This document shows positions 1-53,907 of a stretch of 53,907 nucleotides of DNA, piece by piece (position 1 is the first letter of the stretch; the number at the start of each line of letters is the position of its first letter). The stretch lies in NCBI GenBank assembly GCA_021806565.1, contig JAJZXK010000009.1:1-53907 (forward strand), read 5' to 3'. The stretch comes from Bacillota bacterium. Its GTDB lineage: Bacteria > Bacillota > Sulfobacillia > RBS10-35 > JAJYVN01. Position numbers and translations under genes: made by a program. The notes under the pieces are model-generated. The model ran no database searches. It had not been told where the DNA came from and worked only from the letters and a program-made list of their open reading frames with translations.

Positions 1-31
1 CTGCACCACCAGACCACTTGTTCGGGACGGT

Positions 32-119
32 GGGGCAATTGCGTGACGCACGGGTGGGTCAATTACCTGACGTTGGGGTGGGTCAATTACTTGACGCCAC
101 CTGGGTCAATTACGTGACG
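32..119. repeat. Four 17-bp direct repeats with ~24-bp period (probable IS21-like transposon end)
   Basis: Four copies of GGGTCAATTACNTGACG lie at 32-48 (variant GGGGCAATTGCGTGACG), 56-72, 80-96 and 103-119, stepping by 24, 24 and 23 bp. Each copy is a short dyad (GTCA-N6-TGAC). Multiple phased terminal repeats are typical of IS21-family ends, where IstA binds them. No transposase gene lies in the window to the left, so the family assignment is inferred from repeat layout only. Confidence 0.6.
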
Positions 120-133
120 CGCAACACGGGACC

Positions 134-517
134 GTGGGGGCCGCCGCAAGCTGCGGCGTGATGATGGCGGGCGTGCTCGCAAGCGCGATCGGCGTGGCGG
201 GCGCCGGCGCCGCCGGGAGCATGGCCGGAATGGCCCAGTCGACGTCGTCGCCGACCGTCGTCATCGTCCTGGGGGATCTGTCGACCCCTCTGCTGCTTCT
301 CTCGGTGGCGCTCATGGTGTGGGGCGTGTGGCGCAGCCGCAGCACCGCCGCCAGGGTTCTGGTCGTGATCGGCAGCGTCGTCCTGCTCGCCAACCAGTGG
401 CAAATGCATTGGCTGCTGCTGATCGCCGGCCTGCTGGTCCTGGCAAGCGCGTACGTCGTCCTATGGCACCAAGGGCGCAGCGTGTCGGGCCGCCCTTGGG
501 GCACGCGAGAGCCGTAG
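134..517 (+). CDS. Small hydrophobic membrane protein, possibly 5'-truncated
   Basis: I do not recognise the family. The 127-residue product, read from a GTG, has about four hydrophobic stretches (roughly residues 8-32, 42-62, 70-86, 92-110), with Gly/Ala/Met-rich sequence in the first (GSMAGMAQ). No clear Shine-Dalgarno precedes the GTG, and the frame begins only 14 bp after the last transposon-end repeat. The original start may therefore have been lost when the element inserted. It lies upstream of an MFS exporter and near arsenic genes, but no functional link can be shown. Confidence 0.45.
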   Translation: MGAAASCGVMMAGVLASAIGVAGAGAAGSMAGMAQSTSSPTVVIVLGDLSTPLLLLSVALMVWGVWRSRSTAARVLVVIGSVVLLANQWQMHWLLLIAGLLVLASAYVVLWHQGRSVSGRPWGTREP

Positions 518-719
518 GCGCATCCCCGATTCCTCAGACCCCGCCGTGACGCCGTCACATGATGCAAGACGGCTGTGCTCACCGTGGGCCTGGGACTGAC
601 ACATCAAGTCGGCAAACCCCGGCGCCAGACGGGAGCCCGACGCCTTGAGCGGGGCGCGGTTTCCCGTGGGCCGGTACGGCACGCCAGCTGGGCACGATTG
701 GATACCAGGGGGTGTTCTA

Positions 720-1910
720 ATGGACACAGCCGCTTCCCGAGCCGGTGGGGAGCCCCGCGAACTGCTGCTGCGGCTATTTGCCGGTGTGACCTTCCTCATC
801 TTCGCTCAGGCATTCATGGTCGCGCCCCTGATCCCCCGTCTCGCGGCGCTCTTCGCCGTTCCGGTGCAGGTGATCGCGCTCAGTGTGCCGGCCTACCTGA
901 TTCCCTATGGCGCGGCCACACTCGTCTACGGGCCGCTCTCGGACCGGCTAGGCCGCTGGCCGGTCATGTGGGCGTCTTTGGGTGCTTTCGTCGTGCTAAC
1001 GGCGGTTACGTCCCGCGTCTCCTCGGCGGGGGCCTTCATCGCCGTACGAGTGGCGACCGGGTTCGGGGCGGGCGGTGTCGTCCCGGTCGCCTTGGCGCTC
1101 GTGGGAGACCTCTTCCCGTACAAGGAGCGCGGCCGGGCCATGGGCTGGCTGTTCGGTGCCATGGCGGGCGGCATGGCGGTCGGCTCCACTGCCGGAGTGC
1201 TGCTAGAGCCCTTCGTCGGCTGGCGCGAGCTATTCTGGGGCGTTGCTGGCCTGGCGGTGATCGCAGGTGTGCCGCTTGTCTTCCGACGCACGGCCGAGCG
1301 TACTGCCGAGCCCGCGCAGCCAGGGCGACGCTCCCTTGGCGCTTATTTCGCGCTCCTCAGCTCGCCGCGGGCGCGCCGCACCTACGCCTACGTCCTGCTG
1401 AACGCGGTCTTCCACTCAGGGATCTTCACTTGGCTTGGCGTGTACTTCGCCCGCGGCTACGGACTGGGCGCGGTCGGCATCGGCCTGGCGCTACTCGGCT
1501 ACGGCGTGCCCGGCTTCGTCCTGGGACCGACAATGGGCCGTCTGGCTGATCGCTGGGGCCGTGGGTATATGATCCCCCTGGGGCTGTCCGTGGCGGCTCT
1601 CTCGGCCATAGCGCTGGCGGCGCGGCCACCTGTTCTCGTTGCCGCGGCTCTGGTCACGACGCTCTCGCTCGGATATGACCTTGTCCAGCCGGCCCTCGCC
1701 GCCATCGTCACCGACCTCGGCCGGGAGCGCGGGCTGGCCATGGGTCTCAACGTCTTCACGCTCTTTACGGGCTTCGGTCTGGGTAGCCTTGCCCTCGGGG
1801 CTCTCGTGGCACTCCACCTTGCAACCGCGTTTGGCTTGTTCGGCCTGGGAGCGCTTGTCGCCGCCCTGGCGGGGCTGCGCCTGTTCCGGAGCGAGATTCC
1901 ACGCTATTGA
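720..1910 (+). CDS. MFS family efflux transporter
   Basis: This is a 396-residue inner-membrane protein with about twelve predicted helices. The major facilitator loop 2-3 signature GPLSDRLGR is at residues 71-79, and a second GRLADRWGRG-type copy sits between helices 8 and 9. The ATG at 720 is preceded by AGGGGGTG at good spacing; a longer frame back to 645 lacks a ribosome site. Family knowledge points to proton-driven export of a small molecule. The gene converges on the arsenic operon, which hints at metalloid or drug export, but no residue fixes the substrate. Confidence 0.85.
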   Translation: MDTAASRAGGEPRELLLRLFAGVTFLIFAQAFMVAPLIPRLAALFAVPVQVIALSVPAYLIPYGAATLVYGPLSDRLGRWPVMWASLGAFVVLTAVTSRVSSAGAFIAVRVATGFGAGGVVPVALALVGDLFPYKERGRAMGWLFGAMAGGMAVGSTAGVLLEPFVGWRELFWGVAGLAVIAGVPLVFRRTAERTAEPAQPGRRSLGAYFALLSSPRARRTYAYVLLNAVFHSGIFTWLGVYFARGYGLGAVGIGLALLGYGVPGFVLGPTMGRLADRWGRGYMIPLGLSVAALSAIALAARPPVLVAAALVTTLSLGYDLVQPALAAIVTDLGRERGLAMGLNVFTLFTGFGLGSLALGALVALHLATAFGLFGLGALVAALAGLRLFRSEIPRY

Positions 1911-2099
1911 CCGGGCTGGAGCGGCAAGTCAGACGCCGGAACCGATGGCTTCCCGCGATCGTCCGGAGCCAATCACCCTGCCATGGGCGGGCCTGACGCC
2001 TAGGTGAGCGTTGCGATCCGTATAAGTAGCGCCACTCTGCCCGACGGTTCCGAAGCGCTGCGGAGGATGGCACCGGCGCTAACGGGGCCAAAGGCACTG

Positions 2100-2525
2100 T
2101 TAGCCGGTAACCTCTCCGGCCACAAGGGCCGACACCCGCCGCTTGATGTCATCCCGCACGGACCGGAAGACGGCAAGCACCTCGGCCTCGGTACCGGCCG
2201 CCCGTGCGGGATCGGGAAGGTCCCAGTGAAGACGGCGGGCAGCGGATGGCACACTTGGGCAACGGTCATTGGCATCCCCGCACAGGGTTATGACCACGTC
2301 GGCTCGCCGCAACAGTTCCGGATCGATCCCCTTAGAGGTGTGCCCGGAGATGTTGACCCCCACCTCCCGCATGACCGCTATAGCCCGGGGGTTCACGGTT
2401 GAGGGCTCAATGCCGGCGCTCGCGACTTCCAATCGGGCCCCGCCCAAGGACCGTGCGAACCCCTCAGCCATCTGACTCCGGCACGAGTTGCCCGTGCAGA
2501 GGAAGTACAGGAGCGGCTTGGCCAT
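2100..2525 (-). CDS. arsC: Arsenate reductase, thioredoxin-coupled (LMW phosphatase fold)
   Basis: Reduces cytoplasmic arsenate to arsenite for export. The 141-residue protein has the phosphatase loop CTGNSCR with C10 and R16, the relay cysteines C82 and C89 in LCGDANDRCP, and the acid D105 in WDLPDP. These match the positions known in the S. aureus pI258 and B. subtilis enzymes, which are recycled by thioredoxin. The ATG at 2525 was chosen because the phosphatase-fold N-terminus (MAKPLLYFLCTGN) begins there. It is the last gene of the arsR-arsM-arsB-arsC operon, 56 bp after arsB. Confidence 0.95.
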   Translation of the reverse strand: MAKPLLYFLCTGNSCRSQMAEGFARSLGGARLEVASAGIEPSTVNPRAIAVMREVGVNISGHTSKGIDPELLRRADVVITLCGDANDRCPSVPSAARRLHWDLPDPARAAGTEAEVLAVFRSVRDDIKRRVSALVAGEVTG

Positions 2526-2581
2526 CGTGCATCCACCATCCCTCTCACGTTCGTTCCGCCACGAGGCCGGGCCGCGGACGT

Positions 2582-3877
2582 TCAAGCGTGCAGTGCCATG
2601 ACCCCCCAGAGGGCGAGCAGCACCGTCGCCAGCACGGGAATGGTCAGGGTCGCGCCCACGCGGAAGTAATACCCCCAACCGATCCGGACGCCGCGGCGCT
2701 CCAACACGTGCAGCCAGAGGAGCGTCGCCAGCGAGCCGATCGGCGTGATCTTGGGGCCGAGATCGCTACCGATGACGTTGGCAAAGGCCATGCCCAGACG
2801 GCCAATGCCCCCGACGCCCGAGGCGTGGATAGCGAGCGCGTTGACCATGACGGTCGGCATGTTGTTCATCACCGAGGACAGGGCGGCTGCGAGGTAACCG
2901 GTGTAGAAGAGCGACGCCCCGAGGCCATGCCCGTGGGCCCACACCAGAGAACGGCCGAGCACGTCGATTAGGCCCGCGTCTCGAAGCCCGAATACGACGA
3001 CATACATGCCGATGGAGAACACGACGATCTTCCACGGTGCTTCGAGCACCAGCCGCCGGACGCTGACCGCTGGGCTGTGCCAGGCAAAGAGCAACAGGAG
3101 CACGGCGGCCGCGCCGGCCACCACGGACACTGGGATGTGGATGACCTGGCTCACGAGATAGCCGGCGAGCAGCAGCCCTAGGACCAGCCAGGACAACCCG
3201 AAGAGTCGGGGATCGCGGATGGCGGCTGCCGGCGCCTTGAGGCCGCCGGTCTCGACCGTGTGGGGCAGAGCGCGGCGGTAGAACAGGTACAGGGCCACAA
3301 GGCTGGCCGCCAGCGCCGCGACGTCCACCGGCAGCATGCGCGCCGCGTAGGCGACAAACCCGATGTGGAAGAAGTCGGCGGAAACGATGTTGACCAGGTT
3401 GCTGACGACCAGCGGTAGCGAGGTCGTGTCGGCGATGAACCCGCTGGCCATGACGAAGGCCAGGATGGCCGCGGGCGGGAGCCGCAGGGCCTTGACCTGT
3501 TCATAGACGATCGGCGTCAGAATCAGGGCCGCACCGTCGTTGGCAAAAAACGCGGCCACGAGCGCCCCAAGGAGAATGCTGTACACGAAGAGGCGCAGAC
3601 CGCTTCCGCGCGATGCTCGCGCCATGTGCAGGGCCGCCCACTCGAAGAAGCCGATTGCATCTAGCACCAGCGAGATCAGGATGACCGCAACAAAGGTAAG
3701 CGTGGCGTCCCAGACGATGCCGACGACTTGCGCCACATCCGACGTGGAAACGATGCCAAGCGCAACTGCCAGGGCGCCCCCGACGGCGGCCGGCCACCCA
3801 ATAGACAGCCCCCGCGGCTGCCATATCACCAACACCAGGACGGCAACGAACAGCAGAACGGCCAGGAGGCTGTGCAT
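2582..3877 (-). CDS. arsB: Arsenite efflux permease ArsB
   Basis: Integral membrane carrier that extrudes arsenite (and usually antimonite). Its 431 residues match the normal ArsB length of about 429, with roughly twelve helices and the conserved FFANDGAALILTPIV and FIADTTSLPLVVSNLVN segments of the ArsB/NhaD ion transporter superfamily. A strong GGAGGAAGAC ribosome site precedes the ATG. It sits between arsM and arsC on the minus strand. No ArsA ATPase gene is seen, so it probably works as a membrane-potential-driven uniporter or antiporter. Confidence 0.94.
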   Translation of the reverse strand: MHSLLAVLLFVAVLVLVIWQPRGLSIGWPAAVGGALAVALGIVSTSDVAQVVGIVWDATLTFVAVILISLVLDAIGFFEWAALHMARASRGSGLRLFVYSILLGALVAAFFANDGAALILTPIVYEQVKALRLPPAAILAFVMASGFIADTTSLPLVVSNLVNIVSADFFHIGFVAYAARMLPVDVAALAASLVALYLFYRRALPHTVETGGLKAPAAAIRDPRLFGLSWLVLGLLLAGYLVSQVIHIPVSVVAGAAAVLLLLFAWHSPAVSVRRLVLEAPWKIVVFSIGMYVVVFGLRDAGLIDVLGRSLVWAHGHGLGASLFYTGYLAAALSSVMNNMPTVMVNALAIHASGVGGIGRLGMAFANVIGSDLGPKITPIGSLATLLWLHVLERRGVRIGWGYYFRVGATLTIPVLATVLLALWGVMALHA

Positions 3878-3967
3878 GTCTTCCTCCGCGTGGTGGGCCT
3901 ATGAGGATGGGACGAGGCAGGTGGCCGGGGCGCGGCAGGCGCCCCGGCCACGCGGAACTGCATGTGC

Positions 3968-4855
3968 CTATGCCCGCGGCGTGCGCGCACGGACGAACGC
4001 GCTGATGAAGCGATCGGCCACGGCCTCGGTCAAGCCATTCGGGGCGGCGTCAGCGGTGCCGCCGAGATCCTGGAGGGTATACCGGCGGACCTCTTCGATT
4101 TCGATATCCGTGAAGCCAGCGGTCGCCAATTTCGTCCGGTATTCGCTCGCTTGCAGCGCACCACCGACGCAACCGGACCAAAGAGTGAGATCACGCCGGA
4201 CCGCATCAGGAACCGCGGGCTCCCCAGGCTCCGGGTCCCGGATAACCACATCGCTGATGGCGAGGCGGCCTCCAGATCGAAGCACGCGGAATGCCTCCGT
4301 GAGGACGGCATCCTTATCCGGGCTTAGGTTGACGACGCAGTTGGAGAGAATCACGTCTACGGAGGCGTCGGGGAGGGGCACCGCTTCGATGCGGCCCTTC
4401 AGGAACTCGACGTTGGTCACCCCGGCCCGAGCCTGGTTCTCGCGTGCCAGTTCCAGCATCTCGTCGGTCATGTCCAGGCCGTACGCCTTGCCCGTTAGGC
4501 CGACGCGGCGCGCTGAAAGCAACACGTCAATCCCGCCGCCGGAGCCCAGGTCGAGGACAACCTCTCCTTCGTGCAACTCCGCGAGCGCGGTCGGGTTGCC
4601 ACAGCCTTGGGAACCTGCAATCGCCCCAAGAGGCAGTTCTTCGAGGTCGCTAATGGCATAGACCGCGGCCCCGAAGCCACTGCCGCCGCCTGGGGTGCAG
4701 AGCCCGCCGCATCCGCACCCGTCAGCCGGCAAGGTTCCGGTAGCCGCGGTCTCGCGTGCCCGGGTGGCGATGTCGGCATAGTGCGCGCGAACGGCGGAGA
4801 CGACCTGATCGTCACTCCGTGCGGTGGCAGCGTGCGAAGCCTCCTGATTGCTCAT
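3968..4855 (-). CDS. arsM: Arsenite S-adenosylmethionine methyltransferase
   Basis: Methylates As(III) using SAM, giving methylated and finally volatile arsenicals. The 295-residue product has the SAM-binding motif LDLGSGGGID at 101-110 and the three arsenic-binding cysteines expected for ArsM: C85 (SQGCGNP), C173 (SNCVVNLSPDK) and C229 (WSGCVGGAL). An extra CGCGGLC cluster near residue 47 may also bind metal. The ATG has a GAGGAGGG ribosome site and overlaps the arsR stop by 4 bp, so the two are translationally coupled. Confidence 0.95.
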   Translation of the reverse strand: MSNQEASHAATARSDDQVVSAVRAHYADIATRARETAATGTLPADGCGCGGLCTPGGGSGFGAAVYAISDLEELPLGAIAGSQGCGNPTALAELHEGEVVLDLGSGGGIDVLLSARRVGLTGKAYGLDMTDEMLELARENQARAGVTNVEFLKGRIEAVPLPDASVDVILSNCVVNLSPDKDAVLTEAFRVLRSGGRLAISDVVIRDPEPGEPAVPDAVRRDLTLWSGCVGGALQASEYRTKLATAGFTDIEIEEVRRYTLQDLGGTADAAPNGLTEAVADRFISAFVRARTPRA

Positions 4856-5307
4856 CCGGGAACCCTCCTCTGCGTCGCATCCTGAACGGCCTCGCGCCGC
4901 CTGGGTGGCCTGCGGGCCGCCGGGTCGTGCCCTTCGCTGCGTGCCTCCCGCTCTGGCCCATCGAGCATCTGGGACTCCGCGTCGCAGCACGCGCTTTGCT
5001 GCGGCGCTCCCAACGCCGCCTCAAGATCCGGGGGCAACCCAACTTCGCCGAGGATCGCTTGAACCAGCGGCGGGATGGTCTCGCAGGCGCGGTAGTAGAC
5101 CCACATGCCCCGGCGATCGTCCTCCACCAGTCCCGCGTCCTTGAGCCTCCGCAAGTGCCCGCTGACCGCCGGTTGGCTGATGGGAAAGAGGTCCACCAAC
5201 TCACACACGCAGAACTCGCGCCGCCGCAAGAGCGACAGCATCTGCAGCCGGGTCTCGTCGCTCAGGGTCCGCAGAAGGGCGGCGGCCCTCGATACCGGTG
5301 TGCTCAT
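4852..5307 (-). CDS. arsR: ArsR-family arsenite-responsive repressor
   Basis: First gene of the ars operon. The winged-helix protein carries the As(III) site FCVCEL (C33, C35) in the DNA-recognition region, as in E. coli ArsR, followed by the helix QPAVSGHLRRLKDAGLV. The product is 151 residues because of a charged tail after residue 105 that includes an adjacent Cys pair (CC); normal ArsR proteins are about 115. Arsenite binding should release it from the AT-rich region just upstream of its own start. The tail overlaps arsM. Confidence 0.92.
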   Translation of the reverse strand: MSTPVSRAAALLRTLSDETRLQMLSLLRRREFCVCELVDLFPISQPAVSGHLRRLKDAGLVEDDRRGMWVYYRACETIPPLVQAILGEVGLPPDLEAALGAPQQSACCDAESQMLDGPEREARSEGHDPAARRPPRRREAVQDATQRRVPG

Positions 5308-5345
5308 GGCAGAACCATATCACTATATGCCAATATATAAAAGAC
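5308..5345 (-). promoter_or_regulatory. Probable ars promoter/operator
   Basis: A strikingly AT-rich stretch in GC-rich surroundings lies immediately upstream of arsR. It contains an imperfect dyad built from ATATCACTATAT and AATATATAA (5317-5340). On the minus strand TATAGT (5322-5327) or TATATT (5332-5337) could be the -10. No convincing -35 is visible. ArsR proteins normally bind AT-rich dyads over their own promoter. Confidence 0.55.
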
Positions 5346-5360
5346 GTTCCCGCTGCTGCG

Positions 5361-5376
5361 TATTTCGCGTGGAATA
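5361..5376. promoter_or_regulatory. parS/Noc-like palindrome, site 1
   Basis: TATTTCGCGTGGAATA is a near palindrome (six of eight base pairs). It belongs to a set of four similar sites in the window (37805, 40461, 45804) with consensus YATTTCRCGYGGAATR. It resembles parS (TGTTYCACGTGAAACA) and the Noc box (ATTTCCCGGGAAAT). It lies 54 bp upstream of the arsR start codon. Confidence 0.55.
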
Positions 5377-5394
5377 GGGTCGCCGCTGGATAGT

Positions 5395-5680
5395 TGTGGA
5401 AAGGTTGGGGCGGAGACCGAGCATCTGCTGCGCCTGCTGAAGGACGAGCGATGTTAGTGGGCAGACAGTTGTGCAGCGGCTATCGATGAAAGGCAATACG
5501 ACAACCTTGCTGGAAGTCCGAGAGGCTGACCGTGGATCCATCGTCGGCGGTCACGGTAACGTTTGGCGCGGGAACACCGCCGAGTCTGGTGCCGGGGTCT
5601 GCGGCCGCGACGGCCGGCGAGACGGATGGTGCGGCAGGGCGTGCGTGAGGAAGACACCGGAGGCCAAGGCCAGTACATCA
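5395..5680 (-). pseudogene. SCO1/SenC-like fragment with frameshifts
   Basis: On the minus strand one frame reads APNVTVTADDGSTVSLSDF and, after a frameshift near 5515, another reads KVVVLPFIDSRCTTVCP followed by LTSLVLQQAQQMLG. This is the SCO1 core, including the copper-binding CxxxCP motif (CTTVCP). A hydrophobic segment further upstream (LALASGVFLTHA) is in yet another frame, so there are at least two frameshifts. The C-terminal half with the conserved His is missing. SCO1 proteins deliver copper to cytochrome oxidase. Confidence 0.65.
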
Positions 5681-5704
5681 CGCGGCGGCCGAGGGCCAAC
5701 GGGG

Positions 5705-6070
5705 ACCTTTAGCCTGAGTTCTGAGACACGGTCATGCTGGGTCCCGGCGACTCTTCGCAGCGCTTCTACAGCCCGGCAGGCCAGGCGAACGGCACGGTCT
5801 TGGGCACTGATCCGGGCGCTCCATAGCCGACGACGATATTGTCGTGTGGGTGCAGCACATACCGGGTCGCATCGGCTACGGCCTGGCCGTTGACGTACAC
5901 CTGGACGGTCTTGTTGGCGGTATCCGTATAGCCACCAAGCTGCGTGGCGGTGAACTTGACCCCCCAGATGTCGAAGAACGCGCCGAGGGTGAATGCGTCG
6001 GAAGGTTGGGACGCCTCGATGTGGATGGCTCCGGAGGTGTCATGGGTATGCATCGGCGACTCCAGCCGAG
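5705..6070. repeat. Direct repeat copy A (partner at 34271-34644)
   Basis: This stretch matches 34271-34644 in the same orientation. From the end of the reading frame onward (about 285 bp) only about four substitutions were counted by eye; a short indel lies near 5740. It contains the 3' part of the His-rich membrane protein gene plus about 60 bp beyond its stop. The two copies flank a 28.2-kb segment containing the whole copper island. Confidence 0.9.
5766..6060 (-). pseudogene. 5'-truncated copy of the His-rich membrane-anchored protein
   Basis: The minus-strand frame encodes about 95 residues ([15 protein letters not shown] to the C-terminus) nearly identical to the last 95 residues of the intact 230-residue protein at 34340-35032. 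The signal/membrane segment and the HIHAH part are absent, since homology stops at 6070. An internal ATG exists at 6053, but without a ribosome site or export signal it is unlikely to give a working product. Confidence 0.8.
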
Positions 6071-6075
6071 GCCTC

Positions 6076-6135
6076 GAGCCTTACCCGGCGCGCTTGCAAC
6101 AACAATTCGAAAGTGATCGCATAACGGCGGGCATG
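6076..6135 (+). repeat. Degenerate second copy of the blaI promoter region
   Basis: The segment from GAGCCTTACCCGGCGC to GGGCATG aligns by eye with 7095-7156 (GAGCCTTGCCGGGCGC to GGGCATG), the divergent promoter region of the BlaI-like regulator, at about 70% identity. The -35 and -10 equivalents are degraded (TTACCC, AATTCG) and the ATG is followed by a stop within three codons. It directly abuts repeat copy A, marking an old rearrangement junction. Confidence 0.5.
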
Positions 6136-6176
6136 GGCCCTTGACCCGCCACGGCCTGTTGCAGCACCGGCCTCGG

Positions 6177-7061
6177 TCACAGCACACCGGTTAGCACCAA
6201 CGCCAAGGCGAGTAGGCCCGTGGTCACTACGGCAGCTGCGGCCAACTTGCGCGTGAGGCCCCCGGAGCGATGGTGGTGGTGCGCCATCTCGGCGTGCTGG
6301 TGGGCGTGGGTCTGGCGGCCGGCCGCCGCTGTGCCGGAGCCGTGCCCGCCGTCCGCCCGGAGGGCGCTGCCGGCGGCCAATAGTCCGCCGGCGAGCGGGG
6401 GTGCGGTGCCCCCCGGGCGAACCGTCATCATCCCATGCTTGAGGCCCTGCCCGACTAGCCACCAATTAATGGGGTAGGCGACGATCAGCCCAGTCAGAAG
6501 CGCCATGGACATCACGAACCAGAAGCGGGGCGAACCCGGGGCATCCGCTCTCGTCACGTGCCCCATCGCCGGAACCATGACGGCGACCATGCCGGCCATC
6601 ACGCCGTTCATGGACAGAAACTCTGGCAGCAGCGTGTCGCGAAGGGACCGACCGTACGAACCGCCGGCCATGTCCTTCATGAAGAGGGCCTGAAATACCG
6701 TCCATCCGAACAGAAAGCCGGTGAGGTACTCCGCGGCGAGGTCCAGTCCCATCGGTAGCCCGAGGCTGCGCGTCACCACCGCGGCCGCCAGGATGCCCAG
6801 GCCGTCCCCGGCCACACAGTGCAGAGTCGATCCCAGCACCTGCCGCCACTTCGCGGCCACGTAGCGCTCGTGCGTCCCCGGCAGCGGCTCGCGACAGCCG
6901 AGGACGTAGAGAAACGCCCCGACCGGTCCGGTGAAGGCCGTGACGACGACGAAGCCCCACTTCATCACGGCTGCCTCCGGGGTGCGGCGGATGTCCACGG
7001 CGACAAAGAGGACGGACAGGGCCGTGAGCAGGAACCAGAGCAGGGTGACGCCGTCCAACAT
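6177..7061 (-). CDS. DUF4396-domain membrane protein
   Basis: A 294-residue integral membrane protein with about seven helices and a His-rich cytosolic or extracytosolic loop (QTHAHQHAEMAHHHH, around residues 245-260). The sequence resembles DUF4396 proteins, often found beside copper or thiol-redox genes; their role is unknown. The ATG at 7061 has a GAGGAG site (GAGGAGATTGTGGAC). It is divergent from the BlaI regulator. The His cluster suggests metal binding, which is inference. Confidence 0.75.
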   Translation of the reverse strand: MLDGVTLLWFLLTALSVLFVAVDIRRTPEAAVMKWGFVVVTAFTGPVGAFLYVLGCREPLPGTHERYVAAKWRQVLGSTLHCVAGDGLGILAAAVVTRSLGLPMGLDLAAEYLTGFLFGWTVFQALFMKDMAGGSYGRSLRDTLLPEFLSMNGVMAGMVAVMVPAMGHVTRADAPGSPRFWFVMSMALLTGLIVAYPINWWLVGQGLKHGMMTVRPGGTAPPLAGGLLAAGSALRADGGHGSGTAAAGRQTHAHQHAEMAHHHHRSGGLTRKLAAAAVVTTGLLALALVLTGVL

Positions 7062-7099
7062 GTCCACAATCTCCTCAGCGCCGGTATCGGCCCGGAGCC

Positions 7100-7145
7100 T
7101 TGCCGGGCGCACTCGCGAAAACTATTCTAATGTGCGTCGGATAGT
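7100..7145 (+). promoter_or_regulatory. Promoter and probable BlaI-type operator
   Basis: TTGCCG (7100-7105) and TATTCT (7123-7128) are separated by 17 bp and make a good sigma-70 promoter. An inverted repeat with arms ACTATTC (7121-7127) and GGATAGT (7139-7145) covers the -10 and the likely start point, the expected position for a repressor operator. The downstream gene encodes a BlaI/CopY-family repressor. Confidence 0.6.
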
Positions 7146-7177
7146 AACGGGGCATGCCAGGGGGAGGAGACGGCCCG

Positions 7178-7591
7178 ATGCGCTGGCTTTCGGCGGTGCG
7201 CCTCGATGCCCGAGGGATGCGGCGCCTCCTGGGGTCGTTGGAGGCTGAGATAATGGAGGCGTTGTGGGTGGGCGGCGAGCGTACGGGTCCCGAACTGCAC
7301 GCCGCAATGGGACGGCGCGTCGCGCTCAACACCGTGCAGACGGTACTGACCCGTCTCACCGAGAAGGGGCTGGTCGCCCGTACCGGTACCCGGCGGAACT
7401 ACCGCTTCCGCCCGGCCGTGAGCCGGGAAGAGTTCATCGCGGCGGCAACTCGTGAACTGGCCGAGGGCTTGGTTGCCGACTTCGGCAGCCTGGCGGCCGT
7501 GGCGTTCACGGAAGTGGTACGTTCCGCGCCTCCCTTGGCCGCCGACGCAAGCCGTCCCGCGGGTGGTGCCGGGACACGTGGCGACCATTGA
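7178..7591 (+). CDS. BlaI/MecI/CopY-family transcriptional repressor
   Basis: A 137-residue winged-helix repressor. The BlaI signature LGSLEAEIMEALW is near the N-terminus, followed by the recognition region LNTVQTVLTRLTEKGLV. In this family the signal is relayed by a membrane M56 protease that triggers repressor cleavage, or by metal binding in CopY. The ATG at 7178 is preceded by GGGGAGGAG at 8 bp; an ATG at 7154 in the same frame lacks a site. It overlaps the M56 gene. No CopY-like CxC-x4-CxC motif is present, which favours proteolytic signalling. Confidence 0.85.
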   Translation: MRWLSAVRLDARGMRRLLGSLEAEIMEALWVGGERTGPELHAAMGRRVALNTVQTVLTRLTEKGLVARTGTRRNYRFRPAVSREEFIAAATRELAEGLVADFGSLAAVAFTEVVRSAPPLAADASRPAGGAGTRGDH

Positions 7592-8444
7592 GCCCGCTTG
7601 GCGGACTGAGGCCTGGTTCTGGGCGACCGTGATTGCGGCCGCCCTGCCCGTGGTGGCGGTCGGCACGGCGGTGGCCACGGGACCGTGGATGCCCGGCGGC
7701 GGGCCTCTCCTTGCCGCCTGTGTGCGCTTGGCCGGGACGCCGGTTGGCCGGATGGCGTTGGCGGCTCTCACCGTGCTGCTGGTGTATCCGCTCGTGCGGG
7801 GGACGCTCTCGACGGCGCGCCGCATCGCCGGCACGCGCCGCTGGCTGCACCTGCTACGTAACGCCGTGACGGCGCGCTGGCCCGATGCGTACTGGGCCCG
7901 GGTGGTTTCTGCAGGGCTGGCAGGCCGTGTGGAACTCTGCGCCCTGCCCCTGACGGGCGCCTGGACGGTCGGCCTGTGGCGGCCCCGCGTCGTCGTCGCC
8001 ACGAGGCTTCTACAGACACTGAGCCCGGATGAGTTTGCGGCGGTGCTGCACCACGAGGCCCACCACCTGCGCCGGCGCCATCCCCTGCAGGCACTGGTCA
8101 TCGGCGCGTTGCGGGACGGCTTCGGCTGGTTGCCGGCGGTGGCGGCCACCGCGGACGCCTATGCCGCATCCCGCGAGTTCGCGGCCGACGCCGAGGCCGC
8201 GCGGCGCTGCGGAGCCGAAGCCCTCGCCTCGGCGCTGGGCAAGTGCCGGAACTCGACGATGACCGTGGAGCCCTCCGGCGCGCCGGGCTTCACTGACCTC
8301 GCAAAGAGCCGGCTGGAGCGGCTGACTGGGAGAGACGGAGGGCCCCGGTTGCCGACGCCGACCCGGGCGTGGTTCCAGTGCGCGATCCTCACCCTGGCCT
8401 GTTCCGGTCTCAGTGTCGTCGCCTGCGGCGCCGCGGTTCGATGA
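7566..8444 (+). CDS. M56-family membrane metalloprotease (BlaR1/MecR1-like)
   Basis: About 292 residues with two N-terminal membrane helices, a zinc-protease motif HHEAHHLRRRHP (HExxH) around residue 160, and a final helix. BlaR1 relatives sense a signal outside and cleave their cognate BlaI repressor. The partner repressor gene overlaps immediately upstream. There is no C-terminal penicillin-binding sensor domain, so the signal is not a beta-lactam by this route; copper or redox stress is inferred from context. GTG starts at 7563, 7566 and 7578 are all possible; none has a clear ribosome site. Confidence 0.8.
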   Translation: MPGHVATIEPAWRTEAWFWATVIAAALPVVAVGTAVATGPWMPGGGPLLAACVRLAGTPVGRMALAALTVLLVYPLVRGTLSTARRIAGTRRWLHLLRNAVTARWPDAYWARVVSAGLAGRVELCALPLTGAWTVGLWRPRVVVATRLLQTLSPDEFAAVLHHEAHHLRRRHPLQALVIGALRDGFGWLPAVAATADAYAASREFAADAEAARRCGAEALASALGKCRNSTMTVEPSGAPGFTDLAKSRLERLTGRDGGPRLPTPTRAWFQCAILTLACSGLSVVACGAAVR

Positions 8445-8472
8445 CGGATGCGCGACATGGGGGAGGGAAGAC

Positions 8473-9192
8473 GTGGGACCGGGGTCATGGCTCATCGCCC
8501 TGCTCGGCGGTGTGGTGTCCTTCGTATCGCCTTGCATGTGGCCGATGTACCCGGCCTACCTGACCTACCTGGCCGGGGTGGGTCCCGCCGGGGACGGCAC
8601 GGCATGGGCGCCACCGGGCCGGCGGGTCCTGGTCGGCCGCGCGCTGCTGTTCCTCGTCGGGTTTGGCTTGGTCTTCATCGCGCTCGGTGCCACCGCCAGC
8701 GGGGTCGGTCAACTCTTGGCCGCCTACCAGGTCGCCTTCCGCAAGGTGAGCGGGCTTTTGATCATCGGTTTCGGCCTGGCCATGGCCGGGGTGCTGCCGT
8801 ATTGGGTCCTGGGGACGGAACGCCGCGTGGGCTACCAGCCGGTGCGGCCGACCGGCCTGGGCGCGATCGGCCTCGGGGCGGCGTTCGCCTTCGGTTGGAC
8901 GCCGTGCGTCGGGCCGGTGCTGGCCTCGATCTTGCTGCTCACCAGCGCCGCGGCCAATCTCGGCACCGGGGTGGCCGTGCTCTCAGTTTACACCGTCGGC
9001 TTCGCCATCCCGTTCCTGCTGGTCGCCGCGTTTCTCGGGCAGGCCAAGGGGCTGATGCGCCGGATGTCCCCGGCGGTGCCGTGGGTTGCGCGCATCTCCG
9101 GCGCCCTGCTCGTGGTGCTCGGGGTGCTCGTTTTCACGAACTACATGAGCGTGATCGCTTGGGCGATGTATTCGCGGCTGCAGGTCCGCTGA
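8473..9192 (+). CDS. ccdA: CcdA/DsbD-type transmembrane electron carrier (first copy)
   Basis: A 239-residue protein with six helices that moves electrons from cytosolic thioredoxin to extracytoplasmic thiol proteins. Both redox cysteines are visible: SPCMWPMYPAYLTYLAG in helix 1 and WTPCVGPVL in helix 4. The GTG at 8473 follows GGAGGGAAGAC. It heads a tight cluster with an Lgt-like protein and a TlpA-type thioredoxin (8-bp gap, then a 4-bp overlap). The TlpA is the probable electron acceptor. Confidence 0.9.
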   Translation: MGPGSWLIALLGGVVSFVSPCMWPMYPAYLTYLAGVGPAGDGTAWAPPGRRVLVGRALLFLVGFGLVFIALGATASGVGQLLAAYQVAFRKVSGLLIIGFGLAMAGVLPYWVLGTERRVGYQPVRPTGLGAIGLGAAFAFGWTPCVGPVLASILLLTSAAANLGTGVAVLSVYTVGFAIPFLLVAAFLGQAKGLMRRMSPAVPWVARISGALLVVLGVLVFTNYMSVIAWAMYSRLQVR

Positions 9193-9200
9193 GCCGGGGG

Positions 9201-9983
9201 GTGTGCGTCCTGCTCTTTCCGTTGCCCTCGTTCGTGAAGGTCTACGGGCCGCTCGGGGTCAGCTCGCTCACTCTGTGCGGCATCGCGGGCACGCTGGCCG
9301 GGCGCTTTCTGACCAACCGGCTAAATCGTGGCGCGGCCTCGTCCTTCCGCGAAACATTGGAGTTGGTCCTGGGGCCGCTGCTGCTCGGCCTCGTCGTCGG
9401 GTCGCGGCTGCTCAACCAGTTCGCCGTCGGAGACCTGGTCTGGTACAACCCGTTCTCCTGGGTGCACGTCACGGGATTCTCACTGTCGTTCACGGGCGGG
9501 TTGGTTGGGGCGGTGGTCACCGTGGTGTGGTTCCTTGTGCAGGGGCGTGACGCGCGCCCGCTTGCGGTTCTCGACGCCCTGGCGCCCGGGGCCGCCCTCG
9601 CCGTAGCCATCGGCTGGCTGGGCGTACCGGTGCTCGGCCGGATCACGCACGTTCCCTGGGCGCCGGCCGTGAGCCCGGGTGTCGCCATCCAGCCCGTGCA
9701 GCTATACGGCTGCCTGGGGTTCGTGGCGATCGCCGCGGCTCTGTCCTGGCAGTCGTCCCGCTTGGACTACGAGGGCCAGAACTTCATCAGCTTCGTCCTG
9801 CTGATGGCCGCGTTCCGCTTTCTGCTCGGCTTCACCGAACAGACGCCAGCGGCCCTCGGCCCCTGGTCGCTCACGCAGGTGGCGGACGCCGCAACCGTCG
9901 TGGCGGGCCTTGGGTTGGCGGCCTGGATCCGGCGGCCCGAACGGCCGGCCCGGGGCACGCCTGAGGATGGAGGTGCCGGATGA
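9201..9983 (+). CDS. Lgt-family membrane protein, catalytically divergent
   Basis: A 260-residue membrane protein with an Lgt-like helix pattern: GSRLLNQF, SLSFTGGLVGAVV and PVQLYGCLGFV correspond to the GARL, GGLSxHGGLIG and HPxQLYE regions of prolipoprotein diacylglyceryl transferase. Key residues differ: the His of GGLSxHG is absent and the RIGNFxNGE loop reads GRITHVPWAP. It probably does not perform the normal reaction. A canonical lgt lies 685 bp downstream. It is sandwiched between ccdA and a tlpA-like gene, suggesting a role tied to that thiol system. The GTG start at 9201 has only a weak ribosome site. Confidence 0.65.
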   Translation: MCVLLFPLPSFVKVYGPLGVSSLTLCGIAGTLAGRFLTNRLNRGAASSFRETLELVLGPLLLGLVVGSRLLNQFAVGDLVWYNPFSWVHVTGFSLSFTGGLVGAVVTVVWFLVQGRDARPLAVLDALAPGAALAVAIGWLGVPVLGRITHVPWAPAVSPGVAIQPVQLYGCLGFVAIAAALSWQSSRLDYEGQNFISFVLLMAAFRFLLGFTEQTPAALGPWSLTQVADAATVVAGLGLAAWIRRPERPARGTPEDGGAG

Positions 9984-10510
9984 AGCGGCCCTTCCTGTTG
10001 GTCTTCGCCCTGCTCATTTTGGCCGGCACGTTCTTCAGTCTGGCCGCAGTCGGCCCGCGGCAGGCCGGCAACGGCCTGTTGGCGCGGCCCATGACGGGTT
10101 TTCCCGCGCCACCCTTCACGCTCCAGTCCCTCGCCGGACAGGAGGTGTCCCTCCAAAGCCTGCGCGGCGGCCCGGTGCTGATCAACTTCTGGGCGACATG
10201 GTGCGTGGCGTGCCGCGAGGAGATGCCTCGGATCCAGCGCTTTCACGAGTTGGAGGGAGATAAGGTCGCGATCCTCGGCGTGGACCTGCGTGAGCCCGCC
10301 CAGACGGTGCAGTCTTACGTGCAGGCCGGTGGGTACATGTGGACCTTCCTGCTCGACGCGACCGGATCGGTCACCAACGCGTACAACATCCGCTTTGTCC
10401 CCACCAGCTTCTTTCTGGATGCGCGCGGTGTCATCCGGCAGGTGTACACGGGCCCGATGAACCTCGGGCAGATGGAGTCCTTCCTCCGCGAGGCGGAGGC
10501 CGCCCACTGA
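9980..10510 (+). CDS. TlpA/ResA-type extracytoplasmic thioredoxin
   Basis: A 176-residue membrane-anchored thiol-disulfide oxidoreductase. An N-terminal helix (residues 4-24) anchors it outside the cell membrane. The active site WCVAC has C75 and C78, and the cis-proline region reads FVPTSFFLD. It overlaps the Lgt-like gene by 4 bp (ATGA) and is probably reduced by the CcdA encoded two genes upstream. In copper islands such proteins keep copper-site cysteines reduced; the exact client is unknown. Confidence 0.9.
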   Translation: MKRPFLLVFALLILAGTFFSLAAVGPRQAGNGLLARPMTGFPAPPFTLQSLAGQEVSLQSLRGGPVLINFWATWCVACREEMPRIQRFHELEGDKVAILGVDLREPAQTVQSYVQAGGYMWTFLLDATGSVTNAYNIRFVPTSFFLDARGVIRQVYTGPMNLGQMESFLREAEAAH

Positions 10511-10535
10511 GGGGGGCGGCAAGGGAGGCGGCGAG

Positions 10536-10637
10536 ATGCCGATGGTGCTTGTGTCCCTGGTGATGGCGGCGATCATCGCGATCGGAGTCGGGTCGTTCAT
10601 CGAGCTGAACCGGCAGGAGGCGGAGCGGCGCCGCTGA
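10536..10637 (+). CDS. 33-residue single-helix membrane peptide
   Basis: A short frame with a good ribosome site (GGGAGGCGGCGAG before the ATG) encodes a hydrophobic stretch (residues 3-22) and a charged tail ELNRQEAERRR. It fits the 158-bp gap between tlpA and lgt. The pattern resembles CcmD-like or other small accessory membrane peptides, but at this length no family can be assigned. Confidence 0.5.
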   Translation: MPMVLVSLVMAAIIAIGVGSFIELNRQEAERRR

Positions 10638-10667
10638 CGTCCCGCACCGGGCAACGGCCACCGTGGT

Positions 10668-11501
10668 ATGGAGGGACGCGTCACGAACCTGCACCTGGAC
10701 CCGTACCTGATCCACTTCGGCAGCGGCTTCGGCATCCGCTGGTACGGCTTCTTCATGGCCGTGTCCATGGCGCTGGGCATCCACTTCCTCGGGCGCCGCG
10801 GCGCCCGCGTCGGTGTGGACGAGGACACGGTGTTCAACATGGCGATGCTGGCCATCCTCGGGGGCGTGATCGGCGCCCGGCTCGTCTATGTGCTGACGAC
10901 CTGGGGCTACTTCGCCGCGAACCCCGGCCAGATCGTCCAGGTGCAGCAGGGCGGCCTCTCGATTCACGGGGCGCTCATCGGCGGGATGAGCGCCGCGATG
11001 TGGTATGCGGCCCGGCGCCGCCTGCCGTTCTGGGTCCTGATGGACGGCATGGTGCCCGGGGTGTGCATCGGGATCTTCCTGGTGCGCATCGGCAACATCT
11101 TCAACGGGGAGATCCTCGGGCACCACGCGGTGATCCTCGGGGGGCTCCGCCACCCGGCGCAGGTGTACGAGCAGGTCTTTGCGATCATCCTCTGGGTAAT
11201 CTACTGGCGCCAGGTCCGCCGGGACTCGGCCGACGGCGTCCCCTTCTGGTCCTTCATGGTGGGCTACGGCATCCTGCGCTTCATCAGCGAGCTGTTCCGG
11301 GACAACCCGCAGTACCTGATGCACTACACCGACCACTACCTGGGGATCGGCCTGCTCACCCTCACCCAGATCTTCTCTCCCCTCATCCTCGGCCTCGGCA
11401 TCGCCGGGCTGCGCTGGCGGCGTCGCGTGGACCTGCACACCGTCACCGCACGAGACACTCCGGCGGCGGATCCCCCCGACACGGTGGCCGGCACGCGGTA
11501 G
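10668..11501 (+). CDS. lgt: Prolipoprotein diacylglyceryl transferase
   Basis: Transfers diacylglycerol from phosphatidylglycerol to the lipobox cysteine of prolipoproteins. The 277-residue, seven-helix protein carries the family motifs GGLSIHGALIGG, RIGNIFNGE and HPAQVYEQ. The ATG at 10668 has no strong ribosome site. An accessory lgt in a metal island suggests lipoprotein clients among nearby exported proteins. It is distinct from the degenerate Lgt-family gene at 9201. Confidence 0.9.
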   Translation: MEGRVTNLHLDPYLIHFGSGFGIRWYGFFMAVSMALGIHFLGRRGARVGVDEDTVFNMAMLAILGGVIGARLVYVLTTWGYFAANPGQIVQVQQGGLSIHGALIGGMSAAMWYAARRRLPFWVLMDGMVPGVCIGIFLVRIGNIFNGEILGHHAVILGGLRHPAQVYEQVFAIILWVIYWRQVRRDSADGVPFWSFMVGYGILRFISELFRDNPQYLMHYTDHYLGIGLLTLTQIFSPLILGLGIAGLRWRRRVDLHTVTARDTPAADPPDTVAGTR

Positions 11502-11562
11502 CGGCGGCCGTTGCGGCCCCGTGGCCGCCTGTCTCTCAAACGTGGAAAGGTGTGCATGCGCC

Positions 11563-12501
11563 ATGCGTGCCGAGTCAACCGTTTCACACAGCCGGCCGCC
11601 TGCGGCGAATCCGCGCAGCATCCGTTCACGGCCTTCCGGCCCCGCGGGGGCGCACGGGCACGGCCCTGACCCCGGCGGAGGCAGGTCCGCCGACCCCGTG
11701 CGCGACTACCTCGGTGAGATGGGCCGGCTGCCGCTACTGTCCAAAGCGGAGGAACAGGATCTGGGCCGGCGCGCCGCGGCGGGCGACTCGGAGGCACGGC
11801 GGCGCCTCGTCGAGGGCAACCTGCGGCTGGTCGTCTGGGTCGCCAAGCGGTACGTGGGGCGCGGGATGCCGCTCGCCGACCTCATCCAGGAGGGGAACCT
11901 CGGTCTGTTGCGCGCCGCTGAGAAGTTCGATCACCGCCGCGGCTTGAAGTTCTCCACCTACGCCACGTGGTGGGTGCGCGAGGCCGTCACGCGCGCCCTG
12001 GCGGAGAAACGCCGCCTGATCCGCGTCCCGCTGCACAAGGTCGAGATGCTCGGCAAGCTCGTCCGGTGTCAGGAACGGCTCGCACAAGAGTTGTCGCGCG
12101 AGGCGACCGCCGCCGAGGTGGCCAAGGCCATGGGCACCACCACACCCCAGGTGCGCGCCCTGTTGCGGCTGGACGGGACGCCGCTCTCGTTAGAACAGAC
12201 CCTCACAGGCAAGACAGAAGCGACGGTGGGGGACACGGTGGCCGACCCGAACGAGGCCGAGGCGCCTGAGGAGCGCTTGTGGCGCGAGGTTGCGCGGGCC
12301 GAGCTCGGCCTGGCGCTGGATGCGCTCACCCCGCGCGAGGCTGAGGTCATCCGGTTGCGCTTCGGCTTGGCCGGCGGGGTCCCGCGCACGTTGCGGGAGA
12401 TCGGCCGCAAGATCGGCCTGACTAGTGAGCGCGTCCGGCAGATCGAGACGGCGGCCCTGCGCAAGCTCCGCTCTCGGCCATGGCAGGCGCTCCTGGTCTG
12501 A
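11563..12501 (+). CDS. Group 2 sigma-70 factor (RpoD/SigA-like)
   Basis: A 312-residue sigma factor with region 1.2 (DPVRDYLGEMGRLPLLS), region 2 (EGNLRLVVWVAKRYVGRGM, DLIQEGNLGLLRAAEKFD, FSTYATWWVREAVTRAL), region 3 and the region 4 helix-turn-helix (TLREIGRKIGLTSERVRQIE). The long N-terminal region 1.1 of a housekeeping factor is missing, so this is a group 2 type. The ATG at 11563 follows GGAAAGG at a rather long 12 bp. No anti-sigma gene is adjacent. Its position between lgt and the copper genes suggests it may serve the island. Confidence 0.88.
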   Translation: MRAESTVSHSRPPAANPRSIRSRPSGPAGAHGHGPDPGGGRSADPVRDYLGEMGRLPLLSKAEEQDLGRRAAAGDSEARRRLVEGNLRLVVWVAKRYVGRGMPLADLIQEGNLGLLRAAEKFDHRRGLKFSTYATWWVREAVTRALAEKRRLIRVPLHKVEMLGKLVRCQERLAQELSREATAAEVAKAMGTTTPQVRALLRLDGTPLSLEQTLTGKTEATVGDTVADPNEAEAPEERLWREVARAELGLALDALTPREAEVIRLRFGLAGGVPRTLREIGRKIGLTSERVRQIETAALRKLRSRPWQALLV

Positions 12502-12592
12502 CGCCCGCGCGCGGCGACGCACCGAGGCCAGCGTGACTGCCCGGCTGCCCCTGCCGCATACGCGTGGAGGCGAGGCCGGCGGAGGGCAGGGG

Positions 12593-13027
12593 ATGGGAGT
12601 GCTCGGTCCGTTCTTGCGGGTGGCCGCCGTGGCCGCGTTCCTCGGCGCGTTCCTGGGCGCGCTGGCCGATCTGCGCCTTGCCGGCCAGGGCCTCGGCACG
12701 CTGCTCCTGGGGGGGCTTGCCGGATACGTCGCCATGGGCGTCTCCCGCGCTTTCACCGCGGACCGGGCGGACGGGCAGATGTGGGCGATGATGGCGGGCA
12801 TGGCCGGCGGAGGCCTCGGCGGCCTGCTGGGGGCCGCTCTTGCAGCCGCGACCGTGGCGGAGGTGGGGGCGCATCTGCACACCATGGACTGGAGCATGCT
12901 GCTCATGGGAGGCAGCATGGGCGGGATGCTGGGGGCGACGCTCGGCGGGGCGGTTCCCGCCGTGCACCGGTCGCGGGTCCGCGCCGCTCCCCGAATCTTC
13001 GTCTGGCGCTTGCGCCGCGGTGCGTGA
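12593..13027 (+). CDS. Met/Gly-rich small membrane protein
   Basis: A 144-residue protein with about four hydrophobic helices containing methionine-rich runs (MWAMMAGMAGG, MDWSMLLMGGSMGGMLGA) and a HLH motif. No family recognised. The ATG has the site GGAGGGCAGGGG. Methionine-rich helices occur in copper-handling membrane proteins, and the gene directly precedes csoR-copA-copZ, so a copper role is inferred. Confidence 0.6.
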   Translation: MGVLGPFLRVAAVAAFLGAFLGALADLRLAGQGLGTLLLGGLAGYVAMGVSRAFTADRADGQMWAMMAGMAGGGLGGLLGAALAAATVAEVGAHLHTMDWSMLLMGGSMGGMLGATLGGAVPAVHRSRVRAAPRIFVWRLRRGA

Positions 13028-13035
13028 GGGGCGCC

Positions 13036-13085
13036 TTGACACTCAGAGGGTAGCGGCATAGGCTGAAGATACCTTACCGGGGTAT
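13036..13085 (+). promoter_or_regulatory. csoR-copA-copZ promoter and CsoR operator
   Basis: TTGACA (13036-13041), 17 bp, then TAGGCT (13059-13064) form a strong promoter. Directly after, the dyad ATACC-TTACCGG-GGTAT (13069-13085) spans the probable start point. CsoR operators are GC-centred dyads with TAC/GTA arms, so this is the likely Cu(I)-controlled operator. Repressor bound here would block initiation. Confidence 0.75.
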
Positions 13086-13098
13086 GGCAGGTGGATCG

Positions 13099-13392
13099 AT
13101 GCCAGAGGGACCGGTTACCGAGAGCCGCTACCGGCGCGACAACACGGCGCTCCTGGGGCGCCTGCGCAAGATCGAGGGGCAGGTCCGCGGCGTGCAGCGC
13201 ATGGTGGAGGAGGACCGCTACTGCGTCGACGTTCTCGTGCAGTTGGCGGCGATCCGCTCGGCGGTCAGTGCCGTCGGGCATTCTCTGCTGGAGAGTCACG
13301 TCCGCGGGTGTGTGGCCGGGGCCCTGCAGAGCGGGGACGGTGAGCGCGCCGTCACGGAACTGCTTGAAGTCATCGCTCAGTTCTCCCGTTGA
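13099..13392 (+). CDS. csoR: Copper-sensing repressor CsoR
   Basis: A 97-residue four-helix DNA-binding protein. The Cu(I) ligand set C42-H67-C71 (YCVDVL and HVRGC) has the spacing of M. tuberculosis CsoR (Cys, His 25 later, Cys 4 later). The DUF156 core [22 protein letters not shown] is intact. ATG 13099 has AGGTGG close by; an ATG at 13084 in the same frame overlaps the operator and lacks a ribosome site. Cu(I) binding releases the operator and induces copA and copZ downstream. Confidence 0.93.
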
Positions 13393-13408
13393 GGATGGGG
13401 TGTGCGGG

Positions 13409-15913
13409 ATGAGCGTCACGGAGACGGAGAGCGAGGTCCAGGCGCGAGGCGAGGGTAGGAGCGCCGCGGCCACGCAGGCTGTGCTGCCGATCGCGGGGAT
13501 GACGTGCGCCAACTGCGCGGCCCGCATCGAGCGCGGGCTGCGCCGCACCGCCGGCGTGGTGGAGGCCAGCGTCAACCTGGCCAGCGGGCGGGCCACCGTA
13601 GCCTTCGATCCGGCCAAGGTGGGCCTGCCGGCGCTTTTGGGCGGCATCCGCGAACTGGGTTACGACGTGCCCGAGGCCACGACCCGCCTGGCGATCGAGG
13701 GCATCGTCTGCTCCTCCTGCGTGCAGCGGCTGGAACGCGCGCTCGCGGCCGTGCCCGGGGTGCTGGGAGCGACGGTGAACCTGTCCACGGGCCAGGCGCT
13801 GGTGCGGCACCCGGCCGGTGTGGTCGACGCCGCGGCGCTGGTCCAGGCCGTGGAGGCGGCGGGCTACCACGCGCAGCCGCTGGACGAAGCCGGTGGCGAC
13901 GACGGCGGGGCCGCGACGCGCGCACGGGAGGTCCGCCACTGGCGCGACCGGGTGCTGCTCGGCGCCGGGCTGTCCCTGCCGCTGCTCGCCGGCATGGTGG
14001 CACACCTCCTGGCCCCCGGCGGCCGCCTGACCGCGGTGCTGGAGGACGGGTGGCTGGGACTGGCCCTGGCCACGCCGGTGCAGTTCGTCGCGGGCTGGAC
14101 GTTCTACCGGGACTCGTACTTCAACCTGCGCACGCGCAACGCCAACATGTCCGTGCTCGTTGCGCTGGGCACCTCCGCCGCGTACCTCTACAGCGTGGCT
14201 GGGGTGCTGTTTGGCCGCCGGGCCGGGATCACCGGCACCTATTTCGAGACCAGCGCCCTGCTGATCACCCTGGTCCTGCTCGGCAAGTACTTGGAGGCCA
14301 TCGCCAAGGGCCAGACCTCCGCGGCCATCGGCAAGCTCCTGGGCCTTCAGGCGAAGACGGCGCGGGTCCTGCGGGACGGCAAGCCCGAGGACATCCCGCT
14401 CTCCGCGGTGCGGGTCGGGGACCTGGTCGTCGTGAGGCCCGGAGAGAAGGTGCCGGTCGACGGCGAGGTGGTGGAGGGGAGTTCGGCCGTCGACGAGTCG
14501 ATGCTCACCGGCGAGAGCCTGCCGGTCGACAAGACGGTGGGCGACGCCGTCGTCGGCGGCAGCCTCAACACCTCGGGTTCGTTCACCTTCCGCACGGCGC
14601 GCGTCGGCCGGGACACGGTTCTGGCACAGATCGTGCGGGCGGTGGAGCAGGCCCAGGGCAGCAAGGCGCCGATCCAGCGCATCGCCGACGTCATCTCCAA
14701 CTACTTCGTCCCGACGGTCATCGGCGTCGCGCTGGTGACGTTCCTCGGCTGGTACCTCGGGACGGGGAACTTCACGGCGGCGCTGCTCTCGGCCACCGCC
14801 GTCCTGGTCGTCTCCTGCCCCTGTGCCCTCGGCCTGGCCACGCCGACCGCGATTATGGTGGGCACGGGACGCGGGGCGGAGAACGGGATCCTGTTCCGGG
14901 GCGGCGAGCACCTGGAGGCCGCCGGCCGGATCACGGCGGTCGCCTTCGACAAGACGGGGACGATCACGCACGGGCAGCCCACGGTCACGGACGTCGTCCC
15001 GCTCGGCGCGGCCAACCGGGCAGATGTGCTTCAGATCGCGGCCGCCGTGGAGGGGCGCTCCGAGCACCCCGTCGGCGGGGCGATCGTGGAGGCGGGCGAG
15101 CGGGAGCAGTTGGCCGGCCTGCCGGTCGAAGCAGTGGAGGCCCTGGCCGGTCACGGCATCCGCGCCCGGGTGGCCGGGCGTCCCGTCCTGATCGGCAATG
15201 CCCGCCTGATGGCGCGGGAAGGGGTCGACTCCGCTCCGGCGGCGGAGACCCTGCAGCGCTTGGAGGCGGAGGGCAAGACCGCCGTGCTGGTGGCCGAAGG
15301 GGACCGGGTCACCGGCGTGGTGGCCGTGGCGGACACGGTGCGGCCGGAGGCCCGTGCGGCCGTGGCCGCGCTCCGCGGCATGGGCATCGAGGTGTGGATG
15401 ATCACGGGGGACAACCGCCGGACCGCGGACGCCATCGCCGCCGAAGTGGGGATCGCTCCCGACCACGTCCTGGCCGAAGTGCTGCCCGAGGACAAGGCCG
15501 CCAAGATGCGGGAGCTCAAGCGTGACGGTGCCCGCGTGGCCATGGTCGGAGACGGCATCAACGACGCGCCGGCACTGGCCACGGCGGACGTCAGCCTGGC
15601 CATGGGCACCGGCACCGACGTGGCGATGGAGACCGCGGACATCACGCTGATGCGGGGCGATCTGCGGGGCGTCGTCGCCGCGATCGACCTGAGCCGCGCC
15701 ACCCTGGGCAAGATCCGTCAGAACCTGTTCTGGGCCCTAGTCTACAACTCCCTCGGCATCCCGGTCGCGGCGCTCGGGCACCTGAGTCCCATCATCGCCG
15801 GGGCTGCGATGGCGCTCAGTTCGGTCTCCGTGACGACCAGCTCGACCCTATTGAAGAGGTTCCGGCCCCTCCGGCGCTTCGAGGGCGCGGCGGCGGCCGG
15901 GCCGGCCCGATGA
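13409..15913 (+). CDS. copA: Cu(I)-exporting P1B-type ATPase
   Basis: An 834-residue copper exporter. Two N-terminal heavy-metal domains have MTCANC (C33, C36) and VCSSC (C101, C104). Membrane metal site CPC at 470-472, phosphorylation site DKTGT at 514-518, SEHPVG nucleotide-binding motif and [10 protein letters not shown] hinge follow. The last helices carry [13 protein letters not shown] and [12 protein letters not shown], the N/Y/M/S pattern of Cu(I) (P1B-1) pumps. It starts 16 bp after csoR and is controlled with it. Confidence 0.95.
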
Positions 15914-15991
15914 ACGCGGCCGGGGTGGGGCCGCGAGGCCCCCCACAGGGCGGCCCCGCAGCCGGAGATGGGTATTGGAGGGGTGAGATCC

Positions 15992-16204
15992 ATGACGACG
16001 CGGACGTTCGCGGTGCAGGGCATGACCTGCGCGCACTGCCAGGCGGCGGTGACCAAGGCGCTCAAGGGGGTGCCGGGGGTGGCTTCGGTCGAGGTCGACC
16101 TTCAGGGTAAGCAGGCCAAGGTGGGCTACGAGGCGGAGAAGGTGACCGTCGAGCACCTTTCCAAGGCGGTGGAGGAGGCCGGGTACACGCTGGCGTCGGC
16201 GTAG
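15992..16204 (+). CDS. copZ: Copper chaperone CopZ
   Basis: A 70-residue cytosolic Atx1-like chaperone with the Cu(I) site GMTCAHC near the N-terminus and a complete heavy-metal-associated fold. It hands copper to the N-terminal domains of CopA or to CsoR. The ATG at 15992 follows GGAGGGGTGAGATCC; a longer frame from 15968 lacks a site. It lies 78 bp after copA. Confidence 0.93.
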   Translation: MTTRTFAVQGMTCAHCQAAVTKALKGVPGVASVEVDLQGKQAKVGYEAEKVTVEHLSKAVEEAGYTLASA

Positions 16205-16215
16205 GTCGGGCGACC

Positions 16216-16241
16216 GGGGCGCGGGCCACGCCCCGCGCCCC
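16216..16241. terminator. GC hairpin between convergent copZ and csp genes
   Basis: GGGGCGCGGGC (16216-16226) and GCCCCGCGCCCC (16230-16241) can pair with a CAC loop. It sits in the 44-bp gap between two convergent genes. There is no T-run on either side, so termination efficiency is uncertain. Confidence 0.45.
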
Positions 16242-16248
16242 CCGCCGA

Positions 16249-16590
16249 TTACACGGTGACCTTGCCCGCCATGGCGCGGCACTCCTGGGCGCAGCGCCGG
16301 CAGGCTTCCGCACAGCGCCGGCAGTGTTCCTGGGGAAACCGCCCGCACTCGGCGGCGCACGCCTCGCAGGTCTCCGCGCACAGTTCACAGAGAGGATGGA
16401 CGAATCCGCCGTCCCGCGCCATCCAGCGGGCACACAGGTCGCAGGCGTCGGCGCAGTCCCGCAGGACCTCGATGCAGTGCGCGCGTTCGGCGACGTCGGG
16501 CTCGTGCAGGCAGGCGGTCAGGCAGTGTTCACAGGCCTCCGAGCAGGAGCGGCACGCCTCCATGCAGGCATTGTGGGCCTGGTGCAACAC
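16249..16590 (-). CDS. csp: Cysteine-rich copper storage protein (Csp, four-helix bundle)
   Basis: A 113-residue protein with 20 cysteines arranged in CxxxC spacings along four helices (for example CMEACRSCSEACEHC, CRRCAEACRRCAQEC). This matches DUF326/Csp proteins that bind many Cu(I) ions inside the bundle. There is no signal peptide, so it is a cytosolic Csp3 type. The GTG start at 16590 has an excellent AAGGAGGTG site. It converges on the csoR-copA-copZ operon, providing storage alongside export. Confidence 0.88.
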   Translation of the reverse strand: MLHQAHNACMEACRSCSEACEHCLTACLHEPDVAERAHCIEVLRDCADACDLCARWMARDGGFVHPLCELCAETCEACAAECGRFPQEHCRRCAEACRRCAQECRAMAGKVTV

Positions 16591-16876
16591 GGCACCTCCT
16601 TGAGGAGTGGGATGGCGGTAGGATGCCGTGGCTCCGCCCCGTTCATGCGGCCATACGGCTGTGCAGATGTCCAGGATGGCCCATGGCTGGGCGCGGAAGG
16701 CCAGGGAGGACCCGACTCCGGTCGGCTGATCTCCCCCGCGGTGCGGTGGCCGCCTGCGCCGGGCGGGTTCGGCTTGCAGTCGCCAGGTGGCCACGGCCGG
16801 CTGTCCTTCGCGCCGGTCCCAGCCACCACGGTATGTACATGGCCATGCGCGATCGAGGCGATGGCGTTCAGATGAC

Positions 16877-17570
16877 TTGGGGAATCTGTTCAAGCGCGCC
16901 AACAGTTACGCGCAAGCGGCGGCCCAGGCCCGGTTTGACGCCCACGCCGACCCGAAGGTCCAGCTAGAGCAGGTGATTGGGGGTCTGCAGGAGCACCACC
17001 GCGACCTGGAAGCCGCCGCTAGCCAGGTGCTGGCCCAGGAGAAGATCGCCGAGCTGCGCCTGGCCGACCTGTCCGAGCAAGAGGCGAAGTATGCGAAGTT
17101 GGCGCTGGCGGCCGAGGACCTGGAGGTAGCCCGCACGTTCGCCGCCAAGATCGCCGGCCTGCGCGACCAGATCCAGGGCCTCGCGGCCTAGATCCCTCAG
17201 TTGGAACAGGCGCCAAACGACGCCCGCGAGGCCGTGCAGGAGTCTGCCGACCAGTTGCAGCAGAAGATGAACGAGCGAGGCACCATCCTGGCCCAGATCG
17301 ACCAGGCCAATCTGCAGCGGCAGATGGCCGCGAGCCTGCAACAGGTCGCCGACCTGACCAAGAGCGGGGACACCCCGTCGTTCGACGAGGTCAAGCGGAA
17401 GGTGGCCGACCAGTCCGCCCAGGCGCAGGCGGCGACAGAACCGCGAAGCTCGAGCCCTGAGGCCCTGGAGTTGCGCGCACACCACGCCGAACTCACCAGC
17501 CAGGCCGACGACATCCTGGCCCAGTTGGACGCCGGTACCCTCCAACCCTCGGCTCTGACCGTCGGGTCAG
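16877..17570 (+). pseudogene. PspA/IM30-like gene interrupted by a stop codon
   Basis: From a TTG at 16877 (GNLFKRANSYAQAAAQ) the frame encodes the N-terminal coiled coil of a PspA/IM30 membrane-stress protein up to GLRDQIQGLAA, then an in-frame TAG at 17189-17191, and continues in the same frame with IPQLEQAPNDAREAVQES through ADDILAQLDAG. Rejoined, the product would be about 225 residues, the normal PspA length. A restart at TTG 17201 would give only the C-terminal half. I call it an inactivated gene. Confidence 0.65.
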
Positions 17571-17626
17571 ATGACGCGGTGACGCGGAGCACGCGCCAGC
17601 CAACGCCAGCGGAGGGGGGAACGGGT

Positions 17627-18793
17627 GTGAGCGGCGAGATCAGGCTTGCAAGCAAGATGGTGGCGCTGCTGCACGGGGAGCGCTCGGCCGCCGCGGTGGA
17701 GGCTTATCGGCGGGCCGGCGGCGAGGTCTATGACCTGGCCGACGCCTTCGACCGCGCCCGCCTGGAATGGTCCGCGAAGGGCCTCAACGCTTGGCCCGCG
17801 CCTCACTCCTCTCAGGTCGCGTTGCTGGCGTCGTGGAACGCCTTTGCGCTGCAGGTCCTCGGTGACGAATTGGTCGCCGCCGATTACGCAGCGGATCCCA
17901 CCACCGCCGGTTTCCTGCCGCCTGTGACCGCTCGTCAAGCGCTGGCATTCTACGGCCCGGTGCCCGCCGGGTACCCGCGGTGCGGGAAGCACAGTCGAGC
18001 GAGGAATACCGACTCCAGGTGGCGGTGCCCGCCGCCCTTCCTCCCTTCGTCGAGGTCGAGCCTTGCCCGCCGGCCCACCTGACGGCGATGAAGGCTGCCG
18101 CCGCGCGACTGCGGACCCAGGCCGAAGCGACGCTGGCCGGATTCACCCTCGGCGACGGCCCTGACTAACACCAGGCTCGCGAAGCCATGGAGCGGATGAC
18201 GGCACGCGCCGGCGCGGCGATGGATTACGCCAGCCGCCTGTGGGCACCCCACGTGCCCACGGAAGTCCACGTGGAGATCGAACGCCAGCTGCGGGCTGCG
18301 CTGGAGGACTACTTCGAACTCGGCCAGCGCCTCGCCATGCCGACGCTGGCCCTCAGCCCTCGGTCGCAACCGACTCGCGGACTCCATCGCGCCCAGACCG
18401 TCGACCGCTGGCTTCGACAGGTGGTCCCTGGCCGATCCCCAGAGCCGGGCCCGCTGGCAGCGGGACCCAGCGGCGCGTCAGGCGATACAGATCCTGTGGG
18501 CCAACGATCCCGGCCCGCAGGCCACCCTGCAGATCCAGGCGGAGGGCGACGTCGCCTACGCCACCGACACGCGTGGCGAGCGGATCGGTCAGTACTTCTG
18601 CTGCCCGTGGTCCGCAGTCTACTTGATGCGCCGACCGGTCGTGATCGGCGGGCGTCACCTCCGCCAGCTCGAGGAGGTCACCTTTGACGTCTCCGCCGAA
18701 GACGTGAAGCGCGGCGGGCCCTTCAAACGGGAGGTGCTGGTGGCCCGGTTTCATCCCCCTGAGGAGGTCGACTACTGCAACCCGGATGAGTAG
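17627..18793 (+). pseudogene. Decayed gene(s) of unknown family downstream of the pspA relic
   Basis: A GTG at 17627 with a GGAGGGGGGAAC site opens a frame (SGEIRLASKMVALLHGERSA) that shifts near 17978, hits a TAA at 18166, continues as a helical stretch (QAREAMERMTARAGAAMDY), then shifts again near 18360 into a long frame ending DYCNPDE at 18793. The pieces look like one or two real proteins broken by at least three lesions. No family recognised. Together with pspA it marks a decaying membrane-stress operon. Confidence 0.5.
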
Positions 18794-19203
18794 TGCCGAT
18801 GCCGAGTCCGTGGGGCCGCAGCGCGTGTGGACACCAGGGGGGAGAGCGCCTCCCGGCTCGGCTCCGGCTCTGGGAGTGACGGCCCGGCTCGCCACAGCCT
18901 TCGACCAACTGCCGGTCGCCCGTTGGGAGCCGCTCTCCCCTCTGCTCGCGGCGGCTCCGCTGGCACCGATGGAGGCGCAGACGCGCTCCGCGCCCTGCCC
19001 GTCGGGGGTCCTGGCGGGGATTGGTCTGTCGGCGGGCTTTCCCGCCGTCGCGGTGGATCCTCCCGGTCCAGCCCGGCCATTCCATCAGGGGACGTGCAGC
19101 CCGCCGCATCATCCGCTATTCTACAGAGGGTAGGAGTTGAGTTCTTGGCTGGCCGACCGGGCGCGGCGCGCGTGAGCGCCCGTCGTGAAGGTGGGAGTAC
19201 GAG
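18794..19203. other. 410-bp stretch without a recognisable gene
   Basis: The overlapping frames here on both strands have no conserved motif or ribosome site and look like GC-driven shadows. Only the AAGGTGGGAG site for the next small gene is visible at its right end. Confidence 0.5.
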
Positions 19204-19470
19204 TTGGAGAATCAGCCGCCGGACCAGCATTGGGCAGGCGGAGGCTGGCGACGCCCAAGTCGCCGCCTACTGCCCCCGCCGACGCCCAGGCAGTGGGCCG
19301 GACGGGTGTGCTTGGTGCTCGCCCCCGTCATCTTCATCACCCACATCCTGGAGCATGCGGGGGTCTTCCGCGTGATGTCGCCGGGGTTGGAAGACATCTT
19401 CATCGGATATCCCACCGCGTTCATCCTGGCGATCCTGGGGGCAAGACTGGTGGCCAGGACACCGCGATGA
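19204..19470 (+). CDS. Small two-helix membrane protein
   Basis: An 88-residue frame from TTG 19204 with a fitting ribosome site (AAGGTGGGAGTACGAG). The first 30 residues are polar; two hydrophobic segments follow (RVCLVLAPVIFITHILEHAG and FIGYPTAFILAILGARLV). No family recognised. It lies upstream of the copC-copD fusion, from which it is separated by 222 bp with no visible feature. Confidence 0.5.
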   Translation: MENQPPDQHWAGGGWRRPSRRLLPPPTPRQWAGRVCLVLAPVIFITHILEHAGVFRVMSPGLEDIFIGYPTAFILAILGARLVARTPR

Positions 19471-19692
19471 CCTGAGGCACCTTGCACTTGCCGCTCGCGG
19501 TAGGCGTTCTCAAGCGGGTTGTTCTCGGGTTGTGCGTCGCGCTTTGGAACAGGGCGGAAGTGACCTTGATGGAGGCGGTGGCGGGTTCGCGGTCCTTTGA
19601 GTGCGGCTGTGAGCGATAAGATTGCTGCCGAGACAGGATGGCCAGTCCGGCGGGAAGGCTCTACCCAGACCGGGGGTCAGGGAGGACCGGCA

Positions 19693-21741
19693 TTGAGTGC
19701 CCTGTCTTGGCGGAGAGCACAACGCTGTGTCGGGCGCTGGCCTTGGACGGGTGCCCTGGCGCTGCTGTGCGGCCTTGCCCTCGTGGTGGGCCTGGCAGCC
19801 ACCGCCTCGGCCCATGCGTTCCTGGCCGAAAGTTCACCGGTTGCGGGTGCGCGGCTGGCGGCCAGTCCGACGGCATTGACCCTCAGCTTCACGGAACCCG
19901 TCACCGCCCAGGGCGAGCGTGTCACGGTGAAGACGGTGTCGGGCCGGTCGGTGGCGGTCGGGCCCACGCCCCGGTCCGCGGGCGGGGCGGTGGTCACCGT
20001 CCCGCTGCCGCCGTTGGCCCAAGGCATCTACATCGTGGACTGGCAGGTGGTGTCCGCCGAGGACGGTCATTACACGTCCGGTGAGCTCGCCTTCGCCTTG
20101 GGCAGCGGGGGCGCGTTGCCGGCTGTGGTCTCTGCGTCCGCCAACATCGCTTGGCCGGAGGCCGTCGCCAGTTGGCTGGTCCTGGCCGGTCTGGCCCTCG
20201 CGGCGGGAGGCCTGTTCGGGGAGGATGTCGTCTGGGGTCCGTCGCGGCCGGCGGGCTGGTCTCCGCGGTCCCTCGCCCCGACCGGCCCCATCCTGGCCGC
20301 GCTCCTCGGCAGCGCGGGGCTCTTCCTCCTGAACGTTCGCGCGCTCAGCCGGGCCGCCCCGCCCGGACACGCGGGCGCCGTGTCGGCGGCGGCCCTGCGG
20401 TCCCCCGCCGGGGACCTCGCCCTAGCCGCGATCGCGCTGATTGTCTACGCACTGGCCGTGCTCGGCCTGTCCCGCATGCGGCGTCCCGCCCTGTTCGCGC
20501 TCACCGGCGCGATGGTCGCTGTCGGGTTGCGCACCCACCCCGCCGCGACACCCGACTGGTGGGGCCGAGCCGCCATCGTGGTCCACGTCGTGCTGGGGCT
20601 GCTCTGGGTGGGCGTTCTGGCACACCTCGTGCTCGCTTGGCGCAAGAGCCAGGTGTCCCCGCAGGTCGCAGTCGAGGTGGTGCGGCGCTACGCCCGGCTG
20701 GCGGGTTGGATGGTGGCCTTGGTCCTGGTCAGCGGCGGCGCCGCGGCCCTCACGCAACTGCACGGTTGGGCCCAGTTGTGGATCACGCTCTACGGGAACC
20801 TGCTCGTCGCCAAGCTGCTGCTGGTGGCATTGGCCCTGGTATTCGCCCTGCTGGCCCACCGGATCACGTTTTCGCGGCGGCCCGCGGTCCCGGTGGGAGC
20901 ACTCGGCCGCCGCATGCGTGCCGAGGCGGGGGTTTTGGTGATGGTCCTCGGGGCCGCCGCCCTGCTGGCCAATGCCCCGCCGCCCGCGCCCACGGTGTCG
21001 GCCGCGGCGCTGCTGGGACCGCCGCCACCGGTGGGCCCGTCTCTGACCCTGGCCGGCCAGGCCGGTTGGCTGGAGGTATACCTGACCGCCAGTTCTGCCG
21101 AACTCTTGCTGCAGGTGATCGGTCCTACCGGCAATGGAAGCGCCCCGGCCGGCGTGCGGCTGCCGTCGGAGGACCACCCGCATGGAAACGCGATCTTCGT
21201 CCAGGCCCCCGGCCGAAGCGACGCCGTCGGACTCGATCCGCGCCGGTGCGGGGCCGGGTGCTTCAGCGTTCCGTACAAATGGTCCTCCGGCACCACACAC
21301 GTGACTTTGCAGGTCGCGGCGAAGGGGTGGAGCGGTGGAGATCTGACCTTCGACGTGCCCTGGCCGCCGCTGCCGCCAGATCCCGGGCTGCTGGCACACG
21401 TGGTGGCCGCCATGACCACCCAGCCGTCTCTTCAGATGGACGAGCGCGTGGTTAGCGGCCCGGGCGCGGCGTCGCGCGACAGCGGCGCCCAGTCGGGTGC
21501 CCGGTTCATGGCCAGTGAACCGTACGGGCCGCAGACCGCCGATGTCCGCCCGCTCCCGGGCGGCTCGCTGGTGATCTGGGAACCGGACTCGTGGATCTGG
21601 GTGCGGGTATGGCTGGATCCCCAACGCCGTATCCGCCGCGAGGTGGTTATCGATCCGGGACACCTGATCCAAAGGACGTTTACGTATCCTGAGGGCGCGG
21701 CCGCCCCGTATCCGCCGTCAGCGGTCTCCTCCTCGGGTTGA
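19693..21741 (+). CDS. CopC-CopD fusion copper-resistance protein
   Basis: A 682-residue fusion. Residues 1-40 are an export signal ending TASA, after which the mature chain begins HAFLAESSP; that N-terminal His is the first Cu(II) ligand of CopC domains. The CopC domain (about 41-135) includes SAEDGHYTSGELAFAL. Eight or so helices of a CopD domain follow (about 155-445). A C-terminal extracytoplasmic region (about 460-682) is longer than usual. TTG 19693 is preceded by GGGAGG at 7-8 bp; a TTG at 19597 has no site. CopC/CopD proteins bind periplasmic or surface copper and move it across the membrane. Confidence 0.88.
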   Translation: MSALSWRRAQRCVGRWPWTGALALLCGLALVVGLAATASAHAFLAESSPVAGARLAASPTALTLSFTEPVTAQGERVTVKTVSGRSVAVGPTPRSAGGAVVTVPLPPLAQGIYIVDWQVVSAEDGHYTSGELAFALGSGGALPAVVSASANIAWPEAVASWLVLAGLALAAGGLFGEDVVWGPSRPAGWSPRSLAPTGPILAALLGSAGLFLLNVRALSRAAPPGHAGAVSAAALRSPAGDLALAAIALIVYALAVLGLSRMRRPALFALTGAMVAVGLRTHPAATPDWWGRAAIVVHVVLGLLWVGVLAHLVLAWRKSQVSPQVAVEVVRRYARLAGWMVALVLVSGGAAALTQLHGWAQLWITLYGNLLVAKLLLVALALVFALLAHRITFSRRPAVPVGALGRRMRAEAGVLVMVLGAAALLANAPPPAPTVSAAALLGPPPPVGPSLTLAGQAGWLEVYLTASSAELLLQVIGPTGNGSAPAGVRLPSEDHPHGNAIFVQAPGRSDAVGLDPRRCGAGCFSVPYKWSSGTTHVTLQVAAKGWSGGDLTFDVPWPPLPPDPGLLAHVVAAMTTQPSLQMDERVVSGPGAASRDSGAQSGARFMASEPYGPQTADVRPLPGGSLVIWEPDSWIWVRVWLDPQRRIRREVVIDPGHLIQRTFTYPEGAAAPYPPSAVSSSG

Positions 21742-21779
21742 GGTGGGTGGCCCACAGCACCCGAAGGGATGCGCAAGAC

Positions 21780-21941
21780 ATGTCGGCGCACGCGACCCAG
21801 GCCCTGGCGTACGGACCCGATGTCGCGCTTTTGGCCGCGAAGGCCGTCGTCTTCGCCCTACGCAGGTCGCACTTGGCCACGGTCACGCTCCTGCTGGCCG
21901 CGGCGCCGCTGTGGTCCCTCGCCGCCGCCCTGCTGCACTAA
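21780..21941 (+). CDS. 53-residue hydrophobic peptide
   Basis: An ATG at 21780 opens a frame of 53 residues with a hydrophobic C-terminal half (HLATVTLLLAAAPLWSLAAALLH). It begins 38 bp after copCD. No ribosome site is obvious and no family is recognised. Confidence 0.35.
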   Translation: MSAHATQALAYGPDVALLAAKAVVFALRRSHLATVTLLLAAAPLWSLAAALLH

Positions 21942-21981
21942 CGGACTTGGGCCGGACATCCGTCCGACATGCCGCCGCGAT

Positions 21982-22265
21982 GATCGCCGCCGATTCTCCC
22001 GCTTTGGGCAGCGTTCGTCGTCGGCCTGTCCAGGCTCCTCGGCTCCACGCCCCGCGGGCACCGCGCCATCGCCGTGGTGATGGTCCTCGCCGCGCTCGCC
22101 TGGCCCGCCAACGTCGCCGCGTCCGTGTGGGCGACTCTGCATGCCGTCCCCGGTGCGTCCGCGCGTGCGTTGGCCTGGCTGCCGTTTGCGGGGTACCTCC
22201 CGATGTGCGCGGCCATCGGCGTTGGCCTCATGGCGGCCGGTCGCGGCGGACTCCGGCAACCATGA
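21982..22265 (+). pseudogene. Remnant of a membrane protein gene
   Basis: After two in-frame stops, the frame of the preceding small gene reopens and encodes hydrophobic sequence (ILPLWAAFVVGLSRLLG, AIAVVMVLAALAWPANVAAS, ALAWLPFAGYLPMCAAIGVG). No start codon with a ribosome site is visible, the nearest being GTG 22068. This looks like the 3' part of a decayed membrane protein gene. Confidence 0.35.
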
Positions 22266-22302
22266 CGGTCGGATTGCCCGTGGCCGCTCCGGGCGCCCGA
22301 TC

Positions 22303-23385
22303 TCACCCGGTCGTTCCGAAGCGGGGGAGCCGCACCACGACGCGCGTTCCGTGGTCGCTGGTGAGCGAAAGGGTACCGCCGTGCGCCCGCACCCACGTCT
22401 CCGCGATGGCGAGGCCGAGGCCGGAGCCGGCCCCACGGCCGCGCGAGGGGTCGCCACGGACGAACGGCTCGGTGACGTGAGGGAGGATCTCAGGCGGGAT
22501 ACCGGGACCGTCGTCGACGACGGCCCACTCGGCGATGCCGCCATCCAGCCGCAGCCGCAAGCGGACATGCCCACCCGCCGGCACATGGCGGATGGCGTTG
22601 GAGAGCAGGTTGGTCAGCACGGCGTCCATCCGGTCGGGGTCCACGGTCGCCTGCCCCTCCGGCGGTACCTCGCAGGTCAAGTGGACGCCTTTAGCGGTCG
22701 CCAGCGGCTCAAAGCGCTCGGCGAGGGCGCGAGTCTGCGAAGCCACGTCGGTGGAGCGCAGCGCCAACGGCAGCGCCCCGGCGCGGGCACTGGCCAGGGT
22801 CAGCAGGTCCTCGACCAGGCGGATCAGGCGCCCGGCCTCGCCGTGAAGTGAGGCGATGCGCTCCGGTTCTGGCGGGACGACCCCCGCGAGCATGCCCTCC
22901 AGGTTGGCCTGCAAGGCCGTCAACGGCGTCCGCAGGTCGTGCGCGACCGCCGCCAGGAACGTCTCGCGCTGCCGGTCGGACTCGCTCAGCGTCTCCGCCA
23001 TCCGGTTCAGCGCGTACGCCAGTTCCCCGAGTTCGTCGCTGGCCTGGATGGAGATGCGGCCGCCCAGGTCGCCGCGGGCGATGCGGCGCGACAGGGCGAC
23101 GAAGGGCTCGAGTCGGACACTTAGCGTCTGCGCCAGAGCCCGGGAGAGCCACCAGGAGAGCCCCAGCGCGCCAGCGCCCGCCAACACGCTGCCTAAGACG
23201 ATGGCGGTGACCAGCGCGCGCTCGAAGACAGGTGCGGCCTGGTGAAGCACCGGCGGCGGCAGCAGACGCAAAAAGCCCCGGTCGAGGCCCAGTCCGGCCA
23301 TCAGCACGGTTCCGAGCAGGGTTAACGCAGAGGCCACCGCCGCCACGAGCAGGAGCGCCTGGCGGAACCGGCGCTGCACGCTCAC
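22303..23385 (-). CDS. Sensor histidine kinase
   Basis: A 360-residue membrane kinase: two helices (about 8-30 and 60-80) flank a short extracytoplasmic loop. A HAMP domain follows (about 82-135), then the H-box AAVAHDLRTPLTAL with phospho-acceptor H149, the N-box NLLSNAIRHVP, and ATP-lid motifs DDGPGIP and GSGLGLAI. It is translated after its response regulator with a 4-bp overlap. The ~30-residue sensor loop has no metal-ligand cluster, but the divergent genes encode a cupredoxin and SHOCT proteins, suggesting an envelope or copper signal. Confidence 0.92.
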   Translation of the reverse strand: MSVQRRFRQALLLVAAVASALTLLGTVLMAGLGLDRGFLRLLPPPVLHQAAPVFERALVTAIVLGSVLAGAGALGLSWWLSRALAQTLSVRLEPFVALSRRIARGDLGGRISIQASDELGELAYALNRMAETLSESDRQRETFLAAVAHDLRTPLTALQANLEGMLAGVVPPEPERIASLHGEAGRLIRLVEDLLTLASARAGALPLALRSTDVASQTRALAERFEPLATAKGVHLTCEVPPEGQATVDPDRMDAVLTNLLSNAIRHVPAGGHVRLRLRLDGGIAEWAVVDDGPGIPPEILPHVTEPFVRGDPSRGRGAGSGLGLAIAETWVRAHGGTLSLTSDHGTRVVVRLPRFGTTG

Positions 23386-24089
23386 GGCCGTTCCGCGGCC
23401 GGAGGCAGGAAACGATAGCCTACGCCGCGCACCGTTTCGATGAACCTGGGCGCGTCCGGATCGTCGCCGAGTTTTTTACGAATGTGGCCGACGTGGACGT
23501 CGATGACACGTTCGTAGCCTTCATAGCCGTCGCCCCAGACCGCAGCGACGAGTTGCCCGCGGGTAAACACCCGGCCCGGATGCCGCGCCAGGGAGTGCAG
23601 CAGGCTGAACTCCAGGGCCGTCAGTTCGGCGGGCGTCCCATCCACCTCGACGCGGCGGGCGCCGGCATCGACGACCAGGGACCCCAGGCGCAGCACGTCG
23701 CCAGCGCTCGCGGCGGTGCCTGCCGCGCCACGGGGCCGGCGCAACAGCGCCTGACAGCGGGCCAGAAGTTCGCCGGGACTGAACGGCTTTACAAGATAGT
23801 CGTCGGCGCCGCGGGTGAGCCCGAGGATCCGCTCCGCTTCGGTGCCGCGGCCGGTGAGCATCAGGACGTACACGTCCGAGCGCCGCCGGATGGCCGCGAG
23901 GACGTCCCAGCCGCTTTTGTCCGGCAGCATGATGTCCAGGACGATCACGTCGGGTTCGGTCTCCTCCAGATCGGCGAGGCCGGCCGCCGCCGTCTCGGCT
24001 CCCGCCACGGTCCATCCCGCGCTTTCGCCGTAGGCCTGGATGACCCCGCGCACCTCGGCGTCGTCATCGATGACCAGAAGCCGTGGCAT
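23382..24089 (-). CDS. OmpR/PhoB-family response regulator
   Basis: A 235-residue regulator. The receiver domain has D8-D9, phospho-acceptor D52 (VLDIMLP) and K101 (LVKPFSPGELLAR). The winged-helix output domain (about 130-228) ends with HIRKKLGDDPDAPRFIETVRGVGYRF. Start ATG 24089 was chosen because MPRLLVIDDD is the normal receiver N-terminus; it has a G-rich upstream site. It likely binds the 11/22-bp spaced AACTTYA repeats in the divergent promoter at 24173 and in the one at 25331. Confidence 0.93.
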   Translation of the reverse strand: MPRLLVIDDDAEVRGVIQAYGESAGWTVAGAETAAAGLADLEETEPDVIVLDIMLPDKSGWDVLAAIRRRSDVYVLMLTGRGTEAERILGLTRGADDYLVKPFSPGELLARCQALLRRPRGAAGTAASAGDVLRLGSLVVDAGARRVEVDGTPAELTALEFSLLHSLARHPGRVFTRGQLVAAVWGDGYEGYERVIDVHVGHIRKKLGDDPDAPRFIETVRGVGYRFLPPAAERP

Positions 24090-24172
24090 GCCCCGCCCCC
24101 CGCCCGCACGCGTCCGTCTATACGATGCCATCCGGAGGTGGCGGCGCAAGGCCACGGCGCCGGTACGACCGA

Positions 24173-24204
24173 AACTTTAGACGGGCGACACGAAAGCTTC
24201 ACAG
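24173..24204 (+). promoter_or_regulatory. Direct repeats upstream of the SHOCT-cupredoxin genes
   Basis: AACTTTAGACGG at 24173 and AGCTTCACAG at 24195 are 22 bp apart (two helical turns), in the divergent region between the response regulator and 24257. The same word (CACTTTAGACGG) recurs at 25364. OmpR-family regulators bind 11-bp-phased direct repeats, so these are candidate sites for the regulator encoded next door. Confidence 0.55.
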
Positions 24205-24256
24205 CAACTCGACACGGACCGGGTACGCTCGGGCCTGGGAACAGGAGGCCGCCGAG

Positions 24257-24517
24257 ATGATGGGGTTCGGCTGCTGCGGGGGGATGGTTACGCTGATGCT
24301 CCTGGCCGGCCTCTTCTGGATCGTGCTGCTGGTGGGCGTCGGCATCCTGCTCTATGCGCTGGTGACGCGGTGGCAGGGCGGTCAGGGCAGGACGGCGGCC
24401 AGCCCCGATGATCCGCTGGCGCTGCTCAAGATCCGCTATGCGCGCGGCGAGATCACCCGCGAGCAGTATCAGCAGATGCTGCACGACCTGACCGATCGGG
24501 GGGCGGACGCGGGATGA
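24257..24517 (+). CDS. SHOCT-domain small membrane protein
   Basis: An 86-residue protein with an N-terminal GFGCCGGM sequence, one membrane helix (about 9-36) and a C-terminal SHOCT motif (ALLKIRYARGEITREQYQQM). SHOCT domains are short helical modules thought to mediate oligomerisation or interaction; no enzymatic role is known. Ribosome site ACAGGAGGCC. Its stop overlaps the cupredoxin start (ATGA). Confidence 0.82.
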   Translation: MMGFGCCGGMVTLMLLAGLFWIVLLVGVGILLYALVTRWQGGQGRTAASPDDPLALLKIRYARGEITREQYQQMLHDLTDRGADAG

Positions 24518-25305
24518 CGGTTCGAAGTGCGGTGTGGACCGGACTGGCCCTGATGGCGATCGGCATCGGCGGGCTCACCTTCACGGGCGTGTCCGGCGCG
24601 ACCGGGTTACGCGTGCCCTGGACACAAGCCCGTGATGCCGAAGGCATGATGAATCCTGGCGCCGGTGCAGGGGCAATGATGGGCGGCGAGAGCGGCGGGT
24701 ACGGCAGCATGATGGGCGGCAGCGCCGCCGGGATGATGGGTGGCACCGGTGCTGGGGCGATGGGTTCGGGGATGATGGATGCGCTGCCCGGCCAGATGAT
24801 GGGTACGACGATGGCCGGGGTGACCGGCCAGAACGTGACGCGGGCCGAGGCGGAGAGCCTCGGTGCCGCCGTCCCGACGGGGGCGACCGCCAACCGGGCG
24901 GCCAACAGACTGGTCTTTACGACCAACGACGTCCGGATGACGGTTCTGGCCAGCCCGGCTGATGGGCCGGACATGACCTTCCGCATCGCGGGCATGGCCG
25001 ACCCGACGGTGGTCGTCCCGAAAGGTGCCACTGTGAACGTGCAGTTCGTCAACGCCGACGCCGACACGGCGCACGGCTGGCTCCTTACGCCGGCGCAGGC
25101 CAGCCTTCCCTACATGGCGATGATGGCCGCCCCGCCGGCCTTTGCCGGCGCCTTCGCCATGCCCCTGGGGAATCCCACCGCCGCGGGGATGCCGGCCGAA
25201 ACCATCAGCTTCACCGCCAGCCAGCCCGGCCAGTACACCTATCTCTGCCCGGTCCCGGGGCACGCGCAGAAAGGGATGCACGGCGGCTTCGAGGTGGCTG
25301 CCTGA
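24514..25305 (+). CDS. Exported Met-rich cupredoxin (sulfocyanin/auracyanin-like)
   Basis: A 263-residue blue-copper-type protein. A hydrophobic signal or anchor (about 7-30) is followed by a Met/Gly-rich linker (about 43-105, many GMMGG repeats) and a cupredoxin domain (about 130-263). Type 1 copper ligands can be read as the His of DTAHGWLL plus C, H and M of YLCPVPGHAQKGMHG. Such proteins carry single electrons outside the membrane; the Met-rich part may bind Cu(I). It is co-translated with the SHOCT gene. Confidence 0.82.
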   Translation: MTVRSAVWTGLALMAIGIGGLTFTGVSGATGLRVPWTQARDAEGMMNPGAGAGAMMGGESGGYGSMMGGSAAGMMGGTGAGAMGSGMMDALPGQMMGTTMAGVTGQNVTRAEAESLGAAVPTGATANRAANRLVFTTNDVRMTVLASPADGPDMTFRIAGMADPTVVVPKGATVNVQFVNADADTAHGWLLTPAQASLPYMAMMAAPPAFAGAFAMPLGNPTAAGMPAETISFTASQPGQYTYLCPVPGHAQKGMHGGFEVAA

Positions 25306-25330
25306 GCGCCAGAAGTGACGGCGGCCCGGC

Positions 25331-25374
25331 AACTTCATCGTAACTTTACACAACCGACATAGCCACTTTAGACG
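25331..25374 (+). promoter_or_regulatory. Phased AACTTYA direct repeats
   Basis: AACTTCATCG (25331), AACTTTACAC (25342) and CACTTTAGAC (25364) are spaced by 11 and 22 bp and precede the gene at 25405. They match the repeats at 24173 and 24195 and are probably bound by the OmpR-type regulator at 23382-24089. Confidence 0.55.
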
Positions 25375-25404
25375 GACGGCGCATGCTGACGGGGGGGTGG
25401 TCGC

Positions 25405-25719
25405 GTGGCGCTTGGGACACTCGTGAGGTACCTGCCGGTGCTGGCCTGCCCGGCGATGATGATCTTCTGCATGCGTGGGATGGGCGGCGGCAAGCAGGCC
25501 GGCCAGCAGGCTCCGGCGCAGACACCGGAGGAGCGCCGGGAGGCCCTGCAGTTGGAGATGCAACAACTGGACAGGGCGCGGCTGGCGCGCGGCGAGATGA
25601 CGTTGGAGGAGTTCGTCCGTCTCCACGGTCCAGAGGCGCCCGAGCCGGAAGCCGTGCAAGACACCCGCCCGGTTCGGCTGGGGGCGGCACCCGCACGGCG
25701 TCGGACGCGCGCCGGGTAA
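25405..25719 (+). CDS. SHOCT-like membrane protein
   Basis: A 104-residue protein with a short hydrophobic N-terminus containing two Cys and several Met (LACPAMMIFCMRGMGGG), a spacer, and a SHOCT-type helix pair (ARLARGEMTLEEFVRL). Start GTG 25405 follows a G-rich site. It lies behind the phased repeats, so it is probably under the same regulator as the cupredoxin. Confidence 0.65.
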   Translation: MALGTLVRYLPVLACPAMMIFCMRGMGGGKQAGQQAPAQTPEERREALQLEMQQLDRARLARGEMTLEEFVRLHGPEAPEPEAVQDTRPVRLGAAPARRRTRAG

Positions 25720-25741
25720 GGAAGAAAGGGAGGGACCAGCC

Positions 25742-25954
25742 ATGGGATGCTGCGGAGGCGGTCTGTTCGGGGGCCAGCGTACGCCTAACGAGGCGCCCCA
25801 GACCGACGCCAACGACCTTCAGGCCATCCTGAAGGAACGTCTGGCCCGCGGCGAGATTACCCCGGACGAGTACGAGCGGATCCGGGCAATCCTGGCGGAG
25901 GAGCCGCCCCGGGCGGCGGCGCCGACTCGGCCGTGGCAAATGGCCGGCGGATAG
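25742..25954 (+). CDS. Small SHOCT protein with N-terminal CC motif
   Basis: A 70-residue soluble protein beginning MGCCGGGLFGG, followed by a SHOCT motif (LKERLARGEITPDEYERIRAIL). Ribosome site AAAGGGAGGGACC. The double Cys near the start could bind metal or be modified. It is 22 bp after the preceding SHOCT gene, probably in one transcript. Confidence 0.7.
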   Translation: MGCCGGGLFGGQRTPNEAPQTDANDLQAILKERLARGEITPDEYERIRAILAEEPPRAAAPTRPWQMAGG

Positions 25955-26051
25955 GGCTTTCCGGTCGTTATGGTGTGCGAGGTCAACAGACGCGCGCAGC
26001 GGAGCCGGGGGAAATGCCCGGCTTCGAACGTTGTGTGAGGAGGATCGCCGG

Positions 26052-26684
26052 GTGCCGTCGGAAGGAACGGGGCCATCGAGGCGGGCAAAAGGCTATTCTG
26101 ACCCAAGGCGACGCACCAGCGGCGCTATGGCCTGGGTGGCGGGTCTCGTGGGACTTCTGCTGGTCGCCGGATTGGTGTTCGCAGTGGTCCGGCATCCGGC
26201 GCCCGGCGCTGGATCGGGGCCGGGTCTAAACGTGGGCGCGGCGGCGCCCACGCTGAGCCTCCCCTCGACCACCGGCTCGCAGATCTCGCTGTCCGCGTAC
26301 AACGGCAAGAAAGTCGTCCTGTATTTCTACGAGGGCGCCGGCTGAGGGGCGTGCCAAGAGCAGCTCGTGGAGCTGCAGAACAATCTGGAGACGATTCACT
26401 CCGACGGTGGTGAGGTACTGGCCGCCAGCACGGACACCGCCTCGGTGAGCATGTCACTGGCCAAGCAGATGAACCTGGGGTTCCCCATCCTCAACGACCA
26501 GGGTGGGCGCCTGGGCTCAGCGTTCGGCATCTTCGGCTTGACCGGTGGGATGAACATGGGCGCCGTCGACCGGCATTCGGTCTTCGTGATCAACAGACAG
26601 GGGAAGGTCAGTTGGAAGCAGCTCTCGCTGGACCAGATGCACGTGCCGGTGGCCGACATCCTGTCCGCGCTCAGGAGCGCGTGA
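26052..26684 (+). CDS. Peroxiredoxin/thioredoxin-fold selenoprotein (in-frame UGA = Sec98)
   Basis: Read through the TGA at 26343-26345, the frame gives a 210-residue protein: membrane anchor at about 27-46, then an AhpC/TSA-like redoxin domain (about 60-210). The UGA falls in YFYEGAG-U-GAC-QEQL, where relatives have a CxxC active site, so the product would have U98-x-x-C101. A perfect 7-bp hairpin follows 14 nt after the UGA. The frame remains open to 26684 and the GTG start has AGGAGG at 8 bp. Downstream genes encode a CxxC thioredoxin-like protein and a CcdA. If UGA were a plain stop, only 97 residues without the active site would be made. Confidence 0.75.
26343..26376 (+). promoter_or_regulatory. 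UGA codon with bacterial SECIS-like hairpin
   Basis: After the UGA (26343-26345) and a 14-nt spacer, GCAGCTC (26360-26366) pairs perfectly with GAGCTGC (26370-26376) around a GTG loop. Known bacterial SECIS elements lie within the coding sequence just downstream of UGA, with an apical loop roughly 16-37 nt away and a G in the first two loop positions. Here the loop starts 21 nt after the UGA and its first base is G. Confidence 0.7.
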
Positions 26685-26686
26685 GC

Positions 26687-26947
26687 ATGCGGGAGATCGA
26701 GGTAGTGCTGCTCACCGCCGAGGCCTGCCACTTCTGCACCCATGCCAAGCAGGTCCTGAGCCGCCTGGCGGAACGGTACCCGCTGACGGTCTCCGAGATC
26801 CCCTGGACCTCGGACGAGGGCCGCCGGCTGGCGGAACGGGACGGCATCGCCTTTCCCCCCGGCATTTACCTGGACGGATCGTTCTTCGGGTACGGCCGAC
26901 TGTCGGAAGGCAAGCTCCAGAAGTGGTTGCGGGAGCGGCGGGCATGA
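26687..26947 (+). CDS. Thioredoxin/glutaredoxin-like protein
   Basis: An 86-residue thioredoxin-fold protein without signal peptide. The redox motif CHFC is in EACHFCTHAKQVL, and the fold ends with PPGIYLDGSFFGYGRLSEGKL, including the cis-proline. It begins 2 bp after the selenoprotein stop and overlaps the ccdA copy downstream by 4 bp. In this arrangement it could pass electrons to CcdA on the cytoplasmic side. GTG 26681 is an alternative start. Confidence 0.85.
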   Translation: MREIEVVLLTAEACHFCTHAKQVLSRLAERYPLTVSEIPWTSDEGRRLAERDGIAFPPGIYLDGSFFGYGRLSEGKLQKWLRERRA

Positions 26948-27807
26948 ATGCACTGGTCTACGGTAGCTCCCTGGCCGCGGCGTTCCTCGGAGGCATCCTC
27001 GCCCTGTTTGCGCCCTGCTGCGTCGTGTCCCTGCTACCGACCTTCGTGGCGGCTTCGCTGCAGCAGAAGCGGCTCCGGCTGATCGTCAGCACCGTGGTCT
27101 ACGCGGCGGGCGTGGCCGTGGTGCTGTTGCCCATCGTCCTGGGGATCGGTGCGCTGGGACAACTGCTCGGCAGGTTCCACCGCGAGGTCTTCCTCGTCGT
27201 GGGCCTGTTCCTGGTCGGGCTTGGACTCTACGCGCTGAGCGGCCGCGGGTTCATGCTGCCGATGCCGATGATCCGCGCCAGGGCGGGAAATGGCACCGGC
27301 GGTATCTTTGTCCTCGGAGTGCTCTCCGGGATGGCCAGTTCCTGCTGTGCGCCAGTGCTGGTGGGCGTCGTGGCAATGTCCGCGCTGGCCTCGTCGGTTA
27401 TCGGCGCCCTCGGCCTCGGGCTGGCCTATGTCTTCGGCATGGTGTTCCCGTTGCTGGTGGCTACGTTGCTCTGGGAGGGGCTCCGCCTGGACCAGCGGCG
27501 ACTGTTCGCCGGTGGTTCCAGGCGCGTGCATCTCGGCGGGTGGTCCGTCGGCTGGACCGACCTGGTTGCGGGCGGCATGTTCCTACTGATGGGTGTGTTG
27601 TCCCTCTACCTGGCGGTGACGGGACAGGGCACCTACACGCCGGACTGGCTCGTCGCGTTCAACCGCTGGGCGACGGGACAGGCGGGCGACCTGGCAACCG
27701 CGCTGCGCGGCGTGCCGACGTCCCTCCAGGCCCTAGTGCTGCTTGCGCTGGCGGCGGCGGTGGCGTGGGCGGTGTACGGCGCCTGGCGCCGCCCGTCCGA
27801 ACGGTGA
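26944..27807 (+). CDS. CcdA/DsbD-type transmembrane electron carrier (second copy)
   Basis: A 287-residue membrane protein with about seven helices. The redox motifs are LFAPCCVVSLLP (helix 1) and SSCCAPVLVGV (helix 4), each with a double Cys rather than a single one. Overlap with the thioredoxin-like gene (ATGA) implies coupled translation. It would carry electrons across the membrane to the selenoprotein or to the TlpA-propeller fusion downstream. It is quite different from the ccdA at 8473. Confidence 0.88.
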   Translation: MNALVYGSSLAAAFLGGILALFAPCCVVSLLPTFVAASLQQKRLRLIVSTVVYAAGVAVVLLPIVLGIGALGQLLGRFHREVFLVVGLFLVGLGLYALSGRGFMLPMPMIRARAGNGTGGIFVLGVLSGMASSCCAPVLVGVVAMSALASSVIGALGLGLAYVFGMVFPLLVATLLWEGLRLDQRRLFAGGSRRVHLGGWSVGWTDLVAGGMFLLMGVLSLYLAVTGQGTYTPDWLVAFNRWATGQAGDLATALRGVPTSLQALVLLALAAAVAWAVYGAWRRPSER

Positions 27808-27893
27808 ACGGGGCCGGGCATGGCCCCGGAACCGGCGGCAGGGTCCCAGGACGGGTTCTTGGCTAAAGTGGTCGGCACAAAGGTGGAGCAGTC

Positions 27894-28514
27894 GTGGGCG
27901 GGACGAAGGGGACCGGCTCTGATCCGAACCGCGGGCGGCAGTCCAAGCCAGGCCGTTACGTCCGGCGGCGCACCGGGGGATACGGGTGGTTGTGGGGAGG
28001 ACTCGGTGCCGTCGTGGCGGCGGGGATCGTCGTGCTGGTGGTGCGCGGCACGCGCCTGCCCGCCGGGACGCAGACCTTCCTCGAGCCCAACCACCAGCAC
28101 GTGACGGGCGACGTCCAATACGACCGCACACCCCCCGTGGGCGGCGCGCACTCCGCGGTGTGGCTGAACTGCGGCATCTACGATCAGACCGTCCCCAATC
28201 CGAACGGGGTGCACTCACTGGAGCACGGCGCGGTGTGGGTGACCTACCAGCCCGGCCTGCCACAGGCCGAGGTGTCGGCACTGCGGAGTCTGGTGCGGTC
28301 GAAATACCGGGGCAGCCAGCGGTACCTGATCCTGAGTCCGTATCCGGGAGACCCCGCTCCCATCGTGGTCAGCGCCTGGGGCGCGCAACTGCGCCTCCAA
28401 AGCCCGTCGGACCCGCGCCTGGCCCATTTCATTGATCATTTCATCGGCGGCGCCCAAGGCGGCGAATCCGGCGCGCCCTGCACCAACGGCACCGGTGCAC
28501 CGATCGACGCCTGA
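27894..28514 (+). CDS. DUF3105 membrane-anchored protein
   Basis: A 206-residue protein with one membrane helix (about 32-50) and an extracytoplasmic DUF3105 domain: NHQHVTGDVQY, PPVGGAHSAVW, NCGIYD and VHSLEHGAVWVTY are the family hallmarks. The conserved His, Cys and Glu residues suggest a metal or heme-like ligand site, but the function is unknown. GTG 27894 is preceded by AGGTGGAGCAG. Confidence 0.85.
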   Translation: MGGTKGTGSDPNRGRQSKPGRYVRRRTGGYGWLWGGLGAVVAAGIVVLVVRGTRLPAGTQTFLEPNHQHVTGDVQYDRTPPVGGAHSAVWLNCGIYDQTVPNPNGVHSLEHGAVWVTYQPGLPQAEVSALRSLVRSKYRGSQRYLILSPYPGDPAPIVVSAWGAQLRLQSPSDPRLAHFIDHFIGGAQGGESGAPCTNGTGAPIDA

Positions 28515-28644
28515 GCCTCTCCGCACGGCCGGCACGGGCCAGCAGTGGAAGGGCGCCCCGCGGTGGGGGAGTTTCGGGTATGCAGCAGACGCGCGAGGCA
28601 GTCCCAGGAGGTGGATTCCAACGGGTGTCGCGGCAGCCCGCCAG

Positions 28645-29580
28645 GTGCTGGCGGGACTCTGGATCGTGGACGGCCTGCTGCAACTTCTCCCGCGGATGTA
28701 CACGATGTTCATGGTCCAGTCCGTCCTGCGGCCGCCGACCACCGGGGAACCGGCATGGCTCTCCCACCTGACCCAGGCGATCCTGGTCGCCGGTTCGGAA
28801 CACCTCGTGGCATTCAACCGCGCCCTGACCCTCATCCAGGTCGGGCTCGGCCTCGCGCTCTTGCTCCGCGGACGCTACCGCTCGTGGCCGCACTGGCTGT
28901 CGCTGATCTGGTGCGCGGCTGTCTGGGTCTTCGGCGAGGCCTTCGGCGGGCTGTTGACCGGGCAGGCCAGTTTGGTCACCGGGGCGCCCGGCTCGGTCGC
29001 GCTCTACGCGGTGCTCACCTGGGCGGCCTGGCCGCCGCGGCGCCCAGGTGACGTGGCGGGCCGCCGACGGGGCGTGACCGCCGCACTGGCCGCCACCTGG
29101 ACGTTGGGGGCGATCCTGCAGGCCTTTCCCGTGTTCTTCATGCCCTCCGGCCTGTCGCAACTGTTGCTCGGCAACGTCAACAGCTATCAGCCCGCATGGG
29201 TCAACGCGCTGATGCCCTGGGGCGCGGCGCATCTGGCGGCGGATCCGCTTGCCGCCAATGTGCTCCTGATGGCGGTCATGGCGTTCATCGCCGCGGGCAT
29301 CTGGGTCGGCGGCCGTCCGAGGCGCGCCGCGCTGCTGGCCTCTATGCCATTCGCCGCTCTGCTCTGGGTGTTCGGTCAGGCGTTCGGTATGTTGCCCATG
29401 GCCATGACCACCGACCCCAACACCTCGCCGCTATTGGTGGCGTTGGCCTTGTACACCTGGCCCTCGACCCACGACACGCATGCGCGCGGTGGAGTGGGCT
29501 CGCGGTTGCATCCGGTGGACGGGGGCGGGCACGCGCCGGCAAACGGCGTCGCGGGTCGAGGTGGAGGCGGTGATGGCTGA
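28645..29580 (+). CDS. Multi-helix membrane protein
   Basis: A protein of about 311 residues with eight or so hydrophobic helices in two similar halves (GLLQLLPRMYTMFM... and AILQAFPVFFMPSGL...), suggesting an internal duplication. Such DoxX-like proteins are seen near thiol-redox and copper genes but have no assigned role. The frame is open back to 28432 without a convincing start; GTG 28645 is the last in-frame start before the first helix, so the N-terminus is uncertain. Confidence 0.6.
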   Translation: MLAGLWIVDGLLQLLPRMYTMFMVQSVLRPPTTGEPAWLSHLTQAILVAGSEHLVAFNRALTLIQVGLGLALLLRGRYRSWPHWLSLIWCAAVWVFGEAFGGLLTGQASLVTGAPGSVALYAVLTWAAWPPRRPGDVAGRRRGVTAALAATWTLGAILQAFPVFFMPSGLSQLLLGNVNSYQPAWVNALMPWGAAHLAADPLAANVLLMAVMAFIAAGIWVGGRPRRAALLASMPFAALLWVFGQAFGMLPMAMTTDPNTSPLLVALALYTWPSTHDTHARGGVGSRLHPVDGGGHAPANGVAGRGGGGDG

Positions 29581-29640
29581 TGGCAGCCCGCGGTCCGGGT
29601 CTGCCCCACGTGCGAACTGAGGAAGCGAAGGGCGGCTACG

Positions 29641-31011
29641 ATGTCCGGGGACAGAGCCGGTGACCGCAGGTGGCTGCGCGCCCTCGTGTTAGCGGTGCTG
29701 CTGGCGACCGCCTTCTTGGTGTTCGCGTACGAGGAGCGGCTGGCGCATGTCGCTGCCGTGGGCCGCCTGGCACCGGCCTTCGGCCTGCGGGACCAGCGGG
29801 GGCAGTCCTGGAGCCTTCCAGCCTTGCGTGGCCGGGTCGTGATCCTCAACTTCTGGGCCTCGTGGTGCGAGGTCTGCCGGCATGAGGAGCCCGCCCTGGA
29901 GACGTTCGCCGAGCGGTACGCCGGACGGGTGACCCTGCTCGGTATTGACTGGCAGGAACCGCAGGCGACGATCGACGCCTATCTACAGCAGTATGGGGTG
30001 ACCTACCCGAACCTCAGGGATTTCGACGGCCGGGTGGCGCAGGAGTATGGCCTGACCGGGGTGCCGGAGACCTGGTTCATCGGGCCGGGCGAGGTTGCCC
30101 GGGTGCACCGGATCGGCGAGATGACGTTCGAGGACCTGCAGGCGGCCTACGCCAAGACCACGGGGGCGTCCATCGACGCGTCGGGGGTCGGCCCGGTTGC
30201 CGCGGGTGGCCGTGCCGACGGGCTCGCCTGGAACGGCGGCGTTCTCTGGGTGGCGACCAGCCAGGGCCTTTGGCGCACGGCCGACCTGGGCAGTCAATGG
30301 AGCGCCGTCCCCGTGAGCACGTTGGCGAAGGGCTCCATTCAGGTGGTGGCGGCGGCGGGAGACCGCCTCTACGCGGGCGGGTCCGCGGCCGGCCTCTGGA
30401 CGAGTCCTGATGGCGGCCGGCTTTGGTCTCGCGTTGCCCTTCCCCCCGGTGGTGGCCCGACCGCGTTGGCGGTTGAGCCGGGCGCTCCGGGCAGCGCCTG
30501 GCTCTGGCTGTCGCACACCGGACTCTTCGCCACGGAAGACGGCGGGCGGTCCTGGCGCATGTTCGCGCCCGCCACGGCGCTGCCCGCGGACGCCAATGCC
30601 TTGGCGGCATCGGCGGGCGGAACCCTGTGGGCGGCGACATCGACCGGGGTGTACCGATCGGCGGACGTCGGACGGAGTTGGATCGCCGCCGGTGTAACTC
30701 AGCAGGTGCAGCCGGGTGCCGCCCTGGCCTCGCCGGTCGCGTTGGTGCGTAGCCGCATGCCTCTGGCGGCGGCCGGGGTCACGGTGGCCGGGGGACAGGC
30801 CTTCTTCGCCGGGCCGCGCGGTATTTGGGGGGAGTCTGGCGGCCGACTGCCCGGAAGCCCCGCCAGGGCGTTCGCTGCGGTCACCGCCGACTCCAGCGGG
30901 CAACTCTGGGCGCTTGCGCCCAACGGAGACCTCTACGCGAGCACGGACGACGGACGGACCTGGATGTGGCGGCCCTATGCCGGCCGCGCGGTGACCAATA
31001 GCGGCGCCTGA
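29641..31011 (+). CDS. TlpA-type thioredoxin fused to a BNR/YCF48-like beta-propeller
   Basis: A 456-residue extracytoplasmic protein. Anchor helix at about 11-30; thioredoxin domain at about 40-175 with WASWCEVCRHE (C76, C79) and TGVPETWFI; then, from about 190 to the end, at least four repeats with propeller signatures (GLWTSPDGGRLWSRV, LFATEDGGRSWRMF, VYRSADVGRSWIAA, LYASTDDGRTWMWR). This fusion is unusual. The propeller may dock a client while the thioredoxin acts on it; reduction by the nearby CcdA is inferred. ATG follows a weak GGGCGGC site. Confidence 0.82.
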   Translation: MSGDRAGDRRWLRALVLAVLLATAFLVFAYEERLAHVAAVGRLAPAFGLRDQRGQSWSLPALRGRVVILNFWASWCEVCRHEEPALETFAERYAGRVTLLGIDWQEPQATIDAYLQQYGVTYPNLRDFDGRVAQEYGLTGVPETWFIGPGEVARVHRIGEMTFEDLQAAYAKTTGASIDASGVGPVAAGGRADGLAWNGGVLWVATSQGLWRTADLGSQWSAVPVSTLAKGSIQVVAAAGDRLYAGGSAAGLWTSPDGGRLWSRVALPPGGGPTALAVEPGAPGSAWLWLSHTGLFATEDGGRSWRMFAPATALPADANALAASAGGTLWAATSTGVYRSADVGRSWIAAGVTQQVQPGAALASPVALVRSRMPLAAAGVTVAGGQAFFAGPRGIWGESGGRLPGSPARAFAAVTADSSGQLWALAPNGDLYASTDDGRTWMWRPYAGRAVTNSGA

Positions 31012-31139
31012 GGGGTACAGGCGCCCGACGTGAGCACCGGCCTCCACGCTCGGCGCAGCTTGCGCCTCGACGAGTCCTGTCCCCGAGTGGTGTCGCGGCG
31101 CGTGGGTCATGGTCCGCGCGAAACCGGTGCGTCCCGCCG

Positions 31140-31680
31140 GGTGAGGAACTCCGACCGCGACTTCCTCGAGCGCGCCGGCTTTGACCAGGTGGTTCGGGTA
31201 GCCCTGAACGCCCAGCAGGTGCAGCAGTACAACCTGCGGCCCCAGCCGGGCAAGGCGAGTGATGCGCGTGCGGCGACGTTCGTGCGGCGCCACGGCGCGT
31301 TGGTGCACACCCGACGAACTGCTGGGGCCGGTCAGCGCCAAGCGCCTGATCGAAGACGACCTGATCACCCGCAACCTGGGCGGCACGCTCGCCACGGCGG
31401 ACATCCCCGCCATTCGACGAGATCTGGAAGTGCAATGCCGCCACATTGAGCAGTCTGCTCATCGACATGGCCTCGGTCGTGGGCGCAATGTGCGCCCTCG
31501 GCGCGGGGCTGCACAAGCGGCGGGTGACCGCCAAGCCTGCCGCGAGCGCAAGGTCGTCGATGCCGGCCAGGTGGGGAGGATCTCGCTGCGGACCCTGACG
31601 GCGTCAAGCCCGGATGGACATCACGCGCCTGCTGCCCTCGGAGTTGGCCCGTCTGGCGCACCCGGTCCTCCGCTATGAGT
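31140..31680 (+). pseudogene. Remnants of plasmid/phage-type genes
   Basis: Between the fusion gene and the ZIP gene are broken frames. One encodes RDFLERAGFDQVVRVALNAQQ and QVQQYNLRPQPGKASDARA, then shifts near 31310 to PDELLGPVSAKRLIEDDLI. A second piece reads SLLIDMASVVGAMCALGAG, and a third MDITRLLPSELARLAHPVLR. The first resembles hypothetical proteins with VxQYNxPPxPxKxTDSRA motifs that occur in mobile elements. None is intact. Confidence 0.45.
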
Positions 31681-31755
31681 GGGGAGACTGAGGAAGGGGC
31701 TGGGGCGCCCACGGCAGGCATGGCCGCGACTGCCTCAGGAGGGTACACTAGGAAC

Positions 31756-32502
31756 GTGAACGCCTCCATCGTGCGAGCCATGCTTTTTACGCTCATCCCC
31801 GTCGCCGCTGCCGCCAGCGGAGCAATCGCCGCTGCAGTGCGACCACCACAGCGAAAACTGACCAGCGCCCTTCAACATGCCGCTGCCGGAGTCGTGTTCG
31901 CCGCCGTCGCACTGGAACTGATACCGGAAATCCGCGCACAGGCGCCATGGAGCGCCATCGTTGGCTTCACGGTCGGGATTGCAGCCATGTCCGGCCTCAG
32001 CGCGGTCACGCGGTCGCTTGAACACCAGTCGCGCCCCGGAAGGGATGCTGAGCGCGGAATCGGCGCAAAGGCAGGGCTCATCGCGGCCACAGGAATCGAT
32101 CTGCTCATCGATGGGGTGGTCTTGGGCGCGGGGTTTGCGGCTGCGGAGAAATCCGGCGTGCTGCTCACCATCGCCCTCACGCTGGAACTTGTTCTTATAG
32201 GCCTTTCGAACGCGGGCGCTCTGGCCGAGGCCGGTGTCCGACCAGTTCTAAGTGTGGCCACCATCACCGGGCTCGGGCTCCTGAGCACCCTCGGTACCGG
32301 TATCGGCGTAGCGGTGCTCGGGGGAGCGCCCAGTGCCGTCCTGAGCGGGATGCTCGCCTTTGGCGCCGTCGCGCTGATGTATCTCGTCACGGAAGAGTTG
32401 CTCGTTGAGGCGCATGAAGTCCCGGATACGTACTGGGCGACAGCCGCGTTCTTCGTTGGCTTCCTGTGCGATCTGGTGGTGACGGAACTGATGGCGCCTT
32501 GA
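31756..32502 (+). CDS. ZIP-family metal transporter
   Basis: A 248-residue membrane protein with eight helices. Conserved ZIP segments are visible: LQHAAAGVVFAAVALELIPE (His and Glu of helix 4-type motif), ATGIDLLIDGVVLGAGF and LTLELVLIGLSNA. ZIP proteins import Zn, Fe or related divalent metals; the usual HN..E motif in helix 4 reads GIDLLIDG here, so the metal is uncertain. GTG 31756 has an AGGAGGG site at about 12 bp. Confidence 0.75.
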   Translation: MNASIVRAMLFTLIPVAAAASGAIAAAVRPPQRKLTSALQHAAAGVVFAAVALELIPEIRAQAPWSAIVGFTVGIAAMSGLSAVTRSLEHQSRPGRDAERGIGAKAGLIAATGIDLLIDGVVLGAGFAAAEKSGVLLTIALTLELVLIGLSNAGALAEAGVRPVLSVATITGLGLLSTLGTGIGVAVLGGAPSAVLSGMLAFGAVALMYLVTEELLVEAHEVPDTYWATAAFFVGFLCDLVVTELMAP

Positions 32503-32912
32503 ACCTGACGGCGGAATGATCGGGATCCACCCAGGGGACAAGGTCATGCCGCCTCCGCAGCCGCCCGCGCCACCGATGGTGTATGCCGGCGGACCTAACC
32601 GCCCACTGCTGCTGCGGCCAGCCATGTCAATTGGACCGGATACGGCACCGGTCGACTCCAGGCCGGCGCCGCGGGCGAATACTGAACGGCCGGCAGTCCG
32701 ACCAGGGCCGGGATCTGCGACGCCGGCGCCGTCTCGGGCAGCCTTGCCCCAATCTTGGTCGTACCGCGACAGACGCCGGCACCCAGGGATGCGGCAATGA
32801 CTCGTTGCCGCCATCCCCGCATCCGACCACCGCGGCAATGGCGGCTGCTGCCGGAACGAATTGTCGGCCCGCAGCCTGCGCTTGCGCACGGCGGTCAGCC
32901 TCCCGCCTAACC
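32503..32912. other. 410-bp gap between convergent transporter genes
   Basis: No frame here has a ribosome site or family motif. It lies between the 3' ends of the ZIP and CDF genes and shows no clear terminator. Confidence 0.5.
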
Positions 32913-33887
32913 TCATCCCGCCAGGACGCCGGGGCGCACTGCCGTCTGACTACAGTCTTCGTGCGGGCAGGGACCGGTTTCGAGTTGAAGCGTCGTGTGG
33001 TCGATGCCATACCTCTCCCGGAGGGTCCGACTGACCCGGGCGATGACCCCCTCGGTCTGGGAGAGCGGGACATCCCGCAGCACCAGGTGGCCGCTGAGTG
33101 CAGAACGCACCCCGTCCAGACTCCAGACGTGGACGTGGTGTACGGAGACGACCGCCTCGTCCGCCTCCATGGCAGCCGCCACGTCGGCGGCCTCGATGCC
33201 CGAGGGCGTGCCCTCCATCAGCACATTGATGGTCTGGGCGACGATGCCCCATGCCCCCCTGGCGATGAGCAGCGAGATGCCGACGCTGACCAACGGGTCC
33301 CACCAGAGGCGGTGGGTGAACACGATGGCCAGACCCGCCACCAGCACCCCCGCGGAGGCCGCGGCGTCGCCCATTACGTGCAGCCAAGCGCTGCGCACGT
33401 TGAGGTTGCCCCCGTGCCCGTGATCATGGCCGGCGTGACCGCCGGCACCAAGCCGCAGGCCGATAAACAGATTACCGACCAGCCCGACGCCCGCCACCGC
33501 CCACATGATCCATGGGGTCACGGCCACGGGATGCTCGAACCGCGCGACAGATTCGGCCAGGATGCCGCCGGCCACCACGATCAACGTCCCGGCGTTGAAG
33601 AGCGCGGCCAGAATGCCGGCGCGGTGGAACCCATAGGTCCGTTGCGGTGTCGGCGGCCGGCCCGCCAGGCGGGTGGCGTACCAGGCCAGCCCAAGGGACA
33701 GCACATCCGTAAGCATGTGCCCTGCGTCGCTGAGCAGGGCCAGGCTGTGCGAGAGCAGTCCGCCAACAACTTCGGCCAGCAGGATCACGGCGGCGATCCA
33801 GAAGGCGGTGCCGAGGAAGCGGCCGGCCTCCTCGTGGTGCCCGTGCTCGTGCGGGTGCGCCTGGTCGTGATGGTGGTGGTCTGCCAC
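32913..33887 (-). CDS. Cation diffusion facilitator (CzcD/ZitB-like)
   Basis: A 324-residue metal/proton antiporter. The N-terminus is His-rich (ADHHHHDQAHPHEHGHH), six helices follow with the metal site residues in SLALLSDAGHMLTDV (H/D pair) and WLHVMGDAAASAGV, a His-rich loop (HAGHDHGHG) between helices 4 and 5, and a cytosolic domain with VHHVHVWSLDG. Substrate is probably Zn(II), perhaps Cd(II) or Co(II). GTG 33887 has an AAGGAGG site; a longer frame to 34046 lacks one. Confidence 0.92.
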   Translation of the reverse strand: MADHHHHDQAHPHEHGHHEEAGRFLGTAFWIAAVILLAEVVGGLLSHSLALLSDAGHMLTDVLSLGLAWYATRLAGRPPTPQRTYGFHRAGILAALFNAGTLIVVAGGILAESVARFEHPVAVTPWIMWAVAGVGLVGNLFIGLRLGAGGHAGHDHGHGGNLNVRSAWLHVMGDAAASAGVLVAGLAIVFTHRLWWDPLVSVGISLLIARGAWGIVAQTINVLMEGTPSGIEAADVAAAMEADEAVVSVHHVHVWSLDGVRSALSGHLVLRDVPLSQTEGVIARVSRTLRERYGIDHTTLQLETGPCPHEDCSQTAVRPGVLAG

Positions 33888-33925
33888 GGGGCGCGCCTCC
33901 TTCTTCTCGGGACACGCACGGTCTG

Positions 33926-34016
33926 TCAGTCGTCGGGTCGCAGGGCCAGCAACCGTATGCCGTTGAGCGTGACCAGGATGGACGCCCCCATGTCGGCATA
34001 TGCGGAGATGATATGC
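33926..34016 (-). pseudogene. C-terminal fragment of a heavy-metal P-type ATPase
   Basis: The minus strand encodes ISAYADMGASILVTLNGIRL followed by LALRPDD and a stop at 33926. This is the typical last 30 residues of Zn/Cd/Pb ATPases (ADMGASLLVTLNGLRL), including the metal-site Asp. The rest of the gene is missing. It sits 38 bp upstream of the CDF gene, so an intact cadA-like gene once formed an operon with it. Confidence 0.75.
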
Positions 34017-34270
34017 GTTGCTTGGCGTGGAAGGCAACCGCAGCATGTGGGAACGATTCGGGCTGGGCTGCCATTTCGCGTGATTGGGGTATCCATTTAA
34101 CCGGACGGAGTGGTTCGGCGGTTCGCCAGGGCCGGTCCGCAGGGGCGCGTTCCAAGGTGGCTGGGTGCCGCCGGGTCACCACCAGCGGGAACGGCGGCCG
34201 GCCACTCGGTTGGCGGGTGGCGATCAGGTCGCGGTAGCGAACCGGGTCGTGAGCGACGGCCAGTTCGAGC
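34017..34270. other. Junction region with degenerate parS-like half site
   Basis: CATTTCGCGTGATTGG (34072-34087) shares the left half of the parS/Noc-like consensus but not the right. A minus-strand frame (LRPKVLELAVAHDPVRYRDL and on) is long but has no recognised family or start, and may be a fragment. The ATPase fragment ends abruptly at its left edge. Confidence 0.4.
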
Positions 34271-34644
34271 ACCTTTGGCCTGAGTTCTGAGACACGGTCA
34301 TGCTGAGGTCCGTCCTCCCGGCGACTCTTCGCAGCGCTTCTACAGCCCGGGCGGCCATGAGAACGCCACGGTCTTGGGCACTGATCCGGGCGCTCCATAG
34401 CCGACGACGATATCGTCGTGTGGGTGCAGCACATACCGGGTCGCATCGGCTACGGGCTGGCCGTTGACGTACACCTGGACGGTCTTGTTGGCGGTATCCG
34501 TATAGCCACCAAGCTGGGTGGCGGTGAACTTGACCCCCCAGATGTCGAAGAACGCGCCGAGGTTGAATGCGTCGGAAGGTTGGGACGCCTCGATGTGGAT
34601 GGCTCCGGAGGTGTCATGGGTATGCATCGGCGACTCCAGCCGAG
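34271..34644. repeat. Direct repeat copy B (partner at 5705-6070)
   Basis: Same orientation and nearly identical to copy A, with short insertions near 34306-34318. Copy B contains the 3' end of the intact His-rich protein gene, so B is the donor and A the truncated derivative. Homologous recombination between the copies would delete or circularise about 28.6 kb. Confidence 0.9.
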
Positions 34645-35032
34645 CGGCGAAGGAGATCCCGACGTTGGCCGGCACCGTGACCGGCTGCCCCTTCACGTAA
34701 ATCGCGAGGTGGGCGTGGATGTGGTAGCTCTCATCGCCGTTCGGCGGAAGCCTCAGGGCGGCGAGCCGGGCAGGTAGAGACACGTATTCAGGCGACCACG
34801 GCGCCGGAGAGACCTGTAGCCCCGGCAACGTACCGCCGCTCACCTTGGGCCGCGTGGACACCGAGTAGACGGCCAGAACGATCAGTACCAGGCTGGCCAC
34901 AGCCGAGAGGGTACCCCATAGAACCCTCCGCCGACGCTGGGCGATCTGCTGTTGATGCCTGCCACGGTACCGGTTTGGCGAGCCTTCGCGCGTACGCTTC
35001 GGGGTAGAAGTGCCCCGGGTCTTGGCCGTCAT
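34340..35032 (-). CDS. Membrane-anchored His-rich protein (HIHAH and MHTHD motifs)
   Basis: A 230-residue protein: basic N-terminus, one membrane helix (about 37-58), and an extracytoplasmic domain with [40 protein letters not shown] and [14 protein letters not shown]. The conserved His clusters suggest a metal site. I do not know a named family. Its start overlaps the stop of the P1B ATPase by 4 bp, implying coupled expression and perhaps handing off or capturing the pumped metal outside. A truncated duplicate lies at 5766-6060. Confidence 0.78.
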
Positions 35033-37293
35033 GCCCCGGTCACCCGCCCCGCCGTGACAGCGCGGCGCGGGAGGTGGATCAACCGCGCGGCGTTCAGCGC
35101 CACGGCCACATCGGGCACCGCCTGGGACGCCGCGGCGATCGCGGGACCGATCAGCCCGGTCGCCGCAAGGCCCATGGCCAGAACGTTGAACGCGATGCCG
35201 AAAAGGATGTTCTGGCGGATGACTCCGTAGGTCCGTCGACCGAGCCGCACGGCTTCGGGCACCTGCCGCCAGTCGTCCCGTAAGAGCGCGACGGCGGCGG
35301 CCTCCAGCGCAATGTCCGTGCCAGCCACGCCCATAGCGATGCCCACGTCGGCCTGGGTGAGGGCCGGTGCATCGTTGATCCCGTCACCGATCATGGCCAC
35401 TCGACGGCCCTCGGCCTGAAGGCGGCGCACCGTAGCGATCTTGTCCTCGGGTAGCAGGTTAGCGGCCACCTCGACGATACCGGCCTGCCGGGCGATGGCC
35501 GCGGCCGCTCGCTCGTTGTCCCCGGTGAGGAGCACTACGCGGCGCACACCCAGTTGGCGGAGTTCAGCGACCGCTGCCTCCACCCAGGGCCGCAGCGTGT
35601 CAGAAGCCACAATCAGACCCACGACCTCACCTTCTCTGGCGAGCCACGCGACGGTCTTGCCCTCAGCCTCAAACTCCGTGGCCTGCCGCTCGACGTCCGC
35701 GGGTATCGCGGCGCCCTGCTCCGCCAGAAGGCGCCTCGTCCCAAGGGCAAGCATGTGTCCCTCAACAATACCCGCAACGCCACGGCCGGGGAGAACCCGG
35801 ACGTCTTCGGCGGCGGCGGGCGCAAGCCCGCGACTCCTCGCCTCGGTGAGGACGGCGGTAGCCAGTGGGTGCTCGGAATAGTGCTCCAACGTCACCGCAA
35901 GCCCGACGACTTCATCCGGCGTCAGGCCGCCGAGGCCGACCACATCCGAGACGGCCGGCCTGCCGTGCGTCAAGGTGCCGGTCTTATCCACCGCCAGGGT
36001 GTCGACCTTGGCCAGGGCCTCCAGGTGTCGCCCGCCTTTGATCAGCAAGCCGTGGCGGGCGCCGGCGCCGACCGCCGCGACCACCGACAGCGGTGTGGCC
36101 AGTCCGACCGCGCACGGGCAGGCCGCCACGAGCACGGCGATGGCCGCGACCAAATGGTGGCCGACGAGCAGGGTTAAAGCCGCGGCTGTCAGGACCAAGG
36201 GCAGGAAGACCGCCGAAAACCGGTCCGCAAACCGCTGCACGGGTGCCTTGTGGGCCTCGGCCTCCTGCACGAGTTGGAGGATGCGGCCCAGAGTTGAGTT
36301 CTCACCGACCCGGACTGCCTCCACCTCAAGGAACCCGAACTCGTTGATCGTGCCGGCAAAGACGTCGTCGCCCTGTTCCTTCTCGACCGGGATCGGCTCC
36401 CCGGTGATGGGTGCCTGGTTGACGGAGCTTTGGCCGGAAACCACTTTACCGTCGACCGGGATTCGCTCACCCGGGCGCACGACCACCACGTCGCCGGGCC
36501 GAAGAGCATCGATGCCGACCTCGATCTCCCCAGCCGGGCCCTTGACCCGCGCGGTCTTGGGGGCGAGTGCCGCCAACTGCTCGACGGCGCGGCGTGCACG
36601 GCCAATGGTGAGGTCCTCCAGGTAATGGGCGACGGTGACGAAGAAGACGATGAGCGCCGCCGATTCGAATTCGCGGATCGCCGCGGCCGCGAGGATACCG
36701 ACGGTCATGACCAGGTCGGTGTTGACCCGCCGGATACGCAGCCCGAGGTAGGCGCGCCGGAAGATGGGATACCCGCCAAGGATGACCGCGGCGATGGCCA
36801 ACGGCGCCGGCACCAGATCAATGGCGCCGCGCAGCAGCCCCAGGCTTTCACCGGCGATCCCGGCAAGGGCGATCGCCGCGACCAGCCCCAGGAGCGCCAG
36901 GCGTAGCGTCGCAAAGGTCCGGTCCCCAACCTGCCATGGCGTCCGCCGCCCGTGAGTGGCATCCTCCGGAGCGATCGCGTCCAGTGCCACCATCTGGGTG
37001 CCCGCGCCGAGCCCATTCTCGACCATCCCTATCTGTGCTGAGCGCCACACCTGCACGTGGTGGCCTGCCCGTTCGACCGCATGCAGCAGGTCACTCGGTG
37101 TGGCCGTCCCGTTGCGATAGGTGACTAAGACCTTCTCCGAGGTGCCGAGGATGCGCACGCCCGTGACACCAGGCGTGGCGCGCAGGGCGGCATCGACGCC
37201 TTGGCCACACTCGATGCAGCAGACGCCTGGGACCGTTAATTCGATTGCCTGCGCGCCGTCCTCCACGTTCGTCACCCCGGAAAGATCAAGCAT
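35029..37293 (-). CDS. P1B-type heavy-metal ATPase
   Basis: About 754 residues. The N-terminal metal domain has an unusual CCIEC motif (C25, C26, C29). Membrane site CPC at 392-394, DKTGT at 436-440, SEHPLA and [10 protein letters not shown] follow. The last helix reads [13 protein letters not shown], lacking the Asp of ZntA-type pumps and the M-SS of Cu(I) pumps, so the metal cannot be assigned. Preceded by a CTC-type ArsR regulator, it is likely induced by a soft divalent metal. ATG 37293 or TTG 37311 could start it; neither has a good ribosome site. Confidence 0.88.
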
Positions 37294-37351
37294 TGTTGAC
37301 GCACGAGCCAAACCACGATGACTATCGACCTTTGCGGGGCACGCCCGACCT

Positions 37352-37714
37352 CTATGCGTTCAAGGCCCGGAGCCCACGTAGGATCTCCCGGGTTCGCAGG
37401 CTGTAGTGGCTCCACGTTCCATGTCGCTCGCGAGCGACGATCCCCGCGTCAAGCAACACCTTTAGGTGGTACGAGACTTTGGACTGCGCCAGTCCGAGCA
37501 ACGCCTCCAGCTCACAGGTGCAGAGATCGCTACGCTGGCCGAGCAGGTGGATTATCTGCACCCGGATCGGATCGGCGAGCGCGCCAACGACCCCCACAAG
37601 CCTTCTGAGTTCCACCTCGTCCAGCAGGCGTAGGTCGCCCGGGCGCACACGAGGGATGTTGCTGGGACAAGGCTCTGGTTCCGGGGGCCCGTGCATCAAT
37701 GACATTTGATCCAT
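37352..37714 (-). CDS. ArsR/SmtB-family metalloregulator (CTC type)
   Basis: A 120-residue winged-helix repressor with the metal-binding motif DLCTCEL before the recognition helix ([18 protein letters not shown]). The CTC site is typical of As(III)- or Cd/Pb-sensing members. The N-terminal extension has extra Met, His and one Cys (MSLMHG, EPCPSN). It is transcribed together with the P1B ATPase 58 bp downstream and probably represses both. No ribosome site precedes ATG 37714; a promoter positioned to start transcription at this A suggests leaderless translation. Confidence 0.87.
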
Positions 37715-37721
37715 GTGCCGT

Positions 37722-37750
37722 AGCCTACGCCGCCCGATCCCGAAGTGCAA
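37722..37750 (-). promoter_or_regulatory. Promoter giving a probable leaderless mRNA
   Basis: On the minus strand TTGCAC (37745-37750), exactly 17 bp, then TAGGCT (37722-37727) lie 7 nt before the A of the regulator's ATG at 37714, the expected start point. The -10 is identical to that of the csoR promoter. Confidence 0.65.
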
Positions 37751-37804
37751 CGTACCAGCTGCCCTGTAACCGAGGTCGGCGCTGGCCACCGTGGAGTCCG
37801 CCGC

Positions 37805-37820
37805 CATTTCACGTGGAATA
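37805..37820. promoter_or_regulatory. parS/Noc-like palindrome, site 2
   Basis: CATTTCACGTGGAATA; its reverse complement TATTCCACGTGAAATG matches 13 of 16 positions of parS TGTTCCACGTGAAACA. It lies in the divergent region between the CTC regulator and the tyrosine recombinase. Confidence 0.65.
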
Positions 37821-37915
37821 GAGACCCGGCGGGTGATTCTGGAAGGACCGGCCGGGCTGCGGGCGAATCCCGAACACTACACAGAATGGCCCTTCTGGGA
37901 AGTGAAGTGGCGTAG

Positions 37916-39025
37916 ATGCCCCCCAAAACCGCCCCTGGGCACCAGGCACATCGCCGCAAAATCACTTCACGAAAGAATCTGGCTGCGGCGGAGGGCGTTC
38001 CGGACAGCCTTAGAGCCTGGATCGACCGCTACCTTGCCCTTACTGTCCGTGGGGTCCGCTCGGAGGCCGTGACCGGCAAGATCGCCCTCCACCTCGACCG
38101 CTTCCACGCCCACTTCGTCGAGGCGTACGGCCGCGACCTGGTCTCGGCCTGCCTGCCGCGCGATGTGCGCGCCTGGCAGCAGGTTCTGGTTACACGTGGC
38201 CTGGCGCCGGCGACGGTCAACAACCATCTAGCCTCGCTCTCCGCGTTCACCACCTGGGTGCACGCTCAGGCGCCGGCCCACTTTCCCGCCGGCGACCCGG
38301 CCAAGGGGATCGGCGAGCTGGGCCTGCCGCCTTTGGAGCCCCGGGCACTCACCGATGAACAGGTGCGCTCGCTCAAGAACCTCTGCGACCGGCTGCTCCG
38401 CTTCCATCAACTCAAAGGCCGCCGCCACCGCAGGGCCGAGCCGCGACTGCGTGCCAATGCCCGCCCTTGGCGCGACCGGGCTATCGTCTTTCTGCTGCTC
38501 TCCACGGGGCTGCGGCGGGAAGAGCTGGTTAGACTCGATGTCGATCAGGTGGTTCCGGGCACCCCGGAGGAGCTGAGGGCGGCGCGGCGTGCCCGCATGG
38601 CCCGCGTCCGTGGGAAGGGAAAGACGGAGCGGTCAGTATTCCTGTCGGCGGACGCACGGGCGGCGCTGGCCGACTACCTGGAGCGGGAGCGCCCTGGTGA
38701 CGCAGGCGAGGCGACGGCCCTGTTCCTGAGCGCCAAAGGTATCCCCTCCCGAGCGGCGGATGGGCGGCTATCGCCTCGGGCCGTCAACCTCATTCTCGAA
38801 CAGGTCGGGCGCTGGCACGACGCCGACGTACGTGATCCGGCTCGCTACATCTCGCCCCTCCGGCCGCATGACCTGCGGCATACGTTCGCCTTCCAGTTGG
38901 CCCGGGTGACGGGTGCGGACGCCTATGAGTTGGAACGCCGGCTGGGCCATCGTTCGCAGCGGTACATCCAACGCTACACCAACCCGCCGGATCCCGTCGC
39001 GGCGGGCTATGTCGAGGGATTCTAA
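37916..39025 (+). CDS. Tyrosine recombinase/integrase
   Basis: A 369-residue site-specific recombinase. The N-terminal SAM-like domain (about 30-130) precedes the catalytic domain with the full set R200 (TGLRREEL), K236 (GKGKTERSVFL), H318-R321 (HDLRHTF), H345 (LGHRSQ) and nucleophile Y354 (IQRYTN). An insertion of basic residues around 163-185 is unusual. It could resolve plasmid multimers (Xer-like) or integrate the element. It begins the plasmid-like part of the window. No attachment site was identified. Confidence 0.9.
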   Translation: MPPKTAPGHQAHRRKITSRKNLAAAEGVPDSLRAWIDRYLALTVRGVRSEAVTGKIALHLDRFHAHFVEAYGRDLVSACLPRDVRAWQQVLVTRGLAPATVNNHLASLSAFTTWVHAQAPAHFPAGDPAKGIGELGLPPLEPRALTDEQVRSLKNLCDRLLRFHQLKGRRHRRAEPRLRANARPWRDRAIVFLLLSTGLRREELVRLDVDQVVPGTPEELRAARRARMARVRGKGKTERSVFLSADARAALADYLERERPGDAGEATALFLSAKGIPSRAADGRLSPRAVNLILEQVGRWHDADVRDPARYISPLRPHDLRHTFAFQLARVTGADAYELERRLGHRSQRYIQRYTNPPDPVAAGYVEGF

Positions 39026-39027
39026 CG

Positions 39028-39570
39028 ATGGAGAACAACGGAGAGGCCCTGCCGACCAGCCTTACCGGTGAGGAGCGCGACGAGGCGCTTCGGATTCTCC
39101 GTATCATCCGGCCCTGTCTCGATGGTGGTGTTCCGCTGACCCGCGTCACGGCCGAGGCGGGCGTTAGCCGGTGGACGCTGCGCCGTTGGATTCAGAGGTA
39201 CCGCGCACAGGGCCTTCCCGGTCTGTGCCGTCAACGCCGCAAAGACCACGGGCGACGGCGCCTGCCCGAGGAACTCCAACTCCTCATCGAGGGCCTTGCC
39301 CTTCAGCGCACGGTCCGCGGATTTCGTGGGTGTGCCGGCAGGCACAAGCGGTTGCCCGTGATAAAGGCTGGCCTATCCCGAGCTATGCCCGTGTGTACAA
39401 GATCGTGCGCGGTCTCGATCCCGGGCTCCTGACCTACGCGCACGAGGGGTCGTCCAACGGCTCTTCGCCCAAGTCGAGCGCATCATGCGGATCAACGGCC
39501 TGCAGACGCTCACCAAGGAAGTCGTGGAGGCGGCCCGCGAGAGCCTCATCATTGGCCCCGATTAGCCGGC
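39028..39570 (+). pseudogene. TnsB/Mu-type transposase relic
   Basis: Starts 2 bp after the recombinase stop. The N-terminal helix-turn-helix reads VSRWTLRRWIQRYRAQGLPG; after a frameshift near 39325 the frame gives ARDKGWPIPSYARVYKIVRG and LDPGLLTYAHEG, a conserved stretch of TnsB/MuA-like integrases that precedes the catalytic domain. The DDE core is deleted, and a fragment reading IMRINGLQTLTKEVVEAARE follows at 39480-39565. Confidence 0.65.
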
Positions 39571-39577
39571 CGCCGGG

Positions 39578-39605
39578 CCCTATGCCCTATGCCCTATGCC
39601 CTATG
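39578..39605. repeat. Tandem heptamer (CCCTATG)x4
   Basis: Four perfect head-to-tail copies of CCCTATG between the transposase relic and the transposon end. It is a simple slippage-type repeat; no function is evident. Confidence 0.9.
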
Positions 39606-39618
39606 GCGTTCGTCGAAT

Positions 39619-39667
39619 GGTGCAAATATCTCGAAAAACCACGGTGCAAATACCGTTCAAAGTGACA
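39619..39667. mobile_element. Right end of a TnsB/Mu-like transposon
   Basis: GGTGCAAATA occurs at 39619-39628 and 39643-39652 (24-bp step), ending in AAAGTGACA at 39667. Read inward on the other strand the end begins TGTCACTTT. Phased transposase-binding repeats and a TGT...ACA terminus are standard for Mu/Tn552/TnsB-type elements. It matches the transposase relic just upstream. Confidence 0.55.
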
Positions 39668-39786
39668 GCCAACGGCGCCCGACCCGGGCGGCCGCGCGAG
39701 CAGGGCGGGGAACAAGGGCGAACCAGGCGACCTAACAGGCAGAAATCACTTCGCACAACGTTGAGGGGGAGTCGCCGCGCGGAGGA

Positions 39787-40449
39787 CTACCGCGCTGGCG
39801 ACGGAACGCCATGGGCCAGCAGAAAGCGCCGCACGATACGGCGGTGGGCCTCGGGAAGGTAGGGAAGCGCGAGGGCTTGGCGGATTATCTCAGCGGTGTC
39901 CGGCGGAACGTCGGTGTGGGTCCGCGCGGCGCAGAGTTCGGAAAGGAACCCTGCGTTGATCGCGTTCCAGCCGATCGCCCGGGCCCGGACACGCAGCAGT
40001 TCGGGGAGGTCTTGGGGGTGGAGGCGGTCCATGTACGCCTCCCGCAGCCACCAGCGGAGGTAGTGCTCGGGGATGCAGTACGCGAGCTCTTGCTCAGCGA
40101 AGGTGTTGCCGCACCTGGTGAGTTTCATGAGGGCGTCACCGAGGCGCACAGCACCGGAAGGGACCACGTCGCCGAGGACGACTTGCATAGCCGGCACCCG
40201 GACGTGACCGTAGACCCACACGCCGCAGGCGAAGTAGTCTCGGAGGAGCACCTCGCGCACCCGGGGCAGAGCCCCCCAAGATTGGAACAGCAGATCCCCA
40301 AACCTGACCGGTACGCCACCCCGCCGAGAAAACTCGTCCGCCAGGCCCGCAAGGGCCGCGGCCATCGTGGGGTCGTCGCCGGCGGCCGCGTACTGGGCGA
40401 GCACTCTGGAGTCGTGGCCGCGCAAAGCCGCCACCAGCTCGTCCGCCAT
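39787..40449 (-). CDS. Hypothetical cytosolic protein
   Basis: A 220-residue helical protein (ADELVAALRGHDSRVLAQYAA ... HYLRWWLREAYMDRLHPQDL). No family recognised. ATG 40449 has an AGGTGAG site, and a parS/Noc-like palindrome (40461-40476) lies just upstream of it; bound protein there could block transcription. It is the last gene of the minus-strand series that runs from 51.5 to 39.8 kb. Confidence 0.65.
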   Translation of the reverse strand: MADELVAALRGHDSRVLAQYAAAGDDPTMAAALAGLADEFSRRGGVPVRFGDLLFQSWGALPRVREVLLRDYFACGVWVYGHVRVPAMQVVLGDVVPSGAVRLGDALMKLTRCGNTFAEQELAYCIPEHYLRWWLREAYMDRLHPQDLPELLRVRARAIGWNAINAGFLSELCAARTHTDVPPDTAEIIRQALALPYLPEAHRRIVRRFLLAHGVPSPAR

Positions 40450-40460
40450 GGAACTCACCT

Positions 40461-40476
40461 CATTTCGCGCGGAATA
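40461..40476. promoter_or_regulatory. parS/Noc-like palindrome, site 3
   Basis: CATTTCGCGCGGAATA, 12 bp upstream of the start codon of the gene at 39787-40449. The centre CGCG is fully symmetric. Confidence 0.55.
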
Positions 40477-40566
40477 GCGGCGCCGCAGGCGGGGATCCGG
40501 GAAGCCGGGGAGGGGTTCGTGCCTGCCGGCGCGGATTCCGCCTTTTGGTGCAGCCTCCGACACCCC

Positions 40567-41142
40567 TCAGGCCCCCACTACGCGAATGGCCCACACCGGA
40601 TGGATTTCCATCCACCCGTGGTCGATATCCAGCACGTAGGGACCCGTGACAGCGACGTGGGCGCCAAAGGCTGGCGGGGGGATGTCCACGCCCGTGCACA
40701 CGCCATAGTCGTAGCTGCCATGGGGCGGGCGCGGCGGCGCACCCGGGGTGCAGCCGATCTCGTCGGCCGGGACTATCTCGACGACCAGATCTCCGTGCTC
40801 GCTGGACAGGTTGGCGCTATTCAGCAGGGATGCGTACGGGGGGTCAAGGTGCAGCCCAAGGTGATAGTCGCCGTCGTCCTCGTGCCGGACAAAGGCGGCA
40901 GTGCCGGTAACGGTCTTGCAGGCGTCGATCACGCGCAGGCGGTCTGGGTGATAGACATTGGCCAGCGGATCGCCTGTACGGCAACCAGGATCGCCCGCGG
41001 TGGGCGAGGTCGCCACGGGGGCGACCGGCGCCGCCCCCGTGGTCGATAGCCCCCCGGGTATGGGGGCAGCGCAGGCGACGAGGAGCAAGAGCGTGGCCAC
41101 CGTCGGGCCAGCGGTGCGCAGCGGTACCAGTGGGCGTTGCAC
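40567..41142 (-). CDS. Predicted lipoprotein
   Basis: A 191-residue exported protein with a hydrophobic signal and lipobox (LLLLVACAAP, Cys about residue 24). The mature part carries RVIDACKTVTG, DGDYHLGLHLDPPYASLLN, GSYDYGVCTG and HGWMEIHPVWAIRVV, a recurring but unnamed architecture in exported proteins. GTG 41142 was chosen because GGAGG stands 8 bp before it; GTG 41151 overlaps that site. The window's Lgt would lipidate it. Confidence 0.72.
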   Translation of the reverse strand: MQRPLVPLRTAGPTVATLLLLVACAAPIPGGLSTTGAAPVAPVATSPTAGDPGCRTGDPLANVYHPDRLRVIDACKTVTGTAAFVRHEDDGDYHLGLHLDPPYASLLNSANLSSEHGDLVVEIVPADEIGCTPGAPPRPPHGSYDYGVCTGVDIPPPAFGAHVAVTGPYVLDIDHGWMEIHPVWAIRVVGA

Positions 41143-41190
41143 GTGAAGCACCTCCGTTGAAGTGACGTCGCCCCTAGGTGGAGCCCTCGG

Positions 41191-41589
41191 TCAACGCCAC
41201 CTGGCCGCGAGCAGCCGCCGCCGTACCGGGTGCAGGCGGGTGCGCCACAGGAAGTGACGGGCCTCGAGCTCGTCGGCGAACGCGCACCCTCGCAGGTGAA
41301 GGCACACTAGGTCGAAAGGGTCTGACGCGGCGGCGCGGTTCGTGCCGCCGCGGGCCGCGAGCACAAGCAGCCGAGCGACGACGGCCCAGCCGACGCGGCA
41401 CGCGTCGGCGACGGGCTCCCCGCACGCCACCTCTCGTCGAACGGCGTGCCACCCAGCCAAGAGGACGTCGCCCGGTGCGGCGAGCCGGGCGAAGCACGGG
41501 AGCACGGATGCGATCTGGGCGCGGCGGGACCCCGGGGCCAGCCGCTGCAGGGCCGCGGAAGCCGCCTCCACCCAATCAGCCTGGAGCAC
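41191..41589 (-). CDS. Hypothetical protein
   Basis: A 132-residue, Arg/Ala-rich helical protein (LQADWVEAASAALQRLAPG ... LHPVRRRLLAARWR). The GTG start has a strong AAGGAGG site, and an intrinsic terminator stands just upstream, so it is a separate transcription unit or read-through target. No family recognised. Confidence 0.6.
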   Translation of the reverse strand: MLQADWVEAASAALQRLAPGSRRAQIASVLPCFARLAAPGDVLLAGWHAVRREVACGEPVADACRVGWAVVARLLVLAARGGTNRAAASDPFDLVCLHLRGCAFADELEARHFLWRTRLHPVRRRLLAARWR

Positions 41590-41610
41590 AGCGCAGACCT
41601 CCTTAAGCGC

Positions 41611-41640
41611 AAAAACCCCCGGCGATAGGCACGCCGGGGG
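41611..41640 (-). terminator. Intrinsic terminator
   Basis: On the minus strand CCCCCGGCG and CGCCGGGGG form a perfect 9-bp stem with a 7-nt loop (TGCCTAT), followed by TTTTT. It would end transcripts coming from the gene at 41742-42131. Confidence 0.85.
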
Positions 41641-41741
41641 AGGGTCGCCTGGGACACATCACGCCAGATGGGGCGTGAGCCACTCAGACCGTACCACGCG
41701 GCGCGCAGCGGCGCAACGCGCCCCAGAGGGGCGGGGCGGGG

Positions 41742-42131
41742 TTACCCCCGCCCGCTGCGCCGCTGGGAAGAGACGTGCACGGGCTGCGCATCGCGCAGCG
41801 CCTGGCGGATGCCTTGGGCGATCGCGCGGTGGACGTAGCTGCCAGCGTCATCGGCGTTGCGCCTGGCGATGGCCTCGTCCGTGATGCCGTCGATCCTGGC
41901 GGTGAGCAGCACCCCGTACGCCGGTAGTATGGCGGTCGTGCGGGGGAGGCGACCGGGCAGCGGGGCGTAGCCTCGGGCGTCGAGGCGAACGAAGACCGCG
42001 CGCCCGTGGCGGACGTAGTACCAGCAGGTGTCATAGTGCCAGACGCGGACCAGTTCGAGGCGACCGGCGGCAGCGTCCGTAGGGTCGACGGGGTACGTGA
42101 AGACGCGAACGCTGTGCTGGGGACGTGGCAC
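41742..42131 (-). CDS. Hypothetical protein
   Basis: A 129-residue protein with beta-rich first half (VFTYPVDPTDAAAGRLELVR, WHYDTCWYYVRHGRAVFVRL) and helical second half (AIARRNADDAGSYVHRAIAQ). GTG 42131 follows GGAGGAGGATGTCCC. It is followed by the terminator at 41611. No family recognised. Confidence 0.6.
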   Translation of the reverse strand: MPRPQHSVRVFTYPVDPTDAAAGRLELVRVWHYDTCWYYVRHGRAVFVRLDARGYAPLPGRLPRTTAILPAYGVLLTARIDGITDEAIARRNADDAGSYVHRAIAQGIRQALRDAQPVHVSSQRRSGRG

Positions 42132-42370
42132 GGGACATCCTCCTCCACCGGGCGGCTGAGCGCCGCCCTGGCGGGGAGGAGGGCCCACGGCGCGGGGACG
42201 GGTCAAGGGCATAGCCGGCGGAGCCGGGGGCCGCTCGCGGCCACCCTTGACGCGCCCCGGAAAGCGCCGGGGGACAATGGGGAGACCGGGGCGGAGAGGC
42301 GGAAGTAGAGGGCGGGAGGTCAGGGGGGCAGCGCGCCCCCCTCGGGTGCCCCGGCCCGGCCTGCGGCAGT
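42132..42370 (-). ncRNA. Structured GC-rich intergenic element with a three-way junction
   Basis: Within this 239-bp gap, 42202-42251 can fold as a compact three-way junction: outer stem GTCAAGGG (42202-42209) with CCCTTGAC (42244-42251), inner hairpins CCGGC/GCCGG (42215-42227) and GGCCGC/GCGGCC (42229-42242). Other GC hairpins flank it. It could be a structured RNA or a processed leader of the gene downstream; no known family was recognised. Confidence 0.4.
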
Positions 42371-42898
42371 TCAGAGAGACCGGCGTGACACAGGGGTTCG
42401 ACCGTCGATGGCCTGGCACAGCCTCGGCCAGGGGGCGGCCTCCGGGTCGTCAGCGTTGTACCGCCAACGCGGGAGAAGGCAACGCACGCCGACCGCCCGG
42501 TACGCAGCAGCGGCCGCCGGGTCGTCGTCGATCGCCAATTCGATCCGCAGCAGTTCCGCCCAACGGGCTTTGGCGGCGGAAGACCCGGCAAAGACCAGGA
42601 GACCGCAGGGAAAACGGAATCGGCGCAACCACGCCCAGGTCTCCGCAACCGTCGCCGGTGGCCGACTCGTCACGTAGACCAGGCGCGCCCGCCGGGCCAG
42701 CAGACATGCGGCCCGGCGGGCACCGCGTAGCGGCCGCAACTCGGCCAGTAACCGTCGGCCACTCTCGGTACCGAACCACGCCGGCGGCACAGGCGCCCCG
42801 TGGCAGCGCGCCCGGTCGGCATCGGGGAACATGCGCCAAAGGGCTGGGTTTGTGGCCGCCAGGGTGTTGTCGATGTCCAGCGCGATCACACGGCCCAC
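42371..42898 (-). CDS. HAD-superfamily nucleotidase/phosphatase (first)
   Basis: A 175-residue HAD protein with motif I VIALDIDNTLAATN near the N-terminus, motif II VYVTSRPP, the Lys region AAKARW and motif III AIDDDP. The DxDNTL form and small size fit cytosolic 5'(3')-deoxyribonucleotidase-like enzymes. Start GTG 42898 or 42889 (GTGA overlap with the kinase-like gene upstream). A second member lies at 47106-47678; both have a CLxxxxYNADD or CLYSQPYNARD segment near the end, so they are paralogues. Confidence 0.75.
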   Translation of the reverse strand: MGRVIALDIDNTLAATNPALWRMFPDADRARCHGAPVPPAWFGTESGRRLLAELRPLRGARRAACLLARRARLVYVTSRPPATVAETWAWLRRFRFPCGLLVFAGSSAAKARWAELLRIELAIDDDPAAAAAYRAVGVRCLLPRWRYNADDPEAAPWPRLCQAIDGRTPVSRRSL

Positions 42899-43413
42899 CC
42901 CCGCACGGCCAGCGCGCCCAGCAGGCTGATCACGCGCAGCTCCAGCTCCTCAAAGTCCAGGGTATCCGTAGAAAGGGCGAAGTCGACGGCCACGCACTCA
43001 GCCTCGACCTCGGTCGCGTGCACCGGGACGAACGGGCTCCCGTCTCGCGCGCGGAGGCGCTCTTGACGGATCCGGGCGGGCGACTCGACCGACACGCCCA
43101 CATAACCGTGCTGGCGTAGGTAGGTGCCCTCCGACCGGAGGCGCACACCGTCCAGCACCGCACTGTCGACCCCGTCCGGCACCGCGAGGTGGGCCCGGAT
43201 GGCCAGGGCGGCCGAGTCGCCCCCGCGCATCAAGTCGCCCATCTGCTGCAGGTTCGGCCGGGTGGGAAGGATCCCCCGCGCCTCGCACTCCTGCCGTACG
43301 ATCGCGCCCAGGCCGCCGCGGTGGAAGCCAAAGCGCACCCGGAGGAGTTCCGCGACAGTCGACTTCCCAGCCCCCGCAGGGCCTGCCAGATACAGCCGTC
43401 GCCGATGGAGCAT
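42886..43413 (-). CDS. P-loop nucleotide kinase (dNMP-kinase-like)
   Basis: A 175-residue P-loop protein with Walker A GPAGAGKST at about 11-19 and basic segments RIRQERLRARDG typical of the lid of nucleoside monophosphate kinases. A substrate-region pattern DGVRLRSEGTYLR follows. It fits phage/plasmid deoxynucleoside monophosphate kinases. ATG has a CAGGAGGTGTACAGGG site. It overlaps the HAD gene, suggesting paired nucleotide handling. Confidence 0.75.
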   Translation of the reverse strand: MLHRRRLYLAGPAGAGKSTVAELLRVRFGFHRGGLGAIVRQECEARGILPTRPNLQQMGDLMRGGDSAALAIRAHLAVPDGVDSAVLDGVRLRSEGTYLRQHGYVGVSVESPARIRQERLRARDGSPFVPVHATEVEAECVAVDFALSTDTLDFEELELRVISLLGALAVRGWAV

Positions 43414-43433
43414 CCCTGTACACCTCCTGGAGG

Positions 43434-43458
43434 GGGGCGGGGGCCTTGCCCCCGCCCC
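43434..43458 (-). terminator. GC hairpin between ardC-like and kinase genes
   Basis: GGGGCGGGGGC (43434-43444) and GCCCCCGCCCC (43448-43458) form a perfect 11-bp stem with a 3-nt loop. There is no U-run, so it may attenuate rather than fully terminate. Confidence 0.55.
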
Positions 43459-43465
43459 GGTGGCC

Positions 43466-44311
43466 TCACGCCGTTTCGCGCGCGTCTTCCTCCGGCGTCA
43501 GGCGGTCGATCATCCGCGCGGCCGTCTTCTGGATGGTCGCGCCGACGCGGCGGACGATGGCCGCGCCGTCTTTGGCGTGGGCCCAGCTGGCCAGGTAGCC
43601 AAAGCTGTAGCCGTCGCACTGCAGCCCTGCCCACGACGCCACGACGTAGGCGGTGCCCTCGGCCTCAGCCTCCTGGTCGGCGCGGTCGCCGCCGATCTGG
43701 TGCAGCCACAGGTGCGCGATCTCGTGGGCCAGGGTCCGGGCCCGGTGATCCTCGGACAGCCCTGGCGCCAGCCGGATCGTCCGCGCTACCAAATCGGCCT
43801 CGCCGTTGACTCCGGGGCGAAGCTCGACCTCGGGGAGAACCGGAAAGCCGTCCTCGTGCGCGATGCGGAGCAGGGCGCTGTAAAGCTCCCGGCCCGCCTC
43901 AGTGCTGGTCCCCAAGCGCTGCGCCGGGGTCTGGGGCAGAGGCTGTCCCTCGGTTTGCTCGATGTCGAAGACATGGACCACACGAAAGCGCGTGACGCGC
44001 GGCTCTTCGTCGGCCTCTTTGGCGCCGGCGTCGTCCTTAGACGCACGGACGCTGATGGGCGCCAGGATGGCGATGCCCTTCTCTCCACGCTTGACGCGCC
44101 GCCCAAGCTCGTTCCAAGTGCGGATGCCAGCAACCCGGGTTGCGGTGCTGCGCTGGATGATGATGGCGAGGGTATTAAGCATGGAATAGCGTCTGAAGCG
44201 CGCCTGCGTCTGGAGATACCGCGCCCAGCCCTCGGACGACATGATCTGCTGTACCCCTTGCTCCAGTTGCCGCAGAAGCTCCGCCGCCTTGTTCTGGCTC
44301 TCTCCCGCCAC
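43466..44311 (-). CDS. ArdC-like antirestriction protein
   Basis: A 281-residue protein. The N-terminal single-strand DNA-binding domain (about 1-125, DUF1738-like: YSMLNTLAIIIQ, GIRTWNELGRRVKRGEKGI, RFRVVHVFDIEQT) is followed by a zinc metallopeptidase-like domain with TLAHEIAHLWLH (HExxH). ArdC proteins enter with conjugating plasmids and protect incoming DNA from restriction. GTG start with GGAGGGG. A strong pointer that this region is or was conjugative. Confidence 0.88.
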   Translation of the reverse strand: MAGESQNKAAELLRQLEQGVQQIMSSEGWARYLQTQARFRRYSMLNTLAIIIQRSTATRVAGIRTWNELGRRVKRGEKGIAILAPISVRASKDDAGAKEADEEPRVTRFRVVHVFDIEQTEGQPLPQTPAQRLGTSTEAGRELYSALLRIAHEDGFPVLPEVELRPGVNGEADLVARTIRLAPGLSEDHRARTLAHEIAHLWLHQIGGDRADQEAEAEGTAYVVASWAGLQCDGYSFGYLASWAHAKDGAAIVRRVGATIQKTAARMIDRLTPEEDARETA

Positions 44312-44335
44312 CGCTGACCCCTCCAGGGAGGCGCA

Positions 44336-44510
44336 TTTTTGAGGCGCGCCTCACGGCCGCAGTCAGACGAGTCGGCGCGGCGCCGCCAGGGCGGCGGAGC
44401 CGGGCGAGCATTACCGGAGCAGGCGCAGCCAGCGAGGATATGGCGCAGCCGCACCCTGGCGGCGCAAAAGGCGCCGGCGAGTAGACTGGGAGGCCGAGGC
44501 GCACCCAAAA
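44336..44510. repeat. Structured repeat element, copy X
   Basis: A 175-bp element bounded by imperfect terminal inverted repeats (TTTTTGAGGCGCGCCTC at 44336-44352; GAGGCGCACCCAAAA at 44496-44510). It shares several blocks with 51769-51969, for example GGCGAGTAGACTGGG (44476-44490 and 51935-51949) and GCGCAAAAGGCGC. The copies differ by insertions not in multiples of three, so it is not coding. It precedes the ardC-like gene. Confidence 0.7.
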
Positions 44511-44732
44511 GGCAATGAGCCGGGAGCGCTGCACGGGGCGGAGCCCCGGCGCGCCCGGCGTCTCCGGCCACTGGGGGTGTCGGAGAGGGGGCGGGCCCCC
44601 TCTGGCGTGTGCCCAGGGTGGGGGAGGGTCCGGGAGGCGCGGGGGCGATGCCCCCGGAGCCTCCCGGCAGGGCCTCAGCGGGGAGCGCGGCGGTGGGACC
44701 GGGGAGGGAGTCCCGGCCCCTCCGCCGCGCGT
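44511..44732. other. Hairpin-rich GC intergenic region
   Basis: Several self-complementary blocks are visible (GGGGCGGAGCCCC near 44537, GAGGGGGCGGGCCCCCTC near 44585-44602, GGGGGCGATGCCCCC near 44641-44655). No gene is supported. Confidence 0.5.
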
Positions 44733-45170
44733 CTAAGCCCGCGTCACCCTCCGCCACTCCTGGACGCGAATCCACTCTCGTAGCGGGCCTGGCCCGTTGT
44801 GCCGGGCAATGAGCTGGGCCAGTGCCTCCGATCCCGCTTGCGCCGCCTTCATCAGCGCCGGCAGGGGGACGACGACGGTGCCCGCGGTATCCATCTCGGC
44901 GGTCCAATCCTCGGCCCCAGGTCGGTACCGGAGGACGAAGGGCATATACTGGTGGTCCCCGCCGGTCTCACGGTCGAAAGGCACCGCAACCTCCTTCAGC
45001 CGTTCCTCCAACCTCGTGAACTCGCCCGAGGCCACGTACCCCTGTACACGGACGGTGCCGCCGGGCAGGACCTCGGGCGGGATGCATTCCCCTGGCATCA
45101 GGTCCTTCAACTCGTCGGACGTCAGCACCCCCTCTGGAAACTCGATCGTTGCGTCGTAATAGTCCGGCAT
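44733..45170 (-). CDS. Hypothetical protein
   Basis: A 145-residue acidic protein (DYYDATIEFPEGVLTSDELK ... LREWIRVQEWRRVTRA). The order beta-rich then helical and the SGEFTRLEERLKEVAVPFDR segment look globular and cytosolic. ATG with a GGAAGGGTGG site. No family recognised. Confidence 0.6.
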   Translation of the reverse strand: MPDYYDATIEFPEGVLTSDELKDLMPGECIPPEVLPGGTVRVQGYVASGEFTRLEERLKEVAVPFDRETGGDHQYMPFVLRYRPGAEDWTAEMDTAGTVVVPLPALMKAAQAGSEALAQLIARHNGPGPLREWIRVQEWRRVTRA

Positions 45171-45480
45171 TGCGGAACCACCCTTCCGGCCGGGCTACAA
45201 GCCCGCGCCGAGGGCGTATGGGCGCCCCGAGGGTGGTGGCGCAAGGGCGACAGAGGCCGCAGGCCGGTCCCTTGCGTCGCAGGGCCCCAGGGGCGCCACA
45301 ATGAGGAGGCCAGCGGGCGGTCATAGAACGGAAGAAGCAGAGGCTGCGCACCAGGGGCGCCCCGCCGGGTACCCGCGGTGGCGCGAAGCGCCAGGCGCCG
45401 GAGCCGAGACTACAGGCTCGGCCGGCGCCAGTGGGTGGCGGAGAGGCGGCAAAGCCGCCGGAGGCGCCCAAACCGTCTCC
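45171..45480 (-). ncRNA. Structured GC-rich intergenic element
   Basis: A 310-bp gap without a gene. CGCAAGGG (45240-45247) can pair with CCCTTGCG (45269-45276), enclosing GGCC/GGCC (45255-45265), an arrangement like the one at 42202-42251. More hairpins follow (GGCGCGAAGCGCC near 45380, CGGCGGCTTTGCCGCC on the minus strand near 45455). Possible structured RNA; otherwise just hairpin-rich spacer. Confidence 0.35.
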
Positions 45481-45744
45481 TCAAACGTTCCACAAGGCTC
45501 GCAGGGCAAAGAGCAGGGCAGCCGACAGGACGAGCACCGCGACGGCCGCGCGCATCAACTTCAGGTAGAGCGATTCCAGGCAGTCGCCAGGCGCCAACTC
45601 CCACCCCTCGTGCAACAGCGAGCCCGCCAGGGTCACCGGCAACCTCAAACACACCGACCTGACCGCACAGAAGAGCCCCGCCACAACGAGCAGGGCGCCG
45701 ATGTCGAGCCCGGCGGCACCGAGCAAGGAAAGCGCATTCAGCAA
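45481..45744 (-). CDS. Small two-helix membrane protein
   Basis: An 87-residue protein from a TTG start (AGGGGGGTGG site) with hydrophobic segments at about 3-27 and 65-84, and two Cys (FCAVRSVCLRL). No family recognised; size and position are compatible with a small conjugation or envelope component. Confidence 0.5.
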   Translation of the reverse strand: MLNALSLLGAAGLDIGALLVVAGLFCAVRSVCLRLPVTLAGSLLHEGWELAPGDCLESLYLKLMRAAVAVLVLSAALLFALRALWNV

Positions 45745-45803
45745 GGGACCACCCCCCTAACCTCACCGGCAGGACCGGAGGCTACGCGAAAGCCGAACTC
45801 CGC

Positions 45804-45819
45804 CATTTCACGCGGAATG
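45804..45819. promoter_or_regulatory. parS/Noc-like palindrome, site 4
   Basis: CATTTCACGCGGAATG; the outermost C-G pair is also complementary here. It lies 60 bp upstream of the small membrane protein at 45481-45744 and just after the stop of the next one. Confidence 0.55.
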
Positions 45820-45831
45820 CCAGAGTCAGCT

Positions 45832-46083
45832 TTAGTACCACGCGTCTCCCCAGATGCGACGGCGGACAACCGTCACGAGCCATAAAGCGAAGCAGTAGAG
45901 CGCGGCCAACAATACGCCGACCCATGTCCTCCACCAGAGCGTGACAAACAGGGCCATCGCGGCCGTCACGGTACCGAAGAACGCGAGCAGCCACAATTTG
46001 CCCGAGCGCCTAAACGCATGTGCGGCTAACAGTCCGCCAACGAGAGAGATACTCCCGGTCACCCACCAGTAAAAGATTGCCAC
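45832..46083 (-). CDS. Small three-helix membrane protein
   Basis: An 83-residue protein (AIFYWWVTGSISLVGGLLAA ... LWLVTVVRRRIWGDAWY) with about three hydrophobic helices. GTG 46083 follows AAAGGCGGTGGA; a longer frame to 46197 lacks a site. No family recognised. Confidence 0.55.
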   Translation of the reverse strand: MAIFYWWVTGSISLVGGLLAAHAFRRSGKLWLLAFFGTVTAAMALFVTLWWRTWVGVLLAALYCFALWLVTVVRRRIWGDAWY

Positions 46084-46175
46084 CGCTGTTCCACCGCCTT
46101 TTCGGGGAAGCCGTAGGTTGTTGGCCGGGGGCGAAGCACGGGCGCGCCCTAGGCGCGCCGGCGGGCCCGCAGGCC

Positions 46176-46197
46176 GTGCTAGTGCTGGTGCTAGCAC
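46176..46197. repeat. Inverted repeat GTGCTAG-N8-CTAGCAC
   Basis: Perfect 7-bp arms (46176-46182, 46191-46197) between the primase pseudogene and the small membrane protein gene. It could be a hairpin in RNA or a protein-binding dyad. Confidence 0.55.
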
Positions 46198-46212
46198 TTG
46201 CCCCGTGCCGGG

Positions 46213-47185
46213 TCAGCGCTGGTCGTAGCGCTGCGCGGCATCCTCAAAGACGTAATCGAAATGGCGATCGCCCTCGTGCACTGTACGTTGGCCAATACCG
46301 TCGGGGTTGGCCAGGAACGTTTGGAAGACCTCGTCCCGGGTGTACCCGGCCCGCAACATCGCGCAGCACACGGCGAACTCCGCGTGAGAACGGCTCGGCA
46401 GGCGTGGGCTGCGACCGGTGCGGATCACGTCCTCGATGTACGCGGTGAGTGGCCAGTGCTTGCCCGCCGCCGGGCGGATCGGGGTGTACAGGGCTCCGGG
46501 GCGTGGCGCGGGGGGCGGCAGGGGAGGGGCCACGGCCTCCAGCTCGGCCAGGTCGTAACGGCGGCCGCCGTCCACGTCCACCAAGCGCGCCCGGGCGTCT
46601 GGGCGCCCCGGCTTCAGATTGGCGGTACCGGGGATGCGCAGCACCCGGGCCAGGTCCCAGACATGATCGCCCCCAAGAGCGTGAGCGAGGCGCCGGCCGA
46701 GCTTGGTCAAACTGAGCGAGGCGCCGGCCGAGCTTGGTCAAACGCTGCCGGGCAGCGGCCGCGTCGTCCCCCAGAAGGCGGGCGGCCGCGTTCAGGAACC
46801 AGTAGGCGTGCCAACCGTGGCCGCTATCGACGATCGCGCTCGGCTGGAGGCCGAAGGCATCCAGCCGAGCACGCGCGGCCGCCCGCCCCGCCTCCCCGTC
46901 CACATCCAGGTCAACCACCAGGGCGTGCGCAGCGAGGACCTGATCGGCCCGCATGGCGCCGCGGTGTGTGCGTGGGTGCAGGCCGTAGGCCAGGCACCCA
47001 CGCCCGTCGCGGTCAGCGAGAAAGCATAGCGCGGCGTCGAAGGGAGCAGCCGCCCCGTCCAACGGATACCACCGTTGCTCCGCCTCGAAGCGCGGAGCCT
47101 GATGCTCAGGCACCCGGCGCAGCTCCAACCACCCATCCGCGTCGCGGAAAAGCTCGCGCCACAAGGTCGCCGCATCCTGCAGCAT
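46213..47185 (-). pseudogene. Primase-like replication protein gene broken by a 31-bp tandem duplication
   Basis: From ATG 47185 the product reads LQDAATLWRELFRDADGWLE ... SGHGWHAYWFLN ... RQRLTKLGRRLA, then shifts frame; the continuation HALGGDHVWDLARVLRIPGT (ANLKPG) to the end is in another frame. The sequence looks like an archaeo-eukaryotic primase/RepB-type PrimPol with the SGxGxHxYW and DxARVLRIPGTxNxK motifs. Between the two frames lies a 31-bp perfect tandem duplication. Removing one copy leaves 942 nt, an uninterrupted 313-residue frame. Confidence 0.8.
46682..46743. repeat. 31-bp perfect tandem duplication
   Basis: The unit beginning TGAGCGAGGCGCCGGCCGAG is repeated exactly at 46682-46712 and 46713-46743. 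It is the frameshifting lesion in the primase-like gene and looks like a recent slippage event. Confidence 0.92.
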
Positions 47186-47678
47186 CCAAGACACCTCGCA
47201 GATCGCGCCATCGCGTGAAGGCGCAAAAGTCCCGGGCGTTGTAGGGCTGGCTATACAGGCAGCAGGGGATACCCGCCACCCGGTACCGCCAGGCGGCTTG
47301 GGGATCGTCGTCGAGGCCGAGACAAGCGCCAAGTTCAACAGCTGCCGCCGCCTTCCGGACGGGCCCGCAGTCCGCCAACACCGCACCATCTGGAAAGTGG
47401 TGCCGCGACAACCACTGGGTGGTCAGCATCGCGGCACACGTCGGTCGCGCCGTGAGGTAGTAGACAGGTTCGACGCGCGCTAGGGTTGACAGCATCTCCG
47501 CCGCGCCCGGATACGGCAGCGCGATCGCCATGGCGTCGAGGCCCCCCGGCGTGGCGAAGTAGCCCTCCGGCACCGGCGCCCAGTGGCAGACAGACTCGCG
47601 TTCCGCATTCCCGGGGAAGCGCTCCCGCAACACCGCGTTGACGTCAGCCAGGGTGTTGTCCACATCGCACACGATCAC
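47106..47678 (-). CDS. HAD-superfamily nucleotidase/phosphatase (second)
   Basis: A 190-residue HAD protein: motif I VCDVDNTLADVN, motif II YYLTARPT, Lys region VRKAAA, motif III GLDDDP. It is a paralogue of the protein at 42371-42898. GTG start with GAAGGGGG. The 3' end overlaps the primase-like gene start by 80 bp, which is long; the primase may start later, or this C-terminus is extended. A plasmid-borne deoxyribonucleotidase role is inferred. Confidence 0.72.
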   Translation of the reverse strand: MIVCDVDNTLADVNAVLRERFPGNAERESVCHWAPVPEGYFATPGGLDAMAIALPYPGAAEMLSTLARVEPVYYLTARPTCAAMLTTQWLSRHHFPDGAVLADCGPVRKAAAAVELGACLGLDDDPQAAWRYRVAGIPCCLYSQPYNARDFCAFTRWRDLRGVLDAAGCGDLVARAFPRRGWVVGAAPGA

Positions 47679-47712
47679 GGTCCAACCCCCTTCAGCACCT
47701 GGGCATGAGAAA

Positions 47713-47734
47713 GGGGGGCGGGAACCCGCCCCCC
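47713..47734 (-). terminator. Intrinsic terminator after parB
   Basis: GGGGGGCGGG (47713-47722) pairs with CCCGCCCCCC (47725-47734) with a 2-nt loop; on the minus strand TTTCTC follows. It lies between parB and the HAD gene. Confidence 0.7.
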
Positions 47735-47749
47735 TCCGTGCGCTCTGGC

Positions 47750-50700
47750 CTACGCGCTCGCGGGCACCTCCGCCCCCTCTTTGTCCACAGGGGTGTCGAG
47801 TGTCCCGTCCGGCTCACCTGCGAGGTGGCCTTCGATCTCCCCGTCTGCCTCCTGCTGTAGGAAATCGGCCAGTTGGTCTTCCGTCAGCCCCTCGCCAGCC
47901 CCCTCCGCTGGCGGTTCCACCTTGAACCCGTACAGGTCTGGAGCATCAACTTCCCTGTCCTCGCGGCAGCCGTCGCACACGTCCACCCACGCCCCGCGCG
48001 GTGCACCATCCCAGCGATGGTTATAGAGGCGCCGCACCTCCGTCTCGGCAGAGACGTCGTCGCACAGCCCGCAGATCCGGCCCGGCCCGGATGTCCCTTG
48101 CTCATCCCGGCGGCCCAGCGCCTCCCGGACCACCCCGGCCTGCTCCTCAGTAGCCCGGCCCAAGTCCACGCCTTCTGATGCCTCGCGGTACAGGCCCAGG
48201 CGGCCGAGGTCCACATTGCGGCACTTGGGACAGACGAGAAAGGTAAGCCCTGGCGGTACCACGACCGGCCGCAGGGAGTGGTAAGGTTCCAGATCATCCT
48301 GCAGCGTGGTACACAGGTCGCAGGCCTCGCCCTCGGGCATGTCCACCTTGCGGCGGTACCAGTCACCGAGCCCGTGATCAGTCGCGACCAGCGGCCACTC
48401 GATGCACATCCGCCAGATGGTGTCCGGAGCCAGGGCGAGCAGTTGACCAGCGAGCCCCTGGTGGGTGTGGTTCGGAGCCGCCGCGTTGTCGATCCCGACA
48501 CCGAACGCGGCGAGGTACTCCCGCAGGTTGGCGCGGGGCTTGCCGCGCGGATCATAGGCCGGCTTGGCGGCGGTGAGGATCCAAGCCGCAAAATAGGCCA
48601 GTTCGACCTTGCCGAGGACGGGAGCCCCAAGGTCAGCCCGCCACGTCTCCTGCACGCGGGACACAGCCCAGGCCGTCCCCCGCTCCTTCTCGGTGGCCAG
48701 TGCAGCCATCGCGACCTTGTTCCGGTCCCGGGTGCGGCGGCGCTCCTCTGCGTCGTGACGCTTCGGGTCCACGCACACCCATTCCAGCCGCCCGTCGTGG
48801 CGGGCCTTCGCGAGCCGCAGGCACGGGCATTCGCGGCAGGCCACAGGCGGGTTGTCGCCCCTGGCCGCATCCAGGTACTTGTAGGTGTGGGGTGGGAGCA
48901 TCTTCAGATCCAGCACTTCCGCCGCCCGCTCCGGCACCGGACTCTCGCCCCTGGCTCCGGGCGTGCCCTCCACGCCCACACCCACACCCACGCGCGGTGC
49001 TTCACCGTCCGCAGTCTCCTCGCCCTCGGCCCCGGAATCGCTCTCGGACTGGACCGTCCCGGGCCGTACCGGCAGGGCTGGGGAGAGCGCGGCGGAGGGG
49101 GATGGCGGGTCGGGTGCGACCGTCTGCGGGAGCGTCGTGACCGCCTTGGCGATGAGCGCCTGGCGGGCGTCCTCCTCGACCTTGGCGAACCGCTGCGGAT
49201 CGAGACACACCGGCACCTTGCTACCGTATTGCTTTGCGGAGCGTCGGCAGGGGCACTCTTTGTGGTCGCCGCAACACTTCGCGTCCCAACCCTCCAGCCT
49301 CTGCATGTGGGAGCCGAGCCACTCCTCTAGCCACTCGTACGCCTTGGCGGAAGGGACCTTTGCGGTCACCATGTCCTTTGCCGCAGTGGCCGCAACGTCC
49401 GGGTAGGCGTCTGCCAACCGGACAAGGGCCAGCGCGGTGGCGGCCGCCAGTATTCCTTGCGAAATGAGGTCCCGGACGGACTCCGGCAGCTTCAGCAGTT
49501 GGAGCCGGTTGGCGATGTGGGGCTGGCTGACCCCGAGTTCCTTGGCCAGGGCCGTCTGCGTGTACCCGTGGTCCTGGAGCAGCGCCGCATAACCGTCCGC
49601 TTCCTCGAGGGCGTTCAGATCGCTGCGGTGGACGTTCTCCAGCAACTGCGCCCGGGCAGCCGTTCTCGCGTCCATCTCCCGGATGATGACCGGCACCGTG
49701 GCGAGTCCGGCCTCACGCGCGGCGCGCAGGCGGCGCTCCCCGGCCACCAGGGCGAATTGCCCTGCGGGCAGGTCCGGCCCGGTCCTCACCAGCAGCGGCT
49801 GCAGGATCCCGTTTACCTTGATGTCGTGGGCGAGTTCCGCCAAGGCGGCGTGGTCGAAGTGCTTCCGCACGTTCCCGACCACGACCACGGAGTCAATGGG
49901 CATCGCTGCGTTGAAGGCCCCACCCGCCGCCCCGGCGTCTACCACGGCGGGAACGTCGGCGGGCTCGGCGCTCGTGTCCCCCGGTTCGGCCTCCGCGCCG
50001 GTCGCCTCAGCAGCAGGCGCGGCGATCGTCTCAGGGGCCGGGGCTTCCTCAACGGGGATCACTTCGTCACCCACCGGGGTCTCGGCAGCATCCGCCGTCA
50101 TAGGCTCCTCGGAGGCGGGTTCGGGGGCAGGAGTCTCGGCGAGGCGGTAGCCGTAGCCAGTGTGGTGCCGCACCAGTTCGCCAGAAGCGACACCACGCTC
50201 CAGCACCGCATGTATCGCGCGCCGATCAAGGCCGGTCGCACGAACGACGTCCTGCACGATCTGCCCGCTGTCAGGAAACTGGCGGTAGAACTCGCTCAGG
50301 TGCGCCATGACCGGGCCGGTGGCCGCTTCCACCTGATCGGGCGACACGATTTCCGCCACAGGAGCAGGTTCCGGGGCCGGGGTCCCGGCAAGGCGGTAAA
50401 CGCCGCTGTTCTGGTCGAGGGTCAGCAGGCCGGCCTCGACAGCCTCCCGCAGATGTTTGCCGGCAATGGCTCGGCTAACGTGGAGGCGCTCCGCGACCTG
50501 TTGGAGCGTCAGGCCACCAGTCGGGCTGAGCCCGGACCATGAGCGAACGGTGTCCACAGCCGGGTTTCCGTGCACGACCGGCTCCGCTGCCTGCCCGCGT
50601 TCCACCTGCTCAGGGGCCTCCGAGCCACCTTCGGCCGCCGCCCCCTTCTTCCCGGCAGCCGCCTTCTTCCGGCCGCTCGGCTCCTTGGCCACCGTCTTGG

Positions 50701-50758
50701 GCTTCTGGGCCGTCGCGCTCTTGCGCGCCGCTGTGCTCTTGCTCTGCTTCTCTGCCAT
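47750..50758 (-). CDS. Multidomain ParB-like protein (winged helices + ParB + Cys modules)
   Basis: A 1002-residue protein. Residues 1-45 are Lys/Ala-rich. Two winged-helix modules follow (about 82-124: TLQQVAERLHVSRAIAGKHL; about 140-205: IVQDVVRATGLDRRAIHAVL). After an acidic Pro/Ala linker comes a ParB nuclease-like/CTPase domain (about 288-380) with GERRLRAA at 340-347 and ENVHRSDLNALEEA, then a KorB/Noc-type helix-turn-helix (TQTALAKELGVSQPHIANRL). The C-terminal half has repeated Cys modules (ECPCRRSAK...VCLDPQRF and ECPCLRLAK...VCVDPKRH) and CxxC pairs (CDLC, CPKC, CGLC, CDGC). Typical ParB is about 300 residues. No ParA gene lies in the window. Confidence 0.85.
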   Translation of the reverse strand: MAEKQSKSTAARKSATAQKPKTVAKEPSGRKKAAAGKKGAAAEGGSEAPEQVERGQAAEPVVHGNPAVDTVRSWSGLSPTGGLTLQQVAERLHVSRAIAGKHLREAVEAGLLTLDQNSGVYRLAGTPAPEPAPVAEIVSPDQVEAATGPVMAHLSEFYRQFPDSGQIVQDVVRATGLDRRAIHAVLERGVASGELVRHHTGYGYRLAETPAPEPASEEPMTADAAETPVGDEVIPVEEAPAPETIAAPAAEATGAEAEPGDTSAEPADVPAVVDAGAAGGAFNAAMPIDSVVVVGNVRKHFDHAALAELAHDIKVNGILQPLLVRTGPDLPAGQFALVAGERRLRAAREAGLATVPVIIREMDARTAARAQLLENVHRSDLNALEEADGYAALLQDHGYTQTALAKELGVSQPHIANRLQLLKLPESVRDLISQGILAAATALALVRLADAYPDVAATAAKDMVTAKVPSAKAYEWLEEWLGSHMQRLEGWDAKCCGDHKECPCRRSAKQYGSKVPVCLDPQRFAKVEEDARQALIAKAVTTLPQTVAPDPPSPSAALSPALPVRPGTVQSESDSGAEGEETADGEAPRVGVGVGVEGTPGARGESPVPERAAEVLDLKMLPPHTYKYLDAARGDNPPVACRECPCLRLAKARHDGRLEWVCVDPKRHDAEERRRTRDRNKVAMAALATEKERGTAWAVSRVQETWRADLGAPVLGKVELAYFAAWILTAAKPAYDPRGKPRANLREYLAAFGVGIDNAAAPNHTHQGLAGQLLALAPDTIWRMCIEWPLVATDHGLGDWYRRKVDMPEGEACDLCTTLQDDLEPYHSLRPVVVPPGLTFLVCPKCRNVDLGRLGLYREASEGVDLGRATEEQAGVVREALGRRDEQGTSGPGRICGLCDDVSAETEVRRLYNHRWDGAPRGAWVDVCDGCREDREVDAPDLYGFKVEPPAEGAGEGLTEDQLADFLQQEADGEIEGHLAGEPDGTLDTPVDKEGAEVPASA

Positions 50759-50794
50759 GCCGCTCTCCCTTGATGGGTAGTGTTGGAGGAAAAG

Positions 50795-50832
50795 GCGAAG
50801 GGGGGGCGGCTCGGTGGCCGCCCCCCCTTCGC
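50795..50832 (-). terminator. Strong GC hairpin between ssb and parB
   Basis: GCGAAGGGGGGGCGGC (50795-50810) pairs perfectly over 16 bp with GCCGCCCCCCCTTCGC (50817-50832), 6-nt loop. On the minus strand CTTTTCC follows, so it can terminate or attenuate transcripts from ssb into parB. Confidence 0.75.
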
Positions 50833-50833
50833 G

Positions 50834-51199
50834 CTACTCGTCTCCGGGTGCCTCGGCGTCCGGCACCGCCTCCCGTGTCTTCCGGTCCAAGAAGCGCACA
50901 TTCCGTGCGCTGATGTAGGGGAACACGCGGTAACCGCCTTCATCACTGCGCTTTTCGTCCAGGTGACTTGCCCCGGAAACCAGGACCAGCCTGCCCTTCG
51001 TGAGATACGGCGCGAGTTTTGTACCGTACTCGCCGATCACTTCGACCGGCCAGAAGTCGGTGGGCGTTTCGCCACCGACTTCGTAATCCCGATCCACCGC
51101 AACCGTGAAGCGCAGGCGCGGCGTCTTCCGGTCGTTGGGCAGTTGCCCAACCTCGGCATCCCGCGTCAGCCGTCCGATCAGGGTCGTCTGATTGAACAA
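50834..51199 (-). CDS. ssb: Single-stranded DNA-binding protein
   Basis: A 121-residue OB-fold protein (FNQTTLIGRLTRDAEVGQLP, LRFTVAVDRDY, DFWPVEVIGEYGTKLAPYLT, KGRLVLVSGASHLD, GYRVFPYISARNVRFLD). The acidic tail is short (EAVPDAEAPGDE), lacking the classic DDDIPF tip. TTG start with GGGAGG about 11 bp upstream. Plasmid and conjugative-element SSBs coat incoming or replicating single strands. Confidence 0.85.
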   Translation of the reverse strand: MFNQTTLIGRLTRDAEVGQLPNDRKTPRLRFTVAVDRDYEVGGETPTDFWPVEVIGEYGTKLAPYLTKGRLVLVSGASHLDEKRSDEGGYRVFPYISARNVRFLDRKTREAVPDAEAPGDE

Positions 51200-51236
51200 T
51201 CGGTTCGTAGCCTCCCTGTGTGCGTCTCTGAGTGGG

Positions 51237-51527
51237 TCAATAGTCCTCGGGCAGCAGAATCGTCGTCGCGCTCCGGTCGGCCTCGGTGATGACCCACACC
51301 CGTAGGCTGTCGCCCACGTTGTAGGCGCTGAAGATCCGTCCCCCGTCGAGCCACGCGAGCACGTTCATGCTCGCGTCGTGTTCGTCCAGGTCCCCCCAAT
51401 CACCGCGCACGTGTCGGGCCACCAAGAGCCACGGGTTGCTACCGGCCGCTGCCAACGCCTGTATCGCCGCAGGGGTTGCTACCACGTCCCCCAGCGGGAA
51501 CAGACGGGGCACCACTCCGCTTACCAA
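51237..51527 (-). CDS. Small plasmid-associated hypothetical protein
   Basis: A 96-residue protein with RLFPLGDVVATPAAIQALAA, LVARHVRGDWGDLDEHDASM and VWVITEADRSATTILLPEDY. This compact sequence type recurs in plasmid and ICE gene sets, but its function is unknown. TTG 51527 is chosen because GAGGAGG lies 8 bp before it; an ATG at 51596 in the same frame has no good site. It heads the minus-strand gene series. Confidence 0.7.
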   Translation of the reverse strand: MVSGVVPRLFPLGDVVATPAAIQALAAAGSNPWLLVARHVRGDWGDLDEHDASMNVLAWLDGGRIFSAYNVGDSLRVWVITEADRSATTILLPEDY

Positions 51528-51768
51528 ACGCGATCCCTCCTCGCGTTCTCCGGGCCTCCCACCCCGGCCGGTTCCCTGTTCCTGACGGTGCCTCATAGCC
51601 GCCCGCGTCTATCTCCGCGCCCTCGCCGCTCGGCACCGTCTGGGTCCTGTTCAGTTGTCAAGGTGTTTCGGGTCGCCCCTCGGGACCGTTCCAGGTCCGG
51701 CACTCCGCGGCGGTTGCAGCTGCCATCGGCCCTGGCTGGCCTTCCGATCCCGTGGTGGGGAGGGCCAC
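51528..51768. other. Upstream region of the minus-strand gene series
   Basis: No gene is supported here. This 240-bp segment must hold the promoter for the genes at 51237 and below, but no convincing -35/-10 pair was picked out by eye. Confidence 0.4.
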
Positions 51769-51969
51769 TTTTTTGGACCGCCCCTTGCAGCCCCGAGGAG
51801 ACGAGCCGGAGCCGTGCTCGCCGGGGCGGCGAAGCCGGGCGAGGATTTAGCGGAGCGGCCGCACCCGAAGGGCGAGCGTAGCGAGGGCCGCGAGCATAAG
51901 CCGCAGCCGAACCCTGGCAAGCGCAAAAGGCGCAGGCGAGTAGACTGGGGGGGCAAGGGCGGTCCAAAA
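51769..51969. repeat. Structured repeat element, copy Y
   Basis: A 201-bp element whose ends are inverted repeats: TTTTGGACCGCCCCTTGC (51771-51788) and GCAAGGGCGGTCCAAAA (51953-51969), pairing over 17 bp with one bulge. Internal blocks match copy X at 44336-44510 in the same order and orientation. The end pairing is compensated: X and Y have different terminal sequences but both ends remain complementary, which favours a conserved structure. Confidence 0.7.
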
Positions 51970-52107
51970 TCCCAGCGACGGCCGGCGGAGCCGCCCGTCG
52001 CTACCGCCAGTTCCGGGCTGAGGGGACCGGAGGGGGGCCAGCCATAGGCGTTAAGATAAGAGGGAATTAGGGCACCTCAGCAGAACTGGCCACCCCGACG
52101 AACTTCG

Positions 52108-53178
52108 TTGGGGGTGGCCAGCTTGCGTGAAGAGGATTTGCACGGCGAACTGTGGCCATATGTCCTTACGTTGCTGCCTCCGGATCTTGAGACGCACGCC
52201 CGAGAGGCCAAGGCGTTGCGGAGGGCGCGGGGCGTCAAGAGTGCGGCCGACCTGCTGCGGTTGTTCTTGGCCTACGGAGTGACTCCGTTGTCGTTGGCAG
52301 GGGTCGCAGCTTGGGCCACAGCGGCGGAGGTCGCGTCGATTTCGGCGCCGGCGCTATTTTACCGGCTGCGCGACGGGGTCGAATGGCTGTCACGTTTACT
52401 GGCCAGCGTGTTGGCGGACACCCTCAAAGCTTCGCCGGATCCGTCCGGGTATCGGGTGCGGATCGTCGACGCCACGAGCATCAGTCGTCCAGGGTCAGAA
52501 GGGACGGATTGGCGCGTCCACGTGCTCGCTGACCCGTCCTCCGGAAAGCTCGCGGCGGTAGATATCACTGATGTGCACGGGGGCGAAGGCTTCGCGCGGC
52601 ACCCGTTAAGCCCTGGGGACTTGGTGCTCGGCGATCGCGGATACGCTCATGCGCGTGGAATCGCGGCGGCTAAGCGGGCCGGTGCAGACGTCGTGGTGCG
52701 CATCAACCTCGCGACGTTGCGGTTGTGCGACTCGGATCACCAGAGGTTGGCATGGCAGGAGCTAGAGGCCCGAGTACCGCTTGTGGGGGCCATTGATCTC
52801 TCTTGTAAGATGCCTGAGCCCCCTGCCACCTGGAATAGCCATAAAACTTGGCCCCTCCTCCGCGCCGCGTCTTGGACCGCGGTACGCCTCATTGGAGTCA
52901 GGCCCCGCGCGGGCCACGTTGTTTGGATTCTCACCACAGCAACAAAGGAACGGCTTAGTGCGGCGGCGGTCACCGAACTCTACCGCCTTCGATGGCAGAT
53001 CGAGCTTCTCTTCAAACGTCTGAAGTCTCTCCTCGCCTTCGATCAACTACCCGCTCGAACCGAACCCCTGGCCCGAGCATGGCTCCTCTCAAGGCTTCTG
53101 GCCGCGGCCCTCGTGGAACGGCTCACTTACGTCGAGCCGGCCCTTTCCCCCTGGGGCTACTGCATCCGAACGCCCTGA
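52108..53178 (+). CDS. IS4-family DDE transposase
   Basis: A transposase of about 356 residues. The catalytic triad is visible: D in VDATSI (about residue 119), D in LGDRGY (about 173), and E in YRLRWQIELLFKRLK, the Y-R-E-K signature of IS4 proteins. Start TTG 52108 or GTG 52114. The frame is intact and the element's ends are perfect, so it may be active. Termination is probably at the hairpin 53282-53325. Confidence 0.92.
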   Translation: MGVASLREEDLHGELWPYVLTLLPPDLETHAREAKALRRARGVKSAADLLRLFLAYGVTPLSLAGVAAWATAAEVASISAPALFYRLRDGVEWLSRLLASVLADTLKASPDPSGYRVRIVDATSISRPGSEGTDWRVHVLADPSSGKLAAVDITDVHGGEGFARHPLSPGDLVLGDRGYAHARGIAAAKRAGADVVVRINLATLRLCDSDHQRLAWQELEARVPLVGAIDLSCKMPEPPATWNSHKTWPLLRAASWTAVRLIGVRPRAGHVVWILTTATKERLSAAAVTELYRLRWQIELLFKRLKSLLAFDQLPARTEPLARAWLLSRLLAAALVERLTYVEPALSPWGYCIRTP

Positions 53179-53281
53179 GGAAGGACCTGTAAGTTTGTGG
53201 CGCTTGTTCAAGTTTGGCGCCGTGGCCCTCACCGTGGGGATCATTGGGATCATTGCTGCCGATAAGTGCCGCAATCCCAAC

Positions 53282-53325
53282 GTACGAAGGCGCTTGCGCG
53301 ATACCCCGCGCAAGCGCCTTCGTAC
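53282..53325. repeat. 18-bp perfect inverted repeat inside the IS
   Basis: GTACGAAGGCGCTTGCGC (53282-53299) and its exact complement (53308-53325) with an 8-bp loop lie between the transposase stop and the right end. It could terminate transposase transcription or protect the element from read-through; no T-run follows. Confidence 0.8.
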
Positions 53326-53396
53326 ACACTTTCCTACCGGAACCATGGGAGGCGACGGCGCCCTTGCATTATCTTAACGCCTATGGGGGGGCCAGC

Positions 53397-53790
53397 GCGG
53401 CCCCCCTGGCGCCGCCCGGGGGTCGGGGGAGGGGTGTGGGGAGGCGCGGGGGCCGGATGGTCCCCGGGTCTCCCCGCATGCCCGGTACCCCCTGTCCACC
53501 CTCCCTGCCGGGCGCCTCGGCGCCCGCGGTGGATGGGAGGGGGGACTGGGGGTGGTGCGATGCCAAAGGCACGCACCGGGGGGAGGGGGTTGGCCCCACT
53601 CCTTGTTTCCCGTCCCCAAAACCCCGGGTCCCCCTCCCCGCCGGGTGCGGCCCGGCGAACCAAGGGAGGGGGACGCGGGGTGGCGCGGCGTCGAAGACGC
53701 GCGCCGGGGCAGGGGGAGGGGCAACCGACGTCTCCCCGTTGCCTCGTCCCGAGGACTCTGCTCTGTCTGGATCAATCGCGAGGGGTGCTC
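53397..53790. other. GC-rich region without recognisable genes
   Basis: This continues the spacer into which the IS inserted. The overlapping frames have extreme Pro/Arg/Gly content and no ribosome sites, so none is called. Confidence 0.5.
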
Positions 53791-53836
53791 GTGATACTCC
53801 AGAAGGGGGCCACGTGATCATCGAAAAGGGGGCCAC
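53791..53836. repeat. Two tandem 23-bp repeats (possible IS21-like end)
   Basis: GTGATNNTCNNNAAGGGGGCCAC occurs at 53791-53813 and 53814-53836, head to tail. The layout resembles the phased repeats at 32-119 but with different sequence. It may be the end of another IS21-like element lying beyond the window. Confidence 0.45.
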
Positions 53837-53849
53837 CCCGAGGGTGGCC
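53831..53849. terminator. Hairpin GGCCACCC-CGA-GGGTGGCC
   Basis: Perfect 8-bp stem with a 3-nt loop. On the minus strand it is followed by CCCTTTTTCG, so it could terminate minus-strand transcription entering from the right. Confidence 0.5.
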
Positions 53850-53907
53850 TAGGGGAAAAAGGGGCACGTGAGTTCTCCGAGAACGACCTGTCGGCTGGTG
53901 GAAAGGC

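Follow-up and report, generated by a model that had tools for sequence, protein, structure and literature searches.

A predicted membrane-anchored UxxC selenoprotein of Bacillota, encoded among copper-handling genes

In the stretch of DNA analysed here (53,907 nucleotides, referred to below as the window), we find a gene that very probably, at a rough probability of 0.97, encodes a genuine selenoprotein, with an in-frame TGA as the codon for selenocysteine 98 (Sec98). The assignment comes from comparison of sequences: homologues have either TGA or a cysteine codon at the same column, the genome carries the machinery for selenocysteine insertion, and a conserved SECIS-like hairpin follows the codon. 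The product is predicted to be a membrane-anchored protein of the peroxiredoxin fold with a Sec98-x-x-Cys101 motif, and the gene stands in an operon with a small CHFC protein and a divergent CcdA, inside a region of copper-handling genes. Positions of all features discussed are given in Table 1.

Table 1. Features of the window around the selenoprotein gene
Feature	Position	Strand	Basis
CsoR-type metal-sensing repressor	13099..13392	+	profile match
Cu(I)-exporting P1B ATPase CopA (CPC, YN, MxxSS motifs)	13409..15913	+	profile match, motifs
CopZ-like copper chaperone (HMA domain)	15992..16204	+	profile match
CopC-CopD fusion	19783..21741	+	profile match
Sensor histidine kinase, conserved in neighbourhood	22303..23385	-	profile match, other genomes
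OmpR-type response regulator, conserved in neighbourhood	23382..24089	-	profile match, other genomes
SHOCT-domain small membrane protein, conserved in neighbourhood	24284..24517	+	profile match, other genomes
Rusticyanin-like cupredoxin, C...H...M copper-ligand pattern	24514..25305	+	profile match; near selenoprotein gene in other genomes
DUF2933-like small protein, conserved in G008	25405..25719	+	profile match
SHOCT-domain small protein (MGCCGGG)	25742..25954	+	profile match
Ribosome-binding site GAGGAGG, 8 nt 5' of GTG start	26037..26043	+	direct reading
Predicted selenoprotein gene (N-terminal TM anchor, redoxin AhpC/TSA domain, Sec98-x-x-Cys101)	26052..26684	+	profile matches; homologues with TGA or Cys at codon 98
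Predicted TM helix, residues 24-47, following positively charged N-terminus	26121..26192	+	AlphaFold2 model, hydrophobic sequence
In-frame TGA, predicted selenocysteine codon 98	26343..26345	+	TGA in the same column in G006, G482, G480, G478, G477, G504, G465
SECIS core hairpin GCAGCTC-GTG-GAGCTGC, 7-bp stem	26360..26376	+	folding; covariation in eight TGA members
Small glutaredoxin/thioredoxin-like CHFC protein without signal sequence, proposed cytoplasmic electron donor	26687..26947	+	profile and fold matches
Divergent CcdA-like membrane thiol carrier; each of the two CcdA active-site positions holds a Cys pair (APCC, SSCC)	26944..27807	+	match to 5vkv

An earlier note on this DNA, made from the letters alone, had pointed to the TGA, to the frame that stays open beyond it and to a strong ribosome-binding site upstream. 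All three are seen directly in the sequence; the open frame after the TGA is 112 codons long and ends at a TGA stop, not 113 as the note had counted. Once the codon is counted as an amino acid, a Pfam profile search matches the product to PF00578 (E 8e-26) and PF08534, while none of the NCBIfam cut-offs is reached. When all TGAs of the window were screened for coding signal both before and after the codon, seven were listed, and codon 98 is the only one of them that falls within a homologous domain, the remaining ones being gene ends, intergenic, or opposite a gene.

The earlier note had also proposed a look at the corresponding column in homologues, and it turns out to hold either U (TGA) or C. 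Seven further genomes of the class have TGA there, at 30-49% identity (G006, G482, G480, G478, G477, G504 and the outlier G465). Cys (TGT) is found in the 70% orthologue of G008, which is the same sequence as L018 from a Bacillota MAG, and in a Metabacillus plasmid protein. Over the 112 downstream codons, the window genome (G000) and G008 differ at 11, 10 and 38 sites in codon positions 1, 2 and 3; the differences are mostly in third positions, and the C-terminal half is therefore under protein-level selection. Suspicion of a sequencing error or a pseudogene might arise from the window being part of a MAG (213 contigs, 92.6% complete, 3.9% contamination), but such an explanation is untenable and was rejected, because the TGA column is shared with seven other assemblies, the codons behind it are under selection and two close homologues carry Cys at the site; we give it next to no weight. 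A contig scan recovered the Cys orthologue L018 alone, the viral contigs searched held no relative, the phage records searched gave distant matches only, and in a 400-genome sample of the phylum everything besides the window was a distant Prx match. The protein of the outlier genome (L080, G465 C403:4875-5474) is itself a distant redoxin, with an HMGTGUPPC and an MYVP motif and its TGA at the same column.

The genes for selenocysteine synthesis and insertion, which the earlier note had suggested looking for, were all found in the window genome: selA (517 bits), selB (324 bits), tRNA-Sec (75 bits, anticodon TCA, main copy on contig C47) and selD, for which there are three matches, each with one in-frame TGA; in the best of them (L057) the TGA context was read, GAGUACK. 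It needs to be mentioned that three selD copies (L057 at C200:28262, L058 at C136:1494 and L059 at C182:3756) are unusual in one genome and may reflect binning. A second tRNA-Sec-like gene (L010, C73:19-110, 50 bits, anticodon TCA) lies at a contig edge, and may be a duplicated or a decayed copy or stem from contamination. Among the TGA relatives, selA is present in all and selB in all except G465, where no match was obtained at E 1e-60 although selA is there. A genome-wide reassignment of TGA (for example to Trp), or readthrough that does without selenium, would likewise let translation continue past the codon, but is hardly conceivable and was rejected: TGA terminates the selenoprotein gene and its neighbours, homologues have Cys and not Trp at the column, and the full Sec machinery is present.

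The SECIS-like hairpin reported in the earlier note is present as well. It starts 14 nt, and the G of its loop lies 21 nt, after the UGA, which agrees with the definition of a bacterial SECIS element as a hairpin directly downstream of the UGA whose small apical loop contains a G (PMC1088965). In the alignment of the eight TGA members, 92.9% of the stem cells are paired, as against at most 53.6% in slid registers, and three of the seven pairs are changed on both sides, so that the register is conserved and the changes are compensatory. The Cys orthologue of G008 has lost one pair through GAG -> GAA, and the other non-Sec relatives retain 3-5 of the 7. In the window alone, the folding energy of the hairpin is not significant against synonymous-codon shuffles, and because of this the claim rests on the alignment. 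Synonymous-codon controls gave P 0.04-0.5 when each sequence was taken singly, and the six lineages combined gave a Fisher P of about 0.004, an approximate value that ignores shared ancestry. The modest significance of the single sequences is explained by the overlap of the stem with a conserved QLVELQ peptide. Judged from its place and its covariation, the conserved hairpin 3' of codon 98 is a bacterial SECIS element.

As for the protein, both the TM anchor and the peroxiredoxin fold are predictions of the model. In the AlphaFold2 structure the redoxin domain has pLDDT mostly above 90, and Sec98 stands immediately before a helix of residues 99-110. The nearest solved folds are BCP/PrxQ/AhpE, with a TM-score by target length mostly of 0.82-0.89, and ResA comes next. 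When aligned with peroxiredoxins, Cys101 falls on the peroxidatic Cys, Sec98 on the Thr of PxxxTxxC, Glu94 on the Pro and His175 on the Arg, and thus the catalytic set of a peroxidase (PxxxTxxC plus Arg) is not kept. Two descriptions in the earlier note need to be narrowed in this light. The placing of the TGA at the first Cys of a CxxC motif holds for the homologues, which have Cys or TGA there, while against peroxiredoxins the column is that of the Thr; and the term "peroxiredoxin-like" is right for the fold alone, since the catalytic Pro, Thr and Arg of the peroxidases have given way to other residues. His175 is present in all TGA members and in the near Cys relatives and is absent from G418 and G419, and Met196 (of an MxVP motif) has the same distribution.

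The tight packing with a thioredoxin-like and a CcdA gene, also claimed beforehand, is real: the CHFC gene lies directly 3' of the selenoprotein gene, and the CcdA gene comes next. The best solved match of the latter product is the CcdA structure 5vkv (E 6.6e-9), with an alignment that runs the length of the protein and a Cys at each active site, while a Pfam search with it gave no match, DsbD_TM included. At both sites CC pairs replace the single Cys of CcdA, a feature conserved in four genomes. Comparison shows the predicted operon to be conserved, as the selenoprotein-CHFC-CcdA order is retained in G006, G008 and G482. No adjoining CHFC or CcdA partner was seen in G480, G478 and G504, and for this reason the relay is not universal; the locus of G477 is truncated at a contig edge. 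An operon that combines a CHFC protein with CcdA suggests a relay of electrons from the cytoplasm to the selenoprotein.

The copper-island setting, which the earlier note had considered unusual for a selenoenzyme, is likewise real and conserved across related loci. CsoR/CopA genes are found near the family gene in G006, G482, G008 and G504, and a rusticyanin-like cupredoxin, SHOCT proteins and a two-component regulator in G480, G478, G477, G504 and G008; the window carries both sets. Copper genes (CopA, CsoR or cupredoxin) lie close to every one of the six related TGA loci whose flanks are long enough, which come from four lineages; G465 was left out of the count for too little flanking sequence. 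Copper linkage of the predicted selenoprotein family is thus shown by comparison of gene neighbourhoods. In G480, G478 and G477 (L074-L076) a gene that looks by eye like a methyltransferase stands between the cupredoxin and the selenoprotein genes. Apart from the copper island, the window segment 39787-51515 looks by eye like a mobile element, with a single-strand-binding-protein-like gene and other minus-strand genes.

Taken together, these features point to a plausible mode of action. Directed by the downstream hairpin, SelB and tRNA-Sec would insert selenocysteine at UGA 98, and a single TM helix would hold the protein in the cytoplasmic membrane, with the redoxin domain on the outer side. 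The pair Sec98-Gly-Ala-Cys101 would form a thiol-disulfide oxidoreductase site, in which the selenolate may attack a substrate disulfide or an oxidised site and Cys101 may then resolve the selenenylsulfide. Re-reduction would run from the cytoplasmic CHFC glutaredoxin-like protein through the divergent CcdA in the membrane to the selenoprotein. Its likely task would be to keep extracytoplasmic copper proteins, for instance the neighbouring rusticyanin-like cupredoxin, reduced at their thiol or copper-site ligands; alternatively, it may repair thiols oxidised by copper. We consider the oxidoreductase role with its operon-encoded relay to be probable, and are less confident of any substrate named for it.

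Two other functions were weighed. On one hand, the protein might be a selenocysteine peroxidase that removes copper-generated hydroperoxides, with either Sec98 or Cys101 in the peroxidatic role. This idea draws on the fold, on the best profile matches, which are peroxiredoxins of the BCP/PrxQ/AhpE kinds, and on the position of Cys101, but a thiol-disulfide oxidoreductase is likelier, because Glu94, Sec98 and His175 stand where a peroxidase has its Pro, Thr and Arg. Coupling to CcdA is moreover typical of oxidoreductases, and the literature separates UxxC Prx-like selenoproteins from TxxU peroxidases (PMC1088965, PMC9312934); we thus regard a peroxidase as unlikely.

On the other hand, the protein might be a selenium-based counterpart of Sco, with a putative copper site of Sec98, Cys101 and the invariant His175, which would deliver copper to the rusticyanin-like cupredoxin, or act on it by redox chemistry, during its maturation, fed with electrons by its own CHFC-CcdA pair. 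Sco proteins use a redoxin fold with two Cys and one His. The reading also draws on the copper genes at all the countable loci, the retention of His175 and Met196 described above, and weak SCO1-SenC matches in 2 of 12 members (best E 0.0013). Against it, the Sco motif is CxxxC and not UxxC, and a search with the window protein gave no match to SCO1-SenC (PF02630), only the His being in place. This seems quite improbable to us. If true, it would connect selenocysteine directly, in function, with the handling of copper, and a contact of Sec98 with copper would be a new role of selenium in metal homeostasis.

The thiol-disulfide oxidoreductase favoured here belongs to a kind of selenoprotein that is not itself new, and of the earlier note's claim of a new selenoprotein it is the subfamily that stands. 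UxxC Prx-like proteins have been known since 2005, and are catalogued as distinct from TxxU peroxiredoxins (PMC1088965, PMC9312934, PMC13188914). Because they are already catalogued, what is new is the membrane-anchored, CcdA-coupled, copper-linked subfamily, not the kind; our search of the literature for selenoproteins together with copper resistance, cupredoxins and CcdA found no paper that makes the link. Selenoprotein genes are readily mistaken for truncated ones in annotation. Across a class of Bacillota, the family links the use of selenocysteine to surroundings of copper-handling genes, and its operon offers a testable trans-membrane route for electrons to a selenoenzyme.

Among known systems, Bcp/PrxQ and AhpE peroxiredoxins, the TxxU forms included, share with the window protein the fold and the place of Cys101 at the peroxidatic position, but the latter has other residues for the catalytic Pro, Thr and Arg, with Sec in the Thr column. 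Two Bcp/PrxQ-type genes of the same order (L027 in G004 C482 and L028 in G005 C341) have TGA at the peroxidatic Cys (DTGGU) and are TxxU selenoperoxiredoxins. Sco/SenC chaperones resemble the window protein in the membrane-anchored redoxin fold, in two chalcogen residues with a conserved pre-strand His and in the copper context; they differ in their CxxxC motif, and in the Pfam SCO1-SenC match that the window protein lacks. ResA/TlpA proteins with CcdA are likewise membrane-anchored redoxins with a C/UxxC motif, a CcdA partner and a matching fold, whereas the window protein is nearer to Prx in sequence, is without the WCxxC signature, has Sec as the first residue and lies in a copper, not a cytochrome c, neighbourhood. 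In definition there is likeness to the Prx-like UxxC/UxxU selenoproteins (PMC1088965, PMC2398784, PMC9312934, PMC13188914), thiol:disulfide oxidoreductases defined by a PF00578 domain and by a UxxC motif where the peroxidases have TxxU (PMC1088965). The window protein has both, and it shares with them the AhpC/TSA-type domain, Cys homologues and a SECIS element just after the UGA. From these proteins, as they are described (e.g. WP_010940744.1), the window subfamily is set apart by its predicted membrane anchor, its copper-adjacent genes, its frequent operon with CcdA and the CHFC protein, and its E94 and H175.
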